A DNA stretch of 64,000 bases from Hericium rajendrae (Eukaryota; Basidiomycota; Agaricomycetes; Russulales; Hericiaceae). The position numbers and the translations under genes were made by a program. Each line of letters opens with the position of its first letter. The stretch's first letter is position 1. The notes below the pieces were generated by a model that was not told the DNA's origin, ran no database searches, and saw only the letters and a list, made by a program, of their open reading frames with translations. The stretch lies in assembly GCA_033439255.1 (NCBI GenBank), contig CM065884.1, forward strand, positions 1-64,000, read 5' to 3'. Positions 1 through 64,000 of the stretch are shown here, in pieces.

Positions 1-1300
1 GGACTGATCATTTTGATACGAAATTGCTACAAACTAGAATATGTGTAATGGTAGTATATGTTCGTACATTGAATACATTGAATACTGTTCAAGCTTCGAA
101 TTATAGTCCCTCTAGACCGGTGCTGAGGAGATGCTGTGACAATACATCACAGATACGAGAAAATCCCCAATGTGACAGATGGTTCCCGGTAGTAGCACTT
201 TTTGGACTCCAAACATTGAACTTTTCTCGGCGGATTTCGACCTCTCTGACCGGGAAGCATACATAGGAGCTTCACGGGGCCTCCCTCAGCCTCTCTTCTT
301 GCCCCTCAGTCTCTGCAATGATGTCTTCTTCCAAACACTCAAGGCAAGTCTTACAGTTGCTCGCGAGTCTTTCATTGATGGAAACGAAGATCCTTATATC
401 TGATTGGTCAAACTCACAAGTTGTCGACTTAATCAGAAAGGCCTGATCAGAGATGTAATGAGGTAAATTTCAAAAGGACCAAGGACTCAATATCCACGCA
501 CCTTTTCTGCTTCACTTGAGTTAAAGCAAGAGATTGACTCATCACGGTCTTGCTCCACCTGATATATGGGAAGCTCATTGTTCTTGCAGGATATCCAGAC
601 TTGCAAACGGCAAAGATCCAGTGACATTCCGATACAGCTGTTGTAAGCATCCAGAAATCAGTGCTAAAAGCTTGGACCTCAGCATCGAGCTGTGCGTACA
701 AAAGATAAAAAACACAGTCTGGCCTGAAGAAACACGACTTAGAGAGACGTTAGTCTATGCTACAAGTAGAGTGAGTAAAGGCAAAACTCATAAGTAATGC
801 AAGATATACTCACTTCAGTCTATTATGTGAAAGAGTGAGGTATCTGAGCGAACGAGGGAGCCCTTATATAGTACTGTAGGCTCTGCATATCTACCAATCA
901 GAAACTGTACAGTAATTATAAGCATAACATCATAGATTGCTCATTGCGTGAGAACAGCATCAGTCAGCTCACTAAGGTATCAGTAAGCGTATGTCTAACT
1001 TGTACAGTAAGGCTATGTGAGTGTTCCATGTGATTCTACAATCACTAAAGTCCAGATCATTTTCAATCTTTTCATACTTTGTTGTCATCGAGAGTAACAT
1101 CATCAACCCAACCCAACATGGCCCACTTGGGTTACCAGATATAACAATAGATTGACTCATCTCCATGTTGTGCAGAGTGTATGTGAGCGTGAGTAAGGAT
1201 GGCAAGAACCAACTGCTTATGCGAGTGCAGTGGCTGGTGTGGACAAACAGAAGTCACTACTTCATGATATATATGTAGATGATGTGACTTGGTCTTCGAG
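1..1300. other. AT-rich stretch without recognisable gene
   Basis: No open frame here exceeds about 90 residues and none shows a protein family I recognise. Base composition resembles the repeat-rich island that follows rather than the gene-dense part after about 10 kb. It is probably degraded intergenic or repeat-derived DNA. I found no telomeric-type hexamer run at the left edge. Confidence 0.5.
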
Positions 1301-1328
1301 CTATCCCTATGCTCATTAAAGTTCTGTG

Positions 1329-2795
1329 CAAACAATGTGAGAACATGTCCTAGCATGTCGAGACTCTGTGAGGATGTAGAATGAGCAGAGATAAACAGTA
1401 TGCATGGGCCAGCAGAAGCACTATCTGAATTATTTGCCTCTAATCAAAGTGTGCCTCTCTTGTGAAACAAATCTCTTCCAAATAATTGAAATATTGCTGC
1501 TGTAGCTCTGAACTTCTTCACGTCAGACCCAACGTATGCAAACCACATGTATGATAAGTTTGAGCACGATTAGACCAGACACAAATGCATAGCAAAAGTA
1601 ACCTCCTTGAGGAGGTGGCAGAGAGCAAACAATGTGAGATTGTGTCCTATTGTCTCGAACCTCTGTGAGGATGTACAATGAGTATGAATGAGTACCATGT
1701 ATAGACCAGCTATACAACAAAAGCAGTATCTGAATATTATTTAAAGCCAATGAAGGTACATATCCCCCAGAAGAAGATGTAGCTCAAATAATTCGAATAT
1801 TATAGCTATAACTCTGAATGCTTCCACATCTGACCTAACATATACAAAGCACATGTATGGTAAGTTTGAGCATGATCGGACCACACACAAATACACAGCA
1901 AAAGTTACCTCCTCAAGGAGGTGGTAAAAGGCAAACAATGTGAAATTACATCATATACTCTCAAAACTCTGTGAGGATGTATATTGAATGTAGATAAACA
2001 CTATGCATTGACAAGTTATACAGGAAAAGTAATATCTGAATTATTTGAAGCTAATCGAAGTATGTATCCTCTAAAACAAGATGCAGCTCAAATAATTTGA
2101 ATATTGTGGCTATGACTTTGAAACTTTTCATGCCTCATCTATCATATGAAAAACACATACCAAATAAGTTTGAGGATGATCGGACCACACACAAATACGT
2201 AGCAAAAGTCAGTCATGTTCTTGAGAAGGTGATAGAGGGCAGACAATTTGGAAATGTATGGTATGACCACGAAGCTTTGTGAGTATGTATATTGAATGTA
2301 CACAAACATGATTCATTCATCAGTTATGCAGCAGAGAGAATATCTGAATTATTTGAAGCTAATTAACATATGTATCCCCTAAAAAAAGATGTAGCTCAAA
2401 TAATTTGAATATTGCAGCTATGATTCTGAAACTTTTCACATCTCATCTAACAAATGCAAAGCACATATACTATAAGTTTGAGTGCGATCGAACCACACAC
2501 AAATGTGCAGCAAAAGTTGCCTCCTCAAAGAGATGGTAAAGGGCAAACAATTTGAAAACATGTTGTATGATCATGAAACTTTGTGAGCATGTATATTTAA
2601 TGTACATGAACATGATTCATTCATCAGTTATGCAGCAGAGGGAATATCTGAATTATTTGAAGCCAATCAAAGTATGTATCTCCTAAAACAAGATGCAGCT
2701 CAAATAATTTGAATGTTGTAGCTATGATTCTGAAACTTTGCATGTACAGCACTGCATATACCATGCACATACCATGCATGTTTGAGCGAGATTGG
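1329..2795. repeat. Tandem repeat, period about 305 bp, about five diverged copies
   Basis: The block beginning TATCTGAAT recurs at 1422, 1727, 2033, 2341 and 2645, giving steps of 305, 306, 308 and 304 bp. A second anchor, GCAAACAATGTG or close variants, recurs about 90 bp upstream of each (1329, 1627, 1932, 2240, 2543). Each unit also contains a near-palindromic AT core (CAAATAATTTG). Copies differ by scattered substitutions, and the two right-hand copies are most alike. Short frames across the units are not conserved between copies, so this looks non-coding. It sits directly next to the broken OrsD-like gene, where that gene's missing part would be expected. Confidence 0.88.
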
Positions 2796-2857
2796 ACCTT
2801 AGGATAATGAGTGGTAGAGGTCTTCTCCTAGAGGGGGTCAATTTTAGACAAATGTGC

Positions 2858-2977
2858 TCCAAACAATTCAGGCATTGCTCTTGGCAGGTCCATATTGCTG
2901 CAGCATCATAATACATCATGTATGAACAATATGTATGCACCCAAATGACCCCAACATTGCTGCCTGAATTGTTTGGA
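2858..2977. repeat. Perfect 17-bp inverted repeat around an 86-bp spacer
   Basis: TCCAAACAATTCAGGCA at 2858-2874 is the exact reverse complement of TGCCTGAATTGTTTGGA at 2961-2977. Weaker complementary sequence lies outside the arms (a GGGGTCA-like stretch on the left and an ATGACCCC stretch within the spacer). It could be a hairpin-forming remnant of a small non-autonomous DNA element or an inversion scar. No target-site duplication was convincing. Confidence 0.7.
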
Positions 2978-3047
2978 CCATCTTCTCCTCCTCTCCCCCC
3001 CACAACAATGATTGCCTTGCCGAGAAAGAACGGGACCGCCGTTTTTG

Positions 3048-5680
3048 CTAAAATTTCACATACAAGGGCTTCATATATATAGCTACCCACATACAAAATT
3101 TCAGGGCAAAATTCCATGACAACAGTTGTTGAGATGCAGGAATGTGGGTACCAATGTGGTTCAAGACAGATAGCATCTGATTGATTTCCGCAGTGTAAGC
3201 CATGAATTGTGAAAGTGCAGTATGGTTCCAAGCCAAACGATCATCAGAAACACGTCCAATAGCAAATTGCTTGCCAGCTTCTAATTTTTCTAATAACTCC
3301 ATAGGTTTAGTAGTGAAGGTCGCATTGTTCAACCATGAATATCCAGCATAGTCGTTAGACATGTCGTCAACCAGATTAGAGGGAATCTGATAATTCAGAG
3401 GAATGTCATCAGAAAGTTGGTACATCTTGTGTTCAACATCTTGCATGAGACGTTTCAAGCCTGAGCGTAACTTAGCAATCTCCAGTGTGTGACCTTTGAA
3501 GCTAACTTCTGTTATGTTACGACTCCATGTAATCTTGGGAGGTGCAGCTTGTCCTTTGACCAGAGCAGTAGTATAATGCTGATAGTCTTGAATAGCAGCA
3601 TAGGTAGATACAGCTTGCTCTGATAGAAAGAGCTGACAGTAGTGATGACATGCTCTGTAGAAATATATTTAGATTACTAAATTTAATAATAACTTATTAC
3701 TTACCCCATAGCTTTGTCCTCAAAGTCACCTTTCTTCAAATCTATTTGAAACAGCATAACCGCCTTGATAAGGTAGATCCATACTGACAAGTGAGTGGCA
3801 AAAAGATTGGGACCAATAAAAGATCCATCTTCACGAAGGCTGTCCACTGCTAAGAAGCATGTAAGGGGATCAAGCCACACCTCATCACGATCATTGCCTG
3901 TGGAAGAAAAAAGAGCAAAGACCAAATTGTGAACAGCAAGAATGGTAGCTTCATCTTCATGGACATCAAGCTTGAGAAGAAATTGGTGTGCCAAATCTGA
4001 TTAGGAGTCAAAGGAAGCTCATAGGTAGATTCATGGGTACCATCAACATAGCGAAGAACCATGGCCAAAAAACGAGTTAGGAATAGGACAGATCTGTTGT
4101 GAGTTTCAGGTCGATCATATCCCTTCCATGTAGCACCAGAAGATTCACTATAAGATATTATTAGTAAAATACTTATAATAATAATAAATGCAAACATACG
4201 ATGGATATTGTTCTAATGCCTTGAGAATAAGCCGAGCTATGTTATGAGATTTGCTGACTATAGAAAGCAAATACTTATTGACAACCTGTTTGAGATAGCC
4301 CAGTCTTGTGTTAAATCTAGATAGATGACCACCTTGGCCTGTAGTAAAAGATTCAGGCAAAGAACCTAAATCCAAAAGCAGTGTCCACTTAGAACGATCT
4401 TGATAGTAGTCTTTGAGATGAATATGCCAGTTGGTGACCTGTAAAAGAGGAGGAATGTCTCTTTCAGTGCTAGGACCAGCTGCATTGTGTTTCAAGCTGG
4501 AGATGTGCTGAGGATAGAGAGTGGTGATAAACATATCATAGGCAGAGGTGGTAGGAGGAGCAGAGAGTGTAGGATCCACAGAAAAATACTGCCGTGCATT
4601 AACTTTGATACTAGACCAGTAGAAAAAGGTCTGAAGAAAGGCTTCTACACTCTTTTTGTCAAAAGCTGTATGAGTACTGGAGTGCACTTCTCTAGAATGT
4701 CTGGATACAAGATCAAAGTTGATGGAAGCATATGAGCATTGAGGACATTTGAAGCCAGATTCAATCTTCAATCCTTCAACTGGCCTCTTGTCTAATAGAG
4801 CAGGAACATTGAGATCACAATGAAGACCAAAGTGCTGAATAGCCTCCTGTAAAAATTCATCAATGTCAAGATTCTTGTGACCATGGGTTTGCAAGTGTTT
4901 TTTCAAATCTTGAGGAAGAAATGCCTTTTCACAAGTAACACAGATGATGAGTTTGTGAACTCTATTGATGATACAACCTAAAGCGTCCAAAGTACTGTTG
5001 CTGAAGAGCTGAGTCATAGAAGTATTTGATTCTATCTCATTGCCTATAAAAATATCAATTATTTAAAGTTATACTTGATTAAAAAAAATATAAATGCTTA
5101 CTGAGATGCAAAGTCTGAGTCAGTTTAGCATCTACTAGATCAAGAGACATATTCATAGCATCATCACTAGACAATGACTTGTGATCATCTTGCATGATGG
5201 TATCATCTTCTAGTTCTGGAGATGGTACACGTGACACATGCTCTGAGAGTTGACGAGAGGTTGACTGAGAGATCAAAGGAGTATGAGAGGCAGAAGATCG
5301 AGGAGTCACATTTCTAGTAGAGCTTCCACCATATGGACCAATAGATGGATGGGCTCTAAGTGAGCGACTTGGACCTAGACCAGCATCAAGCTGCTTCTCA
5401 TGAACTCTCATATGATTATACATATCACGAGTGATCTCTGTAGTAAATGAGCAGAGCCAGCATGAAAATAGCCTGGTGGTCTCATCACGATTGCATATAT
5501 TTTTTGTCTATAAATTATCAAGTTAGAAACATTTAAAATTTACAAAACAAATTTTACTTTTTAAAGTCACTTCAACAGTAGGAACAGTAATTGCAGACTG
5601 ATGAGCTTTATAGCTAGTTTTAGGAATATTCTTGTTGCAGTGATCACAGTAAGTTGTCTTGGCCACTTAATTCTGATATC
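3048..5680 (-). pseudogene. Broken OrsD-like (DUF3505-type) C2H2 zinc-finger gene
   Basis: Reading leftwards, an early exon encodes CWLC followed by HMRVH (about 5450-5400), a C2H2-like finger, then a Ser-rich linker. The main exon (about 4200-5060) has an early finger (ICVTCEKAFLPQDLKKHLQTH) and a second (KCPQCSYASIN, then HSREVH). This arrangement is typical of OrsD/DUF3505 proteins, which in fungi occur alone or at the N-terminus of RecQ-like telomere-linked helicases. Later pieces (GYDRPETHNRSVLFLTRFLA, LDPLTCFLAVDSL, LVDDMSNDYAGYSWL) also fit the family. AT-rich introns with GT-AG ends lie near 5100-5045, 4197-4150 and 3705-3660. The frame appears to shift once near 4000, and coding ends near 3048 with no helicase motif. 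It is therefore probably a decayed copy. Function is unknown; the family assignment is from memory of motif order. Confidence 0.65.
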
Positions 5681-5902
5681 AGATTTATATTAAAAACAAA
5701 AATAGAATATATTACATACTTGATATGATAGTTTGATGAAAAAGCTGACAGAAGCTGAGATAATCAAAGATAGAAGACTGTAAAAGAACAGATGAGCAAG
5801 AAAAAAATACAGAGAAGGTAATTACTGACCAGAGACAATAGCAGTTGTAGATCAAGAGATTATTTGAATTTGTTTGTCAAATGATGCAAATTTCTGATAA
5901 TG

Positions 5903-6018
5903 CTTAGTCAGGATAAGTTTCAAAGTGATGCTGACTAAGTGACTCTTAAAAAAAATTAAATAATGCACAATTCTAACAATGCTTAGTCAGGATGAGTTCC
6001 AAAGTGATGCTGACTAAG
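5903..6018. repeat. Two copies of a CTTAGTCAG/CTGACTAAG inverted repeat, 79 bp apart
   Basis: CTTAGTCAG at 5903 pairs with CTGACTAAG ending at 5939. The same pair recurs at 5982 and 6018, with a nearly identical loop of about 19 bases. The 79-bp spacing means one unit has been duplicated in tandem. The surrounding DNA is AT-rich and non-coding. It could be a protein-binding site or simply a hairpin favouring local duplication. Confidence 0.75.
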
Positions 6019-6019
6019 T

Positions 6020-6290
6020 GATCTTTGAGAAAAATAAAATAGAATAATAAAAAATAACAAATAATAAAAAATTAAAGTCAGAAGTTATAATCATACCTGA
6101 TTGAGGTAGACAGTCTGATTATATACAAATTTATTCAGATTTTTTCGAAATTTATAGAGAGATTACAACTTACTGATGATGGTGGTTCAAGATCAAGAGT
6201 GATATTTGTTATTGTTGATAGTTACAGATCTAAAATAGAAGGACCGATGTTTTTTCTCACGCTTTAGCACAGCTACAATTTTCGACTTTC
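6020..6290. other. AT-rich spacer
   Basis: A-rich and T-rich runs between the short inverted-repeat pair and the 194-bp array. I see no open frame, RNA gene or regulatory motif that I can support. Confidence 0.5.
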
Positions 6291-6292
6291 TG

Positions 6293-7380
6293 CTTATGTA
6301 AGAAGTATCTGCACACCTTTTACATAAGCATACCGTAAGAAGAAAATCAAAGTTGTACAGAAAAATTTTGTGAACAAAACTACATTGGTCTTGTATGCAT
6401 AGCCATAGTCACTATGACATAAAATGCAAAATACTCGGTCAAACCTGAGTTTGAATAGACTTAGCCATGGTTTTCGAGATTTTCTGCTTATGTAAGAAGT
6501 ATCTGCACACCTTTTACATAAGCATACTGTGAGAAGAAAATTAAAGTTGTAGAGAAAAATTTTCTGAACAAGACTGCATTCGTCTCGTATGCACAGCCTT
6601 AGTCACTATGGCATAAAATGCAAAATACTCAGTCAAACCTGAGTTTGAATAGACTTAGCCATGGTTTTCGAGATTTTCTGCTTATGTAAGAAGTATCTGT
6701 ACACCTTTTACATAAGCATACCATAAGAAGAAAATCAAAGTTGTAGAGAAAAATTTTCTGAACAAGACTGCATTCGTCTCGTATGCACAGCCTTAGTCAC
6801 TATGGCATAAAATGCAAAATACTCGGCCAAACCTGAGTTTGAATAGACTTAGCCATGGTTTTCGAGATTTTTTGCTTATGTAAGAAGTATCTGCACACCT
6901 TTTACATAAGCGTACCATGAGAAGAAAATCAAAGTTGTAGAGAAAATTTTTCTGAACAAAACTACATTGGTCTTGTATGCACAGTCTTAGTCATTATGCC
7001 ATAAAATGCAAAATACTCAGCCAAACCTGAGTTTGAATAGACTTAGCCATGGTTTTCAAGATTTTTTGCTTATGTAAGAAGTATCTGCACACCTTTTACA
7101 TAAGCATACTGTGAGAAGAAAATTAAAGTTGTAGAGAAAAATTTTCTGAACAAGACTGCATTCATCTCGTATGCACAGCCTTAGTCACTATGACATAAAA
7201 TGCAAAATACTCGGTCAAACCTGAGTTTGAATAGACTTAGCTATGGTTTTCGAGATTTTTTGCTTATGTAAGAAGTATCTGCACACCTGTTATATAAGCA
7301 AATTGTAAAAAAGACTTAGCCACAATTTTCGAGATTTTAGCTTATGTAAAAAGTATGCAGATACCTTTTACATAAGCATA
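6293..7380. repeat. Satellite-like tandem array, exact 194-bp period, about 5.3 copies
   Basis: The anchor CTTATGTAAGAAGTATCTG recurs at 6293, 6487, 6681, 6875, 7069 and 7263, which is exactly 194 bp each time. Copies differ only by scattered substitutions, so unit length has been held while bases drift. Within each unit TGCTTATGTAA faces TTACATAAGCA across a short loop and can form a hairpin. Other constant blocks include TTAGCCATGGTTTTCGAGAT and AACCTGAGTTTGAATAGAC. The array breaks down after 7263, where a shortened unit places the next anchor at 7341. No conserved frame is seen. It is non-coding satellite DNA. Confidence 0.95.
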
Positions 7381-7399
7381 TTGATCAAGATAAGATTTG

Positions 7400-8143
7400 T
7401 AGGTCAAGGACCACCAAAACTCAAATATCTCCAGAATGAGCTTGAGCAACTTTTAGCTCTCTTCAGATCTGGGATACTGTATAAATTGCTCAAATACTCA
7501 CAAATTTTTAGAGAAATCAGAGCTAATTCATGTATTGACATAGAAACAAAGATCGAGGACCACTAAAACTCAAATATCTCAAGAATGAGCTTGAGCAACT
7601 CTTAGCTCTCTTCACATCTGGGATTGGACATAGATTGCTCAAATATCTGCAAAGTTTCAGAGAAATTGGAGCTGATTCATAGAGTAAGTAGCTTAGATAG
7701 TCTTTTAAACTTGTTTGCTATATATCTCCACAACAAGTTTGAGCAACTCTATGAATCTACCACTCCCAAAATCAGACAAATAGAGGCTATCGTCATGCCA
7801 AGTCTCAGCCAAAAGAGTAAGGAACGTGGCCCAGTTCACTCCAGTTTACTTCAGCCTAACAACCAAACTTAACACCCCTATATCTTTACAACTGCTTTGA
7901 GCAACTCTTTGAAACCACCACTTCCTTGATCAGACAGATGAGGACTAGCAACATGCAAAATTACAGCCCAAACGAGCCACATTTGAGCTGAGGAAGATCA
8001 GTCGAGCTGAGGTTTACAGGTCGAGGACCACAAAAACTCGAATATCTCAAGAATGAGCTTGAGCAACTCTTAGCTTTCTTCAGATCTGGGATCGAAGATT
8101 TATTGCTCAGGTTTTCTGAAATTTTCAGAGAAATCGGAGGTGG
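7400..8143. repeat. Degenerate tandem repeat, period about 150-160 bp, five copies
   Basis: TTGAGCAACT occurs at 7442, 7591, 7739, 7897 and 8059 (steps 149, 148, 158 and 162). Copies 1, 2 and 5 share a longer block that starts near GAGGACCAC and runs through AATATCTCAAGAATGAG to TCTGGGAT. Copies 3 and 4 resemble each other more (a CTACCACTCCC-like block after the anchor). This suggests two subfamilies within one array. Frames crossing it are short and not conserved. Confidence 0.8.
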
Positions 8144-8146
8144 TCA

Positions 8147-8168
8147 CCGTAACGTGGCCACGTTACGG
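8147..8168. repeat. Perfect 22-bp palindrome
   Basis: The half-site CCGTAACGTGG is followed immediately by its exact reverse complement, with no spacer and with GGCC at the centre. It is strikingly GC-rich within an AT-rich region and marks the right end of the 150-bp array. It could be a dimeric protein-binding site, an end or junction remnant of a mobile element, or a cruciform-forming sequence. Confidence 0.85.
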
Positions 8169-9935
8169 CTGAGCAAATAGCTTGGTAAGTTTATATTCCT
8201 AATCTCTTATGTCTTGTGCTAATGTCTTCATACTTGTAAGCTTTGTCTTGTCTTATACTAATGTCTTCAAATTGTCTTGTAGATTTTCGCTTTTGTGTGT
8301 TAGGTTAGTAAGCTTTTATATGTTATCTTTGTTATCTTTTAATACTAATGTCTTTTTCCTTAGAAATTTTCGCATTTTGTAGTTCTGACAAGTCTTATAA
8401 TGTTTTATATTAATCTTCACTAATGCTATATTATCTTAGATGTTCCTAATATTTATTATCTTGTATTATATAATATAATGTTGTAGTATATTGTTATGTT
8501 GTAGTTAGTCAATAAAATATCTTGCTATTCTTTATCTTTTGTGTGATCTTCATGAATTGTCTACTTAATCAATATGTAGATATGTGTAGAATTTTATTAA
8601 GTCTAGTATGACTATAAATTCATATTATAACATTGTAATCTATTATGAATATGTAGAGTACTCAGCTAATTGTAACCACCAGAGCATCTATAGTATCTGT
8701 AGAGCATATAAGCGAAACAGGTGTTGGCTGGACCCCCAGTCAACTGTCGTCTGCAGTAGCTACATACCTTACTCTTTAGTTAGGATTCGTCACACCCTTT
8801 CCAACCCAACGACAAGAAAGACAATTTCTATACTGACATCGATTACATCATAATTCTCAAAGACCTGCCTCAGGCAGCAACGAGCAAATGCTCATCTGAC
8901 ATACCACCCCACCTGGTGAAAAAAGCTCGTATCTACTAGAAAACAAGACCAGTCTGTAAGTGAAATCTACATTGATAGACGTCATTACTAACTCTGTACC
9001 CATTTCTAGTCTCTGTACCTCTGAATCACTCAAACACAACAAAATTGCCCACAAAAAAAGCAGAAAACCGAGAAACTGAGGAAAAAAAAAAAGAAAAAAC
9101 TCTTAAACACTTCAAAATTCCTGTATCGCTATCACTGTACATTACCTAGTGAAATTGTATGATAATGTGGCATCTGTTCTAACCTTTGCAAAGTCGGTGA
9201 CAATACCCTTCATGGCTAACTTAACTTTACCTGCCTACACCCCCATGAAAACAAACATTCATTGTGTAGCTTTGCCGCAAAAATACAATCTAACTCCAGA
9301 AACCAACAGCTTCCATCACACACGACATGTCTACAAAATGTTAAAGCTTAGTACATGCTGACGAAGAAACTATTCACATTCGAAAACAACCTCCACAATG
9401 CACATAGCTAAAGATTTCTCACGTGACATGACTCCGAGCAAGCCCCGTCGCCACAAGCGACCCTTCGAGTGATGACTAATCTACCAGAAAATGCCCACAG
9501 ATCGTGGGTATAATGGCAGTAGGGAGCCCTCGCTCCCTACTCCACCGGTCTAGCATAGAAGCTCGTTGCTGGATTTCGAACGAATTGAAACACAAGACAA
9601 AACAGATAAGCAGAAGTACAGCGCTATGGTTCGTGGCCGACCGCGGAGTCCTGTACAGAATAAGTATAGACAAATTACGCATAAATCAGTTCAGACCGAG
9701 GCGAAGACAGTTAGGTAACGACGAAGTCCCAGAAGAGCACAGGCAGAAACGAGAGACGGAAGGACCACGGATATACAAGAAATATGTGGCACAGCATAAT
9801 AAGCAAAGCGGGTAAGTGGGAAATGAGCGGCAGGGACGGAAATGTCCACAGAGAAGAGGTCGGAACGACCGACTGCTGCAGACGAATGGGCAGCACGGGA
9901 TGATTATGAGAGAGGGGAAGCCGGAGCCATGACTT
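8169..9935. other. T-rich non-coding stretch grading into gene-dense DNA
   Basis: From 8190 to 8400 a motif close to CTAATGTCTT recurs at least three times among T-rich runs, a poorly conserved low-complexity repeat. Around 9060-9100 there is an A-rich run. After about 9.4 kb the composition rises towards that of the genes on the right. The last part should hold the 3' untranslated region of the membrane-protein gene on the minus strand. I see no supported gene. Confidence 0.5.
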
Positions 9936-11677
9936 TTACTTGTTCGCAACCTGCAAGAAGCATCGAAATGAGGACAGCGCTACCGAATAGACACTAGAAA
10001 GGGACTTACGCGCAACACACGTCGTCCGCCGTCATAGCCATAGTCCTCCTCATCGTGGAGGCTCGGCTGACTATCATCATTTTCGACGATGTGCTGCATA
10101 TGCCCAGCATCAGGCGGAACGAGCTCGGCTTCGCTCTCAACCGGAGAGGGTGGGGTATGTGGGCGCGGGGAATACGGATTCGGCATTGTGGCCCCGGTGT
10201 CGAGGTATCCCCCGTACGCAGTGTCGTCGGCGGGCGCGCGGCTAGGTGCAAGCGCCGCCGGGATATTTCTAGCTTGCCGCTGTTGAGGCTGCGCAGGAGC
10301 AGTTTCTTGATAGTAAGGAGGCTGGCCATATGGCTGGCCCGAGGTATTCGAAGGGGGATAATGGCTCTCACTGCTCAGCGCATCGCGATTCGACGGGTTC
10401 GACGGGTTCCTCGCGACTCCAGGCTGAGACTGAGGCTGAGGCGGGTATTGGGCACGGGCGCTTTGCGATGCCCCACGCGTGAGGGCGTACGGATCATTAC
10501 CGACGCCCTGGAGACCCGCGGCAGCGAGCAAGTCGTAGCTGGGGTTCTGATTGTCCGGCACGCCCGTGTTGCCACGGTAGCGCAGCTGCTGCGAGTCCGG
10601 CATCTCGTACTGGCCAGGTTCGCGATTCGCAAATGAGCCATATGGGTCCTGTGGGTCCTTGCGGCTGCGCGCACGTTGCATCGCACCGACGCCGGCGCCG
10701 ATTCCAGCAGCGCCAGCAGCACCGGCGGCGCCGAGGTATTCCTGCGAGGGAGGTATGTTGGACATATTGTATGCCTCGCCTGGTTGATGGGACATGGGCG
10801 GCTGGGCGAACGTCCCATGGCTGCCGTCAGAGTAGCCGCCATAGCCAGTACCGGCCGTATTGCCTGAGGTATAGTCGAAATCGTCGAAATCAGGTCCTGG
10901 GGCCGCCGCAGCTTCGGCGGCAGCGTCATCGATCTCCTTGTCGAACTTTCTCTGACGTCGTCGGCGAATGGCAGCTGTGATGACCACAAATGCAATGACG
11001 ACAACGACAATGCCGACGACGGCAAAAACTCCCGCAACAGCACCCTTGTTGTGGAAGAAGCTGCGGGCGACACGGTCAGATACAGGGATAGACGTACAGT
11101 GAATGAGAACAACACTCACCCGTTAGAAGTGGATCGGTTTGATGGATCCGACGCACCCCCAGTAGGAGTGGGCCCTCCAATCGTCACAACAGCCGTCTGC
11201 GTGAACGTCTGCCCATTCGAAGTCACCACGGGAAAGCTTGTGCTCAAATGACTACTAGAGGTCGATTGCGTCGATGAAGAAGAAGTTGACTGGGCCGACG
11301 AGGACTCGCTCGAAGTGGTACTCGACGAGGATTGCGACTCTGAAGACGACGATGGGGGTGCAGACGAGCTTGTCGAGTCAGTCTGACTCGATGACGACTG
11401 TGAAGTCGATGGAGGCAACGAGCTGGTAGTGCTAGATGAGGTAGACGGGTCGGGGCTGGAAGAGGTAGACGGCTGGAGAGTGGAGCTCGTCGATGTCGGC
11501 TCTGGAGAGGATGTGCTCACGGCAGGCGACCTGGCAAATATGTTTGCACAAAAGGTAAAAACGTTATTATAGGCTTACGAAGTAGGCAAAGGAATCAGAG
11601 AGGTCGTGGCTACAGACAAAACGAGTCAGGCAATAGACAAGACGGACGGCAGAAGACGCACTCGTTCGGTCACTCAT
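9936..11677 (-). CDS. Mucin-like single-pass membrane protein
   Basis: The first large exon (11120-11530) encodes an almost pure Ser/Thr/Pro ectodomain, expected to be heavily O-glycosylated and wall-spanning. The next exon (10010-11060) opens with FFHNKGAVAGVFAVVG, then a hydrophobic helix, then RRRRQRK, a clear stop-transfer and basic cytoplasmic anchor. About 320 residues of Gly/Ser/Pro/Tyr-rich cytoplasmic tail follow. A 59-bp intron (9951-10009) leads to a tiny last exon ending VANK. Introns at 11061-11119 and 11531-11578 have clean ends. The start is uncertain: frame continuity needs another intron near 11610, and the ATG at 11677 is the nearest candidate, so no signal peptide can be shown. 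The architecture resembles fungal wall-stress sensors, but no WSC domain is visible. Function is inferred only. Confidence 0.75.
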
Positions 11678-12304
11678 ATTGGATTAGCAGAGGGGAGACA
11701 GCAACAAATAAAGAGCGAAGTGTTGCTGTCGGATATACTAGGAGGTATAAAAGAAAGAGGCCAGTGCAGCTCAGCTCTCGGAGGGCTCGAGCTAGATCGG
11801 GGCTGCTGCTAATTGAACCACCAACGCAACGCTGTCCATCTCCACAACACTGCTGGCACTGACTAATCTTTTCTCACACACTCCCTCCCTCGAAATTTAC
11901 TCTCTGCGCACCCCCGACGTGTTTCAAACACGAAGGCTGCGCATGCGTCAGCTGGATATCAACATTGTTACATAGGTCAGACGCGAGTGAAGCGCTCTTG
12001 CTTTTGTGTCGTTAGCCGTCCCAGGGCACAGGAACTGTGGGCAACGTCGCTTGCGCTCTGTCATTATATGTACATTTGCTCCGACAAGATCTGCCGTTCA
12101 GGCTGATCCTTGCCGAATATCGACCTCGACAACAGACGATCGAGGCTGTGTAGGTAACAACAGTACAACAGTAACCACCGCAACCAACCACCTGTATACA
12201 ATACAGGCCGATCTCTCGTCTCGCGATCGACCTCTGGGAATGTAGAAACACGATGTAGGTAAACATGTTCGTGAAATGAAAGCACGAGCCACGCACGCAT
12301 AGGC
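11678..12304. other. Intergenic region between membrane-protein gene and RPF2
   Basis: This should contain the promoter of the membrane-protein gene and the 3' end of RPF2, both on the minus strand. A plus-strand TATAAAAG-like motif lies near 11747, but its orientation does not suit either neighbour. Short frames on both strands show no family. Confidence 0.5.
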
Positions 12305-13508
12305 CTATAACGACTCGGCCCTCTGCCGCTTCTGCTTCGGCCCAGCGTCCTCCTCGTCCTCCTCGTCGGCATCGCTCTCCGCCCCACCAAGTCCCTTCTT
12401 CAGCCCCTTCATCTTCCGCGTCTGCAGCTTGCCCAGATCCTGCTTCTCCACGTGCAGCCGCCCACGCAAATCGCCCATCTCGTCCACCTCAAGGTTCTTG
12501 CGCTTCTTCCCGAGGCCCTTCTCCACGTCCTGCTTCTTCATCTTCGGCCGCCTCATCGCCGCCTTCCACACCTCCGCGTCCGCGGGCTGATGCCGCCGCA
12601 GCGCGAGGTCGAGCGACGGGCCCATCGGCACGAGCTCCACGCGCGGCGTGCGCACGCCCGAAGCAAGCAGCTTGGTCGTGTATGCCCGGATGTGCACTTT
12701 TGGGAGCTTCTTGGCGTCGGTCTGGTCGGCCCCGTCAAGGGCCATCGAGGTAGAAGTGAGGGAGTCGGGAGTTGGCGCGAGGCTGATGCTGATTACGTGC
12801 TCGAGGCCAGTCAAGTGGATCTGGTCGACGACTTCCCCGTTGAAGAAGTCCATGAGCAGAGACTTGAGCTGGATGAATCGTGGATGCGTGTCGAACAGTT
12901 CGGAGGCGAAATGAATCATTGGTTTATGGCCCGGTGCAGCTTTTGGTGTCTGAGATGAGAGTCATGTCAGAGGGTCACTTAGCCCGAAAGTAGAGAACGC
13001 ACCTTGAACTCGTTCATGCTAACAAACTTCTCTACGCCTACCTCGCACATATCAAGCACCTTCCCATCAAACGTCCGAACGAACGTCAGCCCATTCGGCC
13101 GTTTTTTTGTGCTTTGCCCCACGACGAACAACGATGCATCGTTCTTGTGCGACCAGAACTCAAGCGATGTTGCGTCCTCGAATGGCCGCACGGCGTTCTT
13201 TTTCGAGAATGAAATGGCATTCGGCCGCTTCAGCGCCATCTGCAAAGTAGCACATACAACTGGATGAGTGAGCAGTTCCGCACAGAGCAAATCGCACTTA
13301 CAAGCTCCTTCATCACATTGTTCACCACCTCTCCCGTGTGCGTTCCCCGTACGAAGATGGCGGTGCGAGCATCCTCGACTTCTTTGGGCTCACGAGCCTC
13401 CATTGCCCGCTTTGACCGCGCATTTTTGGGTTTCCTGAGTATTACGTTTCATCTGTGAGCAAGATACAGAAAATAAAACGGAGCTGCGACTCACACTACG
13501 CGCAACAT
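12305..13508 (-). CDS. RPF2: Ribosome production factor 2 (Brix domain)
   Basis: Four exons (13508-13495, 13434-13302, 13239-13003, 12949-12305) give 342 residues, close to the usual size. The start MLRVVKPKNARSKRAMEARE, reached through a 60-bp intron after 14 coding bases, matches the conserved Rpf2 N-terminus and fixes the start codon. The Brix domain includes KPMIHFASELF, DFFNGEVVDQIHLTGLEHV and PRVELVPMGPSLDLALRRH. The C-terminus carries the family's GRLHVEKQDLGKLQTRKMKG stretch and an acidic, then Lys/Arg-rich nuclear tail. Rpf2 works with Rrs1 to load 5S rRNP (5S rRNA, uL18, uL5) onto the pre-60S particle in the nucleolus. Nothing looks broken. Confidence 0.96.
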
Positions 13509-14914
13509 GGTATCCTCCTCGACGTCGAAAGTGAAAAAGCTAAGATCACGTGGAGCTGCTCTTGAGATAATGAGGTTCCCGAAAAGGAAAGCGATGTCTC
13601 CTACAATTTCCGTCAACTCTGCTCAAGCTTTCCAGTGAGCTTGCTCTCAAAGATCCTGCTCTTCTCAGTCCGTCATGATGCTATTCGGAAGACGAAGGTA
13701 GATCTGGATTTTTGCGACGATAACCATTATTTTCAGCGACAAATCGTACATGTGCAGCGTGACCACGAGTCGCGCCAAGGTCCGTCCTCACTTCTGCCCA
13801 CGATGGTCGCAACATTACGGCGTGCCCCATCTTCCTCTTTCGCGGACTCTAAAGGTCAACACACGCTCTGACAACGACACAGACGCATCCATCCGGAGCA
13901 CCAACCACGCCGCCCAGCCCGGCGGCGCATCCTTCTTGGTTCCCCATGCCCGTAACGCACTCATAACGCCACCGCCGCACGCATGACGCTGTTTTGCCGG
14001 CCCGCGCACGCACACCTGCCTGCTCGAGCACCGCCAATCCAGACCCTCGCATCGCGCGTCTTCAGCCTTCCCACCACGGGATCGCGCCGCACTGCTCCCC
14101 TGGCATCCTCCCCCGCTCGGCGGAGGTGCCTCCCTTCATGCAGCTTCGGCCCCGGCGCCCGTCTTCTACTGCGTCCGAGACACAAGCTGCAGTGTCTGTA
14201 CAACTCTAACGGTAATCTCGCTGGGCCATCGTCGCGGGCGGACGTGTGCGGTTGAACCCCGTATCCTCAGTTCCTTCTGCTAGTCGAGCGACAAACTATC
14301 GTGATTCCGCACACCGCAGACCACCACCAGCAAGTGCATCCGCGCGGCAGAAGCGCTGCCAGGCACGCCGCTGTCAGCCCTGCTTCCAGAACGCTCAACC
14401 ACGACAGTACCACGACAGCGATGCCCCTTACACGACCTGCTTCCGTGCCTGGGCGAGCCCTGGCGAGCCAGACTCCCGCGTCCACGCCCACGCCAGCGCA
14501 GCGTCTGCAAGAAACGATTTGGGCTGCTTAAGGGGAAACAGAAGTAGCACTAGACGGTAACGACATGTTTCGCGGCGGGAGAGAAAGAAGCAAGGTCCCG
14601 TCGGGGCGGTAAAAAGGCGTGCGTAATCGAAGGGAAAGGCAGTATTAAAAGAAGGATAAAGAGTCAAGGAAGGAAACTGTACGCAACGATTCAAGGAACA
14701 GGAAAAGGTATATATACTGAATATGTACGAGAATAAAAGAAGTGATGAGGCGTGAGTTCAGATGAAACAAGACACAACGAGCCGTTTTAAGTTATAGCAG
14801 AATATCCTAGATATCAGCGATCACCCTGATCCCAACAGACAGACAAGCAAAAATTTTGGTAACAGAATTTTGGAGTCCGAGACTTACATAGCGCCTCCAC
14901 AGGCTTTCTTTCCT
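13509..14914. other. Intergenic region upstream of RPF2
   Basis: Holds the presumed RPF2 promoter and the 3' flank of the C2H2 factor. The part from 13.9 to 14.5 kb is GC-rich and open on both strands, but those frames are low-complexity Ala/Arg/Pro products without a recognisable family. From 14.6 to 14.9 kb it is A-rich, as expected for the 3' untranslated region of the minus-strand gene. Confidence 0.5.
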
Positions 14915-16976
14915 TTACACCCGCATCCCAACCGGAGAATGCGTCGGCGAGACCGAATAGCGCACGTCGTCGGCGGACGGCGAGCCAGAGGACGCGGACC
15001 GGGGCGACGCCGCCACGACGCCGCGGTGGCCACCGACGGCCGCGGACGCGTAGGCCGCGGCGGCACCGAGCGAGGAGCGGGGGCTGCGCGAGGCTGCGCT
15101 CGGGGCGGACGGACTAGTCGTGTACGCGCCTACAGCGGATCGAAAAACTGCTGGTGCGACTGTGGCGACGCTGCTGGCAGGCGATGCTGACCCGGAGGAG
15201 GTGGGGGATACGTCGTACTGAGGTGGCGGCGCATATACTCCCCGTCCAGCGAATCCCTGCGAGCCTGTTCGCGCTGCTCCTGCTCCCGCTGCAGCTGCAG
15301 CTGACGGTACTGTTGCTGCTGCAGCTCCTGTGCGTAGTGGTGGCGGGGGATCGACGAGTGCGAGTTGGGAGGCGGATGCGACGAGCCCGGATGAGGTGGT
15401 GGGGCGCGAGCTGCCACCTGCTGTGCCTGTCGGTGGGCGTTGTCCTGCGGATACTGGTAAAAGTGGTCGAAGGGCATCTGGAGAGACGGGGTCGTTGCAG
15501 AGTTCCATGACGGAGAGCCGCCGAGATTGTGGTCGTGACTCGGAGCCACCGGCGAGGTCATAACCATACGATGACGATCCGCGCTCGAGAGCATCGTCGG
15601 ATCCTGGGTATGGTCGCTTGCGAGGGACAGCTGGGGGAGATGCACCGGGCCCGGATGATTGCTCGGCGAGTGCCGGCGGGTGGAAGGAAAATGGCGAGTC
15701 GTATGCGGGTCCACCGAGGGGAGACGTTGGGGCGTCTCCGAGATCGGCTGAAGGGTATCCTGACGCGCTGTATTGTGCGTGTGCTGCCAATTCACCGGAC
15801 CGTCCATAGAGGTGGCGAAGGGATAGTTCGGGTTGAGACCCCATTCCATGTCCTCCACCGATTGGGCCGAAAGAGGGGGGGAAATACGCTGCGGGTGCTG
15901 TGCCGGGGCGAGTTGCAGTGGATGGGCGTCCTGAGCCAATACCTGGTCCTGTTGGAATTGGAAGTATGGATTGTGCGGGGACTCCCCATTGAGACGGGGG
16001 GATCGATGAGGAGACGACGGCAGCGAGGGGTGGGAGGGATCGAGGATACGCGTCTGGAGGGTCGAGAGATGCAGTTGCGGGACGACTGCTAGATCCGGGG
16101 CGACCATTTGGGCGGGATGAGAGGTCGGTGGCGAGACCGAGCTCGAATGGGTCTCGTGAGACGAGAAAGGACTGCGTTGGCTGCCCGAGCTGGGGAGCTG
16201 ACGCGTTGGAAGATGCTGCTGATGAGGTAATAGTGGATGCGGCTGATGGGGCACGAAAGGACTGGCTTGGGTCACGAAAGGAATGACTGTTGACCGGCCG
16301 GGCATTAGGACGATCAACATTGGCGGTTTGGACGTGCCAGGTGCGGCCGGCAGCGTTGGGGTGGTACATGAGACCGTTGGTATCGGGGTCGCTGCCCTCG
16401 TAGCCAGTGCTGGTGCCCGGGCGCTGGTGCATCGGAATGGAGGATTGCATGTCCTCTTGCTTCACGGCGGACTCTAGACCGCTGTCGCCGCCGTTGGAAG
16501 AGGCGGGAGTGGCTTGGCCGCGCTTGCCACGCGTCTGGGTGGCTTTGTTGGCAGCGGCCATGCTGGCGTGAAGCGAGGTGAGATCGCGCATCATACGCTC
16601 GTTCTGCTCCTGCTTGTCTGCATGCACGGTCTGGGCGTGCTGGCGGAGGTTGTCGAGACGCGAGAATTGCTTGCCGCAGTGGCAGGTGAACGGGCGCTCG
16701 CCGGTATGTTTTCTGAGGTGGGGTTAGGAACGGTGGAATATGCAGCGGGAGATGATCAGGGGCCGACCTAATGTGCCTGGCCAAGTGCTCGCTCCTACTA
16801 AATACCATCCTGCAGTCGCCGTAGCCTCTGCATTGGAAGGTCTTTGCAGGCGCGGGCCTGTAGCGTTTGTTGATGCCGCCAGACTGGGTATTGTTAGGTG
16901 CGATGGGCTGGGAGGTATTGTTATTGGGGAGAAGGAGGGTGGCCATCTGGTCGTTGGGAGGGGGATCCCGGTCCAT
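14915..16976 (-). CDS. C2H2 zinc-finger transcription factor
   Basis: Two exons (16976-16768 and 16712-14915, intron 55 bp) encode 668 residues. The N-terminus has a pair of C2H2 fingers: [20 protein letters not shown] followed by [12 protein letters not shown], then [18 protein letters not shown] ending in H. The linker TGERP and the RSEHLxRHxR helix resemble the stress-response Msn2/Com2/Azf1 class, whose fingers read G-rich STRE-like sites. Splicing across AG/A restores RKHTGERPF exactly. The rest is long, disordered Ser/Pro/Ala/Gln-rich sequence with probable phosphosites and no further domain, ending SPVGMRV. It is a nuclear DNA-binding regulator; targets are unknown. The upstream region is unusually long (see 16977-20962). 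Confidence 0.88.
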
Positions 16977-19900
16977 GTGAGAGGAGGATGAGGAGAGGAA
17001 GGAGAGGAAGGCTATAAGGAAAAAGGTGCCTGACCCAATCCCTCCGTTACACAATCCAATTAAGGCACACCCTCCCCGTCGGACTTTCATTCACAGGCCA
17101 GCTTCGCGGGCCAGGCACGGTCACGGTCACGCTTCCTTTGTCCACCTCGCCTCTGTCCGCCTCTCCATGCCGCCTTTGCACGCCGTTTCTGTTTGCCTTG
17201 CTTTCTACCTATCGGCGTTGTCCACACCCTCTTTTTCGCAGTGATAGCGCCGGGATTATCGAGACTAATCGGTAAAATGCCGGGTCACGTTTCCGCGTTA
17301 TCTTTCCTTGCACGTCGCTATCGTCCCCACGCTCCGCTATCGTCACCTCCCCGTTCAGACATCAAATCCAGACGCGTCCATCCTACCCTCACATGCTCCC
17401 CAGTCCCCTCCCTTTTTCTCCCATTTCGGCCCCGCTTTTTGCGGCTGCTTTTCGCTTGATACCTTGCTAGCCTGCATACGCATCACTCCCACCCACCTTC
17501 CCCCATCTGGGCCCATCCCATCAACCACACCCTCCCCTTCGTTTCGTCCTTCGACGTGTCCCTGGGTAGCTGTGCCCCCCTGCTTTCGTGTATCCACCGC
17601 TCCTGGAACTCGTCTCTTTCCCTGATTCAACAATTGATCCGGTCACGCTCTCACATCCTTCCGGCCTCTCCGAGTCTTACGCTCTCTCTGTCCCCGCACC
17701 TGCCTTTTCTGCCTCCTCGCGCCGCCCTTCCCGCCGCCCACGAGCTAGACCCATTGCCTTTTACACATCCACGTCAATTCCTACGGCCTTCCCATCGCGT
17801 CACCAGCGTTTGCTCTTCCGCTGAAACGTGGCACCATCCGACGTTCGAGGAGCGTCTTTCTGCCGCTCGCAATTTACCTACCGCGTTGTCAAGTACCCAT
17901 GAGTCTTAGTTGCTGCTTTTACTGTACCCGCACCGTCCTCGCGCCGCCACTGCCATCAGCGCGTCTAGGCCCTGCACTGCAGACATTTTACTCTATCATG
18001 CCGCACGCATGGACGCCAATCGAATCTATCCCGAGTGCCGACCACGATCATCATCCATCACCGCATCACCTGCACCTGTCAGAAAACTGTCTCCAAAAAT
18101 GTGAAACGCGCTCGATTGCCCCGCACGTGGCGTATACGATAGTATACGATGTGCTCGATCGTCCTCGACACAATCCCGAGCGCACTAGCATACCCACCAC
18201 GACCGAGCAACCTCGCATAAATACCTCGCATCTATTCAACGCGCACAGCGGACGCCCGCCTGCTGCCAAGCCGGCGCTAGCCCAGCGCCAGATTGATTTT
18301 TGAATTCGTCTTTTCGGACGGCCCGCGCCGAGCGGACGTCGTCCATATCGGGCCGGCGGTGGCAATCGCCCTTGTTCCGCTTCTGCAGCATATGATGGTC
18401 AGCAGCCGATGCGAACCGGCTCCGGACGACAGGACTGCACGGATGTCCATGTTGAAGTTCGCGCCTTCTGTGCCTGTGCACATACCGACGCTGCGAGCCT
18501 GGCGCAGGCACCGTGCACAGGGCACGCGACCGATGGCGCGCACGGGTGTCCATATGTACGAAGTTCAAAAGGGCGCACGGTGGGGGGCGGTTATTACGCG
18601 AGGCGCGCGTGTTACCATGTCACCCCGCGCACTTTTTTCGTCGCTGCGTGCATGTTGCGCCCCGCTACCGCCTGTTCTCACACGCCTGCGAGCAGCCAGG
18701 CAGACAGCCAGGCAGCTAGCGACACCAGCGATCCCCCGCGCGCATCTCGATTCTCGCCGCACGCCAAATAGCCTCACACGATTCGCCATCCGGCACCATC
18801 GCGCGCTCTGCTCGCGCGTGCGGCGCTAGTGCGCCACGGCCCGCCCCACGTGCGCACGAGCGCGTGGCGCGTCCTCAGGTCTGGCCAGGTGCGCGTACAC
18901 GATCGGCCGCGCGCAGCAGAGGTCGACGCCGCACGATCGGGTGCGCGCCGCGCGGCGGGGCCGCTGCGCGTGACGAAGAGGGGCCGCACGTAGGCTGGGG
19001 CCATGGGGACGCGGGGCGAAGAACGTCGGTATCGAAGGGACGTCGGGCGGCTTCCCGCGAGCATTTGGGTTGCCGCGGGTGCCTTGCGCGCATGCGCCCT
19101 GTGAAGTCATCGACGTGCGATCGCTGTGGCGTTCCTGGGCGAACCCCGCTGCGCGACGTGCTCCGAGTCGTATCGTTGTGTGCGTGGTTCTTTGCATTGA
19201 CCTGGTGGTTGGGCGTGTGTATCTGCCCACGGCCTGGGCACGTCGCTCGCGCCAGGAATGGGCCGCGTTGTGTGGACCGTGCGGCAGCCGCGCAATCTCC
19301 GTGGGGCGTTCCCTTGTGTCTGATGGAAACGCGTGGGCTCCGCAGGTGAGAAACGCGAAGCACCACTTTTCATTATCGAGCCCGCCGGATCAGGGTTTGC
19401 GACCTGGGCGGCGTGATGGGCTTCGTTTGGCTCTGGCGAAGACGTCGGGTCTGGAGGCTTCTGCCTGTGTGCCTGAGAACTGGACCTTTTATCGTTTTCG
19501 ACGAGCGATTCGTCAGGGTTCGTCGCTTGATAGGACGTGGGCCATGAGGTCCACGTAGATAAAGTCGACCACTCACATCAAGTAAAACGCAGCATCCGAG
19601 CTGTCCCATCGATCGCCAGCAACAGTTGAATTAGTTCAATAGGCAGCGCCAAGTCAAGTGTCAATCAAACGTTTGAACGTCCATACATTCGCAGGCCCGG
19701 ACAAAGATGATCGCCGAGATATGCCCATCATGGCTCACAAACGTGAGACACGCGGTCTATACGCGTCCATGTCAATCTGACAGACCCGTAGAACATAGCA
19801 AATTTAGCAGTTAGTGCTTACTGGAGATAACAGCAGCGAAGGTTATGGTGCCCCTGCCGATTAGTCTGCGCGAACGTCGCCTGAGCTTCGGAACCTGGGC

Positions 19901-20962
19901 CTGAACGTGATGCGCTGCTGACGGCACGGATGTCCGTCCTGGCATCTCCTCTCACAGCCTCTCACCTGTCGACATCAGCCAGGCACGGTGCCCTTACCCC
20001 GCACTATGAAGCATCAGCAGCGTTATGATAAGCACGCCGGAGCCGCAGGAACAACGACAAGCCGCCGGCCTTTGCTATGGCACGTCGAACATGGTATCAT
20101 ATGAGGTGCGTTGCATATAAACCGGTGCACAGCATGCCGTTTGATGGGCGGGCATGGAGCAGTACGCTGCGCACGAGCTGAGAAGATTTGCGTAACCACG
20201 TTCCAAACGGATTGCTGCGCCGGGGGGTGCATGTTACGAAAATGATGGGTAATGGTAGAGGCTTACATGCAGACACTCGTTCTTGACGGCGCTGCAGCAT
20301 CAGCTTCTGCGAAGATTCCGGGTATCAATTGCCGGTCGTCCAGAGTCCGATGAGTGGACCATTCTCCATCTCATTCAATTCGGTTGTCGCGAAGACAAAG
20401 TTCTGAACTGTGCGGTTTATGGGCAGCCTCGAGCAGAAATGAGTGGACAATGGTGGTCGATATTCGTTGTTGACCTGGGAAGTTCATTAGAACTTTTTGG
20501 ATTGTGCGCGTTACGTAGATATTTCTGGATGGCGCTGCCAGTGGACCCCAGCGCTCACCGCACGGGGCGACAATCTTGCGGATTACGGCCGCAAGCTTTA
20601 TCGAGGGCATCGATTATCACTTTCATGGGATATTAGAGTGTATTGATCGGACACAAACGAGTTATTTGTCGCCGAACATATAGTGAGAGCCCGGGAACAA
20701 CGGAGGCGTAAAGCGTTGACTGGTGACAAGAAATCGCATTTTAAGCAGTGAGCAAAGAGAGAAGACGGAGTATTGAGGATGAGCAGACACAAGCTGAAAG
20801 CGAGCACTCTGTTCAACCTGGTATACCAAGGATACCTCGCCATGCGGCAACAAGAATGCATCCATGCATCCTGCCTCGAGGCCACGGGCCCCGCTCTAGG
20901 CCAATTGCATCAGCATTTCAGCGCTCAGCATCCATTGGGACGCCACCTAAATGCATCGGGGA
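16977..20962. other. Four-kilobase region without a convincing gene
   Basis: Next to the C2H2 factor, 17.1-17.9 kb is strongly pyrimidine-rich on the plus strand, so purine-rich in the direction of that gene; this could be a long leader or promoter. From 18.2 to 19.4 kb the sequence is very GC-rich and open in several frames at once on both strands, giving Arg/Ala/Pro-rich products with no recognisable domain. From 19.6 to 20.9 kb it is ordinary in composition. I tried simple splicing by eye and found no conserved family. A non-coding RNA or a lineage-specific gene remains possible. Confidence 0.45.
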
Positions 20963-22736
20963 TCACGATTTCGGCGTGATTGTGTTCGGAATTTCCAACA
21001 TCGCGCAGAAGGCGTCTGTTTGCGGATTCGGCCAGACTCGGGCTATGAAGACACGTCAAACCTTGCCCTTAATGATAAGAAAGAAATACACACGCTGCTC
21101 GTTCTGGTTCCGCTCTGTTTCTGAGGGTCCGGGCGCGGTCGGGGTGAAGGTCTGGCAACTGTCGATCCTCCATATGGTCTTGTCGCCCAACGAGTCCACG
21201 GTAATCTTCTGCGGGATGTTTTCTTCAACCCAAGCTCTTTCTTTTTTCACGGCATCTCGCGCTTGCGCTTCATCTGGGAACGGGAGCTGACGACGATTGC
21301 TTGAGAAGTATGGCTGGAACGCTTTGACGATGGATAGCCATTCGGGATCGTATCCCAGCGTCGCCGATGTTAGACCTTGAAATTGACTTGGAACAGGGAT
21401 GTCGACGACCTAGATCGAGACGGGGCTTTAGCACGCCTTGCAGAAGGACCACAAGAGGACAAACCCACTTCCAGATACTGTCGCTTCGGGAGACACTTGT
21501 CGAGAGCAAGGAACTTCGTTTCTCGTCTGGGCGCAGGGGGCGGCGGCGGCGCGTGGACCTCGTCCTCTTCTTCGTCGAGCAAAATCTCATCGGGGTTCTC
21601 ATGCGAGAAGTTCGGAGATTCATCGATCGGCATGCTGTCTTCTTTCTTTTCGGCCTCGTCCTTCCGATCCGCCGAGTCGTCATCCATATCATCAGCGATA
21701 TCGATTTCCTCTGGATTGCGTGCTGGCGCTGCGCTTCCATGCGCTTCGGGCACTTCAACGTCGTGGACGACGGTTGCCTGGAAGCGGACGTGCAGATGGG
21801 CAGAGAACCACCAGGCGGGCTGCAGAGTTCCGAGTAATCCCATTAAGGGTGGAGAACCGAGGGCACCTGTTTCGACATCTTTTCTGAAGAATGGTTTGCG
21901 CCGCAAAAAACCGTTGAGATCTCCGTGATGCTCGATCCCTTGGGGCCAATCGTGAGACAAGAAGATGTCAGGGATGGACAGCTACAACAAGGTAAGCACA
22001 AAACGAAGATTATGCACAAAGGCGGATCTGACCAAAGAAAGTCGCCGAATGTTATACTCTCGTATATGATATATGCTTCGCATCATGGATGGGTTATACG
22101 GTAGCTTTTCATAGTAACCTGATGAGGATGAGAAGCCGGACAGCCCGAAGAGTATATGCCTTACCTTGCCGAAAGTCCTGGGGCTTAAAAATCCCAGACG
22201 CACCTGCGATGCGGATTCCATTGATTTGAATGACTCCGGCGTGTCCCAAGAAGAAGATATTAGGCGCAATCCATCCGCCATGATAACTGCCAATGTCTCA
22301 GCCTGGGAGACGACTCTGGCAGATAGCACACTCACAGCTCCCAGAAGTAGTTAGATGCCTCATGATTCCCGCCTATGACTATCGTGAGGATTGGCGCCTG
22401 ACGTTCTCCTGTATAATACCTGCAAAGGCAACGCAGGCCGTCGAATGACTGACAATGAGTCGTATGCGCGTGTGATCTCACTTGGCAAAATCACCGAGGC
22501 GCCGATATTTTGGAGGAACGGCCATGCATTGAAGGTCATGATGGTTCCTTATGGCCTCGAAATCTCCACATATCAGGAGGACATCGACTTTGTAGCCATT
22601 CTTAGTCTCCAGTTCCTCGATGTGCTTGTATATCTCGTCCAACTCGCCGTGGCTACAACCTTCGACTGCGATCTGGTGAACAATACACTCAGCGTGGCAA
22701 ATCGGCTGGCTGTAAACTGATGGCGCTAACCTTCAT
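20963..22736 (-). CDS. DBR1: RNA lariat debranching enzyme
   Basis: Dbr1 is a metallophosphoesterase that cuts the 2'-5' bond of intron lariats in the nucleus. All signature motifs are present in order: GCSHGELD (Cys in place of the usual first Asp, as in Dbr1), [26 protein letters not shown] and [11 protein letters not shown]. An acidic Asp/Glu-rich and Pro-rich insert follows, then [17 protein letters not shown]. Exon 1 codes only for Met-Lys before a short intron (donor at about 22730), giving [11 protein letters not shown] and fixing the start. The C-terminus is best read with a last intron of about 50 bp ending near 21042, giving [20 protein letters not shown], a family-like tail; without it the frame stops at 21056. 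The gene has several introns. Confidence 0.93.
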
Positions 22737-24278
22737 ACGCGACGGCTGTAAGCGCGAAGAGAATCTTCGATTGACCGGATTTTGCACGTGAAATCTCGCG
22801 CTTGAAAGTCCCAGCAGAACACGTCAATCACTTGTTGTTGCGTGGAACGATATGCGCTACAAGTTCTATAACTCGGTCTTGAGAAAACTGGTCGTCTATG
22901 GAAAGAGGCAGCGAATGTGCTGTGGAGAACGAAGGAGGCAATACCAAGTCCATTTGCGCACCGTGCCGGAGCGGCGGACAGGCCAACATTGAAGTTCCGA
23001 CCCCAGCTTGAGGGTCGGAGTGCGAACTTGGTCTTATCCTTGTTGGTTCTGTACTTCGAGATCGTGAATCGGCACATCTTCTTTCAAGAGACTCATTAGG
23101 AGAAGAGACTACCGAAAATATGGTGGTCGGAAGATTTATGGCCCACATCCTCTTTTTTCTGGTACGCTTGTAATTTCAGTCGATGTCTATCGACACGCGC
23201 GCGTTCCATCAATCTAGCGCATCTGGTCAGTAAGTTGAATTCCACTTCCGGATCACAGCCTATTGCCTTGGAACAACTGGGGACGCCGATATGGAAGACT
23301 CGGCCTTTTCGGGTCCCAGGTTGTCGCAGGTCAACAAACTAGAGATACAGATCTGGATGTTGATTGCCTTCTTTCAGGTCGCAGACTGTCTCCTGACAGA
23401 AGAGACAAGCCGTAACACGACTCGATCGCCGCCCTAGTGAGTCTAATTCTGTCGTCTTTTTTGCACATAGGATGTTACAAGGAGCGAGTGGAGCCACGAC
23501 ACCCTTTTTCGAGTCGCACAAGTACTGTCGCACGCGACAACAGGAGACGCAGATGCTTCCTTCGCCACCTCTTTTCGGGCCTCAGGCTGTCTCCAAGGAC
23601 AGGCTGAGGAAAAGGGGAGATACAAGCCACACCAGCGACGACACCACCTTCCTTCGGGTCACCGATCGTGGCAGGATGATAATTGAAGCTACCGATTTGG
23701 ACGTTCACTGCCTTTTTGCGGGTCGCAGGCTGCCGTCCCTCAACAATCGAATGGCACATCTAGCCCAAATTTTGCCTCTGTCACAAGTTTTCGTCATGTC
23801 AGGACCGACCTGGACGCGCTACAGCATCTTGCTTCACTCCATGCATGTCGAGGATACCTTGAGCCGCCGTCTGGCCGTGTCTCCGCCGATGCGCAGGATC
23901 TCTGAGCAAGCTAGATCTGTGGCTGCTGCATCTATCCTCGCTCTTCGATCGGGTGGTCTGGCTGAAGAAAGATGATTCGTGAGTAATTACAGTACTTAAA
24001 TTACGAAGGTTTGAGGTCGCTCGCCGTAACATGCAATTAAAAACAAGGAGATGGTCGGGTAAGACAGCATTGTTACTTCAGTCATAGACGATACAATGGA
24101 CACACCCCACCGCCCACCACAATGAACCCACCGAGATTAGTACGAATAGATATCCCTAGCGACACATCGGCTACATTGAACAATATGTGAATCTGCAAAT
24201 GACGGAGCCCGCGGTTGCCTCACGCAGCGTACATCTATAGACAATATACGGAAAAGCGGTATCAAATGGTCCAGCGGA
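22737..24278. other. Intergenic region between DBR1 and the SRPK gene
   Basis: Upstream of DBR1 and downstream of the SRPK gene, both on the minus strand. Apart from the degenerate minisatellite at 23303-23760 I see no gene. Frames on both strands are short or repetitive. Confidence 0.5.
23303..23760. repeat. Degenerate minisatellite, unit roughly 65-78 bp
   Basis: A T-rich block followed by GGGTCGCAGGCTGTC-like sequence recurs near 23305, 23370, 23450, 23505, 23575, 23650 and 23720. The best-matching pair is around 23345-23390 and 23685-23735, where a stretch resembling GATTTGGACGTTCACTGCC precedes the core. Units vary in length and have diverged, so the array is old. The open frame that crosses it is probably a by-product. 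Confidence 0.6.
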
Positions 24279-28148
<3,870 letters not shown>

Positions 28149-30917
28149 ATGGCAGAACAAAGAACAAGGTCTGTTTACGTTGCCTTTACGTTGTTTCCTG
28201 GTTACAAGGTCGTTGTTGACTTTTGGCTTGTATCTGTAGCACCCCTGATTCACCGTTAGAGTACGACGATGTTGGCTACCGCTCGCCGTCGATGTCGTCC
28301 GAGGACAGCCTCTTGGACAAAGGCACGCACTACAGGTTGGCCACAGCACTCGCTGTTTCACCCCGTCGCTCTTCTTAACCTTGCCATTCAGCTCAACTTC
28401 GAGCCGCCGCGTCCTCACTCACGTCCTGGCTCGCAAGGAGCGTGACGTTAAGCAAATGAACCACCTGCTGCGGCTCGCTTTCAACAAACTCGACCAAGAG
28501 TCACAACGAGCGTCCGATGCCGAGCGTCGTGCCTCTGAATGTCTTGTTCGCGCACGGAGCGCTCTGGATGCGCGGGCCCTTGCTGAAACAGAGGCTTCAC
28601 GCGCGCGCGAAGAGCTTGCCATGTACAAGGTGCAGCTGGATCAGGCCCAGCGCGAGATATACCGAGCTCAGGAGATGGTGGAAGACGTGGATGCTAGGCG
28701 GAAGGAGGCTGAGGAGGAGGCTGCCAAATCGAGAAGCGTGGCGAGACAACTGAAAGAGAAGCTCATCCTAGAGACTGCTCGAGAACAAGGGAGAAAAGCG
28801 GGACGAAAGGAAGGGTATAGCGAGGGATGGAGGATCGGCTATCAACAAGCTTTGGCAGAGCAGGGGTCGCGAGATGCGGGTTCACGAGGTGCGAGGTCAC
28901 GTTCTCGGCCACGGCGGGGATTGCAGGACGTGTTGTTCAACGACGAGGACGACGATATGGAGGAACAGTCACTAGTCGAACTGGTCGAAGAACCATCAAA
29001 CTCGGGCTCTTCATCAATGATTGATGTGCCATCGCGCGGCATACCAGAGTACGCTTCTCATTCTTGTCCCAACTTTCATCTAACCTCACATCATGACACT
29101 TACCCAGGACTGCTAATGGTTCGCGATTCGCAGCGGGCCAACCGTACACAGCAGCGCCGCCTGTCCCTACACTTGCGACACCCTTCCGCTCGCCCTTGCC
29201 TGATCCACAGTATGCCTTGGATCCGAGCCGTTATGCACGTGCGCCTGCTCGACTTCACACGCCCGCTCCATCTGGTCCAAGTACAGCAGGTCCTACTCGT
29301 CATCGCACGCCTGAGCCTTCGAGACATCGCACGCCCGAACCACGTTATGCACCTCCACCTCGTCAATACATTCCGCCACCAGATGAAGACGTGTTCCGCG
29401 TTCCCAGTCGTTCCCGCAGCTACTCCAATGCTGCGCGCCCTATACCTCCACCTCGTCGCTTCGATGAGAACGCAGATGGGGACGCAGCTCCTGTTCCACA
29501 ACGCCCTCGTACATCGTCCAATGCCACACGTCCAATGCCGGTCCTTCCACGTCTGCAGACGCCTCACAGAGATGAACCCGAGACAATACACCCTATTCCG
29601 GTCCGCAATGGCTCTCCATCCATCTCGCACCGGCCGATCTCCGTTCCACCAGACGGTTGGATACCACATGCGCAGACTATGAGCGACGGGCGTGCATCCA
29701 TCTTCGTCCCTCCTCCCCATGAGCTTTCGCCGTCGAGAGGACCTCAGGAATCCTTCATCATCGTGCCCACGCCCGAGGGAGGCAGCCCGAGCGCCGACGC
29801 CGGCGAACGAGGTATGACTATGCAAGATCCCAGTAGCTCGACCTCTCTGCCCTCCAGACGAGGCGATGTGAGAAGCAGGGACTATGCATACCCGGCAGGC
29901 CGCACACTTCGGGCGCCTGCGCCTCCATTGTTATCCAAAGCTCAGTCCAATGCCTCCAGGGGATCAACACGCCTTTCTGAGTACGAGCTTCTTGCACCTG
30001 TGGATGAATCACGCTTGCAACGGGGTCCACCGCCCGCGACAGTCGAAGACGACAACGAGCTTGAGTATGCTGACCCCCCTGATGTCAGGCCGATGCCTCC
30101 TGCTCGTCCACTATCACGACCGCGAAGCAATGCCAATGCCCAAGACGACGTGGGTATTTGAGATGTTGACTTGTCGTTCATTGGCTCACCGATAACAGAC
30201 GCAGCGTATGCAGAACCAGCATCCTCCTATGCGGCGCGGGCCAACGCGGCCTCGAGAGATCGTATTACCGGCGCCCCTTGCTCCGGCTGCAGAGCAGCTG
30301 TCGAGACCGCCGACCCGCGCAGGCTCGCAAGCCGGCCAGCGATACGACTCTCATCGCCAGATAGCGGATTTCCCTCCTTCAGAGCGTCCACGCGATCGAC
30401 CCCATCGATCTCGTACGGCGTCCAGCGGCGTTCCTGGAATCAGCGTTGAGCCACCAGTGAGATCGTAATCGTCTTCTCGGGCGTCATCTTATTGACGTCA
30501 CCTATTCAGTCTCCAGGCAATTCTCCGCCGTCCCCAGTGGGCACAAATATCACAAATCCTGGCCTTCTCAGTCCGGATACTCTCCCACCGCCCTTGCCTG
30601 TTGCTCCCGAGTCGCTGCGCGACTCGTCTGCCCAGAACTTTTCGAATATGCCACAGAGCTTCGCGCCGTCGCGGCCATCGTCTCGCAGCCGGAGATCGCG
30701 GACACCCGCGCCGATGTATGAGGCGGCCCCTATTCCACCAGGTGTGGAATATCCCGCATCGCCTCTCGTGCGAGTCGCGACAGCAGGTAAGCCAGTGGAT
30801 GCGCCGCTATCGTCTGAGGAACACACGCCGCCGTTGTCTCCGTTGACGGGCGAGGGCTTGCCTGGTCTCAGCTTTCCAGGTCGTCTCCTCTGGAGACGGT
30901 TCACGGCCGATAAGTGA
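28149..30917 (+). CDS. Coiled-coil and proline-rich protein, function unknown
   Basis: The likely start is MAEQRT at 28149, spliced to a small exon (TPDSPLEYDDVGYRSPSMSS) and then, near 28394, to the coiled-coil exon. That exon encodes a long charged heptad-type helix rich in Glu, Arg and Ala, followed by GRKAGRKEGYSEGWRIGYQQ. An intron at about 29050-29107 leads to a Pro/Arg/Ser-rich segment with repeats of RHRTPEP type. Further introns near 30155-30197 and 30462-30508 join SNANAQDD to TQRMQNQHPP and SVEPP to SPGNSPPSPVG. It ends WRRFTADK. I recognise no enzyme or DNA-binding domain. A scaffold or cytoskeleton-linked role would fit, but this is inference. The first donor (GTCTGT) is weak, so the N-terminus is tentative. 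Confidence 0.72.
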
Positions 30918-31238
30918 ATACTAATGCTGGGCTCGTGCAGATTGACCTCCGAGGTCGTCTGCACTCGACGTCTGGACGTCGCCGTCTCCCGACGCGCGCT
31001 GGCCGTGATGAACTGGTCGAGACGCGAACTACGTGTAGCAACATATGGACAGTCTATCGTGTCGGGCGTACGGACATATCACTGTATAGTACGAGCGCAA
31101 GAAACTACACCAATCGTTGTATGTAAAACACATCATCTTCCTTCCGTGTACAAGCGGACATTCCTCCTGCCACGTATGTACTGTAACTGTAAACTAGGTC
31201 TCTGTACCAAATCACATTCGTAAATCCAGTGAACCGTC
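30918..31238. other. Convergent 3' intergenic region
   Basis: About 320 bp between the ends of the plus-strand coiled-coil gene and the minus-strand RAD7 gene. It probably holds both 3' untranslated regions and polyadenylation signals. A further splice of the left gene near 30885-30940 cannot be excluded. Confidence 0.5.
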
Positions 31239-33400
31239 TCAAATAGAGTCCGACTCTACACCCAAAACGTTGACACCCCTCTGCACAGAGCAACGACGTC
31301 AGATCCTGGCGAGTCAGATCCGAGACTGCGTACCTTCCGAGGACAATTCTCGGAAACCCGATTGCAGCCCCAGCACTTGATCTCCGTGATGTTGGGGCAG
31401 CCAACCATGACGCTTTTCATCACAAAATCGTCGGCAGCTCTGTTCCAGGAAATATCCAATTTCTGCAACAATTTTGCATGCCCGCCAACTTTGTTGAGGG
31501 ATGACTCCGTGGTGTTGCGCCAGCCATTGATGTTCAGCTCCTTGAGCAAATGACTTGCATGGAGTATGATGGCGTCGAGAGTAGCGTCGCCGAGCTCTTG
31601 ACAACGAGCGAGGCTCAACGAGTTCAATACCATCTTCTCGTTATCGCAAGCTTCGAATAGAGCCGCTCCGCCGGCGTCAGTCAAGAGCGGTAGACCATTC
31701 AACGCGAGCGACCGTATCCCCGCCATGTGTGGCTGCAAGCCCTCCTTCAGGAAGTCATCAGACAGCAGCTTGTGGTTAGATAGGTCGATCTCAGTCAAGT
31801 TCGGTCCAATTACGCTCAAAAGCGCAATCAAGCCTTCTTCCGAGAGTGACTCGGCAGGATCGGACAGGTCGAGAAATGTCAGCTTGGCCATTGTCTTGAT
31901 ACGATCAAGGAAAGAGTCGTCCAATTTGCCGATTTCCTTCAGTCGTAGGTGGGTGAGCCCTTGACAATACTTGGCGAGGGCCGCCACACATTCCTCGTCG
32001 AAACGTGGGCTTTGCATGATCAAGAAACCTTGGAGTTGAGGATGCGTCTCGAAGAATTGAACCCAGGCTGGGGGTCTGACGAGGTAAGGACCGAGTAGCT
32101 CTAGACGAGTCAGAGCAGGGAGTGCAGTAGACCACGTCTTGACGACGTCATTATTAATTCTACCGCAGAAGTCGATCCGGAGGCTCGTCAAATTGGGATT
32201 CAGATATGCAAGACTGCATAAAGAATCGGGAATGAGTGCTGCAAATTCGGCATAAGAATAATGGCACCGAAAAAGAAGATAACAACACACTGGTTGCGTC
32301 ATAAAACGTCAATTCCGTGTTCCCAGCACCATAAAACAACTTGACATTTTCGGGCGTTCTACAAAAGTAATCAGCATAGGTATTGAAAAAAAGCAAGTTA
32401 GCACGCACAAGCTTCGATTCCTGCACAGCGCTCGAATAATTCGATCCAGATTGGCAGCACCAATGTCGCCAAACGCCTCGACGTCATTGATATGCTTTGA
32501 AATGAGCTGAGATTGTCTGTTAGCCAAGAGCCCAATTCCATCAGAACCAGACATACCTGTACGCAAAGCGACACCAGCGAAGGAAATTTCCTATCCTCAA
32601 AGCTGACAACATTCCGCCTTTCCACGGCTGGCTTGCGCTTCCGAGGTAGAACAGGCTTCTTGAAAGGATCTGCGCCGGAAGCCTTGGCACATTTGTGGCA
32701 CAAAAATCCTGGAGGAGGGACTGCAGCCATAGTGTATTTCGTCTTAAAAGCATGCGTCAGAGCTAGAGCCAATTCAATGGCCATCATACAAGTCGTCGCA
32801 CGCACCACCGTGAACTGGGCTTTACATCTCGCACAAGTTTGAAAACTGCCGACGGGAGGCTTAGAGCTTGAAGACCCTACGTTAGCCCACATAGACTTTG
32901 ACAACGCAGTGTAGGCATCTTCATCTTCGTCTTCATAGTCCTCGTCGTCATCCTTCTTCGCTTTCTTGCCTTTGCCTCGCTTTTGTTTCGCCTCGTCGGC
33001 CTTGTTGACTCTTCTCTTCTTTGGCCGCGACTCTGTGTCGTCCTCGTCAAGATTATCCGAGGCATAGCCGGCTGTATCCTGCGATGTCGAAGGGGGGCGT
33101 TGAAAGATGAGCTACTTTGCGAGCCTGGGAAAGGCGCGACACGTACTGTTGCCCTTCTTGTAGATTCACCCGCCTCATTGCTTTCGTCCTCATTCAAGTT
33201 GCTCGGTCCAGCTACAGGTTCCTCATTTTGCTGTTCCCTTCGATTTGCGTTCCGCCCACGCCTTGCAATGGTAGTAGCTGTGATGCCAGATTCCTGTTTC
33301 AGAGGGTCAGCAAGGTCGCATGGGTGGACTGACAAACGCAACAAACCCTCAAAAACTCGGTGAGGGCGGAAGTTGGCCCGCGAACGTTATTTCCGCTCAT
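31239..33400 (-). CDS. RAD7: DNA repair protein Rad7 (leucine-rich repeats)
   Basis: Rad7 forms a complex with the Swi2/Snf2 ATPase Rad16 for global-genome nucleotide excision repair, with Elc1 and Cul3 as a ubiquitin ligase. The N-terminus RGPTSALTEFLRESGI matches the family. A Lys/Arg/Glu-rich nuclear region follows, then a zinc-binding segment with CARC, later CHKC. The C-terminal half is a leucine-rich repeat solenoid (for example LTSLRIDFCGRINNDVV, LTFLDLSDPAESLSEEGL, LLKELNINGW), ending in IKCWGCNRVSENCPRK. A last intron (donor GTACGC, acceptor GTGCAG) adds RGVNVLGVESDSI and moves the stop to 31239; this fits the family better than reading through. ATG at 33400 begins MSGNNVRGP. Several 50-60-bp introns lie in the middle. 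Confidence 0.92.
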
Positions 33401-33674
33401 GCTGGTTGAATGGACAGGTTGGCAAAAGAAAAACAAGTAGGCGACTGAGACGGACGCAAATCTCAGCGCGTGACCGCGACGCGTCCGATATTGGATCCAA
33501 ACAGCTGTCAACAACGCGCTCGGTGGCGTCAGATTTCAGCAGTTGGACGGTCGGCTTGTACGTCGACGACGACTACGGCACGAACTTTCGTATTTCTCAT
33601 TTCAATCCAAGCACCGAAATTTTATTGAACATGCGCGCAATCGTGTCTACACAAGAATCTGCCAATTCTCAGAA
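33401..33674. other. Short spacer between ADH and RAD7
   Basis: About 275 bp between the stop of the ADH gene and the start of RAD7, both on the minus strand. It must hold the RAD7 promoter and the ADH 3' end. No distinct element is seen. Confidence 0.4.
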
Positions 33675-35260
33675 TCACTGAAGTGGAATAACGGTCCTGC
33701 CCACGACATTGGCTTGCGCAATGTCTTTGAAGACGCTGAGGACGAGGAAGTACTCACGGTGAGTTTCTGAATACATCAAACCTGTAATAATACTCACTTG
33801 TTGATGTCTTCAAGCTTTCTGCGGTTCACGTGTCCCACGACCTTTTTCTGCGCGACAAGTTCAAGGGCTTCCACAGTTTCCTGATATGTGCTGAAATTCA
33901 TGGTTCGTTAGCAGAGATAAGAGCTGGAGGAGAGTATCTGCATACCCGAGGACATGTCCAATGATACGAAGACACTACAAAATAATGAGGTCTCCGGGTC
34001 CAGAACATGATGGAAATGACACACCTTCCTAAGGATCAGCCCAACTGGAATGTTCCACACGAAGGGTCCCGGAATCCCAATCACGACGATGGACCCAGCC
34101 GTTCGTAAGTACTGAACGCTATCTTCATAAGCCCTTGGCTACGAAGTGCATGCCGTTTCAGACAGGTTGAAGCCTCTATAGAACCGACTACGGACGCACC
34201 GAGGCAGTCACGATGAGAGCTGCGTGTGCTCCCTTTCCGTCGCAAGTCGCCACGATATCGCGAACAAGGTCGTTCGTTTGCTTGAAGTCTATCCACTTCT
34301 CTGCACCTAGTTCGAGACAGATATTCTTCTTATCGTCACCAGTATCTGGGTTGTGTTAATTTTTTTTGACTCTTCTCAAGGCGCAGGGACATGCACGAAC
34401 CTACTGCAACCACCTTCAGACCAAGTGCGTGAGCATATTGAATAGCTATGGTCAGTCCAGTTAGCCCAAGGGATGTCAAGACTGAAAGCTATTATTTACC
34501 AAGGTGTCCCAGCCCTCCGCCTGCGCCAGGGATTACAACCCAATCGCCAGGCACAGTGTTGCAGGCTTTGAGAGCTGCGTAAACGGTCAGTCCCTGCATG
34601 GTAAAACTAATGTCATTTCGTCTCCAGTCTCGTAAGAGCTACGACGTACTGCACAGAGAACTGGGACAGCTTGCTCGTCCGATATGCTATCGGGAATTGG
34701 GACGACATGATCTGACCATGCAACCTATCCAATTAAAGTGGTTTGTCATCAACGTGAGCACAGATTTCCACTGAAGCCATACCATATATTGGCAAAACGT
34801 TCCGTCAACCAGATGACCTGCTAGCCTCCTGGATTGGCACGCTGGCGCAGAGTTAAGATGATTTGGTATCAATGGGCAAACGTGTGCAAGAACCCGATCA
34901 AGACTTACCTGCTTCCTTTCCCCTGCGGCAAAGCTCGCACTTCCCGCAGGCATAGCAAAGCCACTTCACGCCGACTCTGGTACCCACTTTCACTGCTCCT
35001 CCTTCGCTCGGACCGAGCGCGACTATCGTGCCTATTCCCTCGTGACCGCCGACCAAGGGAACAGGGCCATGGGGTACTTCGCCAGCGGCGATGTGGACAT
35101 CAGTATGGCAGACGCCGGTACAGTGCATCTTCACAAGACATTGCCCTGGTTTCAACTCGCTGGGCTGGATTACGGGATGATTCGTGATGACCTCGAGACC
35201 CTTGCCAGGATTAACGAGGACGGCAGCCTTCTGAGTGCGGGGGATCTCAATGTGCGCCAT
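33675..35260 (-). CDS. Zinc-dependent alcohol dehydrogenase
   Basis: A medium-chain dehydrogenase that interconverts alcohols and aldehydes or ketones with NAD(P). The first exon has TGVCHTD (catalytic zinc Cys) and GGHEGIG (His/Glu), then CGKCELC; splicing supplies the fourth structural-zinc Cys in AACQSRRLAGHLVDGTF. Later exons give GDWVVIPGAGGGLGHL (Rossmann nucleotide site), YEDSVQYLRTAGSIVVIGIP and FVWNIPVGLILRK. The end reads through three short introns as HVLGTYQETVEALELVA then VNRRKLEDINN, closing VVGRTVIPLQ at 33675. Overall it resembles fungal ADH1-type enzymes of about 350 residues and looks intact. MAHIEIP at 35260 matches the usual start; an in-frame ATG at 35284 would add eight residues. 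A TATA-like box sits about 55 bp upstream. It neighbours the flavin monooxygenase gene. Confidence 0.92.
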
Positions 35261-35803
35261 GACCGGAAGAATCGGGGGAAACAAGTTGGGGATTGTCTCT
35301 CCGTGGGCGAACCTTTATATCAAAATGCGTAGACTTAGCGGCATGGATCACATCACTGTCAACGTTTGAATCGTTCCTTCCCGTCGAAGGAAGCAACCAC
35401 CATTAGCAGGTTACCTAATCTGAGCTGCGCATTCACGGATACTGAACGCTAACCGTTGTGCTGAGGGTCGAGCGTTGGTCCGACACTGCTCGGAGCGTGA
35501 CTACTTGCTGGAGGACAGATAACAATCAGATGATGACCGTCTTAGGGCCGCGATGGATTCTACACACTCCATCGGGTCAGAATATTGACATCTTAGGATG
35601 AGAAGACGCCGGGGTGAGAACTTTGCGATTGTCTCTTTGACATCAGACCCCGAGGGCGCAAACTTGTAGTGGTCGTGATTACTGTTGGTCGGAGAAACGG
35701 AGCATTTTACTAGCATAGCACATGTTTATATTTCATCATGCTTCACTACCCACATCAATTCCTCTCTATCGCAAGCGAAAGGTAAGCGCGGGAAGTCAAA
35801 TCG
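35261..35803. other. Spacer between ADH and flavin monooxygenase genes
   Basis: About 540 bp upstream of ADH and downstream of the monooxygenase gene, both on the minus strand. It contains the ADH TATA-like box at 35312-35320. No gene is seen. Confidence 0.5.
35312..35320 (-). promoter_or_regulatory. TATA-like box of the ADH gene
   Basis: ATATAAAGG on the minus strand, 52-60 bp upstream of the chosen ATG. Position and orientation fit a core promoter. Confidence 0.5.
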
Positions 35804-38198
35804 TCAGCGTGTATGAATGTACTCGGCGAATAATCCAGCCATGCCAGTCACGCTTTGCCGCGCCGCTCCGGTCCCACGCATAGAAAGCTCATGCAATACC
35901 GCGCCAAGTGTGCCCTTCATCCAGAAATGGACCATCAGTCCACCCAATCCCACACTTCCGAACGTCAACACGAGCCGGAGTGCGTCCGCGAGTCTGCGTT
36001 TCATCTCCCAATATTTCTTGCTTCCACCTTGAACTTGATAGTGTTGCCAGTTCGGGCGACGCATGTACCACCAATACATAGAGAGCGGGCCCGGGAAGGT
36101 GGCGAAGATCCTGCCTGTGGCACCTGTTCGGTACCATGACGTGCAATTAGACCATACGGACGCGGAGAGGCGCCGGTCAATCATGTGGTTATAGGCATCT
36201 GTTGCGGAGTCAGTTGGCTCGATAGTCGATAAAACGCCTGATTTGATGGGTTCATATAGCTGAAGAGCATAGTCAAACTGCGAGAGACAAATGATCAACT
36301 TGGGCCGGGGGGTTAAAATAAAGAGATGGGCACCTGAACTTCCTCGCTGAATACCACCGATGCGTGACCGGTAGTCGTGTTAGGGCCTGAGAGATATTAG
36401 CAACGTAATGGATTGGCAGAAAGCCTGTAGTACCTGCTATCGTGAAGAAATTTGGGAAACCAGGTATCGTACTACCAAGATAGGCGGCTGGACCGCCATG
36501 CGCGTCGAAGTATTCGTCGAGGGTTTGTCCCGTCCTTCCGCGTAGGTCATAATACCATCCATCCTGGAGTAGGAATCGGGTCAGTCATATAAGTACATCT
36601 TCTCAGCATCAAATCAATTTCACCGTCTTGAAACCTGTAGCATAGATGATGACATCGAAAGGTAAATGCTCCCCTGAGATCAAAAAACGTCAGCCAATCA
36701 GTGGATGGCGTGAGGCCCAGAGCTGACCTTTCTTCGTGACAATCCCGTCTGTCGTGATCTTCTCAACACCATCGAAGTTCGGAGTAAGATTGGGTTGATG
36801 CAAGGCTGTCAAGTAGCCTGTGTCCAAAATGAAACGCTTGCATCCAGGTGCTGGATAGTATGAAATCAAAGGATGAGGGCTGGAAACTTCGAGAATCGCG
36901 GCACGTACGATATGAAGGAATCAGTTGATCCGCATATTCGGCAGGAGCGGTATCTCTCATGTATTTAGAATATACCTGGACATCGTATGAGTAATGTAGG
37001 GTGGGAGTTCAACACCATAGACCTTTCTAAGGTTGTCTCCGAGTCTTCCTTTCCAGAAGAATATGGAAAGCCATGTCAGCTCGTACTGTAGCGAGTCAAT
37101 CAGTGACTAGCCAAACGGCGGCGACTTGTGTGGACTAACTCGTGTCGCTATCATATACCGGTGAGTACGCATGATGAAAGGGATATGGGCGAAGATCCAT
37201 TTTGACGCCTCGGAGTATGGGGGCTTTTCCTGACCAAAGAATGAGTCCCAGGTCGCAAGAAAAGTTGAGGTTCACTCACCCTCCGCACGTACCACATCGG
37301 TGTTCGGCAGAATTGTGTAATCCGGGTCGAAGAATCCTGCGCAATAACCGGCACAAATTGAGTGCTGTAGAACTATGTCAGATGATCATTACCCAGAAAA
37401 CCTTCGGACTCACGCCGAGCATCCGTTCCCTAGAACAGCCACTCTCTTCCCGCGGAGGTCTACATCATGCCTCCATTGCGCCGAGTGGAATGAAATGCCG
37501 TTATACTCTTCGGCACCGGTGATCCGTGGGGTGTAAGGCGTGTGTAGAATCCCGGCCGCGGATATGAGAATCTTCGCGATCGTCTCCTTCGTCTTCCCCG
37601 TCTTCAAATCTTTCGTCACGATGCGCCATGATTCAATCGTCTTGTCCCATTCGGCGGAAAGAACGAGCGTATTGAAGACACAGTGTTCGCGGAGTGAATA
37701 CTTTGAGGTTAAATCCAGCAAGTAATCGTGGATCTCAGACTGGAAACCATGCGAGGCCCTCCAATCCGGTTTCAAGTCAGTGGACAGGCTGTACCAATGG
37801 ATCGGCACATCTGACGAGCAACCCTGAATGATGATCAGCCAGATATTGACTAGCTGTCTGTGATAACGCTTACAGGGTATGTATTTTCCTTCGTAGAAGA
37901 GCATGGTGTAAGCTCGATCCCGGACGCGAAAAAATTGGCAGACATACTCTCCATGTTCCACCAACCTCTGAAGCCTTCTCAAGGATCTAGACAAGAGGAT
38001 TCAGAAATAAGCGTCGTCGGAAAGCCAACGCGAGACGCACAACAAAGTCCTCAAAATTCCAATGCCTCTTCAGCCAGATAGCAAAACCCAGTCCTCCGAA
38101 GCTGAATACCAGACATCAGAAACTGGGTGGTAGAGGCGCAACGGGACTACCTACCCCGAGCCGATAATGGCGATTGTCGGATTATTGGGATGTGACAT
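35804..38198 (-). CDS. FAD/NADPH flavin monooxygenase, Baeyer-Villiger-like
   Basis: Many short introns interrupt this gene. The start MSHPNNPTIAIIGSG, spliced to FGGLGFAIWLKRHW, forms the FAD GxGxxG site. Then come VGGTWR + ENTYPGCSSDVP, typical of this class, and YNGISFHSAQW, which matches the Baeyer-Villiger fingerprint FxGxxxHxxxW except for Tyr at its first position. RGKRVAVLGNGCSA is the NADPH-binding Rossmann site, and ITQFCRTPMWYV follows. FDVIIYATGFKTDG and GSTIPGFPNFFTIAGPNT are the conserved late motifs. The C-terminus ends YIHTR at 35804. It probably inserts one oxygen from O2 into a ketone or aldehyde, or oxidises a heteroatom; the substrate is unknown. No breaks were noticed. 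A TATA-like box lies about 60 bp upstream, and the ADH gene lies downstream on the same strand. Confidence 0.9.
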
Positions 38199-40082
38199 GG
38201 CTGTTCGTAGATATCGAGGGATTCGTTGGTGTGAATCGTAGGTTTATCCTCGCCATCTTTATAAAACCAAGTGGCTGATTATGAATCGTCACCGGAAGCC
38301 CGCGGGTCCACAAGTTAGCTCGAAATGCAGACGAGACTCTGGAGCTGTCACCTGTACTATTTAATATCCGCATATGAAGACTATCAGTGCGCCCGCATCG
38401 CTCGGACAATGGGGCCGTAATGCTTCTTTTTCCAAGAGTGGGCACAAATACCTGCTGACCTTGGGAAAATACTTATGCCGGCTCTCCATGGTCCCGCACT
38501 TCCCTGTGGCGCGTGCTTGTTACAACGAGACACAAGGTACTGCAGATCTTTTTGAGCTGCGAGGATATCTCCTTATTGACCTACAATCACAACTGAGGGA
38601 CGAGCAGGAGATTCGTCGCGTCAAAGCGGTGGCCGACTCTTGATATCGACGAGAAAGAGGAACATGCCGCATGGAGGCACATACTATGGCGCTGTGATGA
38701 GGACCTGCTTCATGCGCATGGAATCAGCGTCTCAAAAGGCCGACCGGCAGCCATACGTGAAGTAATCCACAAAAATGATTTTTGGGGACTACCAGCTTAC
38801 CAGCTTCATCGATAACACAGGCTGGATCCTAGCAGTCCACCGCGATAAGTAACTCACTGGCAATGGATAGAATTTCATCATGCGTCCTCAAATGTTCATT
38901 GTCACTAGGAATTTGATAGGGCCTTGGCATGACATATGATCAGCTTCTTGCTGAGAATGAATATAGATCGGACCGACCTGAGCAGCGATTTGACACAATT
39001 TTAAACGTCGGTTGACAGGAAGCACGGGCCCTGTTGGAACTTAGCACCTTTCGGCTTGCTTCCATCGGTCGGAGTGGCAGCTGTCGTTCAGCACTATGGC
39101 GAGTCGGCGACTAGCTGGGGTCACTCAGCAAGGCAGTTGTCCGTCCGTAAGACTCATTTGTGCAAACGGGTATCGCGGTCGACGTGACGAATTCAAGGGA
39201 CATTGGCTTTGTTAGCTTTGCTTCGTCGACGTTGAAGAGTTGCAAGGTGGGATGTTGCATGAAGATGATCGATGATGGCGGCCTGGAGCCGGCCGCCTGC
39301 TGCAATTGATTCATCGATCAAACTTGATACGTAACGGACTCTGTCGAGTAAGTATTTCGTCTCAAGATATAAATACCACGGCCCTGACGGGCACCCCCTG
39401 GTCTCGTTTGAGGTATGGTTGCGGCTAGTCGTCCGGCAAGTCTTTGTGTTCATAATGGCCTTTTCTTTCTCTTAGAAGACTAGATTCTATATATCACCGT
39501 CCTGACGTTCGGTACTTACAGCAAAGCGCACGTTGTCCTCGGGTAAATGCGAATATACAAAGTCCATCGAAGTCCGCTCAAGTCCGAAATCTCGCGCCAC
39601 GAGCTGCCATATACGGACGAAGTTCGAACTGCCTTTTTGGGTTTCTCTGCTGTGAAGACCTGGCTCTACCGAGACCAGGAACACAATGACTGTTTTCTGT
39701 GCTCGGTCTGCTCGGAGACTACTTGTGGAGCAGCCGCAAGAGATTTAATAGAGAGTTTTCGCAACTGACCGACTCGGACTCGGACTCGACTAGTGGAGCA
39801 CCGAGTCCAACTGGGATGCAACTGCAAGCGGCTGTGGATGGCAGGGTGGAGCGACTAATGGAGCGTAGGGTTCGACTAGCTAGGTCCGGGTCGGAGGGCT
39901 GCGAAAACTCTCTAATGTAACAGTTTGGAATGAACCTGGACTATCAAGTTCGAGGAGGCTCACACGAAGGAACATCAATGGTACTGCATTATGCGTAAAT
40001 AATCGTTGGCGTTTGCATTATAATCGTACAATCGTATCAGTGAAGGAAGTCTAGATAACTTATTCAATGGAAAAATTCTACG
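38199..40082. other. Intergenic region upstream of the monooxygenase gene
   Basis: Contains the monooxygenase promoter and the 3' flank of the Gln-rich kinase gene. Near 39770 there is a short GACTCG run. Frames here are short and show no recognisable family. No RNA gene is seen. Confidence 0.5.
38258..38265 (-). promoter_or_regulatory. TATA-like box of the monooxygenase gene
   Basis: TTTATAAA, self-complementary, 60-67 bp upstream of the ATG at 38198. Spacing matches the ADH box. Confidence 0.5.
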
Positions 40083-42829
40083 TCAGTGAAAGAGACTTGA
40101 GGAGCACTTCCAGTTTTTATGCTTGTAAGGCTTGTCAACGGGGAATTCGAGCACCTCCTTCCAATCCTCAGCTCCAGTAGGCGTAGACATCACAGGCGGG
40201 ATCCATTCTGCACAAATAAGAACATTAGGGGCTGTCGATTCGACGAAGATAAGTCTAGCTACCTGACATCGTTTTCTGGCTGATGCTGTTCCAGTCCCTG
40301 AGGATTCAAATCATCAATTAGTCATGTTTCACTGAATCCAAGCAGCAGGGGATACACTCACGTCTCGCGAAAGAAGTCATCATTGATCACCTGTTCAATT
40401 TTGTACCTCTTCTTGTCGTCATACTCAAGAAGCTGCGTGAAGGGGACGACACGATATGAGCCCTAAGCAGGGTGTTGCAAAGCGATGGCACTTACTTTAA
40501 GTATCATCATTTGCGCTTCTTGCGGTACCCAACACATCGTCCTACGACACATATTCGCGAGGGCGACATCCCACTCACGCTTTAATTCTTCCCGGCCTGT
40601 AAAGCATCGCTGAAAACGAAGAGAGGTTAGAGAGGTTTGCTGACGCGCGATGCCAGTAAACAGCGTACATCAGCCATGAAGATCTCGAATATGATCACGC
40701 CGAGAGACCACAAGTCAGCGGCACACGTGTAACTGCGCGGTTGGTCTGAAGCACACGCAACGACTTCAGGAGCCATATAATTCGGCGAGCCTCCATACCC
40801 ATCGAACTCGACTTGACAGAAGGGCAAGGAGGCAGAACTCTTGGGCGCTTTTTCGGCCAGTCCGAAATCCGTGATGATGATATGGCCCTTTCCGTCAATA
40901 AGGATGTTTTCTGGCTTGAGATCTCTGTGAATCATTCGCAGACGATGCAGTTCCTCGACCCCTTGGACCTGGTGACGACGAATGATCAGATACATAGAAT
41001 AAAGAATCACCGTGCACCACTCACCAGCTCTTCGACGCAGTGTCTCTGAGCCCTCCGGTTGAAAGTATCCCTGTAACACGGAGTGTAAATCACGTCATGC
41101 AACGACACACAGCAAGGTTTCTGTGGTAATTTTGTCAGCCGAAAGATCAAGCCAAGTGCAGAGAATCACACACCATAACCAGGTACGAGTTGATGTCATC
41201 AGTAAAGACGCTCCAGAGGTGTATAAGCCACCTTGCCCTCTTCTTTGTGATGTACTTCCAAGCCTTGATCTCCTGCTCGTACGTACGGCGAATTCGTTCA
41301 TCCGTAGCCAGCTCGTGCAGGTTGTATGTTTTGATCGCGACCTCGCACACGCCGTGGGATGCACACGGCGCATCGCCACACCTCGTGCATTTCCCGCTGC
41401 GCACGACGAGCGCCTTCCCGACACGGCCGAACGAGCCCCGGCCAAGCAAGCGCGTGACGGTGTACACAAGATTGCCGTCCGTGATTTGCGGCTGCACGTC
41501 ACCAACGGATTCAGGTCGGGTCACGTCATGCTCAGCGTGCGGCGATGCTGGTGGCGCACAGTCGTCCTCCGGAAGCGAGGGGATCTCGGGCATGTCGTTC
41601 TGCGGAATGGCGGAATCGGAGGCGGACGTCGAGCACTGGGAAGCTGTCGACAATGGCGCGGCCTGGGTCCCGTGCGAGCCGGAGACAGTCGAACGTGCAT
41701 ATGTCGACGACGACCCTTCCACGGCGCCTGTCGATGATAGCCTCCTTGGCCACTCCTCGACGACCGGGCCACGTCGAGTCACCACGCCGGCACCTCCCAT
41801 TCGGGTCTTTGGCTTCTCGTAAACATCCGCTCGGTGTTCAGCGCCGAATGTCACCGGCGGCGCTTGGCGCCTGGGCGGTCTCGCGGGTGGCAGGACACCT
41901 TGCAGATGCTGGACGTGGGTTGAGGTCGTGGGGTAGCGTTGAGGACGCTGGGCGTATACCGGTGAGATGAGTTCGTCACAGGCATGCTCGTCGTTTTGCG
42001 GAGGCGTCGTTGGGCCTTGCGCATGGTGGTTGAGTGCCAGAGGAGCGGGTTGATCTTGCGCATACTGATAGTCAACCAGAGGCGCGGATTGGCCTAGCTG
42101 GGCCTGATCGACAACCGCAGGAGTACAACCGGAGAGTATGTGGCGTGTGGCGTATCGAGGGACTGGAGGGGGTCCCGGAGGAGTTGGGAGGGCTCGTGGC
42201 TGCTGGGGAGCATGGACGCATTGCGGATTTTCGGGGAGCCCCGGAGGAACGGCGTATTGTAGATTATGGGTGACCGCCGGAGGAGCGAGTTGACCGTGCT
42301 GGAGCTGGCCTTTCGGGGGTTGCGAGAGGTGCTGCGGGGCTTGGGGAGCGGAGGCGTGTTGCGCGTTCTGAGGGAGCCCCAGAGAAGCGGTGTGGTATGG
42401 ATTTGAGGAAATTGTCGGAGGATCGACCTGATCTTGCTGATATAGACCTTGCGATTGCTGAAACTGGCTTTGCGGTTGCTGGAGCTGAACATATGGTTGC
42501 TGGAACTGACCTTGCGGCTGCTGAAGGGCCGCCGGATAAGCCAGCTGGCCTAGCGCGAACGAAGAGGATGTAGAACCGGTCCGGGGATACTGGACGTGCA
42601 GGGAGGTACCACACTGCTGCTGGGGGAAGCTTTGCAGGGGCAGAGGGAGTAGCGGGGTAAGGCGATAGAATTGCTGCTGAGGAGAAGCATAGTAGTACGG
42701 CTGCAGCTGCAGGGAGACGTGAATGGGGTAGTACAGCGGCGGTAGCACCGCAGGCCCGTAGTAAGGCTGCGAGTACTGTGGAAACCCCGCGTGGATAGGC
42801 TGGGGTTGCACGAACGCATATGTGTTCAT
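40083..42829 (-). CDS. Ser/Thr protein kinase with Gln/Pro-rich N-terminus
   Basis: The first exon encodes about 400 residues rich in Gln, Pro and Tyr, with imperfect repeats such as [18 protein letters not shown], probably disordered. The kinase domain starts [19 protein letters not shown]. It is followed by an unusual insert [15 protein letters not shown] directly before VAIKTY (the ATP-site Lys). A small exon [18 protein letters not shown], found by splicing, supplies the hinge and helix D. Then come [26 protein letters not shown] and [11 protein letters not shown], so all catalytic residues are present. Later exons run to a C-terminal tail with [12 protein letters not shown] and [18 protein letters not shown], ending CSSSLFH at 40083, resembling an AGC-type extension. 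Family placement is uncertain. A TATA-like box lies about 70 bp upstream. Confidence 0.85.
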
Positions 42830-43375
42830 GGCCGGGAGAGTGGCAGAACACGAGATGTGTTACGATAATGCTGGCACGGCGCGACATACAAACGCTTTAT
42901 ATGCTGAATGCGTTGGCCGCTGCAGACATCACATAGTGATAATAGAAGAGAGCACGTACGCAGTAAGACAGACGCATTGGCCAGCGCATTGATCGCCGGA
43001 TGCGTCGTCCGCCACATAGCAGAGGGCGCGACGTTGTTCACAATACAGCGATGTCTTACCTGGACATCAGATTATATCAAAGCACAGGGTCCGATAATGC
43101 GGGCTGTGATGGTCAAGAACAAGAAGACTGCACAAAGCAAGAGCTGGCGATTCTCGCTTTGGTCCTTAGCGCTCCGGGAGCCCGGCGCCGGCCCAAGTCC
43201 GTTGGCGCCGAACAAGCTTCGACATCACGACAGAGCACTGATCCAGAGGTCGTGTTGATAAAGCACATTGTAAGTACAAGCAGCTGAAAGTGCTGTCCAA
43301 AGGTCCAAAAGTACACGAGTAATAGCTCGTCAGTGACACGATCAGCCTTAATGATTGTAAGCGTCCAGAATGTGC
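42830..43375. other. Intergenic region upstream of the Gln-rich kinase gene
   Basis: About 550 bp holding the kinase promoter and the 3' end of the homeodomain-like gene, both on the minus strand. Nothing else is supported. Confidence 0.5.
42895..42901 (-). promoter_or_regulatory. TATA-like box of the Gln-rich kinase gene
   Basis: TATAAAG on the minus strand, 66-72 bp before the ATG at 42829. Confidence 0.5.
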
Positions 43376-44687
43376 TCAGTCCTCTTCCTCCTCCTCCGCT
43401 TTGGCGGATTCCCTCTCCCTCTCTTCCTCTTCGGAATATAAGTTGTACACGCCCTTGTCCAATCCCGCATCGAGATAGGCTCTCTCCATATCCGCGAGCT
43501 CCTCCTTCCCAGGCCCCTGCTGCAGCCACTCCCGCAGGAACCGGTCCGCGTCGAAAGGACCAAGCATGCCAGAGTCCAAAACGGTGCCGTGTCCGGCCCA
43601 CAGCACGCCAGAGCCCGAGTCCTCGATCCGCACGTCGTACGATTCTTCAAACCGAAAGGTCAAGCCTAAAGTCGCGTCGAAGTCAAGGCGTGTTGTGCCG
43701 GTGTACGGCTCGAGTATGAGTAGGTCTGCAAACCTCGGCATGATCAACGACCACTCGAGCAAGCAGAAAAAGAGACTGATCACCCTCGTCTATCACGGGT
43801 TGGCACAGGACGCAGTCACAACACGCTGGCAGGAGTGGCAGACAAAAATTGCATGGAGGGACTTGTTGTTCGGACTCGAGACAAGGATCGTAACGCCCTG
43901 AACTAGGTTTGAGTCTACCGAGAGTGGGCGAAGACGGAGGAGATGAGATCGGCGAAGAAGGCGGTAGCGAGCTAGACTGAGAGAAAGCCGACGGGAGACT
44001 CTTTTCCGAGGAGCGCCCAGAATGCACTTTGTATGCGCCGCAAGTTGCAAAGGCGCCAGCCTTGTTGTACGCGAAGCTCGGGGAGAAAGGCGCGATCCCA
44101 GATGCCTTTTGGTTCCAGTCTGCGAGGCGGCTATATGCGCGTTTTCCAAGCGGCGAGAGGGGCCCCGGCGTGGGCGTCGATGGCAGGAAGGTGTCGGACG
44201 ACGTGAAGTCCGACCAATCGAGGTACTGGTCGCCGTCGAAGTTCCGCGGGGTCGTCGGATCGGTCGAGCCCACCGCCGTTGACGAGTCGGAGAGCATATA
44301 GTCGGTCGACGGCTCGGAGGACTGCGCTTCGTGTGCTTTCTTGGGCCTCTTGCGGGCCCGCCCTTCAGTCGTGCTCATGATATCGGGTGTGATGACGGGA
44401 GTGTATGGGCCGATCGGAAGGTCGTACAAGCCCTCTGCGAGGCCGCCCCCGGCTTTGTTATGCCTGTGTCGCATGTGGTAGAACCACGCGTGGACGGCAC
44501 CCGCTTTCAGATCTCGCGACTTCGCCCAGGCGCGACGAGATACGATGGACGGCATGCGCTTGTCTATTGCCCAGAGTTTGTCCAGCTCGGCTTTGTCCTC
44601 GATGGCTAGTGTAATTCTTATCGGGGCGGTCGATGGTGCTGTCTCGAGAGGGCGTTTCGAAGGGATAGAGACTGCAGACGAAGACAT
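43376..44687 (-). CDS. Divergent homeodomain-like protein
   Basis: Residues about 25-80 resemble a homeodomain: an EDKAELDKLWAIDKRMPSIV helix region, then SRRAWAKSRDL, then AVHAWFYHMRHRHNK, which aligns with the third-helix pattern VxxWFxNxRxK. The normally invariant Asn after WF-x is His here. An Arg/Lys-rich stretch (RARKRPKK) could be a nuclear signal. The middle is Ser/Pro-rich with a Cys-rich stretch (CNFCLPLLPACCDCVLC) close to an intron of about 75 bp near 43715-43795. The last exon is acidic and ends EEEEED. The exact donor is uncertain because several GT sites fit. It may be a DNA-binding regulator; this is inference from the helix pattern alone. It is not next to recognised mating-type neighbours. 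Confidence 0.6.
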
Positions 44688-46057
44688 ATTCGAAAAGATG
44701 ACGGACGGCAGCTACCAGAAAACACGAATAGCAGGTCAGCAGCAGAGTTGTCGGCGAGAGTACCTGATGAAGATGAATGAAAGGTCGAGACGAGCAGGAG
44801 CGGAAGAGACGCGACGCGTGAGCCAGATTGGGAAAGCGGCGATCCATATCTCTTCGATCCCGTCACGTCAGATTAACCTTCTACCTTCTGATCTTTCATA
44901 GACAGCCCTTCAATAATGTTTGCGATTTATCCTTATCTTTTGCCAGTCGGAGTTGGAGACACGGGCAGGGAACTGCAGGGATGTCGTACCGAGAAATGCG
45001 AAGGCGTAGCACCTTCGTCGTGATTTCTGCCATGGGCCACATAGACAAGTGGATGTGATATCAGATGCGATGTTCGAATCACCAACAATAAGGAAACGAC
45101 GTGGTCCTGGACAAGTGAAAGCACGGTCAAGTCGCGATCGACTTGGCAGCCAAAGACTTATAGACAATCAAGACTCTGCTCAGAGATTACGACATGGTGC
45201 CGTCCGTATCAGCCTCCCCACATGCGTACGTACTTTGCACTGATATGAGTGGTGGTGACCACAGGCTTCGAAGTGAGAAGCTGCCAGGCCATAAGTAGCG
45301 AACTTGATGGACATGAGATTAAGTATGACGGATAATTTCGACTTCCTACCTCAGATTTCGGCATGGCCGACGCCGCTCTGAAGCTGATGTTGGGATCGGG
45401 TCAAACGCCCGTTCCGCCAAACGCACGCATAAGTGCACGTTTATCTTATCTCTCTATTTAGATTAGATGGTGGGCCTGGAGCCCGAGACCAATTACATAA
45501 CGTACTGTACAGTTGTGGTTCAGCCACTCGCGCCGCGGTATGTGGGCGCGAGTTTGTCGTCAGCGTGCCTCAGTGACTTCTGCCATCACTGAGGTAAGCT
45601 GCTTCTCAACTTCTTTGATTAATGCAATATACTGATACTATACGTAGAGTATTGACTACTCGTTCTCGTTTTAGGTATATTGCAATCTAAGTGACTTCTG
45701 CCATCACTGAGAGTATTGACTACTCGTTCTCGTTTTAGCTCTCTCGACGTCTATAATCTTAACAGCTGACTGATGTCTCCGCATAGTCCTGCTCTCATAA
45801 ACCATGAGCTAACAATGAAATGGAAGGATGTGGGAAGACGACAAAGGCAGTGATCGCGCGCGAACACTGCGCGAACGGAAGGCACAGGGTCGCGTGATCG
45901 CGTCTGGAGGTTGTGGTTATTGTTCAGATGTTCTTGTCATGGATGTGGTCGACCGTACCACAGCTTGTGCTTTGACTCCTTCGTTGACGACCAAATTGCC
46001 CTGCCTTCCTACTCTTCAACTTCTGTCGTTTTCTGATAGAGCACGCATATAAGAAGG
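44688..46057. other. Divergent intergenic region with a small repeat cluster
   Basis: Lies between the homeodomain-like gene (minus) and the FunK1 gene (plus), so it holds both promoters. The only structure I can support is the cluster of inverted and direct repeats at 45568-45738. Confidence 0.5.
45568..45738. repeat. Compact cluster of nested direct and inverted repeats
   Basis: CCTCAGTGA (45568-45576) faces TCACTGAGG (45586-45594). A 22-bp block containing most of this hairpin is repeated at 45690-45711, and a 28-bp block starting GAGTATTGACTAC is repeated at 45647-45674 and 45711-45738. TGCAATATAC (45623-45632) and GTATATTGCA (45675-45684) form a further inverted pair around the first 28-bp copy. 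All copies are identical, so the duplication looks recent. Confidence 0.8.
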
Positions 46058-48923
46058 ATGGATTCCGAATCGTCATCGTCTGCTCACCATCAGTATGCCG
46101 CCCCTGCTTCTCGCTAACACGCCGATGAAGTCGGCGGCTCAACTCTAGGGCTTACAGTGTCAACTACCATACCGGTGTCAATGTCGCGGATCTAGACAAG
46201 GCAGTCATGCAAGAGATGCAATGCCATGCCTACGCAAACACACCCGACCTCATAAAGAAGCACTTCATGTCGGATTCTGGAGTCGACGAAGCCGTCGGCA
46301 AGATCCACGCCCGTCTCATCAAACAGGGGATATATAAGGCTGGTACTAGTCGTCGACATGGGTTCTGGAAGGACCTGCCCACGAAGCCTGATACGGAGGA
46401 TGTCCTCTATGAACCGCTCACCGACATCCTTAACGCAATTACGGATGCATGCAAAACGACGTGTACAGGCGGTCTCCAGCCTCAGTTCGACGTCGTCTGG
46501 AGAGACGAGCACTCGAAAAACCCGGAATCTCAATTTTCGGTCAAGATGAGGCCCGATATCCTTGCGACTTTTGCGAAGACAGGCACTACGGCTTGGCGTG
46601 CATTGCAGACGCTTATCGAAGTCAAGAAAAAGGGGAATCCTACTCCAGCTGTCGTGCAGCTACTGCGATATATCAGACATGCGCTTCGAGAACAGCCTGA
46701 CAGACGCTTCATGTATGGGATGGTCTTCTCCAAGTTCAACTTGACGTTGTGGCACGTGGATCGGACGGGTGCCCTAGCGTCGGAGGTCATCGACGTTCAC
46801 AAGGTCAGTGGGCATCATCACTTGCCGTGCTGTCGCCTAACATTCATATTCTCTGTGTACAGTCCCCGATCGCGTTCATCTCTATCATCGTCGGCTTCCT
46901 TCTGAAGAGTCCCGAGGAACTCGGCTGGGATCCCACTATGCAGATCTACGTGGAAGACCCAAAGAATCCCAGCCTGCGCGGCGGCATTCCGTCGTATCAG
47001 CTTGACGGGAAAAAATCTTCGGGTAACAACAACGCATATAAACGAATGTGGATAGTTGAAATGCCGAAGCCGGGATCGCCAAATGATGTCGAGAAATTGG
47101 TCTTATTCCACGCTCTCAGCTTGGTCCGCAGCGAGATGCTCCGTGATCGAGCGACTCGTGTTTGGAAGGCATGGAAGTTGGAGGATATGGGCCGTCCGAA
47201 GCAAGAGCGTCCGGTGAGGCTTTCACTTGTACCTGGTCTTCCAAGTTCACCTTCGCTCACTGTCTCCCAGGTATACATTTTCAGGGATTGCTGGAGAGAT
47301 GAGCGCCGCGGCTTGGAGGGTGAGCTCTACAAGAAGGCCGGTAATTGCGATGGTGTCGCTCGTCATTACTCGCACTGTGCCGTGCGCATTGGTGCAGGCA
47401 AACAAGTCGACGACACTTTCAATCTAATAAGACGAGACGTCAAGCCGGAGGGTCCACCGCTCGATCTGACGACGCAACAAACATCCCGGCCCTCCGAACC
47501 AGATGGAACAGAGGAGGACACCTACATACTACCATCCTTCGGTGACGACAATATACAGTGGTCCGAAGATCGCTTTGAGGTCGTTCACGTTGTAGGCGAG
47601 CTTCCAGTGCCTCGCAATCGGGTGCATTCGAGACTGGTCATGCTCAGCTTCGGTCATCCTCTGACGAAGTTTTATCACTTGATCGAGGTATTCGGAGGGT
47701 TCTCGGATGCCGTCCAAGGTACGTCTCTTGAATATACTGCTAATGACACCTGTGAACTCTAGCCTAGGTCATAAGAATCTGTATTCAAAAGACATTCTCC
47801 ATCGCGATATCAGCCACAACAATATCTTATTGACCGGAGATCTGACTGTTGGCAAACGTTCATTCACTATCGACTTGGACAATTCAATTGACATGAAAAA
47901 CCATGTGACACTTCACGATGATCCACGTAGTGTGCGTTTCTCAATTTCTATTGGCCAGTGTTCGTGCCTCACCGCTACTGCTAGGGTACTCCCGCGTTCA
48001 TGAGCTACGAGATTTGGCCCGGCAAACCATATTTCCAAAACATTGCTCCCACTCATGTGCGCATGGCTGTGGATTCTCTTTGCTTCGGAACTGGCATCAA
48101 GAAGGCGATCCCTGCAGAAACGGATCCTTCAGATCCGGATGGAATTCCTCTCGCTGCAGTTCATGATCTAGAATCTTTCTTTTGGGTTTTCTGCTGGCTG
48201 TGCATGACCCGCGAAGGACCTGGGAAAAAGCGAGAATTCAAGGCAGAAGGCCTGACTGCGGAAGATGCCATCACGGCTCGGCGCGCCCAAATGGCCATCT
48301 ATGAAACGTTCGAAAGCGGCTTCACCATACGTAAAAAGAAGAGAGAACTAATGACCAACGGATCGACGTTCGAGAAGGATATTCTCGCGTCCTTCACCCC
48401 TTATTTCGAGCCGGCGAAGGAGGTGGCATTTTATCTCTACTCCGTACTGCAGGACGCTTATAGAGAGCGGAAATTCGACGGCCTTCACGACATCTTCGTC
48501 AAAGTTTTCAAGGTTGCCGCGGAGACCCCAGCATTCATAGCCTGGCACGTCGAGAAGCTCGAGTATGCGCGCATGGAGAAAGCAGCACGCGAGAGCCGAG
48601 AGAAAGAGGAAGATATCTCAAATTCGCCCCAGCCAGAAAGGGCTGGAGGAATGGAAAAGGTGTCCAGAGCGACTCGGACGAAGCGGGGGCGACCGAGGGA
48701 CGAAGTCGAGGATCAGGAGGAGGAGGAAGAGGCAGCGCCGACATCCAGCTCACCATCGAATAGACAGGGTCGCAGGAAGCGGGCAAAGACCGCAAGTTCA
48801 TCGCGTGCGCCACGAGGCGCCGATGCGGTCGCTGGAGCAGCTGCGCGATCGAACTCGTCGTCACAGAGAACCACGGGTGGAGGGAAGAAGCGCCAGACAT
48901 ATGGCAAGAACAATCGTCGCTGA
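46058..48923 (+). CDS. FunK1-type fungal protein kinase
   Basis: FunK1 kinases are a fungus-specific, often expanded family. The start at 46058 (MDSESSSSAHHQ) is joined by a 56-bp intron (46094-46149, branch-like CTAAC) to AYSVNYHTGVNVADLDKAV. The N-terminal half carries the usual FunK1 region (YEPLTDILNAI, RPDILATF, IEVKKKGNPTPAVVQLLRYI). The kinase core has ILHRDISHNNILL, then IDLDNS in place of DFG, then GTPAFMSYEIW in the APE position and HDLESFFWVFCWLC. These variants are normal for the family. Splices near 46804-46861, 47215-47271, 47719-47766 and 47936-47980 restore the frame. A 100-residue Lys/Arg/Ser-rich tail with an acidic run follows, ending KNNRR; it could be nuclear. It appears intact. 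The substrate is unknown. Confidence 0.92.
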
Positions 48924-49641
48924 CGTGGGTGCATCTAGAGTGTGGCTCGTAGGATCTGACTGTACCATACCATGGAATATCGCATCATGTACCCCATTTC
49001 TTGTATATCTATACCCGCCTTGTACTTCTTGTTGCAATTTCTCGAGCATGTTGCCATTACACTGTCATACCCACAGAATACATCAACTACATTTAGATAT
49101 TGACCTCTTAGTCCTTCATGACTATCGGTATCGCAAACCCCTTCTGGCCAGATCGACGGAACGGATTTACCGTCACCGGATATGCACATCGTTTCCTCGC
49201 GGCAGCCTCACACTGAGGGCACGCACCGAACTGGGCCACCATGCTCGCAAACATGCGCGGCGGCGAGTTGGCCGTCGACATATTTTCCGCAATAAAAGAG
49301 CAGCAAGCGTGGTCCTCCTCTTCTGGAACTGGTTCTGAGAGCTCCATCGCCCGCCGGGGCTCATGAGAGATCGATAGATGAACTTGAGGTTGGAGTACGC
49401 CGCCGGGCGACGCACGCAGAGGCGGTCATGGAAAAGCTCATAGCAGAAGACATGAGGACGTCGAAAAGGCAAATCAGCTGTCGTTGTCGAAACAGATGCC
49501 CTGCCGCCATCCGCCTCATGGTGCCTGCGTGTGCTAATGCCCATATGCAGTTTCTCACATTTATTCTCTTCAGCTACTGGCTGTCATTTCCTTGACACAG
49601 AATAGACCTACGCATAGAGATAACACATGGATAAAAACCCA
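48924..49641. other. Convergent 3' region between FunK1 and sedolisin genes
   Basis: About 720 bp between two genes that end towards each other. It should hold both 3' untranslated regions. The short frames on both strands show no family. Confidence 0.5.
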
Positions 49642-51757
49642 TCAAAGCCCAGCTGCAGTCCTCAGCTTCGTATAATTTGGCGTCCCAAGGCCCGTCACCT
49701 ACGATTTCCGTCAGAATAGACTCACCCTCAATCCGTTACAAGAACACAAGCTCACCGGATCCCAGCCTTCTGTCGCCGAAAAACCATTCGTGAAGCAACC
49801 CGGATTGTTGCCTGAAAGGGGATAATAATTATTGATCAGGACCAAGCACGACGCAAAGCCGACCCACCAGTCGTAATATCATTAAACGCCCCCGGATTCG
49901 CGTACAAAAACGGATTCAAGAACCCAAGCGGCGCCTTCCCCGCTGCAACAAGTTCATCATTCAACAGCGCCACGACGCTCGCAAAGATCGGGCTCGACGC
50001 GCTCGTCCCCGCCGTCGCGGCGAGCTGCCCGCGGTACACCATCTGGATCTGCTCGCCCGCACTCGCGACGTCTGGGAACGCGCGCCCCGTCGCATTGTAC
50101 TTCCCCGCATACTGCGTGCCAAGGCCTGCAACGTACGGCTGCACAGACGCATTTTGGTACGACGGACGCGCGAACCACGAAGAGAAGCCGCCGCCGGAGA
50201 GGTACGCGCCCGATTCGGGGAAGGCGCCCATTGTTGCGCCGACGGAGGTCACGCTGCGGGTGGTCAGCGTGTGCGGCAGCTCTGTAGATGTGCACTTACT
50301 AGGGGCAGGACGAGGGGAAGGTGGCGCCGAAGGCACTGCAGGATGTACCTTGGTCGCCGCAGACGCCTTCATCCCCAGAAGCGAAGAGTACTGAGATGCC
50401 GCGCGCGCCAAGCTGTGCGTATGCGCTGCAGAGCGCTCTGTGAATCGCTTGTAAGCGAGCTGATGAATGGAGCAATATAACGACGTACGTGGCCATAGAG
50501 AAAGGGAAGTCGTTCTCACCGTAGCCATAGCTCGTGGTGACGACATACGGCGGGTTCTCCGCAGCCGCGAGCATGTTCGTCAGATCCATGAAGCCATCGA
50601 CCTCGTCGACGGCAGTGCCAACTGAGATGAACACTGTCGGCACGCCCGACGCTACGCCTAGCGTGTATTGAACGTCGAGATCCTGGCGCGGGAAACTCAG
50701 CGTTAGCGCTCATCAATGACAGCAAGAGTCTTACAGCCTCGGAGCCAGCCTGCGTCTGCGACTGTGGGTTCTGACCTCCGTTGATGGTCTGGACGGTGAA
50801 GTTGGTGGAGGATGGCAAATCAGGGCGATATGTCTCTAAAAACATCTGCATGATGTCCATTGACATATATCAGATTCTATAATAAAGCTACGCAGGAAAG
50901 AACCGACCTCCAAATCAGCCTCATTTGCGTACTGGTCGACAAATCCCGTGACGGCAAGCTGATTCGTGAGTTGCGTCGCTGGCGTCGAAGGGATGTTGTA
51001 CATTGCCTGAAGACACGCCGGCGTGATCGCGGACGCGCACGATGAGGTGTTTGTCGCACTCTGGTCAGTGCTGGCGCTGAATGACCTCGGGTAGAGCACG
51101 TCGTGCCGTACAGTCGACCTCGGGAACCTGCAGGTACTATCAGCCAGGGCGCACTAACACCGCATCCAAGCACGTACGCCGTAGTTGGGTGCACAAACGT
51201 GACGTGGCCGTCCAGAGATGCAGGCAGAGAGTACGAGAGCGTCCGGATGGTCTGCCGTCCCGTGTCCACATGGGTGAAGTTCGTGTACTGGGCATCAAGG
51301 ATGCTGTTGGCCTGGTCCGCGGTGACGTTAACCGCAAGCCAATCTCCCGCTGGGGAGAGAGGCGTAGCAGTCAAGCCATGAGACGCCAGCCAATCGTTGA
51401 CCGCCGATACCGTCTCAGAGGACGGCCTGATGAATCCTTCAACCTACACATAAGTCAGCACTAATATTATGGTCCAAAATGCGATGTCCGTACCTCGGCT
51501 TTGGAAAGATGCTGCCCGTATTGCGGTCGGCCAGGCGTGCTCACTTCATACAGAGCCTGCTCGAGCCCAGGAAAGTTGCTCTGCGCGAGGCCCAAGCGGA
51601 GACTGATTACATGGTCTGCAGGTGTCTCCCCGGAGGCGGCGAAGTTCCTCGGTGCACTATCGCGTTTCTCGTAGACACGCATCTCGCCTCTGCTGCTCGG
51701 CAGAGCGCGGGCGAGAGCGATAAAGAACAAGACGCACCATGCTAGCGCTTTGGCCAT
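49642..51757 (-). CDS. Sedolisin (S53) serine peptidase, tripeptidyl-peptidase-like
   Basis: A secreted acid peptidase. MAKALAWCVLFFIALARALP is a signal peptide. The prodomain follows (HVISLRLGLAQSNFPGLEQA, YGQHLSKAEV, NDWLASHGL). In the mature part ACLQAMYNIPSTPA and GFVDQYANEADL are typical. A splice restores GSEADLDVQYTLGV, which contains the catalytic Glu and Asp. LFASGDEGV supplies the oxyanion Asp and GTSASSP the catalytic Ser. NDITTGNNPGC and GWDPVTGLGTPNY, produced by the last two introns, are the calcium-site region, and the protein ends LRTAAGL at 49642. All key residues are present. A minus-strand TATA-like box lies about 65 bp upstream. Its likely role is extracellular protein digestion at low pH. 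Confidence 0.94.
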
Positions 51758-53213
51758 CCTGAATGAACGGGAATGATACGAAGACGGAGACCAGCGGGAT
51801 AGCTTGCTGTCGCATACCTATATATTGCCACGCGAGACGGCAGGGAAAGCTAGACGGACTGAGACGATCCGTCTGTCAGCGCACTGGCACCAGCTTCTCG
51901 CCATGTGTCGCCGTGCATGCAGGTGCGTGATCACGGACGAGACGATTGCCCGCGGGGACAGCGGGCAGAACATGCGTACAGAGTCGCGATTGGCTGCGAA
52001 GATGCACGGCAGCGGGGGCTTTAGGCAGCTCATCGGAAGTGTCGAACTTGCGAGAAGCAGCGGGCGACGTGAATGGTTCACGCGATGAACAGCTACAAAG
52101 AGAGAGCGCCGATGTAAATCAGAGCTTAGAGCGAAGGACCCTGGCCCTTTCTGCGATAAAAGGCAAGCGTGTACAGTTGTGGTACTGTTTGCGGTGCGAT
52201 TTTGCTGTTCTGCGACGCGCGAGGCTTTAACGACGCGCGAATGTCGCACAGGGCTTGTTCGGCCGTTGCGCGACTAAGAAGCAGCTTGCCCTGTCCCTAT
52301 CCGCTGGTATTGTAGGGCGCACAGCGCAGGTCTATCCTCGACGTACCTGGGCGGGGGGAAGTGAGGGGTGAAACGTTGAAGCTTGAAGACCATGGATCGA
52401 ATCATTGCCCGTTCTATGGAAAGGGTCGGTGGTAGTTTTATTCTCACGGTCTTTTGCCGTCACGAACATCTCGCTTCGGCCGCGTCCAGTGCTCCAGCAA
52501 AGCCTCCTGGTTATTTAACGTCTACGCTTCGATGTACTGTCTCATATCTACCGTTATTCTCAATCAGTAGCGGTCTCGGGACCAGCATCTGGGGGTATTA
52601 ATAAGTGGCATCACGCCTGGTGTTCTTTTTTTAATCCTGGTGCCTGAATGCTCTCAGTGTATAGCTCGCTTCGACTTGGAATCTCCATGTCATACTGACT
52701 TCGTAGTTCACAAACCGAATGACCTCAGAGTCGGTATGGAACATCACCGTGGGCAGCAATGCGTAACCCATATAATCAAGGACCGTACGTGCAATTCAGT
52801 AAGGCTGGCATGGTCCCTCGCGGTCCTAACCCATCATCGAACCAGCTATGGATATCCATCTTGTGGACGGTCCTAAACTTCCAGGCCTGCTGGACAACGA
52901 TCTGAAGGTGACATCAAAGTTTCAAGAAAAGTCTCAATTAACGTCTTTGCGAATCCTGTGCCCACGCCGGCCATAGCAACGGAACAAAGGCTCACAGATT
53001 GCAAGAAAGCATTCCTTTGAATGTGCGCTCTCCCGTGGCTTTCGTGGTCAGTGGCATCTGTAATATTTAAGAGTAAAGCGAGCAAAGAAGATGCCCTCAC
53101 CTCGCTATCTTCTCCATCTTCCATCTTCCATCTGTTCCTTCGCGTATTCACTCCAACTCAGAATCTGCCGACAGCATATCCAGACTCTAGCTACACCTCA
53201 CTTTAAGGTAGGA
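51758..53213. other. Intergenic region upstream of the sedolisin gene
   Basis: About 1.45 kb between divergent genes. It contains the sedolisin TATA-like box at 51819-51825. Short frames occur on both strands without any family. The last 100 bp before 53213 are CT-rich, as is common just upstream of fungal starts. Confidence 0.5.
51819..51825 (-). promoter_or_regulatory. TATA-like box of the sedolisin gene
   Basis: ATATATAGG on the minus strand covers this position, 62-68 bp before the ATG at 51757. Confidence 0.5.
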
Positions 53214-54070
53214 ATGGTTATGAGAAAACAAAACGAACGGAATGCCGCGAATGCTGTTCAGGGGAGCCGCCGATCTTCTATATCACTTGTAGGTATTGAC
53301 CTTTTCCCCAGCAAACGCCCCCACAGAGCGAACGCGGAACAGGTCAGTTCTTCTTCTGTAGCATCTGGGCTGACCGTTGTCCCTCCTAAGAGCCAGACGA
53401 GTCTCGCGCTCCATGGCGCGAAGAGCCCCATCCCCCTCAAGCATCCGAAACCGCAATACGGGTACGACGTGTTTCAGGAGATACAGTGCATGTCACTCCA
53501 TGAGAAATATTGCGATCAAGATCAAGTGCATAAGCCGGCCCACGCACCTGTGCAGGTTCCCCAAGTCGATTTTTGTCTGCTACAACCGCCCGTCTTGCCC
53601 GAGGATGTCGCAAGCAACTCGAGCAGCAGCACGCCGCAGTATGACGGCGATGATGCCGACTTCGACCCTTTGTGCAAGGCAATAGTGCGTGATCATCACT
53701 CTTGACCGGTTGTGAGCGCTGCGACTGATATATGCATGACGAACAGGACTACGCCAAAAATCTCGGCATGGGAGCTGTCCAAATTGTCGAGCTTCTGGAC
53801 AATTTTCTCAATGTAAACTGCTTTCGGTCAGTATAAAGCAATTTGTGCTCACCTGCAGCTTATCAGTACGGGGTCCTATTCCCGCAGGTCGAGGAAGTGC
53901 CTGACCATGAAGAGCACCCCAAGCCGGCATACTTCTGTCCGCCAGATTGCTTTGACTATACAGACCTGTTGAAGAGCGGAGAAGCCGACTGGTCACAACA
54001 TTACTTGGACGCAGAGGATGAAGAAGCGCTTGAGAGGACGATGGAGTGGGCCAGAGTCGAGGGATGGTGA
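53214..54070 (+). CDS. Small protein of unknown function
   Basis: I do not recognise this protein. The likely start is MVMRKQNERNAANAV at 53214, although the frame is also open upstream to about 53091. The first exon is Ser/Pro-rich (SRRSSISLVGIDLFPSKRP). An intron from about 53683 (donor GTGCGT) to an acceptor near 53747 leads to DYAKNLGMGAVQIVELLDNF, and a second intron (about 53815-53887) leads to EVPDHEEHPKPAYFCPPDCF. The C-terminus is acidic and ends EWARVEGW. The clean splicing into continuous frame supports a real gene. No signal peptide or membrane span is seen. Confidence 0.6.
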
Positions 54071-54816
54071 TCACTGAGTGAATATTGATATGTCTTGCCT
54101 TGTATCCTGCCGTGTTCTGTACGCGCAGCGTATCCTGTATCCCCGTCACATTTTGTGTCTTGTAACAATGTAAGTTCTGTCTTGCAAAACCGGTTCAGCA
54201 AGTAATGACGTCTGTAGTGATAAACAAGAATTCCCAAGAAGTTCATTCCTACGTTCAAGTAATCTGACTAGACAGTGATTGTTCAAGCACCGAAAAGAAT
54301 GTTATGACTCGCATTTATCTGTCGATTGAGGTTGATGGAAGCACTGAAAGAAAGCTTTCAACGAGCGGTCGCCCGGGCCGGTTGGATAAGTTCGCCACGG
54401 AGACAAACGAGCGGCCTTCCCGGACCGTCGTGCCGTAGCTTTGAGGACTAACCCTTAACCTCATAGTATGGTTTCTAATGAATCCGAGCTCTCTGATAAG
54501 ACCGTGTCCCCTTGCTTCATACCAATCGGTGAGTGCGGTGTACCTTCGCGTTATTTTACGATCATGCAACGCAGTTAGGTTGTACACAGTTATGTTCACT
54601 ACAAATCGAGGCTGTGCTTCATTCCTACTGCTGCGTTTTGCTGCGACTGTCTTGCTCAGCTCCGCTCCATCACACGGCGATAACAAATAAGTATATTGGG
54701 ACCTTCTGACTCGAATTGTCTAGTCATCTTCCCCGGGCCATCGAATATGAACTGTCCTTGGTTTGCTGCTCCTTTGACTGCATTTTCCCCCTCCCATAGA
54801 CCGTTTGATTTCGAGC
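54071..54816. other. Intergenic region upstream of the MFS gene
   Basis: About 750 bp with the 3' end of the small unknown gene and the MFS promoter. Pyrimidine-rich sequence precedes the MFS start. Nothing else is supported. Confidence 0.5.
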
Positions 54817-56872
54817 ATGACCACCGAGCACTCGCCGTTGCTAGGCTCGGACATCGCTCTACCTGCGCAGCACACCGGGATTGCGGACGAGCGTGCTATC
54901 CTGGACCATGATGCCGTCTACAAACGCTTCACCAATGCTCAAAAGCGCGTTATCGTGGCCCTTGTTTCGTGGGCTGGCTTGGTTCCTCGTAAGTTGCATC
55001 TCAGTGGAACGTCGCGCGTTCATCTGACGCGTCTTGCACGTTCAAGTATTCGTCTCAGGGTCGTTCATCCCCGCGATACCCCAGGTCGCGCGTGAATTCG
55101 ACTCCACAGGCTCGATCGTCAAGTACGTACTGTATATTTGATTCTCTGCTTCGCCAAACTCTGATTCTGACCGATCTGCAGCCTTGCAATCAGCCTGTCC
55201 ATCTTCGCAGTGGCCCTCGGAACCCTCGTCTGGGCGTCCTACTCCGGCTTCTGTGAGCTCCTCCCTCTCCACCCATCCATCCCCCACGTGACTGACACGC
55301 GTCCACAGATGGCCGGCGCCCCATCTACCTTCTCTCGCTCCCCATCCTCGCCATCGGATCGCTGGGCGTGGCGTCCGCGCGCACGATCACCACGCTCATG
55401 GCCTGGCGTTCCATCCAAGCCTTCGGCGCAGGCAGCGGCTTATCCGTCGGCGCAGGCGTAATAGGCGATATCTACCGCCTCGAGGAGCGCGGCGGCGCCA
55501 TGGGCGTGTTCTTCGCGGTGCGTGGCGCGCACGCGCACGCCGTCGCTGTGCATGCTGACGTCGTGCGCGCAGGCGTGTCTGCTCGGGCCTGCGCTCGCGC
55601 CACTCGCGGGCGGCCTCGCGACGCATTATGCGTCGTGGCGCGTCATGCAGCTCGCGCTGTGCGTCGCGGCGGCGGCGTCGTGGCTGCTGATGGCGTTCTT
55701 CATGCCCGAGACGAGTCAGCCGCGTGCGCGCGGGCTTGACAAGCTGCTCGAGAGCGAGGGGCTGGTGGGCGGCAAGGGGTGGCGCTGGGTGTGGCTGAAC
55801 CCGTTCAAGAGCATAGCGTGGTTCAGAAGTCCGAATCTGATGTTTGTGGTTAGTGTCGTGTGCTGTTTTGGTCACGCTTGGTCCTCAAAGATTTCTGTTT
55901 GACCCTGCAGTGTATGGCATGTACATTTGTGCTGTTAACAGACTATAGTACGTTTTTCGACCTGTCCAATACAGCCGTTGAACTGATAGAATCCACAGTC
56001 TTGCTTGTACCACTATCATATACGATTGTACGCACGCTGTTTGTCTACATCGCTATTCATATACTCACCGGGCGTTCGATAGGGCGTCCAATATGGCATA
56101 ACGAACGAGGCGCTCATCGGCGCTATGTTCCTCCCTGCAGGCCTCGGTAACACAAGTATGTCCCTTCCAAGAATCATGTCCCACCCCCTGACGCCTCCAT
56201 TCCAGTCGGCGCTCCGCTGGCGGGACGCATTTCCGATATCATTGTGCAGCGATGGGAGGTGAAGCGCGGCGGCGTATGGGTCCCTGAAGATCGCCTGCGT
56301 GGCACCACCATCGCAGCCCTCGTCTTCGTACCAATGTCGATCCTGCTCTCTGGCGCGATCACGCAGTACGTGGATGGCACGCTGGGCATCGTGCTCAATC
56401 TGATGTGTCTGTTCGTGAACGGTCTTGGGGTATGCTTCATCTGCACCGCATCGACGCGCGTAGGACACAGGCTGATACGCATGCAGGTTGACCTAGTGCT
56501 GAGCCCATGTGCGGCGTACTTCGTGGACATCATGCACGCACGGAGCGCGGAGACCATGGCGGCTAATAGGTGAGTTCCGCGCAGTCGGTCCGGGCGGTGC
56601 GAGGCTGAGCACGGTACGCACAGTGCTCTGCGCAGCGCGTTCACCGCGTTGGCGACGGCCGCGATCCTGCCGCTCATCAATCACATCGGCGTGCTCGCCA
56701 CGAACGCGATTGCAGCTGGGCTCGCGTGGATAGGCTTCATGTACGTCGCGCCCCGCTACGCGTTTGCGCCTGCTGATAGGACCCTCGAAGTTTGCTCTGG
56801 GTCACGATCCATTACGGCGATAGAATGCGCGCCTGGCTAGACGTGGGGTTCTCGACTCCATCAGATAATTGA
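54817..56872 (+). CDS. Major facilitator superfamily transporter (DHA1 drug/H+ antiporter-like)
   Basis: ATG at 54817 begins MTTEHSPLLGSD, a cytoplasmic N-tail. Seven or more short introns split the gene. Recognisable parts are VFVSGSFIPAIPQVAREFDS, LAISLSIFAVALGTLVWASY, the MFS loop GFYGRRPIYLLSLPILAIGS, then SARTITTLMAWRSIQAFGAG and GDIYRLEERGGAMGVFFA. LGPALAPLAGGLATHYASWR is motif C, which points to an antiporter. The second half has GAPLAGRISDIIVQRWE and further hydrophobic spans. A 50-bp last intron (donor GTACGT) joins WIGF to LLWVTIHYGDRMRAWLDVGF, a C-terminus typical of fungal MFS proteins, moving the stop to 56872. It probably exports small molecules at the plasma membrane; the substrate is unknown. 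Confidence 0.87.
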
Positions 56873-57471
56873 GTGAGGGCGTTGTGCGCGCGTCTGCCGG
56901 CAGAGATCCGCCTCTGCAGCGATATGGGCACGCCTCGCATCAGGTGGCCGTTCGCTGGCGTGCAGCTGCGCCACGAAAGGCAAGGCGCGCTCGGCTGATG
57001 ATAGATATTCTACTGCGAAGGTGTGGGTGGACCCCGGATAGCAAAGAGGTAATCGGATATGAAAACGAGGCGTTGCCGCCACCTTAGACACTGTATAAGG
57101 CATGTATGGCCATAGGGAGACGGTGTTGCAATCAGATTGGTGTATCGAGGGCTGTGCGGGTGGCCGGGGCTGAGAAGGAAGCGGGTGGCTGAGAAACATG
57201 CGGAGTCCTTCTTGCAGCGAACGGTTGTGTCGTGGAAGCGGGCACAACCACGCTCTGACTTTGATATCTCTCTGCTTGTTCCTGCTCTTTTCTACTCTCT
57301 GCTCTCTTGCTTTCTGTCATGTTCTTGTATTTTGCTGCTTATTGAGCTAGGTCCCACTGTAAGCATGACTTGTCTTTTGTCACCGCGCGCCGTTGGACCC
57401 ATCACCGCATTGTCTCGACAGTCACAACCTGCTCTTTGGATCGAAGGATCGGCAATTGTGTCGCCAGAATC
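56873..57471. other. Intergenic region between the MFS gene and the disordered-protein gene
   Basis: About 600 bp with the MFS 3' end and the promoter of the next gene. A CT-rich stretch lies at 57260-57340. No gene is supported. Confidence 0.5.
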
Positions 57472-59784
57472 ATGAATTTTACGCCAAAGCACTCGCCTCA
57501 TTCTTCAGTTCGCTTCGTGTCTGCCGCAAAATCAGACCCATCCCTCCGCACGCGCCGTCACGCAGACCAACCCGCTTGGTCCACCAGTTCGCATTGGCCC
57601 GTTGCCGCTCTTCAATGCGGTGGCTCATCTCCTGGAGAACAGGCCTTATTCTCTGACCTCACAATACCCCCGTGGATACAAGGAGACGAACAGGCGCCAC
57701 ACGGACACGGCCGTCGCGTTTTAATCGACCCTTGTCGCATCTATCCCTCTCCTCCTCATACCGATTCCGAGCTCAAGCACACCGTGCCGCTCCCCGCCCT
57801 CAGCTACAGCGCGTCCGCAGGAGCCAACGAAGAAAGCGACGCCCTAGAAGCCGATGAAGACGGCCTGCGTGCCGATCCTATGCAACACGACTCCCGCGCA
57901 CATTTGCCTTTGTCTCCACCTCCCACCATTCCCATTCTCCCACTCATGCTTCCCGATGAATATGACGATTCGTGTGATGTAGATCCACCGCCTCCTTTGG
58001 AAGACCCGGGCGGCCCGATGCATTCATCTACAACGTCAGAAAGCAGTTCATTCACTCATTTTCCGCGTTCGCACTCGGAGCTTCCTGAGGACCCGCAGAA
58101 TACGCAAGATCTCCTGACCCCGCTGTCACTGCCCTGGTACTTTCGTACTGAGGGAAGGTCTTACGCTTCTGTCGTTTCGGAGGAGGCTTCACATTTACAG
58201 TCCCGCACTGCGGGAACCCATGGCCAGGAGGCTGACTTTCTTATGGAAGACGATATGGACGAGCAGATGGAGGAGGAGGATATCGTTGCCACACAGGAAA
58301 GTGGGCCTGAGCCACCGTTATCGTCAGAGTCGTCAACCCGGTACAATCGTCTTTTCGCAGACGCCACTCTGTCTGAGTCGGACAATAAGATGCATGAGCC
58401 CGAGGAGTTTGCTATACCCTCACTTGGAACGAGCTCGTACCCGCCGTGGATGGACCGGAGTGACTACATTTCATACCCACCCGTTGGCTTTTTAGACCAC
58501 GACGCGATGGAAGCCCTTCGGTTTCGGAACCCGTTCACCCAGCCACTGTATTCTTTTGACTCTTCCATGTCGTCCGATTCCGCCACGGAGGGCAGCGGCT
58601 CGTCGCGCGGCTCGTCGTCTCCTTTCGCAGATTTTTTCGATGGAAGCAGTCATACGATGACAACGTCGCCCGAGTCCATCTGCGCACCTCTAGATACAGA
58701 GCTTGGCGCGTTGACCGGGTCTCCGGCGCCGTTTTCCTTCGGAGAGGACGATCTCGACATGCTACCTCCACACTCGCCTTCACTACGCAGAGCAAGTCTG
58801 CTGCCGCCTCTAGACGACCATGAGGACCTTCTACCGTCTTCACCATCGCGCCGCAAGTTCTCATCTCTCCCGGACCTCCCGGACATCGACATGGACTGCG
58901 AGCCCGCCATCGAGCCCGACCTCGACATACCCTCGCCGCGCTCTCCGCACCGCCTGCTTTCGCTTCCCGGCGCCGAGACCGACGACGACCTCATCGTGCC
59001 TGACCACTTTGACCCAGAGCCGCCGCCGCCGATCGCAGACGGCCCCAGCCTCGGGATCTACCTCCCCATCGCGACGGCCTCCGCCGACGCGCTGATCGTC
59101 TCCACGCGCTCGCCCTCCCCCGAGCTCGAGCCCGACCTCGCCTTCTCCGACGCCGACAAGCAGTTCATCAGCGCGACGGAGTACAAGGCGCTCGCGGACC
59201 TGCGCGCGCACCTGCACTGGGCCGAGCGCAACGCGAAGCGCGCGGAGATGTCGCACGCCGAGGAGGCGCAGCGCATCGCCGCGCGCCTGCGCGTGAGCCC
59301 GTCCGTGCCGAAGTCGCTCGGCGAGGACACGCCGAGCCCGCTGCAGGCGGGGCTCGACCCGCGCAGCGCGGTGCGGCGCGAGCTGCAGGTCGCGGAGTAC
59401 CGCCGCGCGGAGGCGCGCCGCGTGCGCAAGCTCGAGAAGGAGCGCGGGAAGGAGGTGCAGGCGTTGCTGCGCATCAAGCTGCTTGAGCGCCCTGCGGGCG
59501 GGTGTGCGCCGATACGGCGCGACTCGCGCGGGAAGATCGTGATCAGCAGCATCCCGCAGCTCGTTGCGCGCATGGTGTTCAAGCGCAGGGATACGCCGCG
59601 CCCGCGCCGTCCGCTGAACGGTGTGCGCGCCCGGAGTCCGCTGTGGCAGTCGTTGACCGCCGACGAGGTCGTGTTTGATGAGGAGATGCCTGATGAGGTG
59701 GACTTAGGTGCTCGTATTGAGGAGATGGAGGGTGATGCTGCGCCGGTAGGAGATGGTTCGCAGGTAGCTATTGCTGAGCTGTAG
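57472..59784 (+). CDS. Large disordered protein of unknown function
   Basis: A single uninterrupted frame of 770 codons starting at MNFTPKHSPHSSVRF; no in-frame ATG lies further upstream. The first 500 residues are rich in Pro, Ser, Asp and Glu, with many short linear repeats such as DDLLIVP-like and LPPLDDHEDLLPSSPSRRK, and are probably disordered. A helical, Ala/Arg/Glu-rich segment follows (FISATEYKALADLRAHLHWA to AQRIAARLR), then a basic part (VRRELQVAEYRRAEARRVRK). The protein ends EEMEGDAAPVGDGSQVAIAE plus Leu. Codon third positions become much richer in G and C from about 58,900. I recognise no domain. Its length, and the lack of introns where neighbours have many, are notable. Confidence 0.75.
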   Translation: MNFTPKHSPHSSVRFVSAAKSDPSLRTRRHADQPAWSTSSHWPVAALQCGGSSPGEQALFSDLTIPPWIQGDEQAPHGHGRRVLIDPCRIYPSPPHTDSELKHTVPLPALSYSASAGANEESDALEADEDGLRADPMQHDSRAHLPLSPPPTIPILPLMLPDEYDDSCDVDPPPPLEDPGGPMHSSTTSESSSFTHFPRSHSELPEDPQNTQDLLTPLSLPWYFRTEGRSYASVVSEEASHLQSRTAGTHGQEADFLMEDDMDEQMEEEDIVATQESGPEPPLSSESSTRYNRLFADATLSESDNKMHEPEEFAIPSLGTSSYPPWMDRSDYISYPPVGFLDHDAMEALRFRNPFTQPLYSFDSSMSSDSATEGSGSSRGSSSPFADFFDGSSHTMTTSPESICAPLDTELGALTGSPAPFSFGEDDLDMLPPHSPSLRRASLLPPLDDHEDLLPSSPSRRKFSSLPDLPDIDMDCEPAIEPDLDIPSPRSPHRLLSLPGAETDDDLIVPDHFDPEPPPPIADGPSLGIYLPIATASADALIVSTRSPSPELEPDLAFSDADKQFISATEYKALADLRAHLHWAERNAKRAEMSHAEEAQRIAARLRVSPSVPKSLGEDTPSPLQAGLDPRSAVRRELQVAEYRRAEARRVRKLEKERGKEVQALLRIKLLERPAGGCAPIRRDSRGKIVISSIPQLVARMVFKRRDTPRPRRPLNGVRARSPLWQSLTADEVVFDEEMPDEVDLGARIEEMEGDAAPVGDGSQVAIAEL

Positions 59785-60159
59785 TGGCGACTTGTGGGAT
59801 CTTGGTATGTCTGTGTCTATTTCGGCCATACAGCTGCTCCTTGTTCTCGACGTCGATAGTGGACGATTTTGCCATTGCTTGGTTAGATTTTGTTCTCAGG
59901 CTGACGCGCAGTTGTTTCTGAACAGATTGCCGGACGAACGAAGTTGATGTACACTAATATCCCCATGCATGCCGCTTGTAGCATTTAGTCGTCGACATAC
60001 CCTTCATGAAGGAATATACTGACTGCATTGTTGCTACATACGTGGGTTCCTAATTGTGCCGTAAACGTCGCCGAAAGCCAAAAGAGTAAGAAACAAGTAT
60101 AGGTAAATATAATCAAAATCAGCGTAGATAGATATATTCCGCGGCTCAAATAGATGTCC
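59785..60159. other. Convergent 3' region
   Basis: About 375 bp between the disordered-protein gene (plus) and the C2-domain gene (minus). AT content rises near 60.07-60.14 kb, as expected for 3' untranslated regions. Confidence 0.5.
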
Positions 60160-61625
60160 TCATATCCCGCGTTCAGAACCCATGGTCTCTGTACGCGCCA
60201 TCCCATTGACAAGGGCCTGGTGGGATAACGTCTCCTCGCCCGCGCCCGCATGCGGTTCAAGCTCCTCCTGCTTGACACCCCGATACTTTAACGCATACGC
60301 CCGACACGCCTCTCTGCTCTCCACGAGCTGCGGGTCCTCACGATCCAGCGCGTAGATCGCAAACCCGGGAAAATTGTACTCCAGCAGCGCCTTCAACTTC
60401 GGCAGCATTGCCTTATCGGGCGAGTACGTCCCCGAGTTATTGTCGATGACGAGCTCCCACCGCACAGTCGCATCGTCAATGCCGTCGTTGAAGTTCGCCC
60501 AGCCGCCCTCCGGGCGCGGGTGGAACTCGCCGCTGTAGTACACCTCCTCGCGGCAGTTCGCGTGCAGCGCGTGCTTCGACGCAAAGTCGACGAAAAACGC
60601 GGCGCCCGTCTCCGAGAAGCGGAAGGTCTGGTCGTCGGTCGTGACGACGTACGTGTACACGGCGGGCTTGACGCGGTGCTCGGACGTGCTACGGCAGCCC
60701 TGCGGTTGCGCCTTGCCGCCGCCGTGCAGGATCTCGAGGACGTCCGCCGGCTGCGTGATGATGCCGAAGCCGTTGCGGGTGGTGCGCGCGTAGAGCATGC
60801 GGTGCGCTGCTTGGATGCTGGAGCGCATGGCAAGTGAGCCTGGGCCCGGGCCGAATATCGACTGCGCGGCTTTGTAGTCCTTGTTCCATCCCTGGACGGT
60901 GTCGCCGAAGAAGAGGGGGACGCCCTTGAGGTACATCTTCCACGTGGAGTACAGCCGCTCGTCGTTGAGATTGGTCAGGAGCCCGACGGTGGGGGAGAAG
61001 TGCCGCGAAAAGCGGATGGGGCCATCGAAGATGTAGGGCGGCGCGTCCGGCCGCGATGGTGGATTGACGTCGATCTACGGTATACATGGATGAGTGGTGT
61101 GTTCAAAGTAGAGCTGTGATCTCACGTTCAGCCAGAAGGTGCCTTTGGTGCGCTTCAAGATGGAGCCTTCGATCTCAGCCTCCTTCGCTCCAGCGCTGAC
61201 GGAGATGGAGAATCGCCCGATACAGTCGTCGGTCGGACCAGCATCTTTGTCCATCACAACGACGGTCAGATCCGCATGGGATGGCACGTTCTTAATGTAC
61301 CACATCTCATTCCAGACGGGTTTGAGGGTGTTCACTTGCACCGTCGATCTGTCGTACGCGGCATCGAACAACGATCTGCTTGGGAAGATAACGCGACGTA
61401 CACAAATTTGATGTGGCCGTCGATGTTGGCGACGAAGTAGGGATCGGCAGAGCCGACTACGTCCATCTTCGGGAGGCCGGACGCGCCAATGAACTTGATA
61501 GTGAGATCGACGTACTGGGTCTGCACCTTCTTGTCCTCGGCGAAGGCTTTCGTCTTGTGGGTTATATCGTGAACATTTCCGCGAGCTTTGACCACTGCGC
61601 CGTGGATGTGAGTGAGGAGTGACAT
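60160..61625 (-). CDS. C2-domain protein
   Basis: The start MSLLTHIHGAVVKARGNVHD at 61625 is followed by a C2 domain: VDLTIKFIGASGLPKMDVVG, SADPYFVANIDG, and after an intron TLKPVWNEMWYIKNVP and LTVVVMDKDAGPTDDCIGRF. The Asp residues of the calcium loops (KMD, SAD, DKD) are present. A second intron leads to IDVNPPSRPDAPPYIFDGPI and a C-terminal half of about 300 residues with RFSRHFSPTVGLLTNLNDER, VPLFFGDTVQGWNKDY, VRWELVIDNNSGTYSPDKAM and FPGFAIYALDREDP. This combination is found in a fungal family of C2 proteins, probably membrane-binding, with no established biochemical role that I know. It ends MGSERGI at 60160 and appears intact. Confidence 0.85.
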
Positions 61626-63679
61626 CCTGCAAGCGAGTTGTTAGACATGTGCACAGCGGGTGTAACATGAAGCTGACCTTCAGATTGTGGGGTATGATAA
61701 TATTCGCGTATCTAGAGAACAAGGGTACTCACCAAGCTATTTTACCTGCCAAGCCTTGAACAGCCTGCCCAGCCAACACTCGCGATAACCCTGAAGCCCT
61801 GAAGTATAGCCTCATCGGCACAGATTCTAATGACGCTGAGAGCGGTGACAGAAGTCCATATTCGGATCCACCGGCGTACACTCTCTGACGCTGAAGCTTG
61901 CGTTCAAGCACGGACCCACCATGTAACTGGACATCCTATGTACGAGTTCGCTGATGATGCGAAAGCTGAATTCCTGGGATGCGGTGAAAAAGGTCGCTTG
62001 TACTCCAGGCAGCGAGCCTTGAGGCGTTTCAGCCAACCTTGATCCAGGGTTAGCCGTAGCATGGCGCTTGTCCGCGGGCGCCTTGCACGCTTGACTTCGA
62101 CATCGACGTTGCCCAGGTTAGCGGGCGCAAGGCAAATCTGATGGCAATCACTGGTTTCCGCAGCGTCTTTGCATTGCTTTAAATCTATTGCGCCTCCCAA
62201 CAACGACATATCGTAGGCTTGGCTCCTCGACGGTGCGCGACTTTCTTTCCGTATGGCTTAAAGTTGCCGTTCGGTGTCTTCGTGGTGACGTCCTTGTACA
62301 CGAGGGCTACTAATTCTAGCCTGTTCAGGACAGATCGTCAAACATGCTCACGACTGACAACGCTGTCATGGGTAAAGCATGCCCCGGGTCTCCGCCTTCC
62401 ATCCTGACCTGGGCACTCCTTCCGAGGTAACGCAAGGGTTTCTGCATTGGCCTTATTCTGCACTGTTCGCGTGCCTTGTGCAATTAGTATGTCGTGATGA
62501 GTTGCTTGCATACTGTCATCGATACACATCTTCAATCCATCCACAGACCGTTTGGACTGGAGTTCCAGCCCATTGACATCACAGACGCTCGGAATAATGC
62601 TGGAAGACAGGTCCAGGCCACGGGAGAATCGCTGTCTCGAACATTCCCAGTACTAATGTCAGATGCTCGTCAGGCCGCCACAAGTGCGACTGAAATAGTC
62701 ACTGAAAGACTTGGCGTGGAACGAGGAACTCTTCGAATGTCTGCTCGGTATGTATGAAGTCAACCTTCGCGACGCATTTAACCGTTTCAGACAGTCTTTC
62801 GGTTCGGCTGCTCACAGTGCAGGCCTGGCTGATTACCGAAGGATGCGACTTCGTTATTGGACAGCTCTCGCGCTAAAATCGGAAAGAAAAAAGTTATTAT
62901 TGAAATAGGTGAGACTCTCGCCTGGTCATGAAATGCCAGTCTCATACAATTTCTTGCTGCCATGCGTCGGAGCTGTGCCCCAATGTCCAAATGTCGTCTA
63001 TGCACGTCAATCATAGCACGCACAGTTCGGGTATCTATGGCCCCATCTCGTAAAGCCTCTTCGCCGCCCCTTCGTCTTGCTCACGTTCCACGGAGTCTAG
63101 GTCGGCTGCACCGGCATTTCGGGCTATCCCGCCAAACTTCGTAAATGGCCAGCTTGCCGGTCGCTATGAACCCTCATACGGGATTTACAGGCACCACTAC
63201 TACCCAGAATTGGGCTGACGAGCTGAATGACTCGATCGACGGAAAGACTTGCAGGTGTCACGAGAACACTGGTTTCCCCGCAACAAATAACAGCGTGGAC
63301 ACCCTCTGGTCTCGCGTCTGCATCTCTCGACTGTCACGGCGCCGCGATAGCACGGCGACTTTACAAAACTAGCAGAGCGGAGTCGCATCCACGGACGCCG
63401 CTTCGCCAGCCGTGGATCAACGGACGCCCATCACATTAAAGTTCTCGGCAGGGTAGGAACGCGCTACGCACCGCTTCGATTCCACCGTGTCGTATTATCT
63501 TTACATAGAGCTGCATCACGCCGCTTCTCTGAGCAGCAGCGTCTCACGCGCGCTACGTTCTCATGTAACCTAACAGGGCGGCCTCGCGCCCTCTTATGCG
63601 CGCACGCTCCGTGCATGCTCTCCCCCGCTTCCCCCACACTGTGCGCACCAGCGTGCTATCCCGACATCGCGCGGCCGCT
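61626..63679. other. Two-kilobase divergent intergenic region
   Basis: Lies between the C2-domain gene (minus) and the membrane-protein gene (plus), so it holds both promoters. Short frames are present on both strands around 62.2-63.4 kb but show no family, even with simple splicing by eye. No RNA gene or repeat was found. Confidence 0.45.
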
Positions 63680-64000
63680 ATGGCAGACGCGTTCTCGCTC
63701 GCGAACATCGAGGCGCACCGCGCGGATTTTCTTGGGCCTGGCGTGGTGCAGACGCTCGTGCAAGCTCTCGAGACGGGCTTTCTCGTCTCGCAGTCCGTCC
63801 GCTTCTGGACGCGGGTCGCGCCCGGCGAGCCGCCGCTCATCCGGCTGCTCGTCGCGTTCGTCTCGCTCGTCGCATTGTGGGTCGCGCTGACTCAGGTACC
63901 GAGATCACGACGTCCGTCATTGACACGCGTGCGCGCAGTTTCCAGACCGGCGCGGCGTTTTACTCGTGGTGGCGGATATACGTGTGGAATTTCGGGGACT
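63680..64000 (+). CDS. Multi-span membrane protein, DUF6534-like, partial
   Basis: Only the N-terminus lies in the window. MADAFSLANIEAHRADFLGP is followed by a first hydrophobic region (VVQTLVQALETGFLVSQSVR), FWTR, then a second span (LIRLLVAFVSLVALWVALTQ). A 50-bp intron at about 63896-63945 leads to TGAAFYSWWRIYVWNFGD. The order LGP, QTG-like, FWxR, FY, NFG recalls the basidiomycete DUF6534 family of membrane proteins, but the match is from memory and the gene runs off the right edge, so the exact family is uncertain. Confidence 0.6.
   Translation, partial: MADAFSLANIEAHRADFLGPGVVQTLVQALETGFLVSQSVRFWTRVAPGEPPLIRLLVAFVSLVALWVALTQVPRSRRPSLTRVRAVSRPARRFTRGGGYTCGISGT

Follow-up and report, generated by a model that had tools for sequence, protein, structure and literature searches.

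Many fungal chromosomes carry RecQ helicase genes at their ends, for reasons that are unsettled. The Y′ elements of yeast are subtelomeric, helicase-bearing units with telomere tracts as borders. Helitrons encode a Rep nuclease and a Pif1-type helicase, have the 3′ end CTRR and insert between A and T; they carry a hairpin just inside one end and lack terminal inverted repeats. Judging by the title of a 2008 paper by Kempken, a repeated element of Tolypocladium, CPA, is said to encode a RecQ helicase-like gene.

The telomere-linked RecQ helicase (TLH) genes described in Ustilago (UTASa and UTASb), Pyricularia and Agaricus bisporus var. burnettii have a RecQ core and an OrsD domain (named for UTASb) and, in the portions of the reports cited here, are subtelomeric, multi-copy and partly truncated (PMC10532341, PMC7473861). 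Work on Pyricularia telomere failure and MoTeR relics describes, in the part we draw on, internalised telomere tracts, truncated elements and duplicative end capture (PMC8381367). Rotifer terminons, or endonuclease-deficient Penelope elements, are described in the cited sections as large, telomeric multi-gene units with one fixed end (PMC6431247, PMC5537684).

We analysed the first 64,000 bases of contig C7 of the 46.8-Mb Hericium rajendrae genome (the window), the first base of which is contig base 1. The island at its left is probably a layered record of serial one-sided additions to an eroding left chromosome end, from which the sequence of events at one end of a eukaryotic chromosome can be read. 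All counts from genome searches below are lower bounds, and copies of an element are non-independent observations.

Composition and tandem arrays of the island

GC content is 0.35–0.41 across 1–10000 and 0.49–0.62 elsewhere in the window, which bears out the AT-rich island proposed in an earlier, sequence-only reading. Tandem Repeats Finder detected arrays at 1479–2739 (period 304, ×4.1), 5879–6041 (period 79, ×2.1), 6287–7300 (period 194, ×5.2), 7233–7383 (period 78, ×1.9) and 7407–7680 (period 149, ×1.8). The 194-bp array and the 78-bp repeat overlap, and the unit of the former is partly reused in the latter. The four periods first reported, about 305, 79, 194 and 150 bp, are thus real, but the arrays are not independent of one another. 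They fall into two multi-copy elements: the 304/305-bp array belongs to one that we call A, and the 79-, 194- and 149-bp arrays belong to one that we call the TLH element.

The proposal that 1–9400 contains no intact gene also stands, in that the longest stop-to-stop frame there is a 304-aa OrsD frame from a cut gene, although small or intron-rich genes may remain. No tRNA genes were found in the window.

The TLH element and its truncated gene

The TLH element (3153–8185, minus strand) consists of an OrsD/RecQ helicase gene and upstream arrays, and its helicase half is missing here. This copy is 99.6% identical to C8:37159–42197 over 5039 bp, and the flanks on C7 and C8 are unrelated. The multi-exon gene (3156–5507, minus strand) has a zinc finger exon at 5079–5507, an OrsD exon at 4148–5062 (Pfam OrsD, 51.8 bits against a cut-off of 26.6) and further exons within 3701–4212 and 3156–3668. 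It is frameshifted relative to C8: one exon that forms a single frame there is divided over two frames in the window. The OrsD domain itself occurs at at least four places in the genome.

On C8 the OrsD region runs on into DEAD and Helicase_C domains, for which the best solved matches are RecQ1, RecQ5 and RecQ; the helicase domains found in the TLH protein, which was read incompletely, are of RecQ type only. In the window this core is missing, and the end of element A stands in its place, cutting the gene at 3155. Both the broken OrsD-like gene and the leftward position expected for its helicase part had therefore been read correctly.

By eye, a stretch of the helicase protein looks like a tyrosine recombinase of the Crypton type when set beside what we take to be the motif of these enzymes. 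Pfam, PHROGs and the PDB gave no such match, and the pattern, chosen after the stretch had been seen, is also matched by 87 of 20,000 shuffles; we do not claim this identity. In the pieces examined, no recombinase was found by Pfam, PHROG or solved-structure sequence match, and exact peptide patterns found no IMG/VR relatives of two of the proteins.

The inner end of the TLH element is fixed. Its terminus, GGCTGAGCAAATAGCTTGG (8167–8185, plus strand), occurs at seven places with no detectable similarity among their flanks; for five of them a contig end is at most 120 kb away. The target carries GG in three of three joins (a raw count), and the gene is directed away from this end. The end hairpin corresponds to the perfect palindrome that had been noted earlier (8147–8168); no other perfect palindrome of 22 bp occurs in the window. 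Two of its nine pairs vary on both sides among TLH copies, a count that rests on four distinct sequences and is reached by 18 of 500 shuffles. A hairpin is also possible in both units of the 79-bp repeat, and the 194-bp repeat has an inverted repeat, TGCTTATGTAA.../...TTACATAAGC, in all five full units.

Each of the four exact-terminus copies is cut on its outer side at a different point: A makes the cut on C7 and C11, the telomeric tail of a third family, G, on C8, and the end of a further TLH copy, a variant, on C1. A TLH gene in a block that has a precise, hairpin-bearing end and recurs beside unrelated DNA suggests a mobile element or its passenger. The mobile-element reading predicts the form of new joins.

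Element A, family G and the telomere repeat

Positions 1–3155 (plus strand) are the inner end of A, within which the contig begins. At another place in the genome A spans about 21 kb; homology continues beyond window base 1, on C4 for 7.06 kb, as far as the contig end, and on C11 for 18.2 kb (read except for 3.2 kb). Positions 1–5800 gave at least 72 match rows against the organism's own genome, self and TLH rows counted. Inside A are a dispersed repeat (723–1129; 85–87% identical, at least 19 places) and, close to the fixed end, the 304-bp array (plus strand, 4.1 copies).

That fixed end, GCAGGAATGTGGGTACC followed by AAT (3136–3155, plus strand), is found at 18 places, 16 of them exact, one with one mismatch and one five bases short. 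Seventeen junctions were read, and 14 close with ...TACCAAT; the absence of AAT from the other three counts against the explanation that we favour. There are only two related pairs among the 17 flanks, each cut at differing points. The target holds AAT in four of four testable joins, with an AAT background of 0.027 in window positions 3156–8184. Contigs C7 and C15 stop at nearly the same position of A (bases 1 and 21), suggesting assembly breaks in this repeat, so one might suspect a chimeric A/TLH join. Such an artefact is very improbable, however, because the same terminus is present at 17 other places, at 16 of which the junction was read.

A 981-aa reading frame of A resembles a cysteine protease by eye only; it has no Pfam match, and we dropped this assignment. 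No hairpin was found at the end of A, where 172 and 148 of 200 shuffles (two strands) fold at least as well.

To the right of the TLH element is an internal fragment of a dispersed repeat (8184–8711, plus strand), cut on both sides. It has at least 33 other places in the genome, and the repeat is longer in all five copies read. The last ~110 bp of G follow (8697–8810, plus strand), with the telomere-like tail CCAACCCAAC at 8801–8810. Eight identical 24-base G termini occur in the genome, and six of six copies read have tails of variable length (8–24 nt); the fixed end of G is a telomere-repeat complement of variable copy number. The inner end of a further family, D, is similarly a telomere-like tract. 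For the DNA behind the tail (8811–9400), no other copy is among the matches listed.

The telomere repeat is likely (TTGGG)n. It is known from only two contig ends, which counts against the favoured explanation: the right end of C17 has 26 units, the last 42 bp from the contig end, and that of C1 has three, stopping 2 bp short. The controls built into the TTGGG searches were uninformative, as reversing the pattern gives that repeat again. Four consecutive TTAGGG units occur nowhere in the genome. In the cited part of a report on Hericium coralloides, its telomere repeat is given as CCCAA/TTGGG (PMC11508549). Given this repeat, 8801–8810 looks like a fossil telomere, with the chromosome resuming at 8811. 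However, every G copy read contains CCAACCCA, so the 10-nt tail is not necessarily telomere and could instead belong to G proper.

These ends recall a terminon or other telomeric retroelement, in which RNA with a fixed 3′ end would be primed by the chromosome's 3′ end. A has one fixed end, toward which its two long reading frames point with a long array-bearing stretch between, and the tail of G is a telomere-repeat complement of varying copy number. Nonetheless, we consider this origin unlikely. Pfam and motif searches found no reverse transcriptase in the examined pieces of A and the C8 stretch (15 isolated motif matches, none judged convincing), no Rfam family reaches its gathering score in the window, and the TLH gene faces away from its fixed end. 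None of five weak Rfam matches in 1–9400 is a hammerhead, the window containing only ~110 bp of G.

Orientation of termini and order of events

All termini near contig ends face inward: 13/13 for A, 5/5 for TLH and 6/6 for G (24/24), on contigs >400 kb and at ≤160 kb from ends, limits chosen after the places had been seen. The window starts its contig, and copies of 1–3155 and 3153–8185 lie mostly near contig ends; the repeats are neither unique to this spot nor mid-arm, in agreement with the subtelomeric position suggested by the sequence-only reading. Its idea of a former landing zone for mobile DNA was likewise right, and the pattern is more specific, in that each element is joined by its fixed, contig-inward end.

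Several places count against serial addition at ends. There are interior termini of A (C2 at 2.50, 2.51 and 4.48 Mb), TLH (two, C1 at 0.66 Mb) and G (C10 at 1.65 Mb). The A copy at 4.48 Mb has the opposite orientation, as does a telomere-like tract on C6, 49 kb from its right end. Of the two A copies on C19, a contig of 192 kb, one does not have the orientation expected from the nearer end. The interior copies would suit ordinary nested transposons with a subtelomeric preference, whose outer parts were later lost or lie beyond the contig, and the AAT and GG target overlap resembles that of an integrating element. Yet this alternative is distinctly unlikely, given the 24 inward termini and the TLH remainder expected beyond A on C11, where no further TLH or OrsD sequence is among the matches listed. 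Terminal inverted repeats were rejected for A, whose terminus has a single orientation near each contig end.

Y′-like recombination, in which a chromosome end that has lost its protection invades an internal telomere tract and all DNA distal to the tract is copied, without a mobile element proper, would account for G and D and for the orientation. End capture by copying after telomerase knockout is described in the cited part of the Pyricularia work (PMC8381367). We regard this as a serious possibility that we nevertheless do not favour, since the A and TLH termini have no telomere tract and still recur, at 18 and seven places, next to DNA that is unrelated or cut differently. The Y′-like and terminon-like processes are also possible sub-mechanisms, overlapping with the favoured explanation.

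Under serial one-sided addition, we infer the following order, with additions at chromosome ends rather than insertion followed by loss, although any single join may instead be an insertion with later loss. Family G would have been added onto an old chromosome end, leaving 8801–8810 as a telomere relic. The end would then have eroded and acquired the dispersed-repeat piece. Next, the TLH element would have joined at GG via its hairpin-bearing end, and after loss of its helicase half, A would have joined at AAT via its fixed end. Each join may have been duplicative: a deprotected end would pair with a few bases of an element's fixed end and copy outward to the telomere. In the case of G and D, telomere repeat could have paired with telomere repeat.

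A bolder version is that the TLH helicase is its own element's mobility gene, acting on the hairpin end, attaching that end at GG to a broken or deprotected chromosome end and copying outward to the telomere. TLH loci would then be chromosome-end-capping transposons with one fixed end and no reverse transcription. We put this forward as a long shot.

Among known systems, Y′ elements are similar in being helicase-bearing subtelomeric units, and G and D are likewise bordered by telomere-like tracts; by contrast, the fixed ends of A and TLH have no such borders. The TLH element shares with Helitrons a hairpin near one end and the lack of terminal inverted repeats, but it ends in CTTGG rather than CTRR, joins at GG rather than between A and T, and has a RecQ-type helicase. 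Terminons, as far as the cited sections describe them, are alike in the one fixed end of large multi-gene units and in the telomere-repeat complement that G carries at its fixed end; they differ in that neither reverse transcriptase (in the pieces examined) nor hammerhead was found here and in that A and TLH have no telomeric tail. Internalised telomere tracts, truncated elements and duplicative capture at ends are common to this locus and the Pyricularia/MoTeR case as reported in the part cited, whereas here the repeat is TTGGG, there are several families, and the ends of A and TLH are without telomere repeats. The CPA element of Tolypocladium, judged by the title of its report alone, may narrow the novelty of the TLH element. 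Like the TLH genes in the cited portions of those reports, the gene studied here has a RecQ core (in the C8 copy), OrsD and zinc fingers, and is multi-copy near contig ends and truncated in part. Unlike them, it lies within a block that has an exact, hairpin-bearing end at seven places with unrelated neighbours.

Fixed ends within the AT-rich island

The data fit, with fairly good probability, a history of successive additions at a chromosome end, in which the fixed inner end of each new piece would have been attached to the remnant of the piece before it. Such joins may be made by recombination, by reverse transcription or by a dedicated enzyme. The window occupies C7:1-64000 in a genome assembly of 46.8 Mb and 19 contigs. 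A sequence-only reading had described its left part as an AT-rich island with tandem arrays, a palindrome and a broken OrsD-like gene. All of the arrays are indeed present, GC content in the island is 0.35-0.41 compared with 0.49-0.62 in adjoining sequence, the OrsD domain is genuine and its gene disrupted, and the palindrome was located at window 8147-8168. Outside the island, a 21-bp tandem repeat (3.8 copies) occurs at window 42445-42523.

The outermost piece belongs to element A, a large multi-copy element inside which the contig starts. Window 1-5800 has at least 72 matches in its own genome, a number that includes the window itself and matches to the neighboring TLH element, and many of them stop at base 3155. 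In 14 of the 17 copies whose junction was read, the element ends in GGGTACCAAT and different DNA then follows; the other three end one, two and five bases earlier. Among the 17 inner flanks (400 bp each) there are two related pairs, each pair cut at a different point. A genome-wide pattern search found 16 exact termini, a shortened copy on C19 and one terminus with a single mismatch (C3, base 205, the match being counted on the terminus alone). Three further matches with two mismatches were taken as chance, given four in the control.

Beyond window base 1, five other copies of element A continue at 97-99% identity for 1.5 kb, and a sixth for 1.2 kb. The C11 copy retains homology to other copies for 18.2 kb past that base, or roughly 21 kb in total, of which 3.2 kb is unread. 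Eight copies share a reading frame, at most 497 amino acids long, at 99% identity; a ninth, distant match (34%) occurs on C1. Farther out on C11 (C11:2234300-2244299) is a SET-domain gene region, possibly part of element A, encoding an EZH2-like methyltransferase (SET 6.4e-10, from joined exon pieces); the adjoining 3.3 kb recurs with 99% identity at four other chromosome ends.

The TLH element and its joins

The TLH element (window 3153-8185) carries an OrsD/RecQ helicase gene that, in the window, ends at 3155, where element A starts. A copy at C8:37159-42197 is 99.6% identical over 5039 bp, and in that copy the gene goes on to encode DEAD and Helicase_C domains, with matches to RecQ1, RecQ5 and RecQ. 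On C8 (35743-37674, minus strand), part of the sequence between OrsD and helicase looks to the eye like a tyrosine recombinase (RH...GHSS...Y), a likeness that found no support in any sequence search.

The second side of TLH, at 8185, is also fixed. The genome has seven instances of GGCTGAGCAAATAGCTTG(G), of which four are exact, two have one mismatch and one has two, and no similarity was detected among the seven flanks. An eighth match, on C9 with two mismatches, was taken as chance (two in the control). The four copies with exact termini have four different cut points: by element A on C7 and on C11 (window-equivalent 7515), by repeat family G on C8, and on C1 (window-equivalent 7050) by the terminus of a variant TLH copy. 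No copy of element A or TLH showed its far end. No further TLH or OrsD sequence was found on C11 among the matches listed.

Target sites were compared only at joins whose target had an uninterrupted relative available. The target was AAT in all four such joins of element A and GG in all three of TLH, namely a dispersed repeat in the window and, on C1, both family D (uncut on C8) and a 194-bp unit of another TLH copy.

The palindrome sits just inside the TLH terminus. Across four distinct TLH sequences, both partners change in two of the nine pairs, and pairing holds in 97.2% of cells; it is lost when the partner is slid, yet 18 of 500 shuffles do equally well. An inverted repeat is present in all five full 194-bp units and in both 79-bp units. 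Three 194-bp units (window 6281-6782) gave weak U5 snRNA-like Rfam matches of 23.8-31.9 bits (cut-off 40), which are probably chance.

Telomere-like tails and orientation near contig ends

Inward of TLH lies an internal fragment (window 8184-8711) of a dispersed repeat found in at least 33 other places, and then the terminal part of family G (window 8697-8810). The terminal 24 bases of G occur eight times in the genome, all identical. Six copies were read, comprising five of these termini plus a variant copy at C19's right end; each ends in CCAACCCA, followed by at most 16 more bases in telomere register (8-24 nt of tail in all) and then unrelated sequence, which on C8 is the truncated helicase gene. 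Family D ends in the same telomere-like repeat on C1 and C8. Outward of a G end, C8:27.8-31.9 kb holds a gene for a helicase that looks SNF2-like by eye (Helicase_C 5e-11, from joined pieces), with 94/390-bp tandem arrays after it; together these may be the body of G.

CCCAA/TTGGG forms 26 units that stop 42 bp short of C17's right end, and three units stop 2 bp short of that of C1; four tandem copies of TTAGGG are absent from the genome. A study of Hericium coralloides likewise gives CCCAA/TTGGG as its telomere repeat (PMC11508549). CCCAA/TTGGG is therefore likely the telomere repeat here, and we accordingly read window 8801-8810 as a telomere relic, although CCAACCCA occurs in every G copy read and could be G's own tail. 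Window 8811-9400 has no other copies among the matches listed. A further segment, about 90 bp at window 9465-9556, has copies of 75-76% similarity on C1, C2 and C10 and matches no tRNA or Rfam family.

Among copies lying no more than 160 kb from an end of a contig longer than 400 kb, both limits having been chosen after the places were seen, the fixed end faces inward in 13/13 copies of element A, 5/5 of TLH and 6/6 of G. These are ends of contigs rather than chromosomes, with telomere repeats known at only two. Five copies of element A fall outside the count: one of two on the small contig C19 is concordant with the nearer end, and one of three inside C2 is discordant. The two TLH and two G copies outside are all concordant. 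Fifty 15-bp telomere-like matches merged into 20 tracts; with one on C14 left out, 8 of 9 within the same limits are concordant, and 10 of 10 beyond them agree with the nearer end. Termini and/or telomere-like tracts deep in contigs (C1:664755-664855, C10:1648844-1649277 and C2:2502676-2512126) are oriented as at a former chromosome end, and may reflect either past fusions of chromosomes or misjoins.

Related systems in other fungi

A repeated element bearing a RecQ-like gene is reportedly present in Tolypocladium. Within the portions covered of a literature lying mostly outside subscription papers, we found no description of a TLH block that has an exact end with a hairpin and lies next to unrelated DNA each time. 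Subtelomeric RecQ genes, some copies of which are truncated, are described in Agaricus (PMC7473861) and Ustilago (PMC10532341). In Pyricularia, duplicative captures follow telomere failure, similar to the additions proposed here (PMC8381367).
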